Source of the DNA: Alistipes sp. | GTDB taxonomy: Bacteria > Bacteroidota > Bacteroidia > Bacteroidales > Rikenellaceae | Assembly: GCA_017465605.1 (NCBI GenBank) | Contig: JAFTVW010000005.1 | Span: 137,074 to 183,839, forward strand | DNA: 46,766 bases | Direction of reading: 5' to 3' | Notes under the pieces: model-generated | The model's input: the letters and a program-made list of their open reading frames with translations, nothing else | The model's database searches: none | Told to the model about the DNA's origin: nothing | Shown here: positions 1-46,766 of the stretch, piece by piece | Layout of the letters: every line of letters begins with the position of its first letter | Position numbering within the stretch: the first letter of the stretch is position 1 | Program-made: the position numbers and the translations under genes

Positions 1-51
1 TCGAAGCTAAAATGCCTTTTTTCCTCGTTTTTTATCCGAACTGCAAGTAAA

Positions 52-87
52 AAGGGTTTGCACAACCTGCTTGTTGGACAAACCCTT
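52..87 (-). terminator. Rho-independent terminator of the DUF5606 gene
   Basis: Arms AAGGGTTTG (52-60) and CAAACCCTT (79-87) pair perfectly, and an inner CAAC/GTTG pairing extends the stem. Read on the minus strand the hairpin lies just past the stop codon at 110 and is followed by a short run of T (complement of 49-52). The T-run is short, so strength is uncertain. Confidence 0.6.
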
Positions 88-109
88 ATAACCTTTGCAA
101 TGTAGAGAA

Positions 110-526
110 TTACTCCTCCTCTGCTGTTGGCTGCTCAGGCAACTTGAACTCTTTAAGTCCTGCTGCTACCAAAATATTGTACCAAGAGAGAGCCTTCTTG
201 ATATCCGAAACGTGAACACGCTCGCGATCGTACTCAGGCAACACCTCTGCAAAGTAAGCCTTCATCTTATCGGCAGACTCCTTGTGCGAAAGACCCTCTT
301 TGCCAGAGTTGTACTCATACATACGAGTAAATACATCGGCAAGAGCGATATCCTCACCCTCGGTAAACATCGAAATCTCCGATAGTGCGCTTACGCGTGA
401 TGTTGCAGATGCATTCATACGGTGACCATCAGCGAGTGACTCAACGATAATACCTTTGGTTGATTGTGCAACGTACTTATAAAGTCCGGGCATACCAGAG
501 ATGGCCAAAATTTCTTTGAATTCCAT
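110..526 (-). CDS. DUF5606 family protein
   Basis: A 138-residue cytoplasmic protein of unknown function. The N-terminus (MEFKEILAISGMPGLYKYV) and the following IIVESLADGHR stretch match the start of the Bacteroidetes DUF5606 family as I know it. No signal peptide or membrane segment is present, and the C-terminus is acidic (PTAEEE). I chose the ATG at 524-526 because the family-like sequence begins there; the frame stays open to 697, but that extension runs through a C9 tract and into the end of the mscS gene and looks non-coding. It lies 65 bp downstream of mscS on the same strand and may be co-transcribed. A hairpin terminator follows. The family assignment is from memory of the motif; the biochemical role is unknown. 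Confidence 0.85.
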   Translation of the reverse strand: MEFKEILAISGMPGLYKYVAQSTKGIIVESLADGHRMNASATSRVSALSEISMFTEGEDIALADVFTRMYEYNSGKEGLSHKESADKMKAYFAEVLPEYDRERVHVSDIKKALSWYNILVAAGLKEFKLPEQPTAEEE

Positions 527-575
527 TGTTGTAATCTTTATGTTTTGTTTGTAATTAATTTCAGTTTTGCTTTCG

Positions 576-584
576 CCCCCCCCC
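576..584. repeat. C9 homopolymer tract between mscS and the DUF5606 gene
   Basis: Nine consecutive C (nine G on the coding strand) lie about 50 bp upstream of the DUF5606 start codon and just past the mscS stop. No other run of this length of G or C was noticed in the window. It could be a slippage-prone promoter or leader element, or an assembly or sequencing artefact. Confidence 0.9.
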
Positions 585-591
585 GCAGGTT

Positions 592-1506
592 CTACTCTTT
601 TGTGAGATGTACATCTAACTGAGGGAATGGGAAGTTTGCTCCGTGCTTTGGCAACTCCTTGTAGAATGCCTCTGTCACATCGTCGTACAATCCCCAAAAG
701 TCGGCATTGTTAACCCAAGCACGAGCCTCAATCACAACGGCACTATCGGCCAATGCGTCAATTCTAACGTATGGAGCAGGGTCGGTTAATGCTCTGCCGT
801 CGCGTGTGATAATGTCGAGCATTGCAGTACGTATCTCGTCGTAATTATCACCATAGGAAACCGATACTTTCCAACTGCAACGACGAGTTTTCGAGGTTGA
901 GAAGTTGTTGATTATCGATGTTGAAATAGAGTTGTTGGGAATGTAAATTGTCTTTTTGTCGGCTGTGTGAATCATTGTGGTAAACAAGCGAATGTCAACT
1001 ACTGTTCCACTTACTCCCTGAGCCTCAATGTAATCACCAATTCTGTATGGACGCAATACCAAAATCAGAATACCACCTGCGAAGTTCTGCAACGTGCCAC
1101 TCAATGCCATACCGACAGCCAAACCCATCGATGCAAATACCGCCAGCACAGATGATGACTCAAATCCGAGAACGTTGAATATAACTATAAAGATAACTAT
1201 ATAACCAATCACTTTGGTTGCAGTCTTGCCAAAAGAGTGGAGCGAAGCATCTATATTGCGACGAGTGAGGAATGCATCGACAATATTAATTAGGCGAGTG
1301 AGTATCCAACGACCTACATAGAAAATCACCAGCGAAATGCAGACCTTGATTCCAGTCCAAATAATCCACTCCATCATATCCTGCCAAATGACTTTCACGT
1401 CAAGGTTGGCCAACTCCTTCACAGCTTGCTCAAAACGTGCCTTCTGAACACTGTCGGGGACTATGAGGTTGTCGATATTCTCTGTCTGTAAAAAATAATT
1501 CAACAT
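592..1506 (-). CDS. mscS: Small-conductance mechanosensitive channel, MscS family
   Basis: A 304-residue inner-membrane channel that opens under membrane tension to release osmolytes on hypo-osmotic shock. Three hydrophobic segments are visible (about 48-70, 98-116 and 119-152). The third has the Gly/Ala-rich pore-helix pattern (LAVFASMGLAVGMALSG, then LQNFAGGILIL), followed by the MscS beta-domain hallmark RPYRIGDYIE and a soluble C-terminal alpha/beta region. Length is close to the compact MscS form of about 290 residues. It starts with ATG at 1504-1506. It is divergent from the corC gene, with an inverted repeat in the shared upstream region, and the DUF5606 gene follows on the same strand. 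Confidence 0.93.
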   Translation of the reverse strand: MLNYFLQTENIDNLIVPDSVQKARFEQAVKELANLDVKVIWQDMMEWIIWTGIKVCISLVIFYVGRWILTRLINIVDAFLTRRNIDASLHSFGKTATKVIGYIVIFIVIFNVLGFESSSVLAVFASMGLAVGMALSGTLQNFAGGILILVLRPYRIGDYIEAQGVSGTVVDIRLFTTMIHTADKKTIYIPNNSISTSIINNFSTSKTRRCSWKVSVSYGDNYDEIRTAMLDIITRDGRALTDPAPYVRIDALADSAVVIEARAWVNNADFWGLYDDVTEAFYKELPKHGANFPFPQLDVHLTKE

Positions 1507-1574
1507 ATGTGTTATTTGTCTTTAATGGTAACTTTCTTTTGGCCTCGTTTGGTTAGAATGTAGCCAAAAATGCC

Positions 1575-1608
1575 TAATAATAACGTTTGCAATAGAGCGT
1601 TATTATTA
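1575..1608. promoter_or_regulatory. 11-bp inverted repeat in the mscS/corC divergent region
   Basis: TAATAATAACG (1575-1585) and CGTTATTATTA (1598-1608) are perfect inverted copies around a 12-base spacer. The repeat lies 69 bp upstream of mscS and about 40 bp upstream of the corC -7 box. It has no T-run and serves no obvious upstream gene, so an operator is more likely than a terminator. This is inference. Confidence 0.45.
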
Positions 1609-1647
1609 TCAGCGTGCAAAAATAATTAAAATTGTTGAGAAAATAGC

Positions 1648-1655
1648 TATCTTTG
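1648..1655 (+). promoter_or_regulatory. -7 box of the corC-dusB promoter
   Basis: TATCTTTG matches the Bacteroidetes -7 consensus TAnnTTTG. No clear TTTG -33 element is visible at the usual distance. The box lies 21 bp before the ATG at 1677 and overlaps a TTG (1653-1655) that could otherwise be mistaken for a start codon. Confidence 0.65.
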
Positions 1656-1676
1656 CAAAACACTCATAAACTTACA

Positions 1677-2954
1677 ATGGAAATTTATATAATTATACTG
1701 CTTATCCTGCTCAATGGAGTCTTCTCAATGGCTGAGGTTGCGCTGATTTCGGCCCGCAAGTCGAATCTTCGTGTTCAGGCTGCGCAGGGCAGTAAATCAG
1801 CAAAACGAGCCTTAGCGTTGGCGGAAGATTCGGATAAATTCCTATCGACCGTACAAATTGGTATAACTCTTATCGGAATTCTTACTGGTATCTATTCAGG
1901 AGCCACGTTATCTGATGATTTTGCGTCGTTGCTTGCAGGCTGGGGCGTGTCGGATTCCACTGCTCAAATCATAGCTCCTACAATTATTGTTGTGGTTGTA
2001 ACTTATCTTTCGATTGTTTTTGGCGAATTGGTGCCAAAACGAATCGGAATGAGTGCAGCCGAAAATGTGGCTAAAATTGTAGCTGCGCCAATGCACTACC
2101 TATCGGTTTTGGCCTCACCCTTTGTGTGGTTGCTGTCGAAGAGTATCGACATCGTGGCAAAGGTGTTACGTTTGCACGAGGTCGAGAGTACGGTATCGGA
2201 GGCCGAGATAAAATCTATTATCCAAGAGGGTACGGAGTGTGGAGAGGTACAGGAGGTTGAGCAGCGTATTGTGGATAGAGTATTCTCGTTGGGTGACCGT
2301 ACTATTGGCTCTATTATGACTCCTCGCCACGATTTGGTTTGGATTGATATATCGATGTCGGCTGCCGAGATTCGTGATGTAGTATCCGCAGCCCCCCACT
2401 CAATCTATCCTGTAATTGATTCCAATCCCGATAAATTGTTGGGTGTGGTATTTTTGAAGGAGTTATTCGCCACAGTGAATCAAGCAGATTTTAAGATTGA
2501 AAGTATAATCCGTGCTCCTAAATTCTTCCATAAATACACCGAAGTCTATAATGCATTGGAGCAGATGCGAGCCGAGCATTTGAGTTATGGTATCGTGTGT
2601 GATGAGTTCGGTTTGACGCAGGGCGTTATTACCCTTCGTGATGTGTTGGAGGCTCTTGTGGGCGATATGCTCGGCGAGAGTGAGCAGCCTAATATTGTAG
2701 TTCGCGCCGATGGCTCGTGTCTAATTGATGGACAATGTCCGTTCTACGATTTCTTGTTGCACTTCGATTTGGAAGATTGTTTCTCTCATTCCGATTATAA
2801 TACCGTAAGTGGCCTTACGCTCGACATTTTAGGGCACGTTCCAGAGGTGGGAGAACGATTCTCTTGGCACGAATTTGATTTCGAGGTTGTCGATATGGAT
2901 AAAGCTCGTATAGATAAATTATTGGTTACCTACAACGCAAAACAACTCGCATAA
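1677..2954 (+). CDS. CNNM/CorC-type membrane transporter (HlyC/CorC family, 'hemolysin')
   Basis: A 425-residue membrane protein of the DUF21/CNNM-CBS-CorC_HlyC family, linked to Mg2+/Co2+ efflux or homeostasis; the name 'hemolysin' is historical. Order of domains: an N-terminal CNNM membrane region (about 1-185, including NGVFSMAEVALISARKS and the conserved FGELVPKRIG), a CBS pair (about 205-335, with RTIGSIMTPRHDLVWID), and a C-terminal CorC_HlyC domain (about 345-425, with YNTVSGLTLDILGHVPEVGE). I chose the ATG at 1677; an upstream TTG in the same frame sits inside the -7 promoter box. dusB starts 4 bp after the stop, so the two are probably one transcript. Ion specificity cannot be read from the sequence. 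Confidence 0.92.
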   Translation: MEIYIIILLILLNGVFSMAEVALISARKSNLRVQAAQGSKSAKRALALAEDSDKFLSTVQIGITLIGILTGIYSGATLSDDFASLLAGWGVSDSTAQIIAPTIIVVVVTYLSIVFGELVPKRIGMSAAENVAKIVAAPMHYLSVLASPFVWLLSKSIDIVAKVLRLHEVESTVSEAEIKSIIQEGTECGEVQEVEQRIVDRVFSLGDRTIGSIMTPRHDLVWIDISMSAAEIRDVVSAAPHSIYPVIDSNPDKLLGVVFLKELFATVNQADFKIESIIRAPKFFHKYTEVYNALEQMRAEHLSYGIVCDEFGLTQGVITLRDVLEALVGDMLGESEQPNIVVRADGSCLIDGQCPFYDFLLHFDLEDCFSHSDYNTVSGLTLDILGHVPEVGERFSWHEFDFEVVDMDKARIDKLLVTYNAKQLA

Positions 2955-2958
2955 ACGT

Positions 2959-3981
2959 ATGAAGATTGGTAATATTGATTTGGGCGAAAATCCGTTATTT
3001 TTAGCACCTATGGAGGACGTTACCGATCCTTCATTCCGTTATATGTGCAAGCAATTTGGTGCTGATGTGGTGACTACCGAATTCATCTCGTCGGACGGAT
3101 TGATTCGTGATGCGTGGAAGTCACGCGCAAAACTCAATATCGACGAGGCCGAGCGACCCGTCGGAATCCAGATTTATGGCCATCTCATAGAACCTATGGT
3201 CGAAGCTGCCCGCATTGCCGAGACTGCTCACCCCGATTTTATCGATATCAACTTCGGTTGCCCCGTAAAGAAAATTGCAGGTCGTGGTGCTGGGTCGGGT
3301 ATGATGCGCGACGTACCACTTATGGTCGAGATGACCCGCCATATTGTCGAGGCAGTATCTACTCCCGTAACGGTTAAAACTCGTTTGGGCTGGGACGAGG
3401 AGACGAAAAATATTATGGAGATTGCACTTCGTTTGCAAGATGTTGGCATTGCAGCTCTTACGATTCACGGTCGTACTCGCTCACAAATGTATCGTGGCGA
3501 GGCCGATTGGACTCTTATTGGCGAAGTGAAGCATCACCCATCAATCGAGATTCCGATTATCGGAAATGGCGATGTTGATTCGGGGCCAAAGGCCAAGCAG
3601 ATGTTTGATGATTATGGGGTTGATGGTGTGATGATAGGGCGTGCGACATACGGTCGTCCGTGGATTTTTCGCGAGGTTAAACACTTTATGCAGACGGGAG
3701 AGGTGATGCCTCAGCCGTCGGTCGTCGAGCGTGTCGCAATTGCCAAACAGCATCTTGCTAAATCGCTTGAAATAAAGGGTGATAGGGTAGGTGTATTGGA
3801 GATGCGTCGCCATCTGTCAAACTACTTTAAGGGACTCCCCGATTTCAAATCTACACGCTTAAAGCTGGTGACCCTTTTCGATGTTGACGAGATTAACTCA
3901 ACTCTTGATTATGTGGCCGAGCGATGGGGTGATTTCGATATGAGTGGGGCTGTGCCACCTTCATTATCACACGAAATATAG
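2959..3981 (+). CDS. dusB: tRNA-dihydrouridine synthase (DusB type)
   Basis: A 340-residue cytoplasmic FMN enzyme that reduces specific uridines in tRNA D-loops to dihydrouridine. It has the TIM-barrel start FLAPMEDVTDPSFR and the catalytic-cysteine motif DINFGCPVKKI (Cys101). The TIHGRTRSQMY and PIIGNGDV segments and the GVMIGRATYGRPWIF phosphate-binding loop are typical of the Dus family. A helical tRNA-recognition domain follows (about 245-335). Length is normal for DusB (about 320-345). It begins 4 bp after the corC stop and is followed by a repeat-containing gap and a convergent terminator. The DusB subgroup call rests on overall pattern; the family call is secure. Confidence 0.94.
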   Translation: MKIGNIDLGENPLFLAPMEDVTDPSFRYMCKQFGADVVTTEFISSDGLIRDAWKSRAKLNIDEAERPVGIQIYGHLIEPMVEAARIAETAHPDFIDINFGCPVKKIAGRGAGSGMMRDVPLMVEMTRHIVEAVSTPVTVKTRLGWDEETKNIMEIALRLQDVGIAALTIHGRTRSQMYRGEADWTLIGEVKHHPSIEIPIIGNGDVDSGPKAKQMFDDYGVDGVMIGRATYGRPWIFREVKHFMQTGEVMPQPSVVERVAIAKQHLAKSLEIKGDRVGVLEMRRHLSNYFKGLPDFKSTRLKLVTLFDVDEINSTLDYVAERWGDFDMSGAVPPSLSHEI

Positions 3982-3988
3982 TAAAAAC

Positions 3989-4131
3989 CGTATAATGCGG
4001 CTCTTTTGGCGTCTGCCTTGTTCTCGAATTCCTCATTTACGCCAAGTAAACTGCGGATTCTTGAACTACGTGCAGCCTCAAAATACCTCGCCTTATACGA
4101 TTTTTATTTAGCGGTGCAGCTCTTTTGGCGT
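3989..4131. repeat. Intergenic repeat element with terminal inverted repeats
   Basis: CGTATAATGCG (3989-3999) and CGCCTTATACG (4089-4099) are imperfect inverted repeats (10/11) bounding 111 bp. Inside, bases 4031-4056 recur exactly, in inverted orientation, at 46714-46739. Their centre contains a small TTTAC/GTAAA hairpin. The 13-mer GCTCTTTTGGCGT occurs at 4000-4012 and again at 4119-4131. No reading frame is present. This looks like a non-coding dispersed repeat (REP- or MITE-like) downstream of dusB; the class is inferred. Confidence 0.7.
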
Positions 4132-4189
4132 TTGGCATTGGAATTTAGAATTCAAAATTGACTTGCGTCAAATTGCACCAAATATAGAT

Positions 4190-4218
4190 ATAGCCCAACT
4201 TCCTGAAAGTTGGGCTAT
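4190..4218. terminator. Convergent terminator between dusB and the lipoprotein gene
   Basis: ATAGCCCAACTT (4190-4201) and AAGTTGGGCTAT (4207-4218) form a perfect 12-bp stem with a 5-base loop. It lies between two convergent genes and could serve both. T-runs are weak on both sides. Confidence 0.75.
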
Positions 4219-4235
4219 TGCTTTATGAAACTTCA

Positions 4236-5129
4236 CTAAAACCTTAGCGGGCGAGCTTTGTACAATCTTACGCTGTCGATTCTTACCGTGCGGTCGGGAT
4301 TCTTTTGATAGATATTTTGTGTCCACCAGCTTGTCTCGCCTTTGGTGAAAATCAATCTATTGGTCTTGGGGTCAAGATTCACAGATTTTACTCCTCGCAC
4401 ATCTTTAAGTGGCTCAAATGGCGAGAATTCCTGCTTCTCGATATCAAACCATACAACGCCTTCTCGACCCGAAATAAGCATTCTGTCATCTCCAACAGGC
4501 GAAAGGTCGTGTCCCGAGTTGATTGGAAGTTCCCACTCAGCCACTCTATCGAGCGAAGGTGTTTGGCTCTGCCAATCTTTTAGCTTATACTCGCGCAACT
4601 CCTTGTATCCCAATACAAATAAACTCTCTCGCTGAGGATTCCACACAACTCCGTGACCTGAATACAATGAGTCGCGGAAAATGCATTTTTCAGGTTGGTT
4701 AACATCGTATAGCTCCAATGCGTTACCCGTTCCGCTATTATTGACTGAAAGTGCTATTGCGATGCGCCCATTGGGGAGCAAATCGGCCGAATGAGCATTG
4801 GTAACCTTTGCATAGAAAAGCACCTCCTTTGTAGGAATATCAATCAATAGGCAGCTACTGCTCGAAGAGGTGATAAGCATCTTGGTATTGTTATCCACAG
4901 CCTTACACTCATCGATACTTTGCAGGCGGTCGATATACTCCGCAGGTAGGCCCTTAACGCTTTTGTCGGCTTGCCAAAACCACACCTCTTTTCTATCTGT
5001 GCCCTCCGATTTAGAGAAATCGATAATCCACACCTTATCGTCTCCACACACTGCCACACAATCCTTGTTGAAAGGAGAGCAGCCCAACGAAAGGAGGGCT
5101 GCTACCAAAATAATTATGTTCTTATACAT
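4236..5129 (-). CDS. Beta-propeller-like lipoprotein (probably DUF6528)
   Basis: A 297-residue predicted lipoprotein. From the ATG at 5127-5129 it begins MYKNIIILVAALLSLGC, a signal peptide with lipobox LSLGC (Cys17). The in-frame GTG at 5135 is a possible but less likely start. The body is rich in beta-strand patterns with repeated Trp and Asp turns (DDKVWIIDFS, SGHGVVWNPQ, GREGVVWFDIE, ETSWWTQNIY), which suggests a propeller. I recall this arrangement as the DUF6528 family of Bacteroidetes, with moderate certainty. It lies 15 bp downstream of the S9 peptidase gene and is probably in the same transcript, so it may act with the secreted hydrolases. No catalytic motif was recognised. Confidence 0.78.
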   Translation of the reverse strand: MYKNIIILVAALLSLGCSPFNKDCVAVCGDDKVWIIDFSKSEGTDRKEVWFWQADKSVKGLPAEYIDRLQSIDECKAVDNNTKMLITSSSSSCLLIDIPTKEVLFYAKVTNAHSADLLPNGRIAIALSVNNSGTGNALELYDVNQPEKCIFRDSLYSGHGVVWNPQRESLFVLGYKELREYKLKDWQSQTPSLDRVAEWELPINSGHDLSPVGDDRMLISGREGVVWFDIEKQEFSPFEPLKDVRGVKSVNLDPKTNRLIFTKGETSWWTQNIYQKNPDRTVRIDSVRLYKARPLRF

Positions 5130-5144
5130 ATTCACACCTTATTA

Positions 5145-7613
5145 TTACCTCTGTGGTATATCTACCTGAGTCTGGCGACCATCAATCAAATAATCGGTAA
5201 AGTAATCCACCATACGCCAGTAGAAATACTCGTTCATATCTCCAAATCCGTGACGCTGAGTTGGCAGATACAACATATCGAAACGCTTGTTTGCACGAAT
5301 CAGAGCATCGACCACGCGTGATGTATTGCCCGGGTGAACGTTGTTGTCAATTTCACCGTGAATCAAAAGCAAATGACCCTTCAAGCGACGTGCAATTTCG
5401 GGGTTGCTACTGATGTGATATACAAATGTTGTGTCACCCTTGTCGCTAACCTTCTCCTTCACGCCGTGATGAGTCTCGCTCCACCAGCGGTTGTATATCT
5501 TGTTATCGTGGTTTCCTGCGCACGATACAGCCGCCTTGAAGAAGTCGGGATATTGCAGAATGGCTGCGGTTGATATAAATCCACCTCCTGAGTGTCCGTG
5601 AATACCCACACGATTGATATCAATAAAGCTATGGCGGGCTGCAAGTTGCTCGATAGCTGCCTTTTGGTCAGCCAAACCGTAATCACGCAAATTACCGTAA
5701 CCGTAGTTGTGATACCACTTCGAGCGGTCGGGGTGACCTCCTCTATTACCAACCGAAATTACAATAAATCCAGCCTGAGCCAAACGGTCGGTGCGAGCTG
5801 TCATACGGGTAAATGGATATTGAGTAGCCTCAACCTGTGGGCCCGGATATACATAATCCACAATAGGATAGCTCTTGTTTGGGTCGAAGTCGAAAGGCTT
5901 GTACATCACGCCATACAAATCAGTAACACCGTCGGCAGCCTTAACCGTGAATGTCTCTGGGAATTTGTATCCGTTGGCTAAAAGCTGCGAGAAGTCGCTC
6001 GACTCCAAAGTCATAAGTTTGTTGCCCAAACAGTCGTAGAGAGCGGTTTCTGGAATAGTATCCACACGCGAATAATTATCCACAAAGTAACGACAGGCAT
6101 CGTCAACTATTGGGTCGTGGAAGTGATTTCCCTTGTTGAGAAGTTTTACCTCGCCACCATCGAGACTAACCGAGTATAGGTGCTGATAGTATGGATTCTC
6201 GCCCTTCTCGCGTCCCATACCAGTAAAATATACAACTCGGTGTTTCTCGTCAACCTTCAATATCTCGTGAACGTGCCAAGCACCCTCGGTGAGCTTGCGT
6301 TTTAGCGTTCCCTTGTCGTCATAAAGGTATAGGTGAGCCCAGCCATCACGCTCGCTCCACTGAATCAACTCCTTGCCGTTGTTCACACCAGCCAATGGGC
6401 GAACTTCGATATAAGTGTTCAATCGCTCCTCGATAATAGGGCATATAGAATCCTGACCGATGGTATAAGAGCAGATGTCAATGCGGTGCAAGTCTCGGCT
6501 TGAACGGGTTACAAACATACGATTATTGTCTCCCAACCAAATGTTAGGCTGGTCGTACAGATGACGCTGCTTATGCTCGCGAGGACGACGTGCAATAGAC
6601 AAAGTTTGGTCTTTGAAACGGCCAGTCTTAATCTCCTTGCGAGAGTTGTCGTTCATATCGAACAGGTAGAGGTGATATTGCGGAGCCTCCTTGTCACCGG
6701 GCATAGTGTATTTGTATGTTTCAAGTGTCGGGCGAGGATTAGCCAATGCATTGATAACCCACAACTCCTTCACCTTGCGAGAGTCGGTCAAGACCGTTGC
6801 GAAGTAACGAGAGTCGGGTGACCACACTCCATATGCACCACGACGCTTACCGTTGCAGAGTGTATCGGTGTTGAGTAGGCTGTATGGCTGACCATAGCCG
6901 AAGTGCTCCACACCGTCGGTTGTGATTTGAATCTCGGTTACGGTGCTATCCTTTTCATCTTTTTTGAGTTTCTCGTAATCCTCGCGCGACATACGGTAGA
7001 GGTTCAAATCCTTTGCATAAACAACGGTCTTGCCATCGGGTGAAACCGATGCCCAATGCAACTGCTTTGTCTCCTTCTCTTTGTCTTTAAGGTGGGTAAG
7101 TTCCTTAGTCTTGCTGTCGTATGAGAAATAGAAAATCTCTTTACCGCTTGCCTTCTTAGGTTTCTTGCCTGCCAATGAATCCTCTTTTGAGAGCTTCTTG
7201 GGCTTGGCATCTTGCGATGAGCTTACTTGGAAAGTGAATGTGCGGCCATCTTCATCAACCTCCAAATTGTAGATAGGTAACTGCTCGGCTATGAATGGGT
7301 CTTTCACAATCTCACTTAGTTGCGAAGCCAACTTCTCGTGGTCGAATAGTGGCTCACGCTTTTTCGTGGCGGGGTCAACTACATACCACTTCGTTCCGTT
7401 GCTTGTCTTGTAGCTATACCAAAACTTCTCACCCGATTTGAACCAATGTGGGTCGATGGTCGTCGAGAAGAGCATATTCTGCAATTTGCTGGCAGTGAAT
7501 CGCTCTGCCAACTCATATCTGTTGCGTTTGCGCACCTCCTCGCGTCCATCATCTTTTGCCGATACGGAACATATTGCGATGGTTGCAACGAGTAGCAATA
7601 AAATCTTTTTCAT
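5145..7613 (-). CDS. Secreted S9 (prolyl oligopeptidase/DPP IV-like) serine peptidase
   Basis: An 822-residue exported peptidase. A signal peptide (about 1-19, ending VSA) precedes a DPP IV-type beta-propeller (about 100-560) and a C-terminal alpha/beta-hydrolase domain (about 600-810). The catalytic triad can be placed at Ser675 (GHSGGGF), Asp756 (HGEIDNNVHP) and His788 (QRHGFGD). The nucleophile elbow is GHSGGG rather than the GWSYGG of classical DPP IV, as in several bacterial S9 relatives, so X-Pro specificity should not be assumed. Family members trim peptides in the periplasm or at the cell surface. It lies 31 nt below the esterase gene's stop region on the same strand (26-bp gap) and is followed by the propeller lipoprotein gene. 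Confidence 0.92.
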   Translation of the reverse strand: MKKILLLLVATIAICSVSAKDDGREEVRKRNRYELAERFTASKLQNMLFSTTIDPHWFKSGEKFWYSYKTSNGTKWYVVDPATKKREPLFDHEKLASQLSEIVKDPFIAEQLPIYNLEVDEDGRTFTFQVSSSQDAKPKKLSKEDSLAGKKPKKASGKEIFYFSYDSKTKELTHLKDKEKETKQLHWASVSPDGKTVVYAKDLNLYRMSREDYEKLKKDEKDSTVTEIQITTDGVEHFGYGQPYSLLNTDTLCNGKRRGAYGVWSPDSRYFATVLTDSRKVKELWVINALANPRPTLETYKYTMPGDKEAPQYHLYLFDMNDNSRKEIKTGRFKDQTLSIARRPREHKQRHLYDQPNIWLGDNNRMFVTRSSRDLHRIDICSYTIGQDSICPIIEERLNTYIEVRPLAGVNNGKELIQWSERDGWAHLYLYDDKGTLKRKLTEGAWHVHEILKVDEKHRVVYFTGMGREKGENPYYQHLYSVSLDGGEVKLLNKGNHFHDPIVDDACRYFVDNYSRVDTIPETALYDCLGNKLMTLESSDFSQLLANGYKFPETFTVKAADGVTDLYGVMYKPFDFDPNKSYPIVDYVYPGPQVEATQYPFTRMTARTDRLAQAGFIVISVGNRGGHPDRSKWYHNYGYGNLRDYGLADQKAAIEQLAARHSFIDINRVGIHGHSGGGFISTAAILQYPDFFKAAVSCAGNHDNKIYNRWWSETHHGVKEKVSDKGDTTFVYHISSNPEIARRLKGHLLLIHGEIDNNVHPGNTSRVVDALIRANKRFDMLYLPTQRHGFGDMNEYFYWRMVDYFTDYLIDGRQTQVDIPQR

Positions 7614-7639
7614 TGAGTCCGTGTTAATGATTATTTAGC

Positions 7640-8482
7640 TTATTTCTTTTCAGCAGCAGCCTTTTTTGCAGCCTCAGCCTCGAAGAAGTTGCTGAAATAC
7701 AATACTTGGAATTTGATAGAGTTGCGCCAGTAAGGCCAGTTGTGAGCTCCCGGGCGAACATAGAAATCGTGTGGAATCTTTGCTGCCAACAACTTTTCGT
7801 GAAGTTCGCAGTTAACCTTGTAGAAGAAATCCTCTGTACCGCAATCGATGATGAGCTTCAAGTGGTTGGGTTTAAGCTGGTCAACCATATTTGTAACTGT
7901 GTATTTCTCCCAATACTCAGGGTGCTCGTCGATTGTGCCAATCCATTTTGTCATATTCCAATTCTTAGGGAATGGGCGAATATCCACACCTCCCGATGTG
8001 CTGCCCGCTGCACCAAACAAATCCTGATGACGAATGGCCAAATAGAGCGCACCGTGACCACCCATCGAAAGACCTGTAATGGCACGAGCCGAGCGATCTG
8101 CAATTGTCTTGTAGTGTGAATCGATGTAACTTACCACTTCACCTGCAACAAAAGTCTCGTATTTGTGCTTTGGGTTGATGGGGCTATCCCAATACCAGCT
8201 ATCGTATCCACCGTCGGGAAGTACCAAAATCACGTTGTGCTTGTCGGCCAAAGGGCCAGCTTGTCCCATCTCGTCCCAATCCTTGTTGCAGCCACTGTAA
8301 CCGTGCAAAAGATAAACGACGGGTAATTTCTCGGCTTTGTGGTAATCATCGGGAAGGAATACCGTAACCAAAATGTCTTTATCCATAGCTTTGCTGTGAA
8401 CGGCTACAATCTCGCGATTATATGCCCAAGAAGAGCCGCTGATAAACAGGGCGGCAATCAAAATTGTAAAAAATCTTTTCAT
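7640..8482 (-). CDS. Secreted esterase (esterase D/CE1-like alpha/beta hydrolase)
   Basis: A 280-residue exported esterase. The signal peptide spans about 1-20 (ending SSWA). The oxyanion region is YLLHGYSG, the nucleophile elbow GLSMGGHG gives Ser139, Asp218 lies in DCGTEDF, and His247 lies in GAHNWPYW. This triad arrangement fits the esterase D family (PF00756), which includes acetyl- and feruloyl-esterases and S-formylglutathione hydrolase. The signal peptide favours an extracellular carbohydrate-ester substrate. The tail (EAEAAKKAAAEKK) is low-complexity. It is the first gene of a minus-strand run with the S9 peptidase (26-bp gap) and propeller lipoprotein genes; a -7 box lies at 8534-8541. 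The natural substrate is unknown. Confidence 0.9.
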   Translation of the reverse strand: MKRFFTILIAALFISGSSWAYNREIVAVHSKAMDKDILVTVFLPDDYHKAEKLPVVYLLHGYSGCNKDWDEMGQAGPLADKHNVILVLPDGGYDSWYWDSPINPKHKYETFVAGEVVSYIDSHYKTIADRSARAITGLSMGGHGALYLAIRHQDLFGAAGSTSGGVDIRPFPKNWNMTKWIGTIDEHPEYWEKYTVTNMVDQLKPNHLKLIIDCGTEDFFYKVNCELHEKLLAAKIPHDFYVRPGAHNWPYWRNSIKFQVLYFSNFFEAEAAKKAAAEKK

Positions 8483-8533
8483 ACTATTGAGGTTTTAATT
8501 TAATTATTCCTTGCTACTATACCTAAAACTCCA

Positions 8534-8541
8534 CAAATATA
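8534..8541 (-). promoter_or_regulatory. -7 box for the esterase-S9 peptidase run
   Basis: Minus-strand TATATTTG matches TAnnTTTG and lies 52 bp upstream of the esterase ATG. No convincing -33 TTTG was found. Confidence 0.6.
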
Positions 8542-8585
8542 ACCAAAAAGAATGTAAAATATGCCGTAGAATGGGAATTAATGCT

Positions 8586-8593
8586 TATTTTTG
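8586..8593 (+). promoter_or_regulatory. -7 box for the single-domain DUF1080 gene
   Basis: TATTTTTG matches TAnnTTTG and lies 31 bp upstream of the ATG at 8625. The -33 region is weak. It is divergent from the esterase promoter 45 bp away. Confidence 0.6.
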
Positions 8594-8624
8594 TGTTAGA
8601 TATTATTAATAAAACATATTTCCG

Positions 8625-9254
8625 ATGAATGCAAAATTTACATTAATTGCTGCATCTTTTGCGATGCTTTTAAGTTCTTGTGCAGTGGCTCCCAACAAAA
8701 CGGAGCTTTTCAATGGTCGTGACCTCAACAATTGGGTTTTCGTATTGGAGAATGGTAGCGTGCGTACCGTTGATGTTTATAAGATTAACAAGGAGGGAAA
8801 TATCCTTATCGAGGGTAAGCCTTTTGGTTATATGCGTACCGAGCAGAAGTATGGCGACTATAAGCTCCACGTAGAGTGGCGTTGGGTAGGCGAGGGTAGC
8901 AATAGCGGTATCTTCCAGCGTGTACAAGATGGCGACAGAGTGTGGCCAGAGGCTATTGAGTATCAGCTTTGTAGTGGTAAGGCGGGCGATTATGTGATGC
9001 TTGGCGGAGCAAAGATTTCGGAGGTTGAGTGCGTGGGTGATTTCCCTGTTAAGGATCGTTCAGGTGATGCCGAGAATGCGGTAGGAGAGTGGAATACTGC
9101 CGAGATTATCTGCAAGGGTCGAACCATTACATCGTATGTAAACGGCAAACTCCTCAACGAGTGTACAGGTGAGCATACAGAGGGTTACATTGCTTTGCAG
9201 AGCGAGGGAGGTCCTATTGAGTTTAGAAATATTTATATTACCGATATAGAATAA
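8625..9254 (+). CDS. DUF1080 (3-keto-disaccharide hydrolase family) lipoprotein
   Basis: A 209-residue lipoprotein (lipobox LLSSC, Cys19) with one DUF1080 domain from about 26 to 208. Family hallmarks are ELFNGRDLNNWVF, the KYGDYKLHVEWRW strand, NSGIFQRV, the ExQ-type IEYQLCSG, VGEWNTAEIICKG, and the closing GPIEFRNIYI. Members of this family adopt a concanavalin-like fold, and some hydrolyse 3-keto-glycosides. No Gfo/Idh/MocA oxidoreductase, their usual partner, is nearby, so the substrate is open. It has its own promoter and terminator. A two-domain relative lies at 13033-14331. Confidence 0.9.
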   Translation: MNAKFTLIAASFAMLLSSCAVAPNKTELFNGRDLNNWVFVLENGSVRTVDVYKINKEGNILIEGKPFGYMRTEQKYGDYKLHVEWRWVGEGSNSGIFQRVQDGDRVWPEAIEYQLCSGKAGDYVMLGGAKISEVECVGDFPVKDRSGDAENAVGEWNTAEIICKGRTITSYVNGKLLNECTGEHTEGYIALQSEGGPIEFRNIYITDIE

Positions 9255-9280
9255 TATAAATCATTGAAAATAAATTGTAT

Positions 9281-9307
9281 ATGCGAGGTGAATTTTTCAT
9301 CTCGCAT
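9281..9307 (+). terminator. Terminator of the single-domain DUF1080 gene
   Basis: ATGCGAG (9281-9287) pairs with CTCGCAT (9301-9307), the stem extending inward, and a run of eight T (9307-9314) follows. Confidence 0.88.
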
Positions 9308-9380
9308 TTTTTTTGTTATGCCATTGTTGTTTTGTACGCTATTTGCAATGATTGGGGTAACAACCATTTATTAATATATT

Positions 9381-9578
9381 ATGGACAAAAACAACAAAAA
9401 GGTAGAGCAGCACGACCATAAGGCTACTCACAATTCTGCGATGAATCAAACAGCCAAGAGTTCGCAAAAAACCACTGCCTCAACCAAATCAGCCGACAAG
9501 GGTTGCGGTATGGATAAGAAGGGCTCTTGTGCCACCAAGAAAACTCATCAGCAGGACGAGAGTACAGGTACTTGCTAA
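9381..9578 (+). CDS. Small Lys/Thr/Cys-rich protein of unknown function
   Basis: A 65-residue, very hydrophilic, low-complexity protein without hydrophobic segments or signal. It is rich in Lys, Thr, Ser, Gln and His. Four Cys sit in the second half (GCGMDKKGSCATKK and the final TGTC), a spacing that could bind metal. I believe it is real because it has an ATG after an A/T-rich leader, a gap free of other frames, and an excellent terminator right behind it. No family is recognised. It could be a metal-binding or stress peptide, but that is speculation. Confidence 0.6.
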   Translation: MDKNNKKVEQHDHKATHNSAMNQTAKSSQKTTASTKSADKGCGMDKKGSCATKKTHQQDESTGTC

Positions 9579-9627
9579 TCTGCAATCTGTGATTTGATTA
9601 TCGCTATGGCGATAGATTTAGTCGCGA

Positions 9628-9650
9628 GGCCTTCCACTCGATGGAAGGCC
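9628..9650 (+). terminator. Strong terminator of the 65-residue protein gene
   Basis: GGCCTTCCA (9628-9636) and TGGAAGGCC (9642-9650) form a perfect 9-bp stem with a 5-base loop, followed by seven T (9652-9658). Confidence 0.93.
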
Positions 9651-9716
9651 ATTTTTTTGCGAATTATTCAGCGTTATTGTTTTTCTGCGAAGGTCCGATA
9701 TTGCGTCCTACTCATA

Positions 9717-9748
9717 TTTGCATTTTCAGAATCATTTTTGTATATTTG
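9717..9748 (+). promoter_or_regulatory. Complete -33/-7 promoter for the 94-residue protein gene
   Basis: TTTG at 9717-9720 and TATATTTG at 9741-9748 are separated by 20 bp, matching the Bacteroidetes TTTG-(19-21)-TAnnTTTG promoter. The ATG follows 30 bp later. Confidence 0.82.
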
Positions 9749-9778
9749 CACCAAGTAGAATCTAATAAACGTTTGATT

Positions 9779-10063
9779 ATGGCAAATTTGAGAAATCTTA
9801 AAAAGGAGATTGACTATCGTCTCGAAGAGTTCGTATTTGATTGCGAGATGGCAATATACTTTCAGCCCTCTAAGGAGGAGGCTGTTGTTGGCTTGATGGA
9901 GAAGGCAGTAGCTTTGCGCAATGCACTATATGTAAAGGCTAATAATCCTACTGAGCCACACAACGCATCGCTTGTCCGCAAGTATTATGCAGCAATGCGT
10001 CGTGATATGGTATCTTCGTTCTCTTCTATGTTCGAGGAACTCAGTTCACTCAACGAGGCTTAA
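9779..10063 (+). CDS. Conserved-looking 94-residue helical protein, function unknown
   Basis: A 94-residue soluble protein predicted to be almost entirely helical, with several charged amphipathic stretches (LRNLKKEIDYRLEEFVFD, SKEEAVVGLMEKAVALRNAL, MFEELSSL). There is no signal peptide or membrane segment. The ATG at 9779-9781 is preferred because a complete promoter ends at 9748; the frame is open to 9641, but that part overlaps the preceding terminator. It has its own terminator, so it is probably monocistronic. I recall similar short proteins as hypothetical in Bacteroidales but know no function. Confidence 0.8.
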   Translation: MANLRNLKKEIDYRLEEFVFDCEMAIYFQPSKEEAVVGLMEKAVALRNALYVKANNPTEPHNASLVRKYYAAMRRDMVSSFSSMFEELSSLNEA

Positions 10064-10073
10064 AAAGACCCTG

Positions 10074-10099
10074 TCCCCGCGTTATTCTTAATGCGGGGA
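10074..10099 (+). terminator. Terminator of the 94-residue protein gene
   Basis: TCCCCGC (10074-10080) pairs with GCGGGGA (10093-10099), followed by TTTTT (10100-10104). Confidence 0.88.
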
Positions 10100-10145
10100 T
10101 TTTTCGGCGTGATATTTTTATAGAATAAGTATTAAACAAATATAT

Positions 10146-11171
10146 ATGAAAAGAATTTATATTACGATTTTCTCTCTATTATCTGTGGTTGCTTGTGCTG
10201 ATAAGTCAACCAATCGACAACTTGTGGTTGATACTCAAAATCCTGTGATTGTTGAGCTTGAAGATTATACTCCCATTCCGCTTATCGCCGAGCCTGACAA
10301 TGCCAATACTTTGGTCGCGTCACCTATCAAAAATGTCGAGCGTGTTGGCGATAAATTGATAATGATGGGTATGATGTCGGGAGAGTTCCAAATCATTGTC
10401 TATGATACGAAGAGTGGTAAATACTGCTCTCGCATAGGCAATAAAGGTCGTGCCGAGAATGAGTATTCGATGATAACATCGTTTCGTGTAAATCAGAGGG
10501 GCAATGTGGTGATATACGATAGACCAGCACGCAAATATATTGAGTATGAGCTTAATGGTAAATATGTGACGACTCAATCAGCTCCTAAAATCCCATATGC
10601 CGATATAGTCACTTTGGGTGACGGATATGTTACTTCGTTGTTTAATAATGCAGGCTCTGATTTAAGTATGCTTACATATTACAATTCAGATTTCAGCTCT
10701 TCTGAGCCTGTTGGCGATGTGAAGCAATCGTATGCAATGGCTCAGTACAAACTCTTGCAAGATGGCGAGCAGGCCTATGCTATTTCACCCATTGAACGTA
10801 AAATTTGGCGAATTAATCCCGACAAAACCTTATCGCAAGTTTGTGAAATGGATTTTGGTGAGAATAATTTTCCATCTCTCGAATCGTTCACATCAGAGAA
10901 AAGTATGCTTGATGCAATGTCGGATAAGCGATATGTGCGTGGATTTAATGTCAAATCGCTTAGCGATGGGTTTGTGGTATTTAGATATATGTTATCTTCG
11001 TCGATGTTGGCTTGGGCCGATTTGAAGTCCGGCAAAGCGCAATCGTTGCAAGTAAATTGTAAGGATAAGATTATCTATCGCGGAATCCACGATAAAGATT
11101 TGATAGTGATTACCGAGACTGAGGATAATGCAAATCTGTATATTATAAAAGATTGTACATCGCTACAATAA
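10146..11171 (+). CDS. 6-bladed beta-propeller lipoprotein
   Basis: A 341-residue predicted lipoprotein (signal ending SVVAC, Cys17). The body shows recurring propeller-blade patterns (GDKLIMMGMMSG, QIIVYDTKSGKY, GNVVIYDRPARKYIEYEL) and a glycine-arginine turn GNKGRAENEY at about 95-104. That motif resembles the GRGxGEY turn of the Bacteroidetes 6-bladed-propeller family. The protein at 15998-17005 carries the equivalent turn YRGRADNEY, so the two are probably paralogues. No catalytic residues were recognised; a sensing or ligand-binding role at the envelope is inference. The convergent terminator behind it contains the stop codon of znuC. Confidence 0.82.
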   Translation: MKRIYITIFSLLSVVACADKSTNRQLVVDTQNPVIVELEDYTPIPLIAEPDNANTLVASPIKNVERVGDKLIMMGMMSGEFQIIVYDTKSGKYCSRIGNKGRAENEYSMITSFRVNQRGNVVIYDRPARKYIEYELNGKYVTTQSAPKIPYADIVTLGDGYVTSLFNNAGSDLSMLTYYNSDFSSSEPVGDVKQSYAMAQYKLLQDGEQAYAISPIERKIWRINPDKTLSQVCEMDFGENNFPSLESFTSEKSMLDAMSDKRYVRGFNVKSLSDGFVVFRYMLSSSMLAWADLKSGKAQSLQVNCKDKIIYRGIHDKDLIVITETEDNANLYIIKDCTSLQ

Positions 11172-11173
11172 TA

Positions 11174-11207
11174 CATTAAAGGAGTGGTATTTGCCACTCC
11201 TTTAATG
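11174..11207. terminator. Bidirectional terminator overlapping the znuC stop codon
   Basis: CATTAAAGGAGTGG (11174-11187) and CCACTCCTTTAATG (11194-11207) form a perfect 14-bp stem with a 6-base loop. The stem begins 2 bp after the propeller-lipoprotein stop and includes the TAA of the convergent znuC gene (11202-11204). Confidence 0.85.
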
Positions 11208-11978
11208 TTTCTCACCACAGCAATCGCCTGCGTGATGTTCCAATACGGTGTGCGGAATATGACCGTGCGAAAGCACCTGAATAGGGCTGTTGTAGTTGCG
11301 AAGCTGCTCTTCGGTCAGAATATTGGAGTCGTGGCGATGTACGCTCCGATTTACGCAAAGAATACTCTTTACAACGCTTGTTATAGTTCCCAAGTCGTGC
11401 GACACCATCACAATAGCCATCTTGTCGCTTAATTGGCGCACCATATTGTAGAATTCGTATTCAAAACGGTTATCTACAAAATTTGTTGGCTCGTCAAGAA
11501 TCAGAAGCTTAGGCTCTGAGATTATGGCTCGGCAAAGAAGTGCGCGCTGCATCTGTCCACCCGATACCTCGCCTATGGGATTCGATGCAAGTTCTGCAAT
11601 ACCCATCTTGTCAAGCAGTTCGTCGGCTCTGCGCTTGTCCTCTGCGCTATATCTTCCGAAAAATCCCTTCTCGGTTTGCAAACCCGAAAGCACAACTTCC
11701 CGTATCGATATAGGGAACCGCATATCGAACTCCGATACCTGCGGCATATATCCTATTTGATAGTGATTTCCACGTCGTAGCGACTCATCATACCAGATAT
11801 GCCCCTTGTATGTAGTAGTTCCCATAATTGCCTTTACAAGCGAAGATTTACCACCTCCATTTGGCCCTATAATGCCCAGAAAATCATCTTCGTAGATGTC
11901 GATATTGACGCCTTCGAGGGCTGTCGTGTTATCATATTCAACCCATAGGTCACGAATGGAAATCAGACTCTTTCCCAT
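11202..11978 (-). CDS. znuC: ABC transporter ATP-binding protein for metal uptake (ZnuC-like)
   Basis: A 258-residue cytoplasmic ATPase. It has Walker A GPNGGGKSS, Q-loop (MPQVSEF), signature VSGGQMQR, Walker B LLILDEPTN and H-loop VSHD. The MPQ-x-phenylalanine region and the His/Cys-rich tail (HGHIPHTVLEHH, then DCCGEKH) fit the zinc/manganese uptake subfamily. The tail may bind metal. It lies 10 bp downstream of znuA in one transcript. A ZnuB-type permease would be expected next, but the following gene is convergent, so the membrane subunit must be encoded elsewhere or be lost. Metal specificity (Zn or Mn) is inferred from the partner. Confidence 0.9.
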   Translation of the reverse strand: MGKSLISIRDLWVEYDNTTALEGVNIDIYEDDFLGIIGPNGGGKSSLVKAIMGTTTYKGHIWYDESLRRGNHYQIGYMPQVSEFDMRFPISIREVVLSGLQTEKGFFGRYSAEDKRRADELLDKMGIAELASNPIGEVSGGQMQRALLCRAIISEPKLLILDEPTNFVDNRFEYEFYNMVRQLSDKMAIVMVSHDLGTITSVVKSILCVNRSVHRHDSNILTEEQLRNYNSPIQVLSHGHIPHTVLEHHAGDCCGEKH

Positions 11979-11988
11979 AGCTTTACTC

Positions 11989-12918
11989 CTATTGTTTTGC
12001 GCCTGTTACGATGCGGGTTATTTGTAGAATATTCTCGGTAACATTCTCAGCCAAAGGGTCAAACACCTTGCACTCGACCCCCATATCTTTGGCAACAACC
12101 TCCACAACCGAGCGTGGGTATTGCATCTGATACAGAATGCATTGCACATTCTTTGCCTTAGCTTGTTCGATTATATGGGCCAAATGCTTAGCCGAAGGCT
12201 CTTTGCCGTCACTTTCTACTGCAATTTGCTCAATACCATATGCTCGTGCAAAGTAGGTTAGGGCAGGGTGATATACTACGAATGCCTTGCTCTGAGAGTT
12301 GCGACATAACTGCTCACACTCCCTATCCAAAGCGTCAAGTTCTTCGATTAGAGCATTATATGCCGACTGGTATTTTGCTGAATCGGGGTAGATGCCTTTG
12401 ATTGCATTGTAGGCATTTTGAGCCATAATTTTCAATTCGCGAGGTGAGGTCCAGATGTGTGGGTCTATACCGTGCGCGTGATTATGCTCGGAATGATTAT
12501 GTCCAGAGTGATTAAGCTCGGAGTGGTTGCTCTCTGCAACCGAGTGGTTGTGTGAACAACTCCCCTCGATTAGCTCTATGCCTTTGCTAAGATTGACTAT
12601 TGCCTTGTTATTGTGAATACGACCAAGTAGGGCATTCTCGAAGTCAATCAATCCCGTCGAGAATATCATTTTGGCATTGTCGAGCCCGATTATTTGCTTT
12701 GGAGTAGGCTCGTATGTTTCGGGACTTGCGCCTTTGGGGACAATTACCTCAACCTTAAAATCATTATCGGTGATGCGCTCAATCAGATATCGAAGCGGTT
12801 GAATCGTGACAGCCATATCGTAATCCTTTTGCTCGCTATTACCCTCAGAGCAGGCAACAACGATTGAGGCCGAGATTATTGCCATAGCTATTGTTAAGTT
12901 GTGAAGTATTCTTTTCAT
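11989..12918 (-). CDS. znuA: Zinc/manganese ABC transporter solute-binding lipoprotein (ZnuA-like)
   Basis: A 309-residue lipoprotein of the cluster A-I metal-binding family that would deliver Zn2+ or Mn2+ to an ABC permease. The ATG at 12916-12918 gives a signal ending SIVVAC (Cys23). A His-rich loop of repeated NHS/HNH units (about 123-149) precedes the metal-site motif HGIDPHIW (about 149-156), as in ZnuA proteins. At the usual first His-ligand position the sequence reads GASPETYEPTP, so a Glu (residue 68) replaces His. The frame is open upstream to 12984, but that part passes through the promoter. znuC follows after 10 bp. Confidence 0.9.
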   Translation of the reverse strand: MKRILHNLTIAMAIISASIVVACSEGNSEQKDYDMAVTIQPLRYLIERITDNDFKVEVIVPKGASPETYEPTPKQIIGLDNAKMIFSTGLIDFENALLGRIHNNKAIVNLSKGIELIEGSCSHNHSVAESNHSELNHSGHNHSEHNHAHGIDPHIWTSPRELKIMAQNAYNAIKGIYPDSAKYQSAYNALIEELDALDRECEQLCRNSQSKAFVVYHPALTYFARAYGIEQIAVESDGKEPSAKHLAHIIEQAKAKNVQCILYQMQYPRSVVEVVAKDMGVECKVFDPLAENVTENILQITRIVTGAKQ

Positions 12919-12941
12919 ACCATATATTATATATGCAGGTG

Positions 12942-12949
12942 CAAATATA
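12942..12949 (-). promoter_or_regulatory. -7 box of znuAC
   Basis: Minus-strand TATATTTG lies 23 bp upstream of the znuA ATG. The -33 element is weak, and no recognisable Zur palindrome was seen. Confidence 0.65.
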
Positions 12950-12986
12950 CGAATTTTGCGAAAACCTTGATGCGCCCGAAACAAAA

Positions 12987-13009
12987 AGTCCGACCCATTG
13001 GGCCGGACT
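12987..13009 (-). terminator. Terminator of the two-domain DUF1080 gene
   Basis: AGTCCG (12987-12992) pairs with CGGACT (13004-13009), with an inner CCC/GGG. Read on the minus strand it is followed by five T (complement of 12983-12987), directly before the znuA promoter. Confidence 0.87.
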
Positions 13010-13032
13010 CGTTATACTTGTTACCGTAAATA

Positions 13033-14331
13033 TTACAATACAGTCAAGTTGAAGTTCTTCCAAAGAACCTTGATGTCGCTACCATCGTGGATCTGCAACA
13101 TAATACGACCTGTCTTAGAGCCGATAAGCTCATCGTTGATGTCGATCATAGGCTGGCCATTCAACCAAGTCTGAACGTGGTCACCCTCAACGCGCAAACG
13201 CAAAGTGTTCCACTCGCCCTCCTTCAAGATGTTCTCCTTCTCGTCGGGGATCTGTACCAACCAACCACGGCCGTAAGACTCGTAGATACCACCTGTGTCG
13301 TGACCCTTAGGAGCCACCTCACACTGCCAACCGTTTACGTGGTTGTTCTTGTAACCACCGTGAACGAATGAGTGGAAGAACAAACCAGCGTTACCGTTAG
13401 AGAACTGCTTGAACTCAACTGTGAGGTCGAAATCCTTGTAGTACTCACGAGTACCGAGGTAACCATACTTCAAATCCTCTCCGTTCTCAGTTACCAAGTT
13501 ACCCTCAGCGTCAACAGATGTACGCATGCTACCGAACAACTCCCAACCTGTAAGGTCCTTACCGTTGAACAAGCTAACCTTCTTACCTGCGGTTGTCTTA
13601 GGCAACTCCTTGATCTTGATATTGCGGAATGAAGCTGGGTCACCGTGGTCCTGCAAGCAGATTACACCCTCAGAAGCCAAACCGTACTCAGTAGCGTTGC
13701 CCCACTTACCGCTGGCCTTTCTCTTGAACCAATCGTCAGTGTAAGCCTCGAATTCTACGATCTTCTCACCGTTAAGCCAGTGCTCAACGTGACCGTTGTC
13801 GTAAACGATCTTAGAAGAGTTCCACTCACCAACGGGGTTAATCTTCATCTTGCTGTAATCGGGCAAGTGCATAGCGTAGTCAACGCCAATCTTCTGCCAA
13901 TCCTCCAACTTTGCGGGAGCGTTAACCTCCTCCCAGCCCTCAACGTCGATCAACTGATACTCAGGACCAGTAACGTAAGGAACCTTGAAACGGGGGTGCT
14001 CAACAACGTGGTACAACATACCGCTGTTACCACCCTTTGTAAGCTTCCAATCCCATACCAACTCGAAGTTAGAGTACTTCTTGTCAGTTACGATGTAGCC
14101 AGATGCATCGCCACCCTCACCAGATGCCTGAATGCAACCGTCAACTACTGTCCAACCGCCCTTCAACTCTTTCTCGTTGAAGCTACGCCAGCCGTTGAGA
14201 GTCTCACCATCGAAAAGGAGCTGCCAACCCTCAGCCTCCTCAGCTGCTGTGAGGGTATTAGGCTTCTGGCACGATGTTGCCATACCTGCTACAAGTGCAG
14301 ATGCGGCAAGAATAGAAAAGAATTTCTTCAT
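13033..14331 (-). CDS. Lipoprotein with two DUF1080 (3-keto-disaccharide hydrolase) domains
   Basis: A 432-residue lipoprotein (signal ending GMATSC, Cys21) containing two DUF1080 domains. The first spans about 35-242 (WQLLFDGETLNGWR to FRNIKIKELP) and the second about 251-432 (KVSLFNGKDLTGWE to NFNLTVL). Both have the NSGMLYH/NAGLFFH strand and a WNSSKI/WNTLRL strand; the first alone has the GPEYQLID element, where the second has GWQCEVAPK. Family members hydrolyse 3-keto-glycosides. C-ending codons and AAG/GAG are conspicuous and the complementary strand carries long spurious frames, both consistent with strong codon bias and high expression. It is third in a minus-strand run after the GLPGLI protein gene (24-bp gap) and an esterase gene, and ends in a strong terminator. 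Confidence 0.92.
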   Translation of the reverse strand: MKKFFSILAASALVAGMATSCQKPNTLTAAEEAEGWQLLFDGETLNGWRSFNEKELKGGWTVVDGCIQASGEGGDASGYIVTDKKYSNFELVWDWKLTKGGNSGMLYHVVEHPRFKVPYVTGPEYQLIDVEGWEEVNAPAKLEDWQKIGVDYAMHLPDYSKMKINPVGEWNSSKIVYDNGHVEHWLNGEKIVEFEAYTDDWFKRKASGKWGNATEYGLASEGVICLQDHGDPASFRNIKIKELPKTTAGKKVSLFNGKDLTGWELFGSMRTSVDAEGNLVTENGEDLKYGYLGTREYYKDFDLTVEFKQFSNGNAGLFFHSFVHGGYKNNHVNGWQCEVAPKGHDTGGIYESYGRGWLVQIPDEKENILKEGEWNTLRLRVEGDHVQTWLNGQPMIDINDELIGSKTGRIMLQIHDGSDIKVLWKNFNLTVL

Positions 14332-14355
14332 AGTGTTAAAGTTTATTAAAAAAAG

Positions 14356-14964
14356 TTATCCAATATATTGTGTTATATATCTTGCTTTTAGCTCATATTT
14401 GCCATCGGCATCGCGCAGTTCAAGTATCAATCCCTTGTATGGGTCATTTGTTCGTGTGCCTTGGGCTATGTGTGGTAATTGGTCGGTGTACCACGCCTCC
14501 CAATTTGTTTTTGCTGCGGTTGTTATACCCCTACGGCATTCATTTCCTGCAACTCTCTTAGTCGCTTTTGTGGTTTGCCACTCTTTTGTGGGGTTACCCT
14601 CTATAAAGCACTGTGCCACAACATTACCGCAGTCGTAGTAATCTCCATCAAACGCTCTAAGCGAAAAATCTCTATCGCATAGCACCTCGTGCGTGTAATT
14701 GCCTTTGCCTATTTTGTGGTAGGTAGTGTCTATCTTCAAGTGCAGAAAATCCTGCTTGCCATTCACCGTACGCTCGTAAATCACCGTTAGGTGCGATGGC
14801 TGATATTGTTTTACCTGCTGGGCTATATGCTGCTGGTGGCTTATAGCTGAATGTCCCGCGCCATATCCAGCCGAAAGCATAAATCCAATAATAGTCACCG
14901 CAGCAGCTATCATTACAATTCCACAGGACTTTGCACGGTTATATGTCGTTTTGCCAAACCTCAT
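14356..14964 (-). CDS. GLPGLI (Porph_ging) family protein, short form
   Basis: A 202-residue protein with one N-terminal hydrophobic segment (about 15-36), a signal anchor or signal peptide. The C-terminal half resembles the Bacteroidetes GLPGLI family: a VAGNECRRGITT stretch, then WEAWYTDQLP, then PYKGLILELRDADGKYEL, where the usual GLPGLIL has become PYKGLIL. Family members are exported and of unknown function; typical lengths are longer (about 230-300), so this is compact. It sits between an esterase gene (29-bp gap) and the two-domain DUF1080 gene (24-bp gap) and is probably co-expressed with both. The family assignment is by motif recognition. Confidence 0.72.
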   Translation of the reverse strand: MRFGKTTYNRAKSCGIVMIAAAVTIIGFMLSAGYGAGHSAISHQQHIAQQVKQYQPSHLTVIYERTVNGKQDFLHLKIDTTYHKIGKGNYTHEVLCDRDFSLRAFDGDYYDCGNVVAQCFIEGNPTKEWQTTKATKRVAGNECRRGITTAAKTNWEAWYTDQLPHIAQGTRTNDPYKGLILELRDADGKYELKARYITQYIG

Positions 14965-14993
14965 ACCTCTCCTCTGCCCACTTTTCTTAGGTT

Positions 14994-15881
14994 TTAGCGC
15001 ACAAATTTAGCAAAGAATTTCCAAATTTCCGCAGCTGTGTCAATATCTTTATTGCCCCAAGTGTGTCCTCCGCCTTTAATTTCGTAGAGCCATACTTCGG
15101 TTTTATTCTTTCCATCAAGGTACTTGTGTAGGGTAACTTCGTGTGAATCAGCACTCTTTAATGGTAGAGCCACACTCTCCACTCTTTTGCAACCATTTAC
15201 CTTCACCCAGTAGTCAATTGCATCGGGTACGGCAATATATGCGCCCCAGCCACCTTTGTTCTCCAAATCACCAGCCCATTCCGAAGTGCGATCTTCGGTT
15301 CCGTGTACCTCCATTAGCGGAATTGGGCGAGTAGGGGAGTATGCTTTGGGCATCCACTCCATTGTAAGACCTGCGATTGGCGCAACTGCTGCAAATACTC
15401 TCTGCTCGCAATATGCCAATAGATAACACATCTCTCCACCGTTTGACATTCCCGTACAGAATGTGTTTTTACGACTGAGCTGATGCTCTTTTTGCAGTTT
15501 GCGCGCAAGTTTACACATAAACGAGATGTCGTCATCCTTCATATCGGCTTGAAAAGGGTATCCCACGTTCCAGCAAGGTTTTCCTCGGCCATCTTTTGCC
15601 CCTTGTGGATAACATACGGCGAATCCGAATTTGTCGGCCACTCCGTTTAACCCAACGTGGTCGAGATTAAACGAGCCTCCGTAACCGTGCAGTACAAATA
15701 CAAGTGGTGCATTGGGTTTGATGTTGGCAGGGAGATATAGTTTGTAGCTGCGCTCGATTCCGTCAATTACGCAGTTGTATGTTTTGTAGCTTGCCTCCGA
15801 TATACGACTCTTTGCCTCTGCTACGGTACAGAAGCTGAATAAAATCACACTCACAAAGAGAATAAATCGAAGTCTATTCAT
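14994..15881 (-). CDS. Secreted PHB-depolymerase-type esterase (LpqC-like)
   Basis: A 295-residue exported alpha/beta hydrolase. The signal peptide spans about 1-23 (ending AEA). VLHGYGGS forms the oxyanion region, the nucleophile elbow GMSNGGEM gives Ser146, Asp197 lies in HGTEDRT, and His273 lies in GGGHTW. This pattern is typical of the esterase-PHB family (PF10503), which in gut and rumen Bacteroidetes usually means feruloyl or acetyl-xylan esterases rather than true PHB depolymerases. Six or more Cys residues may form disulfides. It heads a run with the GLPGLI and two-domain DUF1080 genes, from a -7 box at 15916-15923. Confidence 0.9.
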   Translation of the reverse strand: MNRLRFILFVSVILFSFCTVAEAKSRISEASYKTYNCVIDGIERSYKLYLPANIKPNAPLVFVLHGYGGSFNLDHVGLNGVADKFGFAVCYPQGAKDGRGKPCWNVGYPFQADMKDDDISFMCKLARKLQKEHQLSRKNTFCTGMSNGGEMCYLLAYCEQRVFAAVAPIAGLTMEWMPKAYSPTRPIPLMEVHGTEDRTSEWAGDLENKGGWGAYIAVPDAIDYWVKVNGCKRVESVALPLKSADSHEVTLHKYLDGKNKTEVWLYEIKGGGHTWGNKDIDTAAEIWKFFAKFVR

Positions 15882-15915
15882 TACAAATACGGTAATTGTT
15901 TATTGTATTATTATA

Positions 15916-15923
15916 CAAAGGTA
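15916..15923 (-). promoter_or_regulatory. -7 box of the esterase-GLPGLI-DUF1080 run
   Basis: Minus-strand TACCTTTG matches TAnnTTTG, 35 bp upstream of the ATG at 15881. It lies right after the terminator of the preceding minus-strand gene. Confidence 0.6.
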
Positions 15924-15937
15924 TGCAAAAAAAAATA

Positions 15938-15972
15938 TAGCCACAAGAATTTCTGCAAAAATCTCGTGGCTA
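15938..15972 (-). terminator. Terminator of the TolB-like lipoprotein gene
   Basis: TAGCCAC (15938-15944) pairs with GTGGCTA (15966-15972), plus AGA/TCT inside. On the minus strand it is followed by nine T (complement of 15927-15935). Confidence 0.87.
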
Positions 15973-15997
15973 AAACCATTTGCAATTGGAGTGTTAA

Positions 15998-17005
15998 TTA
16001 GTTTGTTGTCTCGTCGGGCTCGAATATTTGCAAAGCCTCATTCTCGGAAGTGATGTCGTAAACCATAAATTTACCATCGCCGAGTGGGCAAAAGTAACGA
16101 ACAAACATAGGAAGTTCATAACGTCTTACGGGGTGGCCTTCCCAGTCGAACTGTTCGATGTAGGTCGTGCGTTCCAGCGACTTGTTAAGCTCTGAGTTAG
16201 TGTTATTTACACGATAGATGTAAAATCCATCATCATCGGTGTAAATACGAAACGAAAAGATGCGGAAGTCCTCATCTTGCTCGTTGTCCTCGTATCCGGT
16301 AAATGTCGATATTCCGTTGGAGTCTTTCCTGCGGACTCTTTTCGTGAGGTTGCCTTCTGCGTCGAACATATCGAAGCCATCAATAAAGTTGAAGGCATAA
16401 ACTATTTTGTCAGCTCTGTTTGTGCCCAAAAATCCTATGTATGAGTGAGATTCGGAGTATTTCTCAGCGTAATAGTCGAGTGATGGTAGGGGAGTTGGCT
16501 CTTCTCCTACTTTCCATTTGCATAGGGTTAATTTGCTGGGGGTATCGTCATAGAAAACATACTCATTTCCATATAGATAGCATATCTCATTCACACTCAT
16601 CGGCAATTTTTCATATTTTGTGACCGTTGATGGCTGGCTGGTGAAGTCATCATAAAATTCCATCTTGGTTTTCCCCATATCGTTAATGCCGAATTTGCCA
16701 TCATTGAGTTGGAATATTTCGGGAAAAAGATATTCGTTGTCGGCTCGTCCTCGGTAACCCCAACTATGTACTAATTCTCCTGATTTATAATTATATACAC
16801 AAAACATTGCCGAATCTCTATAATTCTGTACAACTACCTCATCACCAGTCCTTATCATTCTTGTCACATCGTTTATCAGTGCGTCGATTCCGAGAGATTT
16901 TTTCATCTTGATTGTTTCCGAAAAGTCGTCATCTGAGATATATGTGATGTCGTTGTTGCACGATGAGATAAGAACAACGGTCAAAATGAATAAAAGCTTT
17001 CTCAT
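15998..17005 (-). CDS. TolB-like 6-bladed-propeller lipoprotein
   Basis: A 335-residue predicted lipoprotein (signal ending LISSC, Cys16). Blade-like repeats (DEVVVQNYRDSAMFCVYNY, DGKFGINDMGKTKMEFYD, GNEYVFYDD, GDGKFMVYDI) and the turn GYRGRADNEY at about 81-90 fit the Bacteroidetes TolB-like propeller lipoproteins (PF15869 type). It appears related to the plus-strand protein at 10146-11171 through the shared GRA-x-NEY turn. No enzymatic residues were seen. It has its own terminator. Upstream lies the AT-rich accessory patch. A role in envelope sensing or ligand binding is inference. Confidence 0.83.
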   Translation of the reverse strand: MRKLLFILTVVLISSCNNDITYISDDDFSETIKMKKSLGIDALINDVTRMIRTGDEVVVQNYRDSAMFCVYNYKSGELVHSWGYRGRADNEYLFPEIFQLNDGKFGINDMGKTKMEFYDDFTSQPSTVTKYEKLPMSVNEICYLYGNEYVFYDDTPSKLTLCKWKVGEEPTPLPSLDYYAEKYSESHSYIGFLGTNRADKIVYAFNFIDGFDMFDAEGNLTKRVRRKDSNGISTFTGYEDNEQDEDFRIFSFRIYTDDDGFYIYRVNNTNSELNKSLERTTYIEQFDWEGHPVRRYELPMFVRYFCPLGDGKFMVYDITSENEALQIFEPDETTN

Positions 17006-17353
17006 AGTAATAATATGGTTGTATCTTATTGATATATATTTAGTTATGTGGAATAGGGTGGGGTGCTGTTTCTTATATATTTTCGTTGGCTATGAATTGT
17101 TTGTCGTAGTGTTTGTTTCAGAAACGTAATTATTTGTATATTATTGTGTTGATTGCGCCAGCGATGAAATTTTATCGTTGTCGATTCTGCTCCATAATTA
17201 CTGTTATGTATTTTCTCTCTACAAATTTATCCTCAATATATGTGATATGCAAATTTTCTTCTATGACCAATCTAATGTTCGCTAATATATCTTCTGTAAT
17301 ATAATTATAACTTGCTTGCTATCATTAATAATTCACAAGGCATAAAAGCATAA
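17006..17353. other. AT-rich gap without a convincing gene
   Basis: Strongly AT-rich, with only short frames of unlikely composition. It contains the upstream region of the TolB-like lipoprotein gene and marks the left edge of the accessory patch. No tRNA, direct-repeat attachment site or transposase remnant was found. Confidence 0.6.
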
Positions 17354-17413
17354 TTGTCCATACAGCATAACAGTCCGCAAAGCGTATTTGTACATAGGGT
17401 TTATTTGTCCGCT

Positions 17414-17995
17414 ATGTATAGTGGAAAGAAGAATATCACCGCAGATGATGTGGCCAAAAAATTGAAAATTAAGCAGAGAAAAGCTAACTTTGCTATAACA
17501 GAAATCTTAAATGGAATAAAAGATGAGTACCAAGAATCGAGAAAACGAGATGAAAACGACCTCGTGGGAGGAGTCGGGAATGATAGACCTCTACGAGTGG
17601 GAGGACGAAGTGTACAAGGCGATGTTCAAAGACGAGCCGAAAGAGGAGATGAGCGAGGAGTTCGAAGAGGATTTGATGTAGTCAATGCCGCTACAAGCCT
17701 TGCAGAGTCATTGGGTGTAAAACTGAATGTCGTTGAAGATGTAAACGATATTACAGACCCCAATAACACATTGCAACTTGCAATGCGAGGTGCTAAGGCG
17801 TGGTATGATGTTGATACCGACCAAATCTATTTCGTAGCACCTAATGCCACGAGCATTCAAGATGCCGAGGAGTCTATCTTGCACGAAGTTGTGGCACATA
17901 AGGGGCTGCGAGATGTAGATTGTTTATATAGCGTATCGAATATATTATTTCCTATAATCTCCATTAAAACCACCATTTTCCTGCCCTTCTTTTAA
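17414..17995 (+). pseudogene. Remnant of a mobile-element polyvalent protein with HExxH metallopeptidase motif
   Basis: The frame is open from 17354 (TTG); the first ATG is 17414. Three parts are visible. First is a short helical, helix-turn-helix-like stretch (ITADDVAKKLKIKQRKANFA). Next is an Arg/Gly-rich segment. The last is a block from AATSLAESLGVKLNVVEDV to ILHEVVAHKGLRDV, with HEVVAH at 17882-17899. The last block matches the start of a zinc-metallopeptidase-like domain in very large polyvalent proteins of Bacteroidales conjugative elements and phages. The homology stops at about 17916, and the tail (CLYSVSNILFP onwards) reads like non-coding AT-rich DNA. Such proteins normally run to hundreds or thousands of residues, so this is a fragment truncated at the C-terminus and probably at the N-terminus. 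Confidence 0.65.
17523..17681 (+). other. Overlapping acidic 52-residue frame inside the remnant
   Basis: In a second frame an ATG opens a 52-codon reading frame ending in TAG at 17679-17681. The product is acidic, with parts such as EESGMIDLYEWEDEVYKAMF and DEPKEEMSEEFEEDLM. It has ordinary protein composition, while the larger frame over the same bases is Arg/Gly-rich. Either this is a real small element gene overlapping the polyvalent protein, or the larger frame joins two genes through a frameshift. I cannot decide from sequence alone. Confidence 0.4.
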
Positions 17996-18069
17996 CATAA
18001 TGTAAATATTACATCAAAATTATAAAATCCCTCCTTCGCTACTGATTTTAGAGGTAATGAAAAAAAAGA

Positions 18070-18092
18070 AGCTCCCATACTGTATGGAAGCT
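18070..18092 (-). terminator. Terminator of the XRE regulator gene
   Basis: CCATA (18075-18079) pairs with TATGG (18083-18087), and AGCT (18070-18073) with AGCT (18089-18092), around one mismatch. On the minus strand it is followed by TTC and a T-run (complement of 18060-18067). It lies about 90 bp past the XRE stop. Confidence 0.72.
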
Positions 18093-18184
18093 AATACATC
18101 AAATTGATATAAAATAAATGCTCGCAATCTTTGTAATGCAAGTTGCTCAAATCCGCATTGTCAAAATTAAATTTACTACGCAAA

Positions 18185-18631
18185 CTATTTAGACATCTCA
18201 AAGCTCTCGAATGTGTGGTCGTCAAAGAGGACAATCACGCGCTTAACATTTTTTCTATTCACTGCACCGATGGTTGCCAATCTTTCGATACTATTATTGG
18301 CAGAAGTTGAACCCTCTGAGATTGTCGTATTTTGCGCTGCGGAAATTTTTTCCACATTTACGGGCGTCTCCGCGACTTCGTTGCTCGTTTGGTTTGGCAG
18401 CTCGTTGGTCAGTTCGGCATCAGCACGATACATTTGCTCACTGTCGAGTAGCAGCCAATCTGGATTAATATGTGGAAAACGGCGCAGTATTTTTTGCACC
18501 AAATCAAAACTCGGTTTGTTACGTCCGCCAAGAAGGTGAGTAACTCCTGAGGGTTGTATTCCCAACAATTCTGCGAAGCGACTTGCTGTGAGCTGCTCCG
18601 AAGCCATCAATTTTTGCAATTTTTCACGCAT
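18185..18631 (-). CDS. XRE-family helix-turn-helix transcriptional regulator
   Basis: A 148-residue DNA-binding protein. The N-terminal XRE/Cro-type HTH spans about 1-62 (LTASRFAELLGIQPSGVTHL, then GGRNKPSFDLVQKIL). A Ser/Thr/Asn-rich linker (about 75-118) follows, then a short conserved-looking C-terminal strand pair (KRVIVLFDDHTFESFEM). This layout is common among Bacteroidales chromosomal and element-borne XRE regulators. It has a -7 box at 18647-18654 and a terminator. It sits between an element remnant and a long non-coding stretch carrying palindromic sites that it may bind; that link is inference. Confidence 0.88.
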   Translation of the reverse strand: MREKLQKLMASEQLTASRFAELLGIQPSGVTHLLGGRNKPSFDLVQKILRRFPHINPDWLLLDSEQMYRADAELTNELPNQTSNEVAETPVNVEKISAAQNTTISEGSTSANNSIERLATIGAVNRKNVKRVIVLFDDHTFESFEMSK

Positions 18632-18646
18632 AATCCTAATTTTTCA

Positions 18647-18654
18647 CAAATATA
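18647..18654 (-). promoter_or_regulatory. -7 box of the XRE regulator
   Basis: Minus-strand TATATTTG lies 16 bp upstream of the ATG at 18631, with a TTG about 20 bp further upstream (complement of 18675-18677). Confidence 0.65.
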
Positions 18655-18720
18655 AATCATTTTTCTTTTGTAAACAAGTTTTATGTTACAATCGTAAATA
18701 AAATTATACTGTTAACAACC

Positions 18721-18736
18721 TTTACATTTGTGTAAA
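18721..18736. promoter_or_regulatory. TTTACA-N4-TGTAAA dyad (candidate operator)
   Basis: TTTACA (18721-18726) and TGTAAA (18731-18736) are perfect inverted arms around TTTG. The dyad lies 67 bp upstream of the XRE -7 box. The binding protein is unknown. Confidence 0.5.
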
Positions 18737-19080
18737 TTGATTTATCGTAAAAAGTGTAATGTGGAATAAGTTAAAGTAATACTTTATGTATGTATGTATA
18801 AAACGCTGATAAATATGTAGATATATATTGTGTAGTTGTATATATCGAGGCATTTCTCTCAAAACGGCTACACGTGACCCTCTGATTAAACCTTTGGTTG
18901 ATGTAAAATATGTAAATATCTGATATTTTGCATATTATACTATCAAGTTTAGTTCTTTAACAACCCTTATTCTGTCATATAGCATTGACTTTACACGCAT
19001 ATTCGCATTCGACACAAATGTAAAAGTTGACAATGGTAGTAGTCGGCTACTGTTTTACAAAAGTTAATCGTGCGCACAAT

Positions 19081-19122
19081 TTACATCTGTATTTAGTTTA
19101 CATATGTAATTACAAATGTAAA
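19081..19122. promoter_or_regulatory. Cluster of three TACAnnTGTA sites
   Basis: TTACATCTGTAT begins at 19081, TTACATATGTAA at 19098 and TTACAAATGTAA at 19110. Each contains the core TACAnnTGTA, the known operator core of the BlaI/MecI/CopY repressor family. The neighbouring regulator is XRE-type, so the assignment is open. Confidence 0.5.
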
Positions 19123-19227
19123 ATCATCTCAAAATATTTACAAAATTGATATATCCCCTACTCTTAATAATTATTTTCAACTTGATTTATGCCGCGAGAT
19201 TATATTATGTTAAATCTCAAAAATAAC

Positions 19228-19251
19228 GGGTAGTCACTCTCGCGACTACCC
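19228..19251 (-). terminator. Terminator of the bcp-recA-relA-HIT operon
   Basis: GGGTAGTC (19228-19235) and GACTACCC (19244-19251) form a perfect 8-bp stem with an 8-base loop. On the minus strand it is followed by GTTATTTTT. It lies 40 bp after the HIT stop codon. Confidence 0.85.
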
Positions 19252-19290
19252 TATTCTATTACAATGCGTTACAGATTTGTAAACGCTTAT

Positions 19291-19677
19291 TTATTCAGCC
19301 AATTTTGATGCGATTTCTGAAAACTCTTCTGGGGTTAATTTGAGCTTTTCGCGTCTAAAATCCACATCATTTTCGCTATTCATTGGGATTAAATGAATGT
19401 GTGCGTGCGGAACTTCCAGTCCCAAAACCACTGTTGCGACCTTTTTGCAACCTGTTTGCTCCTTAATTTTGTGCGCTACCCTCTTCGCAAAAATAGCCAT
19501 TCCTGCTAATGTCTCATCATCGAGGTCGTAGTAGTAGTCAACCTCCTTTTTAGGAACAACAAGCGTGTGTCCTTTTGCAAGTGGATTTATGTCGAGGAAC
19601 GCGTAATAGTTCTCGTCCTCGGCTACTTTATAGCTGGGTATCTCCCCTGCTATAATCTTTGAGAAAATAGTTGCCAT
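19291..19677 (-). CDS. HIT-family nucleotide-binding hydrolase
   Basis: A 128-residue cytoplasmic protein of the histidine triad superfamily. The triad HAHIHLIP gives His91, His93 and His95, and the N-terminal IFSKIIAGEIPSYKV is typical of the HINT/PKCI branch, which hydrolyses adenosine phosphoramidates and related nucleotides. The length is normal. It is the last gene of the operon and follows the small membrane protein gene by 25 bp. The physiological substrate is unknown. Its position downstream of relA/spoT fits nucleotide house-cleaning, but that is inference. Confidence 0.93.
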   Translation of the reverse strand: MATIFSKIIAGEIPSYKVAEDENYYAFLDINPLAKGHTLVVPKKEVDYYYDLDDETLAGMAIFAKRVAHKIKEQTGCKKVATVVLGLEVPHAHIHLIPMNSENDVDFRREKLKLTPEEFSEIASKLAE

Positions 19678-19702
19678 AATGATTTGTATTGTATTGTTTG
19701 AT

Positions 19703-20236
19703 TTACTCCTCGAATTTAGGTCGAAGTATCTCTGAGTATATAACAGCCTTCTCCATCGTGAAATCCTCTAAAATCTCGTTGATTTCGCTATTTTGAGCCG
19801 TTATATCACCATCTTTGATTGGGTTGCCATATTTGGCTTTGCCGCTGGTTTTGATAGTTGTATTGTTCTTGCTCTTGACAGCCTTGCTATTTGACTTGGC
19901 TGTTGTGGCAGTACCGCTACCGCTTCTGCTCATACTTATCATTTGTGATGCCATTTTGGGCTTCTGCACGGTAGTCGTTGAAGCCATAGGCTGCATCTTG
20001 CTTTCGGGTGTAGTCTCTCTTGATTTTTGCGGTTCTACTTGCGTAGATGATGTTTTTGGTCTGTTTTCGGGTGTTTTATCCTCACCTAAGAGTTCTCGCA
20101 CACGTCGCTCCCATTCGGTCTGGGGAGCAAGCGTAGGCTCGTTATCCTCTCCGACGGGCTTATTTTTCTGTTGATTCTTCTGCGCCATCGAGAAAATAGC
20201 ACCAATAATCACAAGAAATATCCATAAATTATCCAT
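19703..20236 (-). CDS. Membrane-anchored protein of unknown function with low-complexity linker
   Basis: A 177-residue protein with one N-terminal transmembrane segment (about 4-18, LWIFLVIIGAIFSMA). A long Lys/Ser/Thr/Pro-rich linker (about 20-140) leads to a short, conserved-looking C-terminus (EILEDFTMEKAVIYSEIL, then RPKFEE). The C-terminal block resembles the end of other small Bacteroidales membrane proteins I have seen with xAVIYSEILxPKF, suggesting a binding motif. No enzymatic motif is present. It lies 39 bp after relA/spoT and 25 bp before the HIT gene in the same operon. Confidence 0.82.
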   Translation of the reverse strand: MDNLWIFLVIIGAIFSMAQKNQQKNKPVGEDNEPTLAPQTEWERRVRELLGEDKTPENRPKTSSTQVEPQKSRETTPESKMQPMASTTTVQKPKMASQMISMSRSGSGTATTAKSNSKAVKSKNNTTIKTSGKAKYGNPIKDGDITAQNSEINEILEDFTMEKAVIYSEILRPKFEE

Positions 20237-20275
20237 ACAATCCGACTTTTATATGCTTGAACTTAGTCTTGTTGC

Positions 20276-22492
20276 TTAATTTGATTGTCGCTTGACGCTC
20301 TCCATTCCCTTGATTCTTCTCAGTCGGTCAAGGATTGCGTTGAGACTTTCAGCATCACGCACATATAGGCTCAATGTGCCTTCGAATATTCCATCGTGTG
20401 ACTGAATATTCACCTGACGCATATTAATACTGAAATCATTTGTTACAACGTTTGCCAAATCGACCAACAATCCCATACGGTCAATACCCATAATCTCGAT
20501 TGTGGCCAATGATGATTGAGTCTTGTGTTGCTCCCACTTAATCTCCTCTTTCACTATGCAATCGCCGTGCTGAGATGCCAAACGATTCAACTCGTCACAG
20601 GTTGCCTTGTGAACATATATTTGATGGGTGATAGGGTCTTTGAAACCAACCACACTATCTCCGGGCAATGGGTGGCAACACTCTGCCACAACAAGATTTT
20701 GCCCCTCGTTATGCTCTTTGGGCTTGTTTTTCTTGTCATCACCCTTCGTGTCTTCATCATCACCTTCATCGTCGTCTTTGATGAAAAGTGTCCAGAATTT
20801 GAGTATCTTGAAGTTGGAATTTGTCCTTACGACCTTCTCTAAATTGTCAAGCGATACGATTCCTGCACCGATTTTAGTGTATAGCTCCTCCTTGTTGTGG
20901 CTGTCGTATGCACTTATGAGCTTGCGTATTACACGATTATTAGGCGTGATATTGAGTTGGGCAAGTCGCTCGTCAAGAATCTGCATTCCGCGTTGCAAGT
21001 TGTGCTCCTGCTCGCGTTTTAAGTAGCTTTTGATGGCCTGTTTTGCCTTCGTGGTGAGTACTGCCTCCAACCACTCAGCTTTGGGCTTTGCCGACTCTGC
21101 TGTAATGATTTCCACCTGATCTCCGCTGTTCAATGGTGTGGTAATCGGCATAATTTTATGGTTGATTTTAGCACCTATTGCGCTATTGCCGATTTTGGTG
21201 TGTACATCGTACGCGAGGTCAAGGGCAGTTGCTCCAAACGGCAAGCGTCGCGCTTCTCCCTTTGGTGTAAACACTGCTATTTCAGAAGCATACAACGATA
21301 ACTTAAAGTTATCCAAGAAGTCAACTGCATTCTGAGTTGGGCTCTCCAACGCCGTCCGAATCATCTTCAACCACTTGTCGAACTCGTCTTCGTTGTGAGA
21401 AATTGTAGCCTTCTTGTATTTCCAGTGAGCTGCGAATCCTCGTTCTGCAATTTCGTCCATTCGTTGGGTGCGAATCTGTACCTCTACCCATATTCCGTCG
21501 GGGCCCATCACAGTTGAATGCAGGGCCTCATAACCGTTTGCTTTTGGCATACTAATCCAATCTCGCAAGCGATCGGGTTTAGGGGTGTAAATATCTGTTA
21601 TTGACGAATATATTTGCCAACATTGGGTCTTTTCAGATGGGAACTCCAATGGCTGGAAAACTATGCGGATTGCAAATAAATCGTATATCTCCGAGAAGGG
21701 AATCTGTTTTTGAACCATCTTGGTCCAAATCGAGTATGCGCTCTTTACCCTACCCGTTATTTCATATTTGATGCCATTTTTATCGAGGGCTTCGATTATC
21801 GGTGCATTGAATTTGCGAATGTATTCGTCTCGCGCAGCCGATGTTTCGTTGATGTGACGTGTAATCTCCTCATACTCTTTTGGAAATCTGTATTTCATAC
21901 AGAGGTTTTCCAACTCGGTTTTGATTGCATACAATCCCAATCGGTAAGCCAATGGGGCAAAAAGGTAGATTGTCTCTCCTGTGATTTTAATCTGCTTATT
22001 TTGAGGCATTGCGCCCAATGTACGCATATTGTGCAGGCGGTCGGCAATCTTAATTAGGATTACTCTCACATCGTCGGAGAGTGTGAGCAATACCTTGCGA
22101 AAATATTCTGCCTGTCGAGATGTGTCGGCGTTGAATACGCCCGACATCTTGGTTAATCCATCAACCATCGATGCAATCTTGTGGCCGAACAGATGTTCCA
22201 TATCCTCGACTGTGTAGTCGGTATCCTCCACTACATCGTGTAGGAGTGATGCTACAACCGACTTGACGCCTAAGCCGATTTCGTCAACAACTATCTGTGC
22301 TACTGCAATAGGATGCAGGAAGTAAGGCTCGCCTGAGCGTCGCCTTACCCCCTGATGGGCCTCTTTTGCGAGGAAAAAAGCCTTTTTAATGAAGTTCCAG
22401 TCCTCTTCTTTCTTGCAGATTTTCTTACACGACTCTGCAAGAGCTTCCCATTTACTTTGAATAAGTATTTCGTCCTCCGCAGTATAATTCAT
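20276..22492 (-). CDS. Bifunctional (p)ppGpp synthetase/hydrolase (Rel/SpoT)
   Basis: A 738-residue stringent-response enzyme. The N-terminal HD hydrolase domain (about 40-190) keeps the metal-binding HD pair in ASLLHDVVEDTDY (His85-Asp86) and the IADRLHNMRTL motif. The synthetase domain (about 245-365) contains YDLFAIRIVF, MPKANGYEALHSTVMG and EVQIRTQRMDEIAERGFAAHW. A TGS domain (about 400-465, AVFTPKGEARRLP), a helical and Cys-containing region, and a C-terminal ACT domain (about 660-735) follow. All catalytic segments look intact, so both activities are expected. It starts 6 bp after the recA stop. Confidence 0.95.
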   Translation of the reverse strand: MNYTAEDEILIQSKWEALAESCKKICKKEEDWNFIKKAFFLAKEAHQGVRRRSGEPYFLHPIAVAQIVVDEIGLGVKSVVASLLHDVVEDTDYTVEDMEHLFGHKIASMVDGLTKMSGVFNADTSRQAEYFRKVLLTLSDDVRVILIKIADRLHNMRTLGAMPQNKQIKITGETIYLFAPLAYRLGLYAIKTELENLCMKYRFPKEYEEITRHINETSAARDEYIRKFNAPIIEALDKNGIKYEITGRVKSAYSIWTKMVQKQIPFSEIYDLFAIRIVFQPLEFPSEKTQCWQIYSSITDIYTPKPDRLRDWISMPKANGYEALHSTVMGPDGIWVEVQIRTQRMDEIAERGFAAHWKYKKATISHNEDEFDKWLKMIRTALESPTQNAVDFLDNFKLSLYASEIAVFTPKGEARRLPFGATALDLAYDVHTKIGNSAIGAKINHKIMPITTPLNSGDQVEIITAESAKPKAEWLEAVLTTKAKQAIKSYLKREQEHNLQRGMQILDERLAQLNITPNNRVIRKLISAYDSHNKEELYTKIGAGIVSLDNLEKVVRTNSNFKILKFWTLFIKDDDEGDDEDTKGDDKKNKPKEHNEGQNLVVAECCHPLPGDSVVGFKDPITHQIYVHKATCDELNRLASQHGDCIVKEEIKWEQHKTQSSLATIEIMGIDRMGLLVDLANVVTNDFSINMRQVNIQSHDGIFEGTLSLYVRDAESLNAILDRLRRIKGMESVKRQSN

Positions 22493-22498
22493 AAACTC

Positions 22499-23512
22499 CT
22501 ACTTTTTCGTTTTCATAGCTTCGCGTAATTTAGCTTCAATCTCGTCGCAAAGCTCCTTGTTTGTTGAAAGCAACTCCTTTACAGCGTCGCGTCCCTGACC
22601 AATCTTCTGCTCTCCGTATGAGAACCACGAGCCAGCTTTGCGAACAATACCATAATCAACACTCAGGTCAACTATCTCGCCAATCTTCGAGATTCCCTCG
22701 CCAAACATAATATCAAACTCGGCACGCTTGAATGGAGGTGCTACCTTGTTCTTCACAACTTTAACCTTTGTGCGAGTTCCGAGCTGCTCCTCTCCATCTT
22801 TAATTACCGATGCGCGACGGATATCAATACGCACACTTGCGTAGAATTTCAATGCATTACCACCTGTTGTGGTCTCAGGATTACCATAAACTACGCCAAT
22901 CTTATCACGCAACTGGTTGATAAAGATACAAACGGTCTTGGTCTTAGAGATGCTGGCGGTGAGTTTACGCAGGGCCTGCGACATCAAACGAGCCTGCAAA
23001 CCCATCTTTGAATCACCCATCTCTCCCTCAATCTCAGCCTTTGGGGTAAGTGCTGCTACCGAGTCGATAACGATAATGTCAATTGCACTTGAACGAATCA
23101 ATGAGTCGGCAATCTCCAATGCCTGTTCACCGTTGTCGGGCTGTGAGATGAGCAAATTATCTACATCTACACCCAATTTCTGCGCGTAAAAGCTATCGAA
23201 AGCGTGCTCTGCGTCGATGAATGCTGCAATACCACCAGCTTTCTGTGCCTCTGCGATAGCGTGAATTGCGAGTGTTGTCTTTCCTGATGATTCTGGGCCA
23301 TAAATCTCGATTACTCGGCCTTTTGGGTAGCCTCCAACTCCCAATGCTATATCCAATGTCACCGAGCCTGTGGGAATCACCGGAATATCGGTCACAGCTT
23401 CGCTGCTCATACGCATAATTGAGCCCTTGCCGAAATCCTTCTCTATCTTGTCCATTACCGCGCTCAACACTTTGAGCTTGTCGGCGTTTACTTGTACTTT
23501 TTCAGTTGCCAT
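22499..23512 (-). CDS. recA: Recombinase RecA
   Basis: A 337-residue DNA strand-exchange ATPase and SOS co-protease. Walker [16 protein letters not shown], Walker [11 protein letters not shown], the L1/L2 region ([22 protein letters not shown] in part; [10 protein letters not shown] and [17 protein letters not shown]) and the C-terminal acidic and lysine-rich end are all present and intact. I chose the ATG at 23510-23512 (MATEKVQVN); an upstream in-frame start would overlap the bcp stop. It lies 7 bp after bcp and 6 bp before relA/spoT. No LexA-type box was recognised upstream, and SOS control in Bacteroidetes is not well enough defined to judge. Confidence 0.97.
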
Positions 23513-23519
23513 ATCTTTT

Positions 23520-23987
23520 CTATTTTTTATCCAATTCATTAATAATTTGATTGTAGTGGTCGGCGGTCTTTACCTTGTCGAAGATATGGGTGATTCTACC
23601 CTCCTCGTCCAGCAGGAATGTCTTGCGCGCCACGCCCATATATTTGCGGCCATACATCGATTTTTCAACCCATACGCCAAATGCTTCGCATATCGAGCGG
23701 TCGGTGTCGGCCAGCAGAGTGAAATTAAGGTCGTGCTTCGAGCAGAAATTCTGGTGCGACTTTTCGCTGTCGGGGCTCACACCCACTATGCGATAACCGC
23801 GCTCGGCGAGGCCCTCTTTGCCATCACGCAAACTCTTAGCTTCCAGCGTGCAACCCGATGTGTTATCCTTCGGATAGAAGTATAACACTGTCTTGCTACC
23901 TTTGAGTTGCGATAGCGATAGAGTTTCCGAAGTTTGGGTCTTGCCCGTAAAATCAGGGGCCATATCCCCCACCTTTAATTCTGCCAT
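23520..23987 (-). CDS. bcp: Thioredoxin-dependent peroxiredoxin, BCP/PrxQ type
   Basis: A 155-residue cytoplasmic peroxidase that reduces H2O2 and organic hydroperoxides. The peroxidatic Cys46 lies in [19 protein letters not shown]. In the usual BCP pattern a second Cys follows five residues later, but here that position is Lys51. Other cysteines are Cys82 and Cys100, and either could act as resolving residue. Length and fold pattern ([11 protein letters not shown] start, [16 protein letters not shown]) are typical. It is first in the operon with recA and relA/spoT, with a -7 box at 24014-24021, which links oxidative defence, repair and stringent response on one transcript. Confidence 0.93.
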
Positions 23988-24013
23988 AATTTTCTTTATA
24001 GGTAATAATTATT

Positions 24014-24021
24014 CAAAGTTA
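24014..24021 (-). promoter_or_regulatory. -7 box of the bcp-recA-relA operon
   Basis: Minus-strand TAACTTTG lies 27 bp upstream of the bcp ATG. It sits within an AT-rich inverted repeat (TTATTCAAA 24009-24017, TTTGAATAA 24032-24040), which could be an operator. Confidence 0.55.
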
Positions 24022-24108
24022 AGAATTTTTATTTGAATAACTGCTCTTTTTACCCATTTTTTTTGTTTGAGCACTTCCGAATTCACCCAATTTTACCGCA
24101 AGCAGAAT

Positions 24109-24321
24109 CTAATCCCATAGGATTGTTGTCTGTACTTGTTCGTTAAATTCGGCCGATGTCGGATTCAATCGCGAATTGCACGCCGGACATCTGATTGGCG
24201 ATTCGGTTTCGATGTGTGTTTCGCAGCCGATGCATCGTGGACGAAGTCCGAATGTAGGATCCTGACTGTAAGTGAACTCTGCCTTGCAGTGTTTGCACTT
24301 GATTTCGTATGCTACTCCCAT
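24109..24321 (-). CDS. Small zinc-ribbon protein
   Basis: A 70-residue protein with three CxxC pairs (CKHC at 9-12, CIGC at 30-33 and CPAC at 45-48), a rubredoxin/zinc-ribbon arrangement able to bind one or two zinc ions. No signal peptide or membrane segment is present. The function is unknown; small zinc ribbons often act in nucleic-acid or protein interactions. It has a long upstream gap containing a perfect 10-bp inverted repeat (24476-24500), with the regulator gene beyond. It is separated from bcp by about 120 bp. Confidence 0.8.
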   Translation of the reverse strand: MGVAYEIKCKHCKAEFTYSQDPTFGLRPRCIGCETHIETESPIRCPACNSRLNPTSAEFNEQVQTTILWD

Positions 24322-24475
24322 AATTGTAAAGTTTTTATTTTAAGTGTTTCTATTTCAGTGAACTATCTTGGCCTAATATGTAACATATTACATCGGCACC
24401 AATTCCTATAAATACTAGTATTGCAAACAACATAATTGGTATTTGTTTTGGTTTGTTGATGCAAAGTAACACCCT

Positions 24476-24500
24476 ATCTGTGTCAACTTGTGACACAGAT
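24476..24500. promoter_or_regulatory. Perfect 10-bp inverted repeat, candidate operator or terminator
   Basis: ATCTGTGTCA (24476-24485) and TGACACAGAT (24491-24500) are exact inverted arms with a 5-base spacer. On the plus strand a T-run follows (24505-24510), but no plus-strand gene lies upstream. On the minus strand it would sit just upstream of a near-consensus -7 element (TTACTTTG, complement of 24462-24469) leading to the zinc-ribbon gene. I favour an operator over a terminator, with low certainty. Confidence 0.5.
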
Positions 24501-24576
24501 TAACTTTTTTAAGAAAAATGTGAGATTTTTTTTTGGGAAACTGCTTTTGGGGGCGATTTTTAAGCCTGATTGACCT

Positions 24577-25485
24577 CTATTTGCAAGCCTGCGGCCAATA
24601 CTTTTCTACATATTGCGCAATGTATTGCTCTAACTCTGGTGAGTCGATAATTTTAATGTCGTCCATTAATCCCACTACAAAACGAGCAACACCTGCATAA
24701 TTTGCAACTGTTGTGTCAAGCACCCAGCGACCGTCATCGCTAGCCGAGAGATATTTTTCTGCAAGTGGATACTCTTCGATAAGCAGATTGCGAGCCATCA
24801 TACCGAGCGATAGGCAGATGTGAAGGCTCTGCTCTCCGTTCATTCTAAATATATCGATATTTCCCTGTCGATGCTCGGCTTGGTGCTGCCATTGATTGTC
24901 AAGCTTTTCAACCGACCCAATGCGTGATAATTTGAATAGCTTGCAGGCGTTATCTTCTGTGTCGTAACACCATATTTGTATGTAATTGGTTGTGAATGCA
25001 AAAGGTTCAACCATTCGGTCGCGTGCTACACTACCGTGAGCCGACCTATATGAACATAGCTTCACCTGCTTTTGTTCCTCAATAGCTTCAATTAGGGTGT
25101 GAACCGTTGCAGAGTTACTGCCACGAACAATCGTGTCGGCCAATATCTTGTTGTCGTAAACCGAGTATAGCTTGCGTTTAAGATTTTGTTTTAGCAGATT
25201 GGTGTCGTCAATACTCTCGATTGCTCGTTTGAGTATTACGGCCTCCTCCTCTGTAAAGTGTACAAGTTGAGATATATCTTTGAAGTGTGGCGACTCTTTG
25301 TCAAGTCTGATGTGGTCGCCGCTCTTTTTAATCACGAAGCCAGCCTCTCGAAATGTGTCAATGTAGCGATAAACAGTGCGACGCGACATAGAGAGTCTTT
25401 CGGCCAAGTCATCAACCGTATAGGTTGTGTTGGTCGTAAGCATCTTCATTAGACGTAGTAATCTCTCTATTTTTGGTTGATCCAT
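24577..25485 (-). CDS. WYL-domain transcriptional regulator (YafY type)
   Basis: A 302-residue regulator with an N-terminal winged HTH (about 1-60, VDDLAERLSMSRRTVYRYID). A middle WYL domain (about 135-205) follows: SYRSAHGSVARDRMVEPFAF, then NYIQIWCYDTEDNACKLFKLSRI. The C-terminal extension (WCX type, about 215-300) comes last. The literal W-Y-L triad is replaced by I-W-C, although the surrounding pattern is conserved. WYL proteins bind small molecules or nucleic acids and often respond to DNA damage or metabolites. It has its own -7 box (25521-25528), next to the dnaA terminator. A palindrome 76 bp past its stop may be a target site (inference). Confidence 0.9.
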   Translation of the reverse strand: MDQPKIERLLRLMKMLTTNTTYTVDDLAERLSMSRRTVYRYIDTFREAGFVIKKSGDHIRLDKESPHFKDISQLVHFTEEEAVILKRAIESIDDTNLLKQNLKRKLYSVYDNKILADTIVRGSNSATVHTLIEAIEEQKQVKLCSYRSAHGSVARDRMVEPFAFTTNYIQIWCYDTEDNACKLFKLSRIGSVEKLDNQWQHQAEHRQGNIDIFRMNGEQSLHICLSLGMMARNLLIEEYPLAEKYLSASDDGRWVLDTTVANYAGVARFVVGLMDDIKIIDSPELEQYIAQYVEKYWPQACK

Positions 25486-25520
25486 CGCCTGTGATTGATA
25501 TTTCTATTGTAAATTCATTA

Positions 25521-25528
25521 CAAATATA
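25521..25528 (-). promoter_or_regulatory. -7 box of the WYL regulator
   Basis: Minus-strand TATATTTG lies 35 bp upstream of the ATG, directly after the dnaA terminator. No TTTG -33 at the expected spacing. Confidence 0.6.
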
Positions 25529-25532
25529 TGAA

Positions 25533-25565
25533 AAATCACCGCACGAAATCTTCGTACGGTGATTT
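25533..25565 (-). terminator. dnaA terminator
   Basis: AAATCACCG (25533-25541) pairs with CGGTGATTT (25557-25565), and ACGAA (25543-25547) with TTCGT (25551-25555), leaving a 3-base loop. On the minus strand it ends in five T. Confidence 0.87.
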
Positions 25566-25584
25566 AATTCAATATGTATTGTTA

Positions 25585-26994
25585 TTATCCTGCTGCAATA
25601 ATCTTCTCCAACTCGTCGATTTGGCTCTTGAATACCTTGTCGGTCTCAATCATATTGCTCACTGTTTTGCACGAATGCAATACAGTTGCGTGGTTACGGC
25701 CTCCAATTGCGGCTCCGATGGCTGCCAATGGTGATTTGGTGTGTTGCTTGGCCAGATACATTGCTATCTGACGTGCTTGCGCAACCTCACGCGTACGCTT
25801 CTGCGAATTGAAACTCTGCTCGTCAATATCGTAGTATTGGCACACTATTTCGGTGATGCGTGCAATCGAAATCTCCTTGTGGCTCATCTGCACATATACC
25901 TTCAATACCTCTTTGGCCAGCGAAGTCGAGATTCTGCGACCCATATAATTGGCATTGGCTTTAAGCGAGAGAAGCGCACCTTCGATTTCTCGGATATTGG
26001 CTGAAATATTATCGGCCAAATAGGTTACCACCTCATCGGTGAGCGAAATCTCCATACCTTCGGCTTTCGAGCGGATAATCTTAACCTTCGTCTCGTAGTC
26101 GGGTGTGCTGATTGGTGCCGATAAACCCCACTTGAAACGTGTGAGCAGGCGTTGTTCAATATCCTTCAACTCAACAGGCGGTTTATCCGATGTGAGGATA
26201 ATCTGCTTATTTGCCATCTGCAAATGGTTGAAGATGTTGAAGAATACATTTTGCGTACCGCTGCGGCCTGTAAGCTCCTGAATATCGTCAATAATAAGAA
26301 CGTCTATCATCTGATAGAAGCGAATAAAGTCGTTCAACTCTCCGTTCTTGAATGCGGTCTGGAACTGAGCCATAAACTTATTGGTCGATACATAGAGTAC
26401 CTGCAACTCTGGGTGACGCTCACGCACTTCGTGGCCGATAGCCTGTACGATGTGGGTCTTTCCCAATCCCGACGCTCCATATATATAGAGTGGGTTGAAA
26501 GGTGAAGAACCAGGCGTAAGAGCAACGGTCAAACCAGCCGAACGAGCCAATCTGTTACACTCGCCCTCGACGTGGGTCGAGAATGTATATTTAGAGTTTA
26601 GCTGCGGGTCAATGATAACTCGTTTCAATCCAGGGATTACAAACGGATTCTTGATGTTTGCGGTGTTGGATTGAGTTGTAAATTGTGAAATGGCAGTTGT
26701 GTCGGCATTCACAGGCATTGCGGGCTGCTCTGTGCTATTGGGGATAGCATAGCGTATGCGAGTTTGCCTACCATATAGCTGGTATATGATTTGTGCAACG
26801 AACTGTTTGATGTAATTCTTTTCGATATGCGACACATAACTCTCATTAGGTACTTTCAATTTAAGGATTGTACCATCGAATGCAATAGGCTTAATAGGCT
26901 CAAACCATCGAGCATACTCCTCTTGCGAGATTTGCTGCTTGATGCGGTCTAAGCAAATTTGCCACACTTCACCGTATGTATGAGAGTTTGCCAT
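25585..26994 (-). CDS. dnaA: Chromosomal replication initiator DnaA
   Basis: A 469-residue AAA+ initiator that binds DnaA boxes and opens the origin. The N-terminal DnaB/DiaA interaction domain (about 1-70, EVWQICLDRIKQQISQEEYARWF) and a variable linker precede the AAA+ core. The core carries Walker A YGASGLGKTH, Walker B IDVLIIDDIQEL and sensor/arginine-finger regions (LTSDKPPVEL, RLLTRFKWGL). The C-terminal domain IV keeps the DNA-binding signature IGGRNHATVLHSCKTV. It is monocistronic, with terminator behind and a 332-bp gap ahead holding one consensus DnaA box. dnaN and rpmH are not adjacent, which is usual for Bacteroidetes. Confidence 0.97.
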   Translation of the reverse strand: MANSHTYGEVWQICLDRIKQQISQEEYARWFEPIKPIAFDGTILKLKVPNESYVSHIEKNYIKQFVAQIIYQLYGRQTRIRYAIPNSTEQPAMPVNADTTAISQFTTQSNTANIKNPFVIPGLKRVIIDPQLNSKYTFSTHVEGECNRLARSAGLTVALTPGSSPFNPLYIYGASGLGKTHIVQAIGHEVRERHPELQVLYVSTNKFMAQFQTAFKNGELNDFIRFYQMIDVLIIDDIQELTGRSGTQNVFFNIFNHLQMANKQIILTSDKPPVELKDIEQRLLTRFKWGLSAPISTPDYETKVKIIRSKAEGMEISLTDEVVTYLADNISANIREIEGALLSLKANANYMGRRISTSLAKEVLKVYVQMSHKEISIARITEIVCQYYDIDEQSFNSQKRTREVAQARQIAMYLAKQHTKSPLAAIGAAIGGRNHATVLHSCKTVSNMIETDKVFKSQIDELEKIIAAG

Positions 26995-27132
26995 TATTAT
27001 TGTGTTTCTCTTTGTAATCTTCTAAAAAATGGTTATATTTGGCGTGAATCTATCCCCGCCGCCCCTTTTTGTGAAAAGGCGGAGTGAGAAATTCAACTTG
27101 TCTCGGATTCGTTTTCTTTGACAGCACAAAGT

Positions 27133-27141
27133 TGTGAATAA
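27133..27141 (-). promoter_or_regulatory. Consensus DnaA box upstream of dnaA
   Basis: Minus-strand TTATTCACA matches TTATNCACA exactly. A single box suits autoregulation of dnaA better than an origin, which would need a cluster. Confidence 0.5.
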
Positions 27142-27261
27142 ATTTGTTAAAATAATTTTTATTTGCTCTTGTTTTTGTTCTTTTTTTGTATATAGAGAAA
27201 CAACGCTTTTTTGAGTCCGATTTTTTAACTCGCTGATAGTGAATAATTGAAAAAAAAGTTG

Positions 27262-27269
27262 TATATTTG
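27262..27269 (+). promoter_or_regulatory. -7 box of the phosphoglucomutase gene
   Basis: TATATTTG lies 57 bp upstream of the ATG. The -33 region is poor. Confidence 0.6.
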
Positions 27270-27326
27270 TGTATCAGAAAATAGGATAATTTATAACACT
27301 AACTATAATTAAAATTTATAACGATT

Positions 27327-29072
27327 ATGACAGGCAATTTGGAGCAGTCAGTTTTGGCAAAAGCACAAAGTTGGCTTGACGGCGATTATGATGCCGATAC
27401 AAAAGCTCAGGTTAAGTCGCTGATGGAGAGTGATATGAAGGAGCTTACAGAGAGCTTCTACAAGGATCTTGAATTCGGTACAGGAGGTCTGCGCGGTATT
27501 ATGGGAGTAGGTAGTAACCGTATGAATATCTATACAGTAGGTACTGCCACTCAGGGTCTTGCAAATTATTTGAAAAAGAATTTCGCGGGTGAGCAGGTGC
27601 GCGTGGCTGTTGCTCACGATAGCCGCAATAATTCTCGCAAGTTTGCCGAGCGTGTAGCCGACATTTTTGCATCGAATGGTTTTCAGGTATATTTGTTCGA
27701 TGCATTGCGCCCTGTTCCTGAGTTGAGTTTCACGATTCGTGAGCTTGGCTTGCATTCGGGAGTTGCAATTACCGCATCTCATAACCCCAAGGAGTATAAC
27801 GGTTACAAAGCATATTGGAGCGATGGTGCGCAGGTTACTCCTCCACACGATACAAATATCATCGATGAGGTAGCGAAGATTACCGACAACTCGCAGGTTC
27901 TCACAGGTGCAAATCCTGAGAATATCACTATTCTTGATGAGGAGTTCGATAAGCGTTATGTGGCTCGTATTAAGCAAGACGTTCAGCTATCGCCTGAGTG
28001 TGTTGCTAAATATAAGGATATGAAGATTGTCTATACTCCTCTTCATGGTGCAGGTGTACGTCTGGTACCTATGGCCTTGAAGGCGTTTGGTTTCGAGAAT
28101 GTATTTGTTGTACCCGAGCAGGCTGTCATCGATGGTAACTTCCCAACAGTCGATTCACCTAATCCCGAGGAGCGTAAGACTATGTTGCAGGCTATGGAGT
28201 GGGGCCGCAAGGAGAACGCCGATTTGGTATTGGCAACAGACCCCGACTCAGACCGTATTGGTGTAGCATTGCGCACGGGTAGCGGTGAGTATGAGTTACT
28301 CAACGGTAATCAGACTTTGGCTCTGTTGCTTAGCTACCAGCTTACTCGTTTGGCTGAGCGTGGTGACTTGGACGGTAGCCAGTATGCCGTTAAGACCATC
28401 GTAACATCGCAGATGGCCAATGCCGTAGCTGCTCACTTTGGCGTGAAGTGCTACGACTGTTTGACAGGCTTTAAGTACATCGCAAAGATTATTCGCGAGA
28501 ACGAGGGTAAGGCTAAGTTTATCGGTGGTGGCGAGGAGAGCTTCGGTTACCTTGCTGGCGACTATGTTCGCGATAAAGATGCTGTTTCGGCTTGTGCATT
28601 GGCTGCTGAGGCTGCTGCTTGGGCAAAGGATACTATGGGACTTACACTCTATGAGTGGTTGCAGGAGTTGTATGTGAAGTATGGCTTCTATCGTGAGTCT
28701 TTGGTATCGGTTGTTCGTAAGGGCAAGGAGGGAGCCGAGGAGATTCAGAAGATGATGATTGACTTCCGCGCTAACCCTCCCAAGGAGTTGGCTGGCTCAG
28801 AGGTGCTCAAAGTCCTTGATTATAAGTCTTTGCAGGAGTTGAACGTGCGAAGTGGTGTCCGCACCCCTATCGAGCAGGATTCAAGCAATGTATTGCAGTG
28901 GATTACAGCCGACGGTAGCATTATCTCGGTTCGTCCTTCTGGTACAGAGCCTAAGATTAAGTTCTACTTTGGTGTTAAGGAGCCTCTGCCATCAGTTGAG
29001 CAGTTCGATGAGGTATTGGCTAAACTCGACGAGAAGATTGAGACCATCAAACGAGACCTCAAACTTATCTAA
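27327..29072 (+). CDS. Phosphoglucomutase/phosphomannomutase
   Basis: A 581-residue cytoplasmic alpha-D-phosphohexomutase that interconverts hexose 1- and 6-phosphates, feeding nucleotide-sugar and glycogen pathways. The active phosphoserine is Ser151 in ITASHNPKEYNG. The metal loop is DPDSDRIGVA, the sugar-specificity loop is GGEESFGYL, and the C-terminal phosphate-binding loop is VRPSGTEPKIKFYF. The N-terminal FGTGGLRGIMG is typical of the long (PGM2-like) form. It has its own promoter and terminator. Whether glucose, mannose or both is the main substrate cannot be told from motifs alone. Confidence 0.95.
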   Translation: MTGNLEQSVLAKAQSWLDGDYDADTKAQVKSLMESDMKELTESFYKDLEFGTGGLRGIMGVGSNRMNIYTVGTATQGLANYLKKNFAGEQVRVAVAHDSRNNSRKFAERVADIFASNGFQVYLFDALRPVPELSFTIRELGLHSGVAITASHNPKEYNGYKAYWSDGAQVTPPHDTNIIDEVAKITDNSQVLTGANPENITILDEEFDKRYVARIKQDVQLSPECVAKYKDMKIVYTPLHGAGVRLVPMALKAFGFENVFVVPEQAVIDGNFPTVDSPNPEERKTMLQAMEWGRKENADLVLATDPDSDRIGVALRTGSGEYELLNGNQTLALLLSYQLTRLAERGDLDGSQYAVKTIVTSQMANAVAAHFGVKCYDCLTGFKYIAKIIRENEGKAKFIGGGEESFGYLAGDYVRDKDAVSACALAAEAAAWAKDTMGLTLYEWLQELYVKYGFYRESLVSVVRKGKEGAEEIQKMMIDFRANPPKELAGSEVLKVLDYKSLQELNVRSGVRTPIEQDSSNVLQWITADGSIISVRPSGTEPKIKFYFGVKEPLPSVEQFDEVLAKLDEKIETIKRDLKLI

Positions 29073-29104
29073 TCAAGATAGCTATATTACATATAGGCTA
29101 ATTC

Positions 29105-29137
29105 AGATTGCTGACCTTGTAAAAGGCTCGGCAATCT
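29105..29137 (+). terminator. Phosphoglucomutase terminator
   Basis: AGATTGC (29105-29111) pairs with GCAATCT (29131-29137), with an inner CCTT/AAGG extension, followed by a T-run (29137-29142). Confidence 0.9.
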
Positions 29138-29197
29138 TTTTTATTATATATAAGTAATTGCGCGAAATCAAAAACAATAATGTTATTTTTTGAAAAT

Positions 29198-29235
29198 AAC
29201 TATCGAAATAGTTGCATAACTACAACAATAGTTAT
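29198..29235. promoter_or_regulatory. Two AACTA-N6-TAGTT dyads over the blaI-like promoter
   Basis: Dyad 1 is AACTAT (29198-29203) with ATAGTT (29208-29213). Dyad 2 is ATAACTA (29216-29222) with TAGTTAT (29229-29235). Both reduce to AACTA-N6-TAGTT, with starts 20 bp apart (two helical turns). They cover the -33 and abut the -7 of the promoter, an arrangement expected for an autorepressor. Confidence 0.75.
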
Positions 29236-29242
29236 ATATTTG
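29212..29242 (+). promoter_or_regulatory. Promoter of the blaI-blaR1-like operon
   Basis: TTG (29212-29214) and TATATTTG (29235-29242) are separated by 20 bp, fitting the Bacteroidetes -33/-7 promoter. The ATG is 69 bp downstream. Confidence 0.75.
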
Positions 29243-29310
29243 CATTAGGAAAAGGAAAACAATATTCGGAAACATCGTAAAGAACTTATAACTTAAACTA
29301 TTAAACTATT

Positions 29311-29715
29311 ATGGCAGAACGACTTAGACCTAAATCACAAGAACTTACTCCCGCCGAATTGGAAATTATGCAGATTCTTTGGACGCGAGGTAAGGGTTTT
29401 GTAAATGATGTAATCGAGCTTCTCCCAGAGCCAAAACCAGCCTATAATACCGTATCGACCGTGCTGCGAGTGCTTGAAAAGAAGGGTTTTGTGGGCTATA
29501 AGGCCTATGGCAAGAGTCACGAATACTACCCTTTGGTGGATCGTGATAGCTACACCTCTACATTTATGTCGTCGGTTCTTGACCGATTCTTTGGCGGCTC
29601 GACAAGTCGTATGGTGTCGTTTCTCACTTCGAGCAAAGCAATTTCGCTCGAAGAGACCAGCGAGATTATCGAAATGCTCCAATCTCCCGAGAAGGATAGC
29701 GTTGCAGCCGAGTAA
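29311..29715 (+). CDS. BlaI/MecI/CopY-family transcriptional repressor
   Basis: A 134-residue winged-helix repressor (PF03965). LTPAELEIMQILWTRGKGFV opens the winged helix, PAYNTVSTVLRVLEKKGFV is the recognition helix with the typical YNTV/STVLRVLE pattern, and the wing GYKAYGKSHEYYPLV follows. A C-terminal dimerisation helix pair is present. In the classical system the sensor protease causes cleavage of the repressor and derepression. It lies 105 bp before the BlaR1-like sensor gene with no terminator between, and two dyads overlap its own promoter. No beta-lactamase gene is adjacent, so the regulon is probably not classical resistance. Confidence 0.93.
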   Translation: MAERLRPKSQELTPAELEIMQILWTRGKGFVNDVIELLPEPKPAYNTVSTVLRVLEKKGFVGYKAYGKSHEYYPLVDRDSYTSTFMSSVLDRFFGGSTSRMVSFLTSSKAISLEETSEIIEMLQSPEKDSVAAE

Positions 29716-29820
29716 ATCGTACGTAACCATCATTGTTGGAGGGGTTTACCCTATCGCGTACTCGGACTACGCTCTATATATGTCCGATAAGCATTGTTTT
29801 ACGGCATAAAAATCTAAGTT

Positions 29821-32800
29821 ATGTCAGTTACCTTATATATTTTGGAGTTCGTGTTGTGCAGTGCAGTTTTTGTGGCATTGTATAAACTATTTATCGAGGG
29901 TCGTGTATCGTATCGCTATTCTCGTATCTATTTGGTGTGGTCGATGGTGTTCTCGGCGGTAGTGCCGATGTTGGAGCTACCACTCTACCCTGCCCAGACA
30001 ATTTATTACGAGTTGCCGGTAATCACCTACACTCAACCCGTAGAGTTCCCGCAATCGGCCGATATCGTCACTCCATCAGAGCCAACGGTCGAGCCGGTGC
30101 AGCAACCCATTGATTGGGGTATGGTTGCAGGCGTTGTCGCAGCCTCGATTTACGGATTGATAGTGATGCTCAATTTGGCTCGATTTGCGTGGCGATTGTG
30201 GCTTATTAGAAAGTTGCGTCGTCGTTGTGAACTCACAATATATGAGGCATATACGCTTGCTTTGAGCGACCATATTTCCGAACCGTTTTCCTTTTGGCGA
30301 ACCGTTTATATGAATCGCCATATGCAGGGTCGCGAGCGGCAGCATATCTTAACTCACGAACTTAGCCACGTCAGCCATCACCACACAGCCGAGCGACTCA
30401 CATTGGAGTTGATGCGTTGCGTGTTCTGGTTCAATCCGTTTGTGTGGATTGCTGGATCGTTGTTGGTGCAGGTGCAGGAGTGGCAGGCCGATAAAGATGT
30501 GATTGATGCAGGTTACGATGTTTACGAATATAGAAATTTCATTTTTCGCCAGCTCTATGGTGTAGGTCCCGAAGTGGATTTAACCAGCGGGTTACATAGT
30601 AAATTAACTAAAAAACGATTTCTTATGATGACGGATTTCAAAAAGGGACGATTCCAACTTTTGCGTATGGTTGCATCAGTTCCCGTTATGGCGGCAATGA
30701 TATTGGCTTTTGGTGCAGTTAAAGCCGAGGATAAGATTGTTTATAATTCACCGTCTCAAATTTCCGAGCCTATTGCCGAGGGGTATGAGACAAGCGGATT
30801 TGTGCAAGCTGAAAACAGTGAGTTTGAGCAAGACACAGTGAAGGCCAAGTATCCGCCCACAGTAAAATATACGGCTGGTATTATTGTTCCCGAAGATGAG
30901 AAACAGATTATTCTCAATAAGGGTACATATGAAGTTATGGGTATTGCTTATACTTCGGCAGAGTATAACAAAACGCCTGTTGATGTAGTGATTTTTGTGC
31001 TCAACGACAGCAAAATGGCAATTAAGAATAAGAGCGATTGGAAGTTCGTCGAGTCGGGTACATACTCTTATGTGCTTACAAACAAACGTCTTACAATAGC
31101 CAGAGACAACAAGCAATTTACATTCGATACAAAATATGTCGGCCCTACATTCAAATCTTCTTTGAAAATATTTACTCCCGATGATTCAAAGATTCGCAGT
31201 TTGGATTTTGTTGGCCCGATGGAGAGTCGAGACTCCTCAGTAATGATTGGCTTCAAAGATGGTAAGGTGTATTTGAATGGTAAAGAGACTACTGTCAAAG
31301 AACTTGAAGATGTACATCATCTTGATTTTGAAGCACCTGTTAATGACCCACAAAATCAAAAGAGAAATCTCTACGATATCCTCAGTGAAGGTATGGAAAA
31401 GACTATCCCTCAGCCTGCTGTTGAGGAGTCGGAGGTGGCATCGGTTAAGCTTAATGCCAATGCTACGAAGGCTGCCGAACTTATGGCCAAGCAGCGTCGC
31501 CCAATTATCAATATTAAGCACACCAGCATAACTGATGCTCATCTATATTTGGAGGGTATCGAGATTACCCTACCCGAATTCCAAAAAATTATGGCAAGTG
31601 GTGATATGTCTCAGAAGACCTTTGTTTTGGGTTACCCAGTGGTATCTGTGCATACCGATATTGGCCAACGGGTACAGGAGATTGTTGCTCAGAGCGGTGC
31701 CAAGTTCGAATTGAGTCGCAATATAGCCGTTGTTGATGGAAAACGAGCAAAGATGCCTGCATCTCTAAAAATGTTTGATTCAAAAGTTCATACAGTCTTA
31801 AACGATGAGGTGAAGCAAATCTTAAAATCGACAGGAATCTCAGAGCGTGAATTCCTCGAAGGCTATCTCATTGAATTTAAGTCAAAGAGTGAGTTAAGCA
31901 TTGTGGTCTGTAAGCAATCAATCTTGTATAACAATAGAGGCTCATACAATATAAATACCCTAAGGAGAGAGTTATCATCGTTGAAAGCTATGGGATTGAA
32001 TCAACCTATATCTCTCTATGTTCAGAATGGAACTTCCGAGGAGAGCGTATCGCAAGTAAAGGAGCTTTTAAGCTCACTTGATTTGCTCGGCTCTACCACT
32101 ATTAAGCAGACTTCTACCTATGGCTTAAAACATATGCCGGCAATCTTTATAGATGGTAAACTCTCGACCGAGAAAGAGCTTGCCGAGTTATCTCCGAACG
32201 ATGTAGGCACGTTTTATATTATTACCGAAGTTGATCATTACATAAAGAAGGTTTTGGCCAACGCATCATATTCCGAGGCTGATTTTGCCAAGACTAAGAT
32301 GCTTTATGTCGAGCGAAAGACCCAAGTGATGATTAAAGATGGCAAATTCTATCTCAATGGTAATGAAATTTCGTTGGAGGAGTATGTAAAGCTCGATAAG
32401 GGCTCGTATTCCAATGCTAAGACAGCTAATATGAACAAAGTGTACTTCCTTAGCCAATATTTTGTGGAGTCACCACGAAAGATGGTTCACAGAATTGGTC
32501 AAGGTGGCGATCCTGCCAAATGTAGAAATCTTGCCCGAAGTAAACTCTCGGAGTATTCCATTATTCAACAAACGTTAGGTTACAATGTTGAGGTGTTTGA
32601 GGCGGTTAAAAATGCGTTGATGAAGAATCACCGAGTTAAGTATATTATGATCGTCGATCACGAATGTAAGGGCGAGATTATATGCAAGGATATCGACGGT
32701 GAGACAGTGGTATTTAATTCGTGGGATAGAAAATATAGTATGCGTAAACCCGAATATTCAGTGATTAAGGCTGAGGTGTTGGCTGATGACAAATTGATTG

Positions 32801-33447
32801 TCGATGGCTATCAGATGAATCTTGCAGAATTCCGTCGTTATATTTCAGAGTATGGTAGGTTTACAACAAAAATTAGACTTATAACTGAGCCTGCCAAGAG
32901 TATGTCCAAGGAGCAGGTGATGGCGGTTGCCGAGCGACTTCGCGATGAGCTGATAATGGGCAATGTGGTCAGGGATGTCAAGTTTGTGACACGAAAAGGT
33001 GCTGATGCTGAGTCGGATCCTATCGACTTAGAGGAGTGTGCAGAGAAAAATGTTATTCCTACTGGTTATTATGCTTCCTATGGTTATATCCCCAAGGATA
33101 AACCCAAAACAGAAGAGCTTAGTGAACCGGAAAAGCTTTTTACGCCTGAGCGTAGGCGAATTTCACAGATGATACCATTTATTAATATTGTTGATGATAA
33201 TACACTCTATGTGTTAAATCGCACAGGAGGCAATATTATTAAATCGGGTAAATATCGTTACTCCTATGCTAATGGCATACTAACCCTGAAAGGTGAGCAA
33301 GAGTATAGTTTCCCATACTATTTGAGTTATGGGGATATGGATAATTCTTTGTTGATTAACCTTCAAATTGATAAGGTGATTAATGATGTTGAGGTGGAAT
33401 TTATTTCTGTGATTGTGAGTAGCTCTAATAAGTACTACAACAGATAA
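29821..33447 (+). CDS. BlaR1/MecR1-like M56 membrane metalloprotease sensor with very large C-terminal region
   Basis: A 1208-residue sensor, about twice the size of classical BlaR1. Membrane segments lie at about 3-22, 36-54, 101-120 and 283-300. The M56 zinc site HELSH (His179, Glu180, His183) and a downstream Glu220 in QEWQADKD are intact. About 900 residues follow the last membrane helix. They contain five related motifs of the form (h)Y/V-x-(N/E/D)G followed by a Glu-rich helix: GKVYLNGKETTVKELE (481), AHLYLEGIEITLPEFQ (573), AIFIDGKLSTEKELAE (774), GKFYLNGNEISLEEY (841) and KLIVDGYQMNLAEF (991). A strand-rich segment near 388-436 resembles one near 1127-1166. There is no penicillin-binding transpeptidase domain with SxxK/KTG. 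Confidence 0.9.
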   Translation: MSVTLYILEFVLCSAVFVALYKLFIEGRVSYRYSRIYLVWSMVFSAVVPMLELPLYPAQTIYYELPVITYTQPVEFPQSADIVTPSEPTVEPVQQPIDWGMVAGVVAASIYGLIVMLNLARFAWRLWLIRKLRRRCELTIYEAYTLALSDHISEPFSFWRTVYMNRHMQGRERQHILTHELSHVSHHHTAERLTLELMRCVFWFNPFVWIAGSLLVQVQEWQADKDVIDAGYDVYEYRNFIFRQLYGVGPEVDLTSGLHSKLTKKRFLMMTDFKKGRFQLLRMVASVPVMAAMILAFGAVKAEDKIVYNSPSQISEPIAEGYETSGFVQAENSEFEQDTVKAKYPPTVKYTAGIIVPEDEKQIILNKGTYEVMGIAYTSAEYNKTPVDVVIFVLNDSKMAIKNKSDWKFVESGTYSYVLTNKRLTIARDNKQFTFDTKYVGPTFKSSLKIFTPDDSKIRSLDFVGPMESRDSSVMIGFKDGKVYLNGKETTVKELEDVHHLDFEAPVNDPQNQKRNLYDILSEGMEKTIPQPAVEESEVASVKLNANATKAAELMAKQRRPIINIKHTSITDAHLYLEGIEITLPEFQKIMASGDMSQKTFVLGYPVVSVHTDIGQRVQEIVAQSGAKFELSRNIAVVDGKRAKMPASLKMFDSKVHTVLNDEVKQILKSTGISEREFLEGYLIEFKSKSELSIVVCKQSILYNNRGSYNINTLRRELSSLKAMGLNQPISLYVQNGTSEESVSQVKELLSSLDLLGSTTIKQTSTYGLKHMPAIFIDGKLSTEKELAELSPNDVGTFYIITEVDHYIKKVLANASYSEADFAKTKMLYVERKTQVMIKDGKFYLNGNEISLEEYVKLDKGSYSNAKTANMNKVYFLSQYFVESPRKMVHRIGQGGDPAKCRNLARSKLSEYSIIQQTLGYNVEVFEAVKNALMKNHRVKYIMIVDHECKGEIICKDIDGETVVFNSWDRKYSMRKPEYSVIKAEVLADDKLIVDGYQMNLAEFRRYISEYGRFTTKIRLITEPAKSMSKEQVMAVAERLRDELIMGNVVRDVKFVTRKGADAESDPIDLEECAEKNVIPTGYYASYGYIPKDKPKTEELSEPEKLFTPERRRISQMIPFINIVDDNTLYVLNRTGGNIIKSGKYRYSYANGILTLKGEQEYSFPYYLSYGDMDNSLLINLQIDKVINDVEVEFISVIVSSSNKYYNR

Positions 33448-33596
33448 TTACTTTTTAGATATATGGGGCAAGATGAAATGCAAGTGGTTATCTCGCAAGT
33501 ATCTAAGTTAACTTTTATAGCATAGTTATTAATATATATATATGATTAGAATTATACCGGTAATATAGTTTGAAGAATCACTTTTATAACTATGCA

Positions 33597-33629
33597 ACAC
33601 CCCGATTCACGCTATGCGAATCGGGGTGT
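33597..33629 (+). terminator. Terminator of the blaI-blaR1-like operon
   Basis: ACACCCCGATTC (33597-33608) and GAATCGGGGTGT (33618-33629) form a perfect 12-bp stem with a 9-base loop, followed by TTTTT at 33631-33635. It may also serve the convergent methyltransferase gene. The 150 bp between the stop at 33447 and this hairpin are AT-rich and hold no gene. Confidence 0.9.
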
Positions 33630-33655
33630 ATTTTTGATATATAATTAAAGTATAA

Positions 33656-34291
33656 TTATTTGACTCTAATAATATTTATTCCATCGCGCAGTGGCAGTAT
33701 CACGCTCTCTACCCTGCTGTCCTCCACCACTTTGCGGTTGAATTCGATGAGAGCCTGCGTGTGGTGGTCATTGTGCGCAACGGGTTGTACCACTTTGCCA
33801 TACCACAAAATATTGTCGGCCAGCATCACCGTACTACTATGCACCAACCCCTTGTCCATCAGCATATCGTAATATGCAGGGTACTCGCGCTTGTCGCCAT
33901 CGATGAATACCAAATCAAACTGCTTACCCAGCGTCGGCGCAATCTCCAATGCCGAGCCTATGTGAAGTGTAATCTTGTGACCGTGTGCCGAGCGGTCAAA
34001 GAACGACTGCGTCAATGGCTCCAACTCATCATCAACCTCGCAGGTGTCAATCGTCGCACCCTCCTCCAATCCAGCGGCCATACAGAGTGCCGAATAACCC
34101 GTAAATGTGCCTATCTCCAAAATGCTTTTCGGGCGAAACATCTTCACAATCAGCTCCAAGAGTTTTCCCTGAATATGACCCGAAATCATTCTCGGATTTA
34201 GCACTCTGAGGTGTGTTTCGCGGTCTAATTCGTGTAACAATGTATCTTCGGGCGAAGAGTTTTCGTGTATGTATTTTTCAAGTAAATCCAT
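33656..34291 (-). CDS. SAM-dependent O-methyltransferase (class I, COMT-like)
   Basis: A 211-residue cytoplasmic methyltransferase of the O-MT family 3. Motif I SILEIGTFTGYSALCMA (about 57-72) binds SAM. The metal/catechol-site acidic residues lie in VFIDGDKREYPAYYD (Asp131, Asp133) and MLADNILWYGKV (Asp159, Asn160), so a metal-dependent catechol-type reaction is expected; the acceptor is unknown. The ATG at 34289-34291 is preferred; the upstream in-frame start lies inside the M16 peptidase gene. It is last in the dapB-lepB-yigZ-uvrA-M16 run, 13 bp after the peptidase stop. Confidence 0.93.
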   Translation of the reverse strand: MDLLEKYIHENSSPEDTLLHELDRETHLRVLNPRMISGHIQGKLLELIVKMFRPKSILEIGTFTGYSALCMAAGLEEGATIDTCEVDDELEPLTQSFFDRSAHGHKITLHIGSALEIAPTLGKQFDLVFIDGDKREYPAYYDMLMDKGLVHSSTVMLADNILWYGKVVQPVAHNDHHTQALIEFNRKVVEDSRVESVILPLRDGINIIRVK

Positions 34292-34304
34292 CGTGTGGCG
34301 TTTT

Positions 34305-35522
34305 CTATTGATATATAAGTGTTGAGGTGCGCGAGAAAATCTCCTCAGCAACCTCCATAATTTGTTCTGCGGTTACTGCCGATACCTTCTTGTAAACCTC
34401 TTCCAGAGTATCTATCTCATCGTGAACCAAATAACTTTTGCCTGCACCGAGCATATAACCCTCATTGTTCTCCATCGAGATAGCCATCTGAGCCAAGAAT
34501 TGACGCTTTGTCATAGAGAGTTGGCGCGATGTAAGGCGTGTTGTGCGCAGGGCCGATAACTCCTTGTCGATTAGCTCTCGGCAAAGGTCGGCGTTGTGGT
34601 GGTCCGAGCTGAAATATATAGCCACAGCTCCACAATCGTTGTAGGGTGTGTATGCTGCTTCGATATTGTACGATAGGCCATTCTTTTCGCGCAAAACTAT
34701 GTTAAGACGAGAGTTTGCCGATGGCCCTCCGAGTATATTAATCAAAAGCGATAGCGGCAAGCGTTTCTCTGCGTTTATGTCGTATGCTCTTGCTCCTATT
34801 ATGCAGTGAGTTTGGTGGGTATGCTTATTTATGCTCTTCTCAAATGGCTCGGTTATGATCGGTGTGCTACGCTCAAACGAGCGAGTTGAGGCTCGTTGTG
34901 ATGCGAGATACTTCATCGCAACATTTTGCACCGTTTTGAGCGACATATTACCAATCGACGAAAACACCATCTGGTCGGTAGTATGAGTGCGAGCCATAAA
35001 TCTACGAATCGAATCACCATTGTATCGTGCCAATGCGGCCTTTGTTCCCAAGATATTGTGTCCCAACTCCGAACCTGCGAACAACATATCTTCAAACGTG
35101 TCGAAAATCATATCGGCAGGCGAATCCTTATAGGTGTTTATCTCGTCAACAATCACCTCGCGCTCCTTCGTAAGCTCCTTTTTGGGGAATGTTGAGTGAA
35201 ACGCCACATCGGCTATAAGTTCTACCGCTTTTGCAAAATCACCCCTAAGTGTCGTCGCGTGAATCGTAGTATCCTCTTTTGTGGTGTAAGCGTTGAGTTC
35301 GCCACCCAAATTCTCCAAACGGCAATTTACTTGATAAGCTTTGCGATGTTCCGTACCCTTGAATATGGCGTGTTCGGCAAAGTGGGCCAATCCATACTCA
35401 TCTTTTAGCTCATCTCGCGTGCCAGCGTTAATCACCAACGCGCAATGCGTAACGCTACTATGCACCCTGCGATGTATTCCTTTTATTCCGTTGGGTAGAG
35501 TATATGTTTCAAATTCCTTCAT
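34305..35522 (-). CDS. M16-family zinc metallopeptidase
   Basis: A 405-residue peptidase of the processing-peptidase/pitrilysin family. The inverted zinc motif HxxEH is GLAHFAEHAIFKGT (His47, Glu50, His51), with a distal Glu in KKELTKEREVIVDEI. A second, non-catalytic M16 domain covers about 170-400 (HCIIGARAYDINAEKRLPL, LREKNGLSYNIEAAYTPY). No signal peptide is visible, so it is probably cytoplasmic; this compact 400-430-residue type is common in Bacteroidetes. It lies 33 bp after uvrA. Substrate unknown. Confidence 0.93.
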   Translation of the reverse strand: MKEFETYTLPNGIKGIHRRVHSSVTHCALVINAGTRDELKDEYGLAHFAEHAIFKGTEHRKAYQVNCRLENLGGELNAYTTKEDTTIHATTLRGDFAKAVELIADVAFHSTFPKKELTKEREVIVDEINTYKDSPADMIFDTFEDMLFAGSELGHNILGTKAALARYNGDSIRRFMARTHTTDQMVFSSIGNMSLKTVQNVAMKYLASQRASTRSFERSTPIITEPFEKSINKHTHQTHCIIGARAYDINAEKRLPLSLLINILGGPSANSRLNIVLREKNGLSYNIEAAYTPYNDCGAVAIYFSSDHHNADLCRELIDKELSALRTTRLTSRQLSMTKRQFLAQMAISMENNEGYMLGAGKSYLVHDEIDTLEEVYKKVSAVTAEQIMEVAEEIFSRTSTLIYQ

Positions 35523-35555
35523 TTTCGTTGCGATGTTTGCGCTCTCGTTGGGGAG

Positions 35556-38345
35556 TTAAGCCTTGTTATGCTCCTTTAAGAATTGTCCCGTGTAGCTCTC
35601 TTTGCACTCTTCCAAATCTTTGGGCCTTCCAGCAAATACAATATTTCCACCCTTGTCGCCTGCTTCCACTCCGAGGTCGATTACCCAGTCGGCGCACTTT
35701 ATCACCTCCATATTATGCTCCACGATTACAATCGTATGACCGTTGGCAATCAGAGCGTTGAATGCTTTTAGGAGTCGGTGTATGTCGTGAAAATGTAGAC
35801 CTGTTGTGGGCTCGTCGAAGATAAACATTATCTGTCGGGTGTTGTTGTCCTTCGAGAGGAACGATGCCAACTTCACGCGCTGGCTCTCACCACCCGAAAG
35901 GGTCGAAGACGATTGACCAAGTCTAATATAGCCCAATCCTACATCTTGCAATGGTTGCAGACGCTCCACAATTCTGCGACAAGTCGAATTTTGCTTATCC
36001 TCACCAAAGAATTCAATGGCATCATCTACACTCATCTCCAATGTGTCGTGAATAGTTTTGCCACGATATTTTATATCGAGTATTTCATCTTTGAAGCGCT
36101 TTCCGTGACACGCCTCGCAGACCAACTCCACATCGGCCATAAACTGCATACTAACCTTGATAACACCTTCGCCTTGACACTCCTCGCATCTGCCACCAGC
36201 AACGTTGAACGAGAACGAAGCCGCTGTAAGTCCGGTATGAACAGCCTGCGGTTGGTCGGCATATAGCTTGCGAATCTCATCGTATGCCTTTAAGTAAGTC
36301 ACTGGATTTGAACGTGATGACTTTCCGATGGGGTTTTGGTCAACAATCTCCACCGAGCCAAGCATTGCAATATCGCCCTCCAAACGGTCAAAATCACCGG
36401 GCTTCTGCCCTGTATCGAATAGTTCGCGACGTAGTGCCGGATAGAGTATTCCTTTGGCAAGAGTTGATTTGCCACTGCCGCTCACGCCAGTAATGCAGGT
36501 CATAACTCCCAAAGGAATTTTGACATCGATATTTTTTAAGTTGTTCTCTCTTGCTCCGCAAATAGTAATCGAATTGCTCCACCCTCTTGTGTTTTCGGGA
36601 ATCTCTATTCGGCGTCGAGCGGTCAGATAGTCGGCAGTAAGGCTCTCCTTCGACTTCAAAAGCTTTTTATATGAGCCACTGAATACAATCTCTCCACCCA
36701 TCTCACCTGCCTTTGGGCCAACGTCAACAATATAGTCGGCAGCACGAATAACCTCCTCTTCGTGTTCTACAACAATCACCGTATTGCCAATGTCGCGCAA
36801 CTGCTTTAACACCTTGATTAATCGGTGTGTATCTCGTGGGTGAAGTCCAATACTTGGCTCATCGAGTATGTATAACGAGCCCACCAAATTGCTGCCAAGC
36901 GAAGTTGATAGATTTATTCGCTGGCTCTCTCCACCCGAAAGAGTTGACGATAGACGGTCGAGTGTCAAATATCCCAATCCAACATCGGATAGATATTGAA
37001 GACGATTGCTAATCTCAACAAGTATTCTATGTGCCGTCTTTGCGTCGTGCTCGTCGAGTTTCAGTCCATCGAAGAACTCTATAAGCTCATCAACGGTCAT
37101 CTTCACTATGTCGGCAATGTTTTTGCCGCCGATTCTTACATATAAGGCCTCCTTGCGTAGTCGGCTGCCTCCACATTCGGGGCAGGTTGTCTTACCCGTA
37201 TATCGGGCCTTCATCACACGATATTGAATCTTGCGACGCTCGCTTTCGATGTATTGGAAGAACTCGTTTAATCCGTGAAAATACTCATTTCCACGCCATA
37301 ACAAAAGTTTCTGTTCGGGCGTTAGATTGTAATATGGCTCGTGAATCGGGAATCCAAATTTATGGGCATTATTGATTAGTATCTCCTTCCAACGCTTCAT
37401 CGTAGCTCCGCGCCAGCAGGCTATCGCATCTTCGTATATTGTTTTGCTCTTGTCGGGAATAACCAAATCTTCGTCAATGCCAACAATTTTGCCATATCCT
37501 TCGCATACGGGACAAGCTCCGATGGGGTTATTAAAGCTGAATAGATGCTCTGTGGGTTGTTCAAATTCGATTCCGTCTGCCTCGAATCGAGCCGAGAAGT
37601 CGCGTTGTTCTCCCTCAATTATTACGCTGCATATATCATTGCCGTAACTATATGCACGAGCCAGCGAGTCACGCATACGAAGCAGTGATTCATCATCATC
37701 ACTCGCGCGCATTCGGTCAACAACCAAACTCACCTGCTCAACATCGGTCTCGGCGTTGATTGTCGGCAAAAATTCCTCCATCGTAAGGCTTTGACCATCA
37801 ATCCACACCCTCTGGAATCCATCAGCTATAAGCTCCAATAATTTTTCAATCAACCCTTGACGCGAGTTGAGGAGTATGGGGGCTGTAATTACTACCCTTT
37901 TGCCTAAGCCGTTCTCTAAAATATATGCCACCACATCGTCAACACCGTAGCAACGCACCTCGTTACCCGATACTGGCGAAAAGGTGTGACCAATGCGGGC
38001 GAAGAGAAGTTTCAGATAGTCGTATATTTCCGTAGAAGTTCCCACCGTTGAACGGGGATTGCGGGTGTTTACCTTCTGTTCGATGGCAATTGCGGGTGCA
38101 ATACCCGAAATCAAATCAACATCGGGCTTGTTTATTCTTCCCAAAAATTGTCGAGCGTAAGCCGATAAACTCTCCACATAGCGTCTTTGACCTTCGGCAA
38201 ATATTGTGTCGAAGGCAAGGGTCGATTTACCCGACCCTGATAGTCCTGTAATGACCGTCAGAGTGTTGTGAGGAATCTCCACATTCACATTTTTTAGGTT
38301 GTGAACGCGTGCCCCTTTGATATATATCGTTTTTTCGCTTGACAT
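35556..38345 (-). CDS. uvrA: Excinuclease ABC subunit A
   Basis: A 929-residue ATPase that recognises bulky DNA lesions and loads UvrB in nucleotide excision repair. Both ABC modules are intact: Walker A GLSGSGKSTLAFDTI near the N-terminus and GVSGSGKSTLAKGIL in the second half, and signature LSGGESQRINL and LSGGESQRVKL. Two zinc modules are visible: CPVCEGYGK with CPECGGSRL, and CEECQGEGV with CEACHGKRF. Length is normal (about 930-950). The gene is 57 bp after yigZ in a minus-strand run. No damage-inducible box was recognised. Confidence 0.97.
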   Translation of the reverse strand: MSSEKTIYIKGARVHNLKNVNVEIPHNTLTVITGLSGSGKSTLAFDTIFAEGQRRYVESLSAYARQFLGRINKPDVDLISGIAPAIAIEQKVNTRNPRSTVGTSTEIYDYLKLLFARIGHTFSPVSGNEVRCYGVDDVVAYILENGLGKRVVITAPILLNSRQGLIEKLLELIADGFQRVWIDGQSLTMEEFLPTINAETDVEQVSLVVDRMRASDDDESLLRMRDSLARAYSYGNDICSVIIEGEQRDFSARFEADGIEFEQPTEHLFSFNNPIGACPVCEGYGKIVGIDEDLVIPDKSKTIYEDAIACWRGATMKRWKEILINNAHKFGFPIHEPYYNLTPEQKLLLWRGNEYFHGLNEFFQYIESERRKIQYRVMKARYTGKTTCPECGGSRLRKEALYVRIGGKNIADIVKMTVDELIEFFDGLKLDEHDAKTAHRILVEISNRLQYLSDVGLGYLTLDRLSSTLSGGESQRINLSTSLGSNLVGSLYILDEPSIGLHPRDTHRLIKVLKQLRDIGNTVIVVEHEEEVIRAADYIVDVGPKAGEMGGEIVFSGSYKKLLKSKESLTADYLTARRRIEIPENTRGWSNSITICGARENNLKNIDVKIPLGVMTCITGVSGSGKSTLAKGILYPALRRELFDTGQKPGDFDRLEGDIAMLGSVEIVDQNPIGKSSRSNPVTYLKAYDEIRKLYADQPQAVHTGLTAASFSFNVAGGRCEECQGEGVIKVSMQFMADVELVCEACHGKRFKDEILDIKYRGKTIHDTLEMSVDDAIEFFGEDKQNSTCRRIVERLQPLQDVGLGYIRLGQSSSTLSGGESQRVKLASFLSKDNNTRQIMFIFDEPTTGLHFHDIHRLLKAFNALIANGHTIVIVEHNMEVIKCADWVIDLGVEAGDKGGNIVFAGRPKDLEECKESYTGQFLKEHNKA

Positions 38346-38402
38346 ATTTTTTCAAATAGCTGGTTGTATGCTCAGAGGCCTATCAACATCAATAGCTCTT
38401 TG

Positions 38403-39014
38403 TTACTCAGTTATCTCTACCGTAGCACCCTCCACTTTGCGAAGCCTGCCTTCGACCACATCGGCTCGGCTCTTTCTAATTGAAAGTCGCATCATACACA
38501 AGTTGTCGAACACCTGCTCGTCGATTTTGGGTTGCTCCTCTTTGATGATTCGCATCACATCATTCATCACCACATACGAGAACTCAATCTTGATGTGAGT
38601 ATCGACTGTGCGCTCCACAACCTGCGCTGCCTCTATAACGGCTGCTGCCGACTCTTTGTATGCTGCAATCAATCCTGGAACGCCCAATTTTGTGCCGCCA
38701 AAATATCTCACAACGACAATTAGGCAATCAGTTATTTCGTGCGATAGCATCTGCCCGAGAATAGGTTTTCCTGCGGTGCTCGATGGCTCACCATCGTCGT
38801 TGGCTCGGAATCTCTCGCCAAATGGTCCCAATCGCCAAGCGTAGCAGTGGTGCGTTGCGTCGTAATATTGTTTACGCAAACGCTCCAAATGGGCTGCAAT
38901 CTCCTCCTCCGACTCAACGTGAAAAGCGTAACAAAGGAATTTGCTGCTCTTCTCCTTGAAGATTGCTTCGGCGTTGCCCTCGATGGTTAGATAGCTATCT
39001 TTGATTGTCTCCAC
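38403..39014 (-). CDS. yigZ: YigZ/IMPACT family protein
   Basis: A 203-residue cytoplasmic protein of the IMPACT/YigZ family. The N-terminal UPF0029 fold shows SSKFLCYAF, DATHHCYAWRLG, NDDGEPSSTAGKPIL and VVVRYFGGTKLGVPGLIAAY, and a C-terminal DUF1949-like domain follows (about 135-200). Bacterial members have no settled role; eukaryotic IMPACT acts in translational stress. The start codon is GTG (39012-39014), 6 bp after the lepB stop, which suggests tight translational coupling. It precedes uvrA by 57 bp. Confidence 0.93.
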   Translation of the reverse strand: METIKDSYLTIEGNAEAIFKEKSSKFLCYAFHVESEEEIAAHLERLRKQYYDATHHCYAWRLGPFGERFRANDDGEPSSTAGKPILGQMLSHEITDCLIVVVRYFGGTKLGVPGLIAAYKESAAAVIEAAQVVERTVDTHIKIEFSYVVMNDVMRIIKEEQPKIDEQVFDNLCMMRLSIRKSRADVVEGRLRKVEGATVEITE

Positions 39015-39020
39015 ACTATG

Positions 39021-40367
39021 CTATTTTATCTTGTTGAAGATTCTATCCCAACGGATATTTGCAGGGAAACTCTTGTTCTGGTCGAGCGACAGCCAAATAA
39101 ACGATGCCTTTCCTACAACGTGGTCTTCGGGTACAAAACCCCAATATCGAGAATCGGCTGAGTTGTGGCGATTATCGCCCATAGCCCAATAGTAATCCAT
39201 CTTGAATGTGTAAGAGCTGCTCTTTTGGCCGTTGATGTAGATGTCTTCACCCTTTACCTCTAAATCATTATTCTCGTAAACGTCAATAATTCTCTCGTAG
39301 AGAGGTAGATTTTCGAGCGTAAGATTGATTGTTGTGCCCTTCTTTGGAATCCAAAGCGGGCCAAAGTTATCGGCTGTCCACGCATACTTGTCATTGTGCG
39401 GGAAAGCCTGCTCCATAACGGTATATGGCTCAATGCTTATCACGTTATCCATCTTGCTGAGGGCCTCAACCATCGAATCAGTCAGGGGTGAGAAATAGCT
39501 GTTGCCGTTACCTGTAATCTCGGTAATTCCCAAATTATCAACTGCATATTGCGTCAAAGGCGATGAAGTGCGAATGGTGTAGCAGAATTGCTTTTCTGCC
39601 ACACTGCCTTCGGGCTTTCCGTTGATGAATAGCTCTCGGTCAATAATGCGGATTGAGTCACCTGGCAGAGCCACGCAACGCTTAATATAGTTTTCGCGCT
39701 TATCAACAGGGCGGGTTATGATTGTATAATCGTTCTCCAACTGCTTGCGACCTCGTGTCGGGCCATATTGCTCTTGGTAATCCCTCAAAACATCATAGTA
39801 TGTTACGGCTTGGTTCTCCAATAAAACCGTATCTCCCGCAGGGAAATTAAATACAAATACATCTCCACGCTCAATTTCTCGCAATCCCTTCAAACGGTGA
39901 TATGGCCATTTTATAGCCTCCGAGAATGACTTTTTAGTCTGCGAAAGAGGCATCGTATGGTGAACAAATGGGAACGATAGCGGAGTGTTTGGCATCTGTG
40001 GGCCATAAGTCACCTTGCTTACATACAGATAATCACCCACAAGCAAGCTCTTCTCCATCGATGACGATGGTATCACATACATTTGGAATATGAAGATGTG
40101 AATCAACGTAGCTGCCACCGTTGCAAACACAATGGCATTAACCCACTCGTATATATTGCGATAGAGCGAACTTATTTCACACAGCTTTTCATTCTTGCTC
40201 CACACATAACGGTAGAAATATTTTGAGATATAAAGGTCGTATATCACTCCCACTCCCAAAATAAGCCACCAGTTACCTGTCCACACCACAAACCACAAAA
40301 CATATATGATTGTGGCGATCGTGAACCCCACCCACTTATTGTTAAAAAACTTTTTAATCTGTTCCAT
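39021..40367 (-). CDS. lepB: Signal peptidase I, long Bacteroidetes form
   Basis: A 448-residue inner-membrane protease that removes signal peptides from exported preproteins. Two or three N-terminal membrane segments (about 13-45 and 75-97) precede the catalytic Ser103 in VIPSSSMEKSLLVGDYLYV and the general base Lys229 in ENYIKRCVALPGDSI. The C-terminal box is MGDNRHNSADSRYWGFVPEDHVVGKA. About 100 residues separate the Ser and Lys boxes, with a large inserted region, as in other Bacteroidales LepB proteins. It lies 70 bp after dapB and is followed by yigZ after 6 bp. The many lipoproteins and exported hydrolases in the window rely on this and on the type II peptidase. Confidence 0.95.
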   Translation of the reverse strand: MEQIKKFFNNKWVGFTIATIIYVLWFVVWTGNWWLILGVGVIYDLYISKYFYRYVWSKNEKLCEISSLYRNIYEWVNAIVFATVAATLIHIFIFQMYVIPSSSMEKSLLVGDYLYVSKVTYGPQMPNTPLSFPFVHHTMPLSQTKKSFSEAIKWPYHRLKGLREIERGDVFVFNFPAGDTVLLENQAVTYYDVLRDYQEQYGPTRGRKQLENDYTIITRPVDKRENYIKRCVALPGDSIRIIDRELFINGKPEGSVAEKQFCYTIRTSSPLTQYAVDNLGITEITGNGNSYFSPLTDSMVEALSKMDNVISIEPYTVMEQAFPHNDKYAWTADNFGPLWIPKKGTTINLTLENLPLYERIIDVYENNDLEVKGEDIYINGQKSSSYTFKMDYYWAMGDNRHNSADSRYWGFVPEDHVVGKASFIWLSLDQNKSFPANIRWDRIFNKIK

Positions 40368-40437
40368 TTTTCCGTTTACTTTATTGCTAAACGATGTTCT
40401 GCTTTTATGTATTGTATTTGATTAGTGCGTTTGCTCG

Positions 40438-41157
40438 CTATATTGCACTCAGCAAATCCTCCATCGTGAAGATTCCCTTCTTGCCGCAAATAAACTCAGC
40501 TGCAACCACAGCTCCTTGTGCCAATGTGCGGCGATTCTTTATCGAGTGGCGAATCTCCAATACATCATCTTCCGAAGTGTATGTTACGCTGTGGTCACCA
40601 GGGGTCATACCTACTCTGAACGACTCAATGCCAATCAACTCGTCGTTATCTGTTGGCTCGTTTACCCAACCTTTCTTCGAGTCGATACGCTCGATAATAT
40701 CGTCGGCCAATGTGACAGCTGTTCCGCTGGGCGAATCCTTCTTCTCGGTGTGGTGTGTCTCGGCAATAGTTACCTTATAACCCGAAATTGCATTCATCAT
40801 TCGAGCCAATTCGCGGTTGAGGCGAAACATCAGATTTACTCCCAGCGAGTAATTCGACGCGTAGAACATCGCACCACCCTTCTGCTTGCATAAATCTTGC
40901 AATTCAGGCAGACGGTCGGTCCAACCAGTTGTGCCGCTCACAACGGCAGCACCGCACTCCAAACATTTGCGGATATTGTCGTATGCAGTTGATGGCGTTG
41001 TAAATTCAATTGCAACATCAACCTTTGCGAGATTCTCTGCTGTAAGATCGTTGGCGTTATCTATGTCGATAATCAGTTCTACGCTATGGCCTCGGCTGAT
41101 TAAAATTTTCTCTATTTCGCGGCCCATTTTGCCGTATCCTATTATGGCTGCTTTCAT
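40438..41157 (-). CDS. dapB: 4-hydroxy-tetrahydrodipicolinate reductase
   Basis: A 239-residue cytoplasmic NAD(P)H-dependent enzyme of the diaminopimelate/lysine pathway. The Rossmann start AAIIGYGKMGREIEKIL and SGTTGW are followed by the catalytic segment ETHHTEKKDSPSGTA (His135, His136, Lys140), all intact. It is slightly shorter than the 265-275 residues of enterobacterial DapB, which is usual for Bacteroidetes. The ATG at 41155-41157 is right because it starts the Rossmann motif; the frame's upstream extension crosses the promoter. It is the first gene of the six-gene minus-strand run and has a hairpin in its leader. Confidence 0.95.
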   Translation of the reverse strand: MKAAIIGYGKMGREIEKILISRGHSVELIIDIDNANDLTAENLAKVDVAIEFTTPSTAYDNIRKCLECGAAVVSGTTGWTDRLPELQDLCKQKGGAMFYASNYSLGVNLMFRLNRELARMMNAISGYKVTIAETHHTEKKDSPSGTAVTLADDIIERIDSKKGWVNEPTDNDELIGIESFRVGMTPGDHSVTYTSEDDVLEIRHSIKNRRTLAQGAVVAAEFICGKKGIFTMEDLLSAI

Positions 41158-41175
41158 ATCTGCACTTGTTGTTTT

Positions 41176-41194
41176 GCTCACACATAGTGTGAGC
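41176..41194 (-). promoter_or_regulatory. Perfect 8-bp hairpin in the dapB leader
   Basis: GCTCACAC (41176-41183) and GTGTGAGC (41187-41194) pair around ATA, between the -7 box and the start codon, 18 bp before the ATG. There is no T-run on the coding strand, so it is not a standard terminator. An operator or an mRNA-stabilising 5' hairpin is possible. Confidence 0.6.
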
Positions 41195-41209
41195 GGATTA
41201 ATAATCCCA

Positions 41210-41217
41210 CAAAGATA
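41210..41217 (-). promoter_or_regulatory. -7 box of the dapB run
   Basis: Minus-strand TATCTTTG matches TAnnTTTG, 52 bp upstream of the dapB ATG. The -33 region is T-rich rather than TTTG. Confidence 0.65.
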
Positions 41218-41300
41218 CGAATAATTCCGCATAGAAAAAATATTTATCACGACTTGTTCCAATAAAAGATAAAGTGGTGTATGAAATCGATTATTTTGCT

Positions 41301-41308
41301 TATATTTG
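41301..41308 (+). promoter_or_regulatory. -7 box of the C69 dipeptidase-lpdA pair
   Basis: TATATTTG lies 49 bp upstream of the ATG at 41358. No good -33 was seen. Confidence 0.62.
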
Positions 41309-41357
41309 TAGATTACAATTAAGGCGTAAATAATAAACTGATAAAAACATAAATCAT

Positions 41358-43028
41358 ATGAAGAAAATCTTTTGTTCGCTGATGCTTGCCGCAGCCACTC
41401 TGTTGGGAGGTTCTGAGGCTTTGGCTTGCACCAATTTCATCATCACTCGTGGCGCATCAACCGATGGCTCAATTTTGGTTACATATGCTGCCGATTCACA
41501 TCAACTCTATGGTTGCCTTTACAAGCACAATGCCACCAAATACAAGGCTGGCGCAATGCTCCCCGTTACAGAGTGGGATACAGGTAAGTCGTTGGGTCAG
41601 ATTCCGCAGGTTGCTCAGACCTATTCAACGGTAAGTAATATGAACGAGCATTCGCTCATTATTACCGAGACCACCTATGGTGGCCGTCACGAATTGTATA
41701 ATCCCGAAGGAGTGATGGATTACGGCTCACTCATCTATATCACTTTGCAGCGTGCCAAGACAGCTCGCGAGGCTATCAAGACAATCGTTGAGTTGGCCAA
41801 TACCTATGGCTATGCATCTGAGGGTGAAAGTTTTTCTATCGCCGACACTGAGGAGGCGTGGATTATGGAGCTTATCGGAAAGGGCCCCGGAAAGAAGGGT
41901 ATCGTTTGGGTAGCACGTCGTATCCCCGATGGATACATCTCGGCTCACGCTAATCAGGCTCGTATCACTACTTTTCCAAAGAATGACCCTGAGAACTGTA
42001 TGTATGCTCCCGATGTAATCTCGTTTGCTCGCGAGATGGGATATTATAACGGCAGCGACGAAGAGTTCTCGTTCAGCGATACTTATGCTCCGCTCGATTT
42101 CAGCGGTATGCGTGGTTGTGAGGCTCGTGTCTGGGCATTTTTCCGCACATTTGCCGATGGTATGGATAAGTATTTGGACTATGCTATGGGCCACAATCCA
42201 AAGAATCGTATGCCTTTGTGGGTGAAGCCTAATGCCAAGATTTCTCCAAAGCAGGTTTTTGATGCTATGCGCGACCATTATGAGGGTACTCCAATGGATA
42301 TGACCACAGATTTGGGTGCTGGTGGTCACGCTCTGCCCTATCGCTGGCGTCCAATGACTTTCGAGGTTGATGGAAAGTCTTATACCAATGAGCGTGCAAC
42401 TGCCACTCAGCAGACCGGTTTCTGGTTGGTAGGTCAGGCTCGCCCGGGTAAAACAGGTATCTTGTGGTTTGGTGTTGACGATGCTGCTACATCGTGTCTT
42501 ACTCCTATCTATTGCAATACTCAGGAGGCTCCTGAATGTTTGGCCGAGGGTAATGGCTCGATGCTCGACTATACAGCATCTTCTGCTTTCTGGTTGTTCA
42601 ACCGTGTGACAAACTTTGCATATTTGCGCTATGATATGATTTCGGCCGATATTCGTAAGGTAGTTGATTTTTGGGAGAATACAATGTTGGAGACTGTTGA
42701 GGGTATCGATAAGAAGGCTGCTGCATTATCGGCAAAGGCTCAGAAGAAATATCTCACACAGTTTAGCAATAATATGGCACAGGAAATGTTCTCGAATTGG
42801 AGCCGTTTGGACAAGTATTTGCTTATCAAATATGTCGATGGCAACGTAAAGAGCGAGAATGACGATGTGTTGAAGTATGTTATTGGTGCGGGTGGCGACC
42901 ATACTCACTTTGTTGACAATGGTAACGGTAAGCAGATTCCGGGTAAGATTCAGTTCCCGGGCTACAACGAGAAGTGGAAGCGTGCTGTGGCAAAGGATAA
43001 TGGTGAGATTTTGCAGGTAATCAAATAG
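41358..43028 (+). CDS. Secreted C69-family dipeptidase
   Basis: A 556-residue Ntn-hydrolase of peptidase family C69 (PepD-like). The signal peptide (about 1-23, ending ALA) is directly followed by Cys24 in ALACTNFIITRGASTDGS, so export processing would itself expose the catalytic N-terminal cysteine. Further family segments are NEHSLIITETTYGGR, GESFSIADTEEAWIMELIG, ISAHANQARIT and TSCLTPIYCN. The family cleaves a broad range of dipeptides; a periplasmic role in peptide scavenging is likely. lpdA starts 25 bp downstream on the same strand and may share the transcript. Confidence 0.93.
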   Translation: MKKIFCSLMLAAATLLGGSEALACTNFIITRGASTDGSILVTYAADSHQLYGCLYKHNATKYKAGAMLPVTEWDTGKSLGQIPQVAQTYSTVSNMNEHSLIITETTYGGRHELYNPEGVMDYGSLIYITLQRAKTAREAIKTIVELANTYGYASEGESFSIADTEEAWIMELIGKGPGKKGIVWVARRIPDGYISAHANQARITTFPKNDPENCMYAPDVISFAREMGYYNGSDEEFSFSDTYAPLDFSGMRGCEARVWAFFRTFADGMDKYLDYAMGHNPKNRMPLWVKPNAKISPKQVFDAMRDHYEGTPMDMTTDLGAGGHALPYRWRPMTFEVDGKSYTNERATATQQTGFWLVGQARPGKTGILWFGVDDAATSCLTPIYCNTQEAPECLAEGNGSMLDYTASSAFWLFNRVTNFAYLRYDMISADIRKVVDFWENTMLETVEGIDKKAAALSAKAQKKYLTQFSNNMAQEMFSNWSRLDKYLLIKYVDGNVKSENDDVLKYVIGAGGDHTHFVDNGNGKQIPGKIQFPGYNEKWKRAVAKDNGEILQVIK

Positions 43029-43053
43029 TTGTAACGATTAATTCAAGTAAAAG

Positions 43054-44430
43054 ATGAAATACGATATTATAGTAGTCGGTAGCGGCCCTGGTGGATATGT
43101 TGCTGCCATTCGTGCCGCACAGCTCGGTAAAAAAGTAGCCATCGTCGAGAAGGCTGATTTGGGTGGTGTGTGCCTCAATTGGGGTTGTATTCCCACAAAG
43201 GCTCTGTTGAAGAGTGCGCAGGTGTTCTCTTATTGCAAGAATGCAGCCCATTATGGCGTTGCCGTTGAGGGTGAGGTAAAGCCCGATTTTGAGAAGATTG
43301 TGGCTCGTTCACGCACAGTTGCTGAGACTATGAGCAAAGGTGTTGCGTTCCTTATGAAAAAGAACAATATTGACGTTATCAACGGTTTTGGCAAGCTTGC
43401 TGGCGATGGCACGGTTGATGTTGATGGTGCGTTGTATGATGCTGATGCTATTATTTTGGCAACAGGTGCTCGCCCACGCGAGATGCCTTTTATGCCCGTA
43501 GATGGTGAGCACGTTATCACATCAAAAGAGGCTCTTGTGTTGCCTAAGTTGCCAGCGTCGATGATAGTTGTTGGCTCAGGTGCAATCGGTAGTGAGTTTG
43601 CTTGCTTGTATGCATCTTTGGGTGTGAAGGTTACCGTTATCGAGTATATGCCTCAGATGATGCCATTGGAGGACGAGGAGGTAGCCAAGACTATGGAACG
43701 CTCGTTCCGTAAGATGCGCGCAACTGTTCTAACTTCAACCAATGTTAAGAGCGTTACGGTTGGTGACGATGGTATGTGCAATGTTGAGATTGAGGGTAAG
43801 AAGGGCGCAGAGACCCTAACTGCCGAGATTGTTCTTTCGGCTGTGGGTATCAAATCCAATATCGAAAATATTGGTCTCGAAGAGGTTGGTGTTGAGGTTG
43901 AACGCGATAAGATTAAGGTTGACGAGCACTATCAGACTTCGGTTAAGGGTGTTTATGCAATTGGTGATATCATCGCAACACCTGCGCTGGCACACGTTGC
44001 GTCGGCTGAGGCTCTTCACTGTGTAGAGCATATCTGCGGCCTTACGCCCGATGCGGTTGACTACTCTACTATTCCTTCTTGTATTTTCACAGCTCCCGAA
44101 GTAGCATCGGTTGGTATGACCGAACAACAGGCGCAGAAGGCTGGTATTGAATATAAGGTTGGCCGATTCCCATTCACAGCTTCGGGTAAGGCAACTGCCG
44201 CAGGCGATAGAGATGGTTTTGTGAAGCTCATCTTTGATGCCGACGAGAAACTCATCGGAGCACATCTTGTGGGTGCAAACGTAACAGAGATGTTGGGTGA
44301 GCCTACTCTTGCAAAACGATTGGGCGTTACGGCTCACGCCATTGCCAAGACAATCCACTCTCACCCCACTATGCACGAGGGTTTGATGGAGGCATCAGAG
44401 GCCGCTATGGGTGCAGCGATTCACTTGTAG
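43054..44430 (+). CDS. lpdA: Dihydrolipoyl dehydrogenase (E3)
   Basis: A 458-residue FAD flavoenzyme that reoxidises lipoyl groups of 2-oxoacid dehydrogenase or glycine-cleavage complexes with NAD+. The FAD-binding GSGPGGYVAAIRAAQLG, the redox-active disulfide GGVCLNWGCIPTK (Cys40, Cys45), the NAD-binding VGSGAIGSEFACLYASLG, the second FAD motif YAIGDI and the C-terminal HPTMHEGLMEA (catalytic His/Glu) are all intact. No E1 or E2 subunit gene is adjacent, so the partner complex is encoded elsewhere. A long perfect hairpin terminator follows. Confidence 0.96.
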   Translation: MKYDIIVVGSGPGGYVAAIRAAQLGKKVAIVEKADLGGVCLNWGCIPTKALLKSAQVFSYCKNAAHYGVAVEGEVKPDFEKIVARSRTVAETMSKGVAFLMKKNNIDVINGFGKLAGDGTVDVDGALYDADAIILATGARPREMPFMPVDGEHVITSKEALVLPKLPASMIVVGSGAIGSEFACLYASLGVKVTVIEYMPQMMPLEDEEVAKTMERSFRKMRATVLTSTNVKSVTVGDDGMCNVEIEGKKGAETLTAEIVLSAVGIKSNIENIGLEEVGVEVERDKIKVDEHYQTSVKGVYAIGDIIATPALAHVASAEALHCVEHICGLTPDAVDYSTIPSCIFTAPEVASVGMTEQQAQKAGIEYKVGRFPFTASGKATAAGDRDGFVKLIFDADEKLIGAHLVGANVTEMLGEPTLAKRLGVTAHAIAKTIHSHPTMHEGLMEASEAAMGAAIHL

Positions 44431-44458
44431 GATATATCTCCATATGTAAACGTCTGAA

Positions 44459-44501
44459 AAATATTAGGCTGCTAACAAGTTCTGTTAGCAGCCTAATATT
44501 T
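44459..44501. terminator. lpdA terminator, 19-bp perfect stem
   Basis: Bases 44459-44477 and 44483-44501 are perfectly complementary (core GGCTGCTAACA with TGTTAGCAGCC) around AGTTC. It is flanked by A and T runs on both sides, so it can serve lpdA and the convergent small gene. A close relative of the core lies at 46628-46655. Confidence 0.93.
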
Positions 44502-44516
44502 TATATGTGGCTCAAA

Positions 44517-44702
44517 TTACTTGAACCAAGATGTGAGGTTGTGACGTGCCCAGAAATAGTACAACAACAAACCAACCCAGCTTGTAGCCAATACAACGAT
44601 AGCTGTAATCAACTTGCCAATGAGGCCGATAGGCTTCTTAAAGATGTCAATTACGCACCAAATAGAGCAGATAACGCCTGCTAACCAAAGAATTGTTCCC
44701 AT
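44517..44702 (-). CDS. Small two-helix membrane protein
   Basis: A 61-residue protein that is nearly all membrane: helices at about 3-20 (ILWLAGVICSIWCVIDIF) and 29-51, with a conserved-looking end SWVGLLLYYFWARHNL. The short loop KKPIG suggests a hairpin with both ends on one side. The end vaguely resembles PLDc_N-type small membrane domains, but I do not assign it. It lies 32 bp after truA on the same strand, and its stop is next to the lpdA terminator. Function unknown. Confidence 0.75.
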   Translation of the reverse strand: MGTILWLAGVICSIWCVIDIFKKPIGLIGKLITAIVVLATSWVGLLLYYFWARHNLTSWFK

Positions 44703-44734
44703 AGTGTAATTTATTTAAGTTTAACAATAGCTTT

Positions 44735-45496
44735 TTATTCTTCTATAAATATATCATCATTATATACAACATCGCTTAAAAACAGACCTTGCGCAGGGGC
44801 TCCTGTACTCGACCGAGAGAGGTCGCGACTACAAATTATTTGCTCGAAATCCTCTACCGAGTATCGCCCTCGACCTACATCTACAAGCGTGCCAACAATA
44901 GCGCGAATCATATTTCGCAGGAATCTGTCGGCGCGAATAGTAAAAATCATTACCGATTTATCGTTCTCTTCGCGTCTCCACTCCGCTTGGCTTATATGAC
45001 AAATATTGGTTTTGTTGTTTGAATTTAGCTTTGCAAATGATGTAAAATCGTCGTATTCAAGCAATTTTGCCGCCGCTTTATTCATCTTGTCAAAATCCAA
45101 CTCCACATAATATTGCCACGCAGAGTATCGCCTAAATGGATTTTTATTTTGCGAAATAATGTAGGTGTATTCTCTCTCTTGGGCATCGAATCGGGCGTGT
45201 GCATCGTCTCGCACTCTTCTCACTCGACTGACGGCTATGTCTTGTGGTAGAATGAGATTTAGTTTATATGCTAATCGTTTGCAATCATCAATCGGCCGCG
45301 TACAGTCAAAGTGTGCAACATAATACGACGCATTGACCCCAGTGTCGGTACGACCTGCGCCAACGGTTACAATATCTTCACGCAACAGAGTGGAGAGTGC
45401 CTTCTCCAATGTCTGTTGCACTGATGGCGCATCTGGCTGACGTTGCCAACCGCAATATGCTGCTCCATCGTATGAAAGATATATAAAGTAACGCAT
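44735..45496 (-). CDS. truA: tRNA pseudouridine(38-40) synthase
   Basis: A 253-residue cytoplasmic enzyme that makes pseudouridine in the tRNA anticodon stem-loop at positions 38-40. The N-terminal YFIYLSYDGAAYCGWQRQP and the catalytic Asp51 in VGAGRTDTGVNA are intact. The second-half segments FTSFAKLNSNNKT and FLRNMIRAIVGTLVDVGRG are typical. Length is normal. Its ATG overlaps the stop codon of the upstream beta-helix gene by one base (TAATG), so the two are translationally coupled. Confidence 0.96.
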   Translation of the reverse strand: MRYFIYLSYDGAAYCGWQRQPDAPSVQQTLEKALSTLLREDIVTVGAGRTDTGVNASYYVAHFDCTRPIDDCKRLAYKLNLILPQDIAVSRVRRVRDDAHARFDAQEREYTYIISQNKNPFRRYSAWQYYVELDFDKMNKAAAKLLEYDDFTSFAKLNSNNKTNICHISQAEWRREENDKSVMIFTIRADRFLRNMIRAIVGTLVDVGRGRYSVEDFEQIICSRDLSRSSTGAPAQGLFLSDVVYNDDIFIEE

Positions 45497-46563
45497 TATT
45501 TCAGGTGTTTTTCGTATGTTTTGTCTGTCAAAATCTCTTTGTTATCGATGTATAGGTTGACAAAGCGTCCATCTCCACCATCTTCTCCGACCTCCAAAAT
45601 ATTATTCTCTTTGACCACATTGCTTGTGCGTAATCCTGTGCGGCTATTCGATACAAAAGATTTGAATTTACCCTCAGCTTTGAAAACGGTGTGTTTTGTA
45701 CCTCGTTTTGAATACCAATAAGCAAAGCAATTGTTGTATTGACTTGCTACATTTTTAGAGGTGTAAAAGGCCGTTGCGAATTCATCGCTATAACAGAAGT
45801 CGTACCAATTACACCCTGCCTCATCACGGAATCCACAACTGTTTTGGTCGTATCCGTTTTTACCGCCATAGTATAATGGGTGTATGTTTCTGAGCATATT
45901 GGCTTGTGAGCGTAGTACTACACCTGTGTTTACGGCTGCAATACGCATATTTGTAAAGGTGTTGTCATAGCCCTCGACAAGTAGGCCAATCGAAGATGAA
46001 GAGTTGTTACCAACAATATTTACACTCGAAATATCACAATCCGATGAGCCGCTATTTGCACCGTGCTTAACGTGGATTCCAATTTCAACATTCTTGATTG
46101 ATGTGTTGCGTATGACCGTTTCGCGCCCTCCGTCAATCGAAACTCCCTTTGCTCTACCACTACCGTCAATAATCCCTCCATCGAGGTAGTAATTACTTCC
46201 TGCAATGCCAATATTATTTGCAGCATCTTTTCCTCCCAAACGTATCATTGCTTCCTCGTTGTTCCAATTCTCAGATGCTTTTATTATCGCATAATTCGAC
46301 AACTCCAATGCTACGCTCTTCGTTGGCTCTGCTGGGGTTACGATTGGCTTTGAGATGATATAGACTCCATCTGGAAAGTATATCGTACGATTGGGATTGT
46401 TGTCGATAATTTTCTGTATGGCATCGCTTACATCTTTGCCTGAATTGGCTTTGATGTAGTCTGTAACTATTACATATCCATTCTTTTTGGGAGCATTGAC
46501 AGCAAAGGCCGATAGTGATAACATAACGGCTTGTAGGATTAGTGTAATGTGTCGTAGTTTCAT
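45496..46563 (-). CDS. Exported right-handed beta-helix protein (pectate-lyase-like fold)
   Basis: A 355-residue protein. From the ATG at 46561-46563 it has a signal peptide (about 1-22, ending AFA). It then has the start typical of pectate-lyase-superfamily beta-helix enzymes: a VIVTDYIKANSGKDVSDAIQ stretch (compare GDGxTDDTxAIQ), NRTIYFPDGVYIIS, and coil-like repeats with Asn/Ser/Gly turns (YYLDGGIIDGSG, TVIRNTSIKNVEIGIHV, SIGLLVEGYDNTFTNM). Polysaccharide lyase or hydrolase activity is possible; no catalytic residues can be assigned. The frame's longer start (46614) lies upstream of a complete promoter. It overlaps truA by one base, an odd pairing of an exported protein with a tRNA modification enzyme. 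Confidence 0.85.
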   Translation of the reverse strand: MKLRHITLILQAVMLSLSAFAVNAPKKNGYVIVTDYIKANSGKDVSDAIQKIIDNNPNRTIYFPDGVYIISKPIVTPAEPTKSVALELSNYAIIKASENWNNEEAMIRLGGKDAANNIGIAGSNYYLDGGIIDGSGRAKGVSIDGGRETVIRNTSIKNVEIGIHVKHGANSGSSDCDISSVNIVGNNSSSSIGLLVEGYDNTFTNMRIAAVNTGVVLRSQANMLRNIHPLYYGGKNGYDQNSCGFRDEAGCNWYDFCYSDEFATAFYTSKNVASQYNNCFAYWYSKRGTKHTVFKAEGKFKSFVSNSRTGLRTSNVVKENNILEVGEDGGDGRFVNLYIDNKEILTDKTYEKHLK

Positions 46564-46588
46564 ATTGTATGTGATATAATTTCTCATA

Positions 46589-46619
46589 CAAATATACTGA
46601 AAAAACTGCAACAATCAAA
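46589..46619 (-). promoter_or_regulatory. Complete -33/-7 promoter of the beta-helix-truA run
   Basis: On the minus strand TTTG (complement of 46616-46619) and TATATTTG (complement of 46589-46596) are separated by 19 bp. The ATG lies 26 bp further on. Confidence 0.8.
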
Positions 46620-46627
46620 AAAATAGG

Positions 46628-46655
46628 GGCTGTCTAACAAGTTGTGTTAGCAGCC
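46628..46655 (-). terminator. Terminator-like hairpin related to the lpdA terminator
   Basis: GGCTG-T-CTAACA (46628-46639) pairs with TGTTAGCAGCC (46645-46655) with one bulged base. On the minus strand it is followed by CCCC, TA and a T-run (complement of 46615-46624), so it probably ends a minus-strand gene beyond the right edge. Confidence 0.75.
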
Positions 46656-46713
46656 TCATCATTTTAGAAGTTGTATAACAAGAGCTATTTTTAGGCCCTC
46701 GAAACCCGAAAAA

Positions 46714-46766
46714 CCGCAGTTTACTTGGCGTAAATGAGGATTTTGAGGGTAAGAGAAACGTCAAAA
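46714..46766. repeat. Second, inverted copy of the 4.0-kb repeat element (runs off the window)
   Basis: Bases 46714-46739 are the exact reverse complement of 4031-4056 (26/26). The similarity continues without a gap to the window end against 4004-4030 (18/27 by hand count). The element lies beside a terminator in non-coding DNA. Confidence 0.8.

Follow-up and report, generated by a model that had tools for sequence, protein, structure and literature searches.

The stretch analysed here (the window) spans 46,766 nucleotides, and at positions 29821-33447 of its plus strand a single open frame encodes a 1208-residue M56 protein. Directly 5' of this gene lies that of a BlaI/MecI-type repressor in which the Penicillinase_R winged helix is present (Table 1), and the pair is flanked by phosphoglucomutase upstream and a convergent O-methyltransferase downstream, followed by M16 and UvrA. 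No resistance or target gene adjoins the pair, the adjacent genes being these four, and neither a beta-lactamase nor a PBP gene was found among the immediate neighbors.

We found that the M56 head scores 50 bits against PF05569 (cut-off 31) and that H179, E180, H183, E220, and D224 are invariant across 54 aligned proteins, the window's protein included. Hydropathy revealed four candidate membrane segments, one of them marginal at 1.61, and no hydrophobic segment beyond residue ~303; since the last hydrophobic 19-residue windows begin at residues 278-284, the tail comprises ~900 residues. An earlier note on this DNA had put the frame, its length and its strand exactly so, and had described an intact M56 core, a segment of about 900 residues after the last membrane helix, and a two-gene BlaI/M56 unit with no target gene beside it; our results agree on each point, both families scoring above their Pfam cut-offs.

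The BlaR1/MecR1 and BlaI/MecI pair is autoregulated. The window's pair resembles this system (MEROPS M56) in having an HExxH membrane protease that adjoins a BlaI-type repressor, and in having a C-terminal sensor that would lie outside the cytoplasm, as passages of PMC7593790 on the mechanism describe for BlaR1. It differs in that the window's protein has an ExbD-type array in place of the penicillin-binding sensor, with no beta-lactamase or PBP neighbor. Pfam finds no transpeptidase or beta-lactamase family in the M56 protein at E up to 1, and NCBIfam blaR1_generic scores 32.7 bits (cut-off 400), over residues 164-287 only.

Table 1. Positions of the features of the repressor/M56 locus, numbered from the first base of the window
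Feature	Position	Strand	Evidence or remark
Operator half 1, ACTA-N6-TAGT	29199..29212	.	Exact match; same site upstream in relatives
Operator half 2, ACTA-N6-TAGT, 20 bp after half 1	29219..29232	.	Exact match; same site upstream in relatives
TATATTTG, candidate -7 element	29235..29242	+	Two bases after operator half 2
BlaI/MecI-type repressor, 134 aa	29311..29715	+	Pfam Penicillinase_R, 112 bits (cut-off 22.6)
M56 protease head with membrane segments, residues 1-306	29821..30738	+	PF05569; most relatives match here; hydropathy
HExxH zinc motif, residues 179-183	30355..30369	+	H179, E180, H183 invariant, 54 aligned proteins
Head/tail boundary, DNA identity to L001 falling from ~100% to ~45%	30739..30740	.	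DNA comparison with L001
N-terminal strand-rich domain, residues 389-436, weakly related to the C-terminal one	30985..31128	+	Profile, structure model
u1, ExbD-like motif copy, residues 476-497; domain remainder not seen	31246..31311	+	Profile, structure model, piece comparison
u2, ExbD-like unit, residues 562-631, order bbb-a-b-a-b	31504..31713	+	Profile, structure model, piece comparison
u3, predicted ExbD/TolR-fold unit, residues 685-765	31873..32115	+	Structure comparison of predicted model
u4, motif copy, residues 774-792; ExbD-like or TonB-plug-like	32140..32196	+	Profile, plug shuffles, piece comparison
u5, motif copy, residues 835-858; domain remainder low confidence	32323..32394	+	Profile, structure model, piece comparison
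u6, ExbD-like unit, residues 978-1056, order bbb-a-b-a-b	32752..32988	+	Sub-cut-off Pfam ExbD; profile, model
C-terminal strand-rich domain, possibly lipocalin-like, residues 1078-1200	33052..33420	+	

ExbD-type motifs and predicted folds in the tail

No Pfam family exceeds its cut-off in the remaining ~900 residues. We compared the tail with an ExbD-like profile, built from relatives' tails with hand-chosen seeds and excluding both the window's protein and L001, its closest relative; the query was the window's tail aligned with that of L001, the only other near-full-length tail found, and genuine ExbD proteins of related genomes match the profile at 95.5-95.6% probability. The five best matches (residues 476-497, 570-592, 774-789, 835-856, and 985-1010) fall on identical profile columns; no column shuffle out of 200 scored as high as the real data at any rank from 1 to 5, and the reversed sequence produced nothing on these columns with a score of 12 or more. 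Single motif matches are weak (P 0.003 to 0.16), and the strength lies in the set of five; thus, the five motifs read in the earlier note are real. When six pieces of the tail were compared pairwise with no outside profile, five of the 15 pairs beat all 40 of their shuffles (u1-u2, u1-u4, u1-u5, u2-u5, u5-u6), while nine did not (u1-u3, u1-u6, u2-u3, u2-u4, u2-u6, u3-u4, u3-u5, u3-u6, u4-u6), and u4-u5 matched its own overlap only.

Two stretches had been likened to ExbD/TolR folds, and both have since gained support, residues 685-765 (u3) from structure comparison and residues 978-1056 (u6) from their predicted strand/helix order, which is right for ExbD, and a Pfam ExbD match at 977-1041 that falls below the cut-off (E 8.5e-4; 19.8 compared to 25.4 bits). 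For u3, the predicted model matches the ExbD/TolR periplasmic fold, with TolR as the best fold match, in a comparison in which 999 chains were aligned and two stretches take up much of the list, so that absence from it carries no weight; this unit was missed by the ExbD-like profile and has no significant similarity to the other five pieces. The copies u1, u4, and u5 are motif only. When tail pieces were run against Pfam one at a time, the names returned were at chance level, and ExbD came up for the last unit at E 0.013. Profiles made solely from genuine ExbD proteins failed to find the window's protein at E < 1, and profile-profile matches between the tail and genuine ExbD profiles are weak (best P 0.018); only the profile built from relatives' tails and the predicted structure make the connection. 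A search of solved structures by sequence gave nothing useful (one match, E 0.38). The tail model, built on two near-full-length sequences, is poor overall (mean pLDDT 48, pTM 0.30; 508 of 909 residues at pLDDT < 50), and within it the strand/helix order is predicted three times.

Since the motif is the first half of an ExbD-type domain, the motifs and the ExbD/TolR-like folds, which the earlier note had listed as separate features, are both real but largely one observation. Its comparison of the motifs to TonB-plug units did not hold as a general reading: at most the copy at residues 775-798 fits, and this is borderline, as the plug profile has its top match at the expected place, yet 10 of 200 shuffles reach the score. 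The duplication it saw in the strand-rich ends was recovered with a profile of the C-terminal domain built from relatives, without the window's protein and L001, which matches residues 1078-1199 (E 9e-12) and gives a weak second match at 391-435 (E 0.025; in L001, E 0.0011). The two end domains, possibly lipocalin-like, are weakly related to each other.

The tail is like ExbD and TolR of the Ton and Tol motors in the modelled fold of residues 685-765 and in the motif and strand/helix order of other units. It differs in that a protease bears several such units one after another, none with a membrane anchor of its own. In ExbD and TolR, one membrane helix at the N terminus holds the proton-carrying Asp, and an ExbB/TolQ partner accompanies the protein; the window's tail does not share this arrangement, and the immediate neighbors of its gene belong to other families.

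Relatives and mosaic evolution of the tail

The head has a match in 80 of 150 related genomes, while the tail has a match in six of 180 genus genomes and a whole-length match in two of them, the window's genome and G170, evidently the genome of L001. The earlier note had proposed examining conservation of length, and length is not conserved: M56 proteins at the same locus have 525, 539, 579, 702, 1203, or 1208 residues, the locus being defined by phosphoglucomutase, repressor, M56, O-methyltransferase, M16, and UvrA (all neighbors in L001, L003, L005, L006, and L007; one side covered in the others). The Pfam ExbD cut-off is met by L002, L003, and L129, and barely by L005 and L006, among ten relatives scanned, and also by L014, with a match below the cut-off in L115; no Pfam ExbD was found in L001, L113, L117, or L118 at E up to 0.05, nor in L007, L015, or L128 at E up to 0.001, though relatives-based profiles match these last three. 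The ExbD-like profile matches 11 of 106 M56 proteins, ten of them the profile's own members, and nine of the 11 are picked up as well by a profile made from two genuine ExbD proteins, members of a ~200-residue class that adjoins a ~150-residue ExbD in related genomes. Genuine exbD genes are present elsewhere in the window's genome.

Tail domains in 54 scanned proteins are TonB_C (23), CarbopepD_reg_2 (17), ExbD (11), and Plug (7), in a set gathered by searches with the window's protein and not representative of M56 proteins at large. Bacteroidota M56 proteins with TonB_C, Plug, or CarbopepD_reg tails share with the window's protein the M56 head and a tail of TonB-dependent transport parts; the window's tail differs in its ExbD-type units and possibly lipocalin-like ends, with no TonB_C match. 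The window's own genome encodes a distant M56 protein of 1169 residues beside a BlaI-type gene (L118:4982-8491, on G000 contig C53), with four TonB_C stretches and a CarbopepD_reg domain; the ACTA-N6-TAGT site is absent at these two genes.

We considered that the tail might sense the cell wall through contact of its TolR/ExbD-type units with peptidoglycan, and thereby signal wall damage, which BlaR1 registers indirectly via beta-lactams. The TolR C-terminal domain binds peptidoglycan, and BlaR1 ancestry, the TolR match of the predicted model, and one relative's tail with a Peptidase_M23 domain (E 4.3e-33) before an ExbD-like pair (L128:2009-4060) all fit such a role, but the TonB_C, Plug, and CarbopepD domains of sister tails suggest transport rather than wall, and neither Pfam nor NCBIfam finds a penicillin-binding domain; we regard this explanation as unlikely.

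Compared to L001, the head DNA shows 95-100% identity in each 100 bases, except for one stretch at 79%, as far as ~30739 (codon 306-307), past which identity drops abruptly to 25-60% per 20 bases, and it is again 87-96% inside the O-methyltransferase gene. Codons 1-306 have pS 0.14 and pN 0.024; codons 307-1208 have pS 0.71 and pN 0.291 (pN/pS about 0.41). In the neighbors, pS is 0.21 (BlaI), 0.28 (O-methyltransferase), 0.47 (phosphoglucomutase), 0.66 (M16), and 0.72 (UvrA), and pN is 0.006-0.059 with BlaI and 0.020-0.059 without it. Thus, the non-synonymous difference in the tail is ~5 times that of M16 or UvrA. The boundary at codon 306-307 looks like a recombination edge, judged from the DNA comparison, and either side could have moved. 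We do not claim a tail swap as the sole reading of the identity drop, since pS of the tail matches that of M16 and UvrA and hence the head, repressor, and O-methyltransferase (0.14-0.28) may be the exchanged part. Between L002 and L004, one ExbD-class domain (codons 475-636) has pS 0.64, compared to 0.04 and 0.03 in the flanking stretches and 0.24 in codons 1-300, and by this pattern is a domain-sized replacement. In a tree of 23 heads, the window's protein and L001 are sister to L002 and L004 (support 95/88), whose tails are built differently, and the 17 heads of one clade with weak support (83/46) carry at least nine different tail layouts (our own labels).

One could instead suppose that the M56 regulator is an ordinary one and that its tail, a product of drift and duplication, has little specific function. 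The whole tail is found in only two genus genomes and most of its model is of low confidence, as expected in that case; we nonetheless find it quite improbable, because the 900-residue frame is uninterrupted in either species, with pS at 0.71 and pN considerably lower, strand/helix order recurs in the model, and relatives have intact ExbD and TonB_C domains. Likewise, we judge it quite improbable that the protein is a guard with integrated decoys, the tail mimicking Ton/Tol parts hijacked by phages and bacteriocins and its rapid mosaic change reflecting an arms race. High tail pN within the same genome pair, the sharp edges at codon 307 in L001 and codons 475-636 in L002/L004, and the number of layouts speak for it, but rapid change also fits relaxed constraint (pN/pS is below 1), no killing effector is linked, the neighbors being housekeeping genes, and no PADLOC model matches the M56 protein at E up to 0.1, with two weak matches for the repressor (E 3e-4 and 8e-3). 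A long shot is a guard receptor in which a BlaR1-type protease displays recombining Ton/Tol stator copies as bait, such that the switch would also be tripped by whatever engages the real ExbD/TolR/TonB, be it a bacteriocin, a phage, or a failing motor.

The operator pair

We take TATATTTG, at 29235..29242, to fit the Bacteroidota -7 element (consensus TAnnTTTG). The ACTA-N6-TAGT site lies upstream of 74 of 117 ORFs, a set that includes three duplicates, some non-M56 frames, and second genes of a run, and the exact site is missing in the other 43. In the upstream stretches of these ORFs, ACTA/TAGT at spacing 6 gives 149 matches, compared to 0 to 10 for each of spacings 2-5 and 7-9. The exact operator pair occurs once each in 24 of 121 genus genomes, whereas a reversed-pattern control finds none; 20 of the 24 pairs sit 34-141 bp upstream of the point where alignment to a BlaI homologue begins, two sit ~1.1 kb upstream of that point, their loci corresponding to L006 and L007 with an intervening aspartyl-protease-like gene, one is at a contig end, and one precedes a Peptidase_M28 gene.

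Like CopY/BlaI operators (TACAnnTGTA in passages of PMC7253601), these sites are palindromic and present in two copies at the repressor promoter, and some relatives' sites, ACTACATTTGTAGT, contain TACA-TT-TGTA. They differ in that the conserved part is the outer ACTA/TAGT, and the window's two sites lack the full TACAnnTGTA.

In the window's genome, the tandem operator is found at one place with 0 mismatches and at three others only at three mismatches. Since the exact pair stands at no promoter but that of the repressor/M56 operon, the switch probably serves mainly to raise the level of the M56 protein, and the simplest reading of the operator sequences would be self-regulation with occasional extra genes; degenerate operators could exist elsewhere in the genome. 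Nine other single sites are found there, eight inside frames and one ~30 bp before a DoxX gene (L164:1501-1514), either by chance or as a further target; no DoxX gene was found near any of the nearest relative's 12 sites.

Genes of other kinds lie at some operators or close to them. An aspartyl-protease-like gene (PF13650) lies between the tandem operator and the repressor in L006 (5639-6604) and L007 (5612-6580) and is therefore probably co-regulated; the C-terminal part of the L006 gene has a weak PADLOC PDC-M08B match (E 3e-5). The Peptidase_M28 gene with a tandem operator (L203:1501-3034) was seen in one genome, and we rejected it as a second target, its two closest orthologues (73-77% identical) having no site within one mismatch in the loci covered. 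DUF6624 genes lie between phosphoglucomutase and the repressor, before the operator, at L005:5418-6383 and L003:4697-5605.

A possible link to the Ton motor

Our computations show which families the protease and the repressor belong to, that an ExbD-type motif recurs in the tail, that the operator is paired, and that the tail has evolved as a mosaic; they also yield a predicted ExbD/TolR fold for one unit (u3). We give about even chances to the explanation we prefer, that of a BlaR1-type switch whose periplasmic sensor is an ExbD/TolR array between two related, possibly lipocalin-like domains and reports the state of the Ton motor. The anatomy in this explanation is very probably right; the Ton-state mechanism is put forward tentatively. 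The window's protein is a member of M56 with a BlaR1-like layout; its domains are not those of a beta-lactam sensor, and it has ExbD/TolR-type domains without being ExbD.

According to passages of PMC7593790, an outside signal activates the BlaR1 protease and the repressor is degraded, and passages of PMC10907165 describe capture of a TonB strand by the Escherichia coli ExbD dimer via strand recruitment; by analogy, BlaR1 logic joined to ExbD strand capture would yield a tail that reports on the Ton motor. The ExbD-type units would bind a partner of ExbD or TolR, namely TonB/TolA-like strands, ExbD itself, or peptidoglycan, and a change in binding would mirror the working state of the motor. 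The signal would then cross the last membrane helix and activate the M56 site, and BlaI would be cut or released, derepressing the operon. The M56 protein made in this way, probably the main output, may also have a direct effect, either by sequestering Ton/Tol parts or by competing for them. A possible hint of such a link comes from outside the genus: Porphyromonas gingivalis has a BlaI-family gene beside an M56 gene, and there excess hemin is correlated with a lower level of the BlaI-family gene (log2 change -1.74; PMC10470040).

The earlier note had proposed an undescribed system, which is too strong: the M56-BlaI logic is already known, and the novelty lies in the tail and its evolution. 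No M56/BlaR1 fusion with TonB or ExbD parts is described among the matches listed in a word search of titles and abstract openings, though one may still be in print, and the words M56 and BlaR are absent from the main text of PMC12204202, on Ton/Tol evolution. Candidate papers were set aside: in the portion of PMC12915585 concerned, the M56 label belongs to a PBP-like match, and the M56 matches shown from PMC12578637, PMC12596196, and PMC12502800 are catalogue numbers.

BlaR1 is a model for proteolytic sensing of drugs, and the same type of head with Ton/Tol-like parts, in varying sets at one chromosomal site, suggests that Bacteroidota watch or tune their feeding machinery with this switch. 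With a defined operator and defined domains, direct tests of what stimulates a large group of M56 proteins become feasible. M56 proteins of Salinivirgaceae (L018, L019, L020, L021, L054) are also very long, at 1090-1270 residues.
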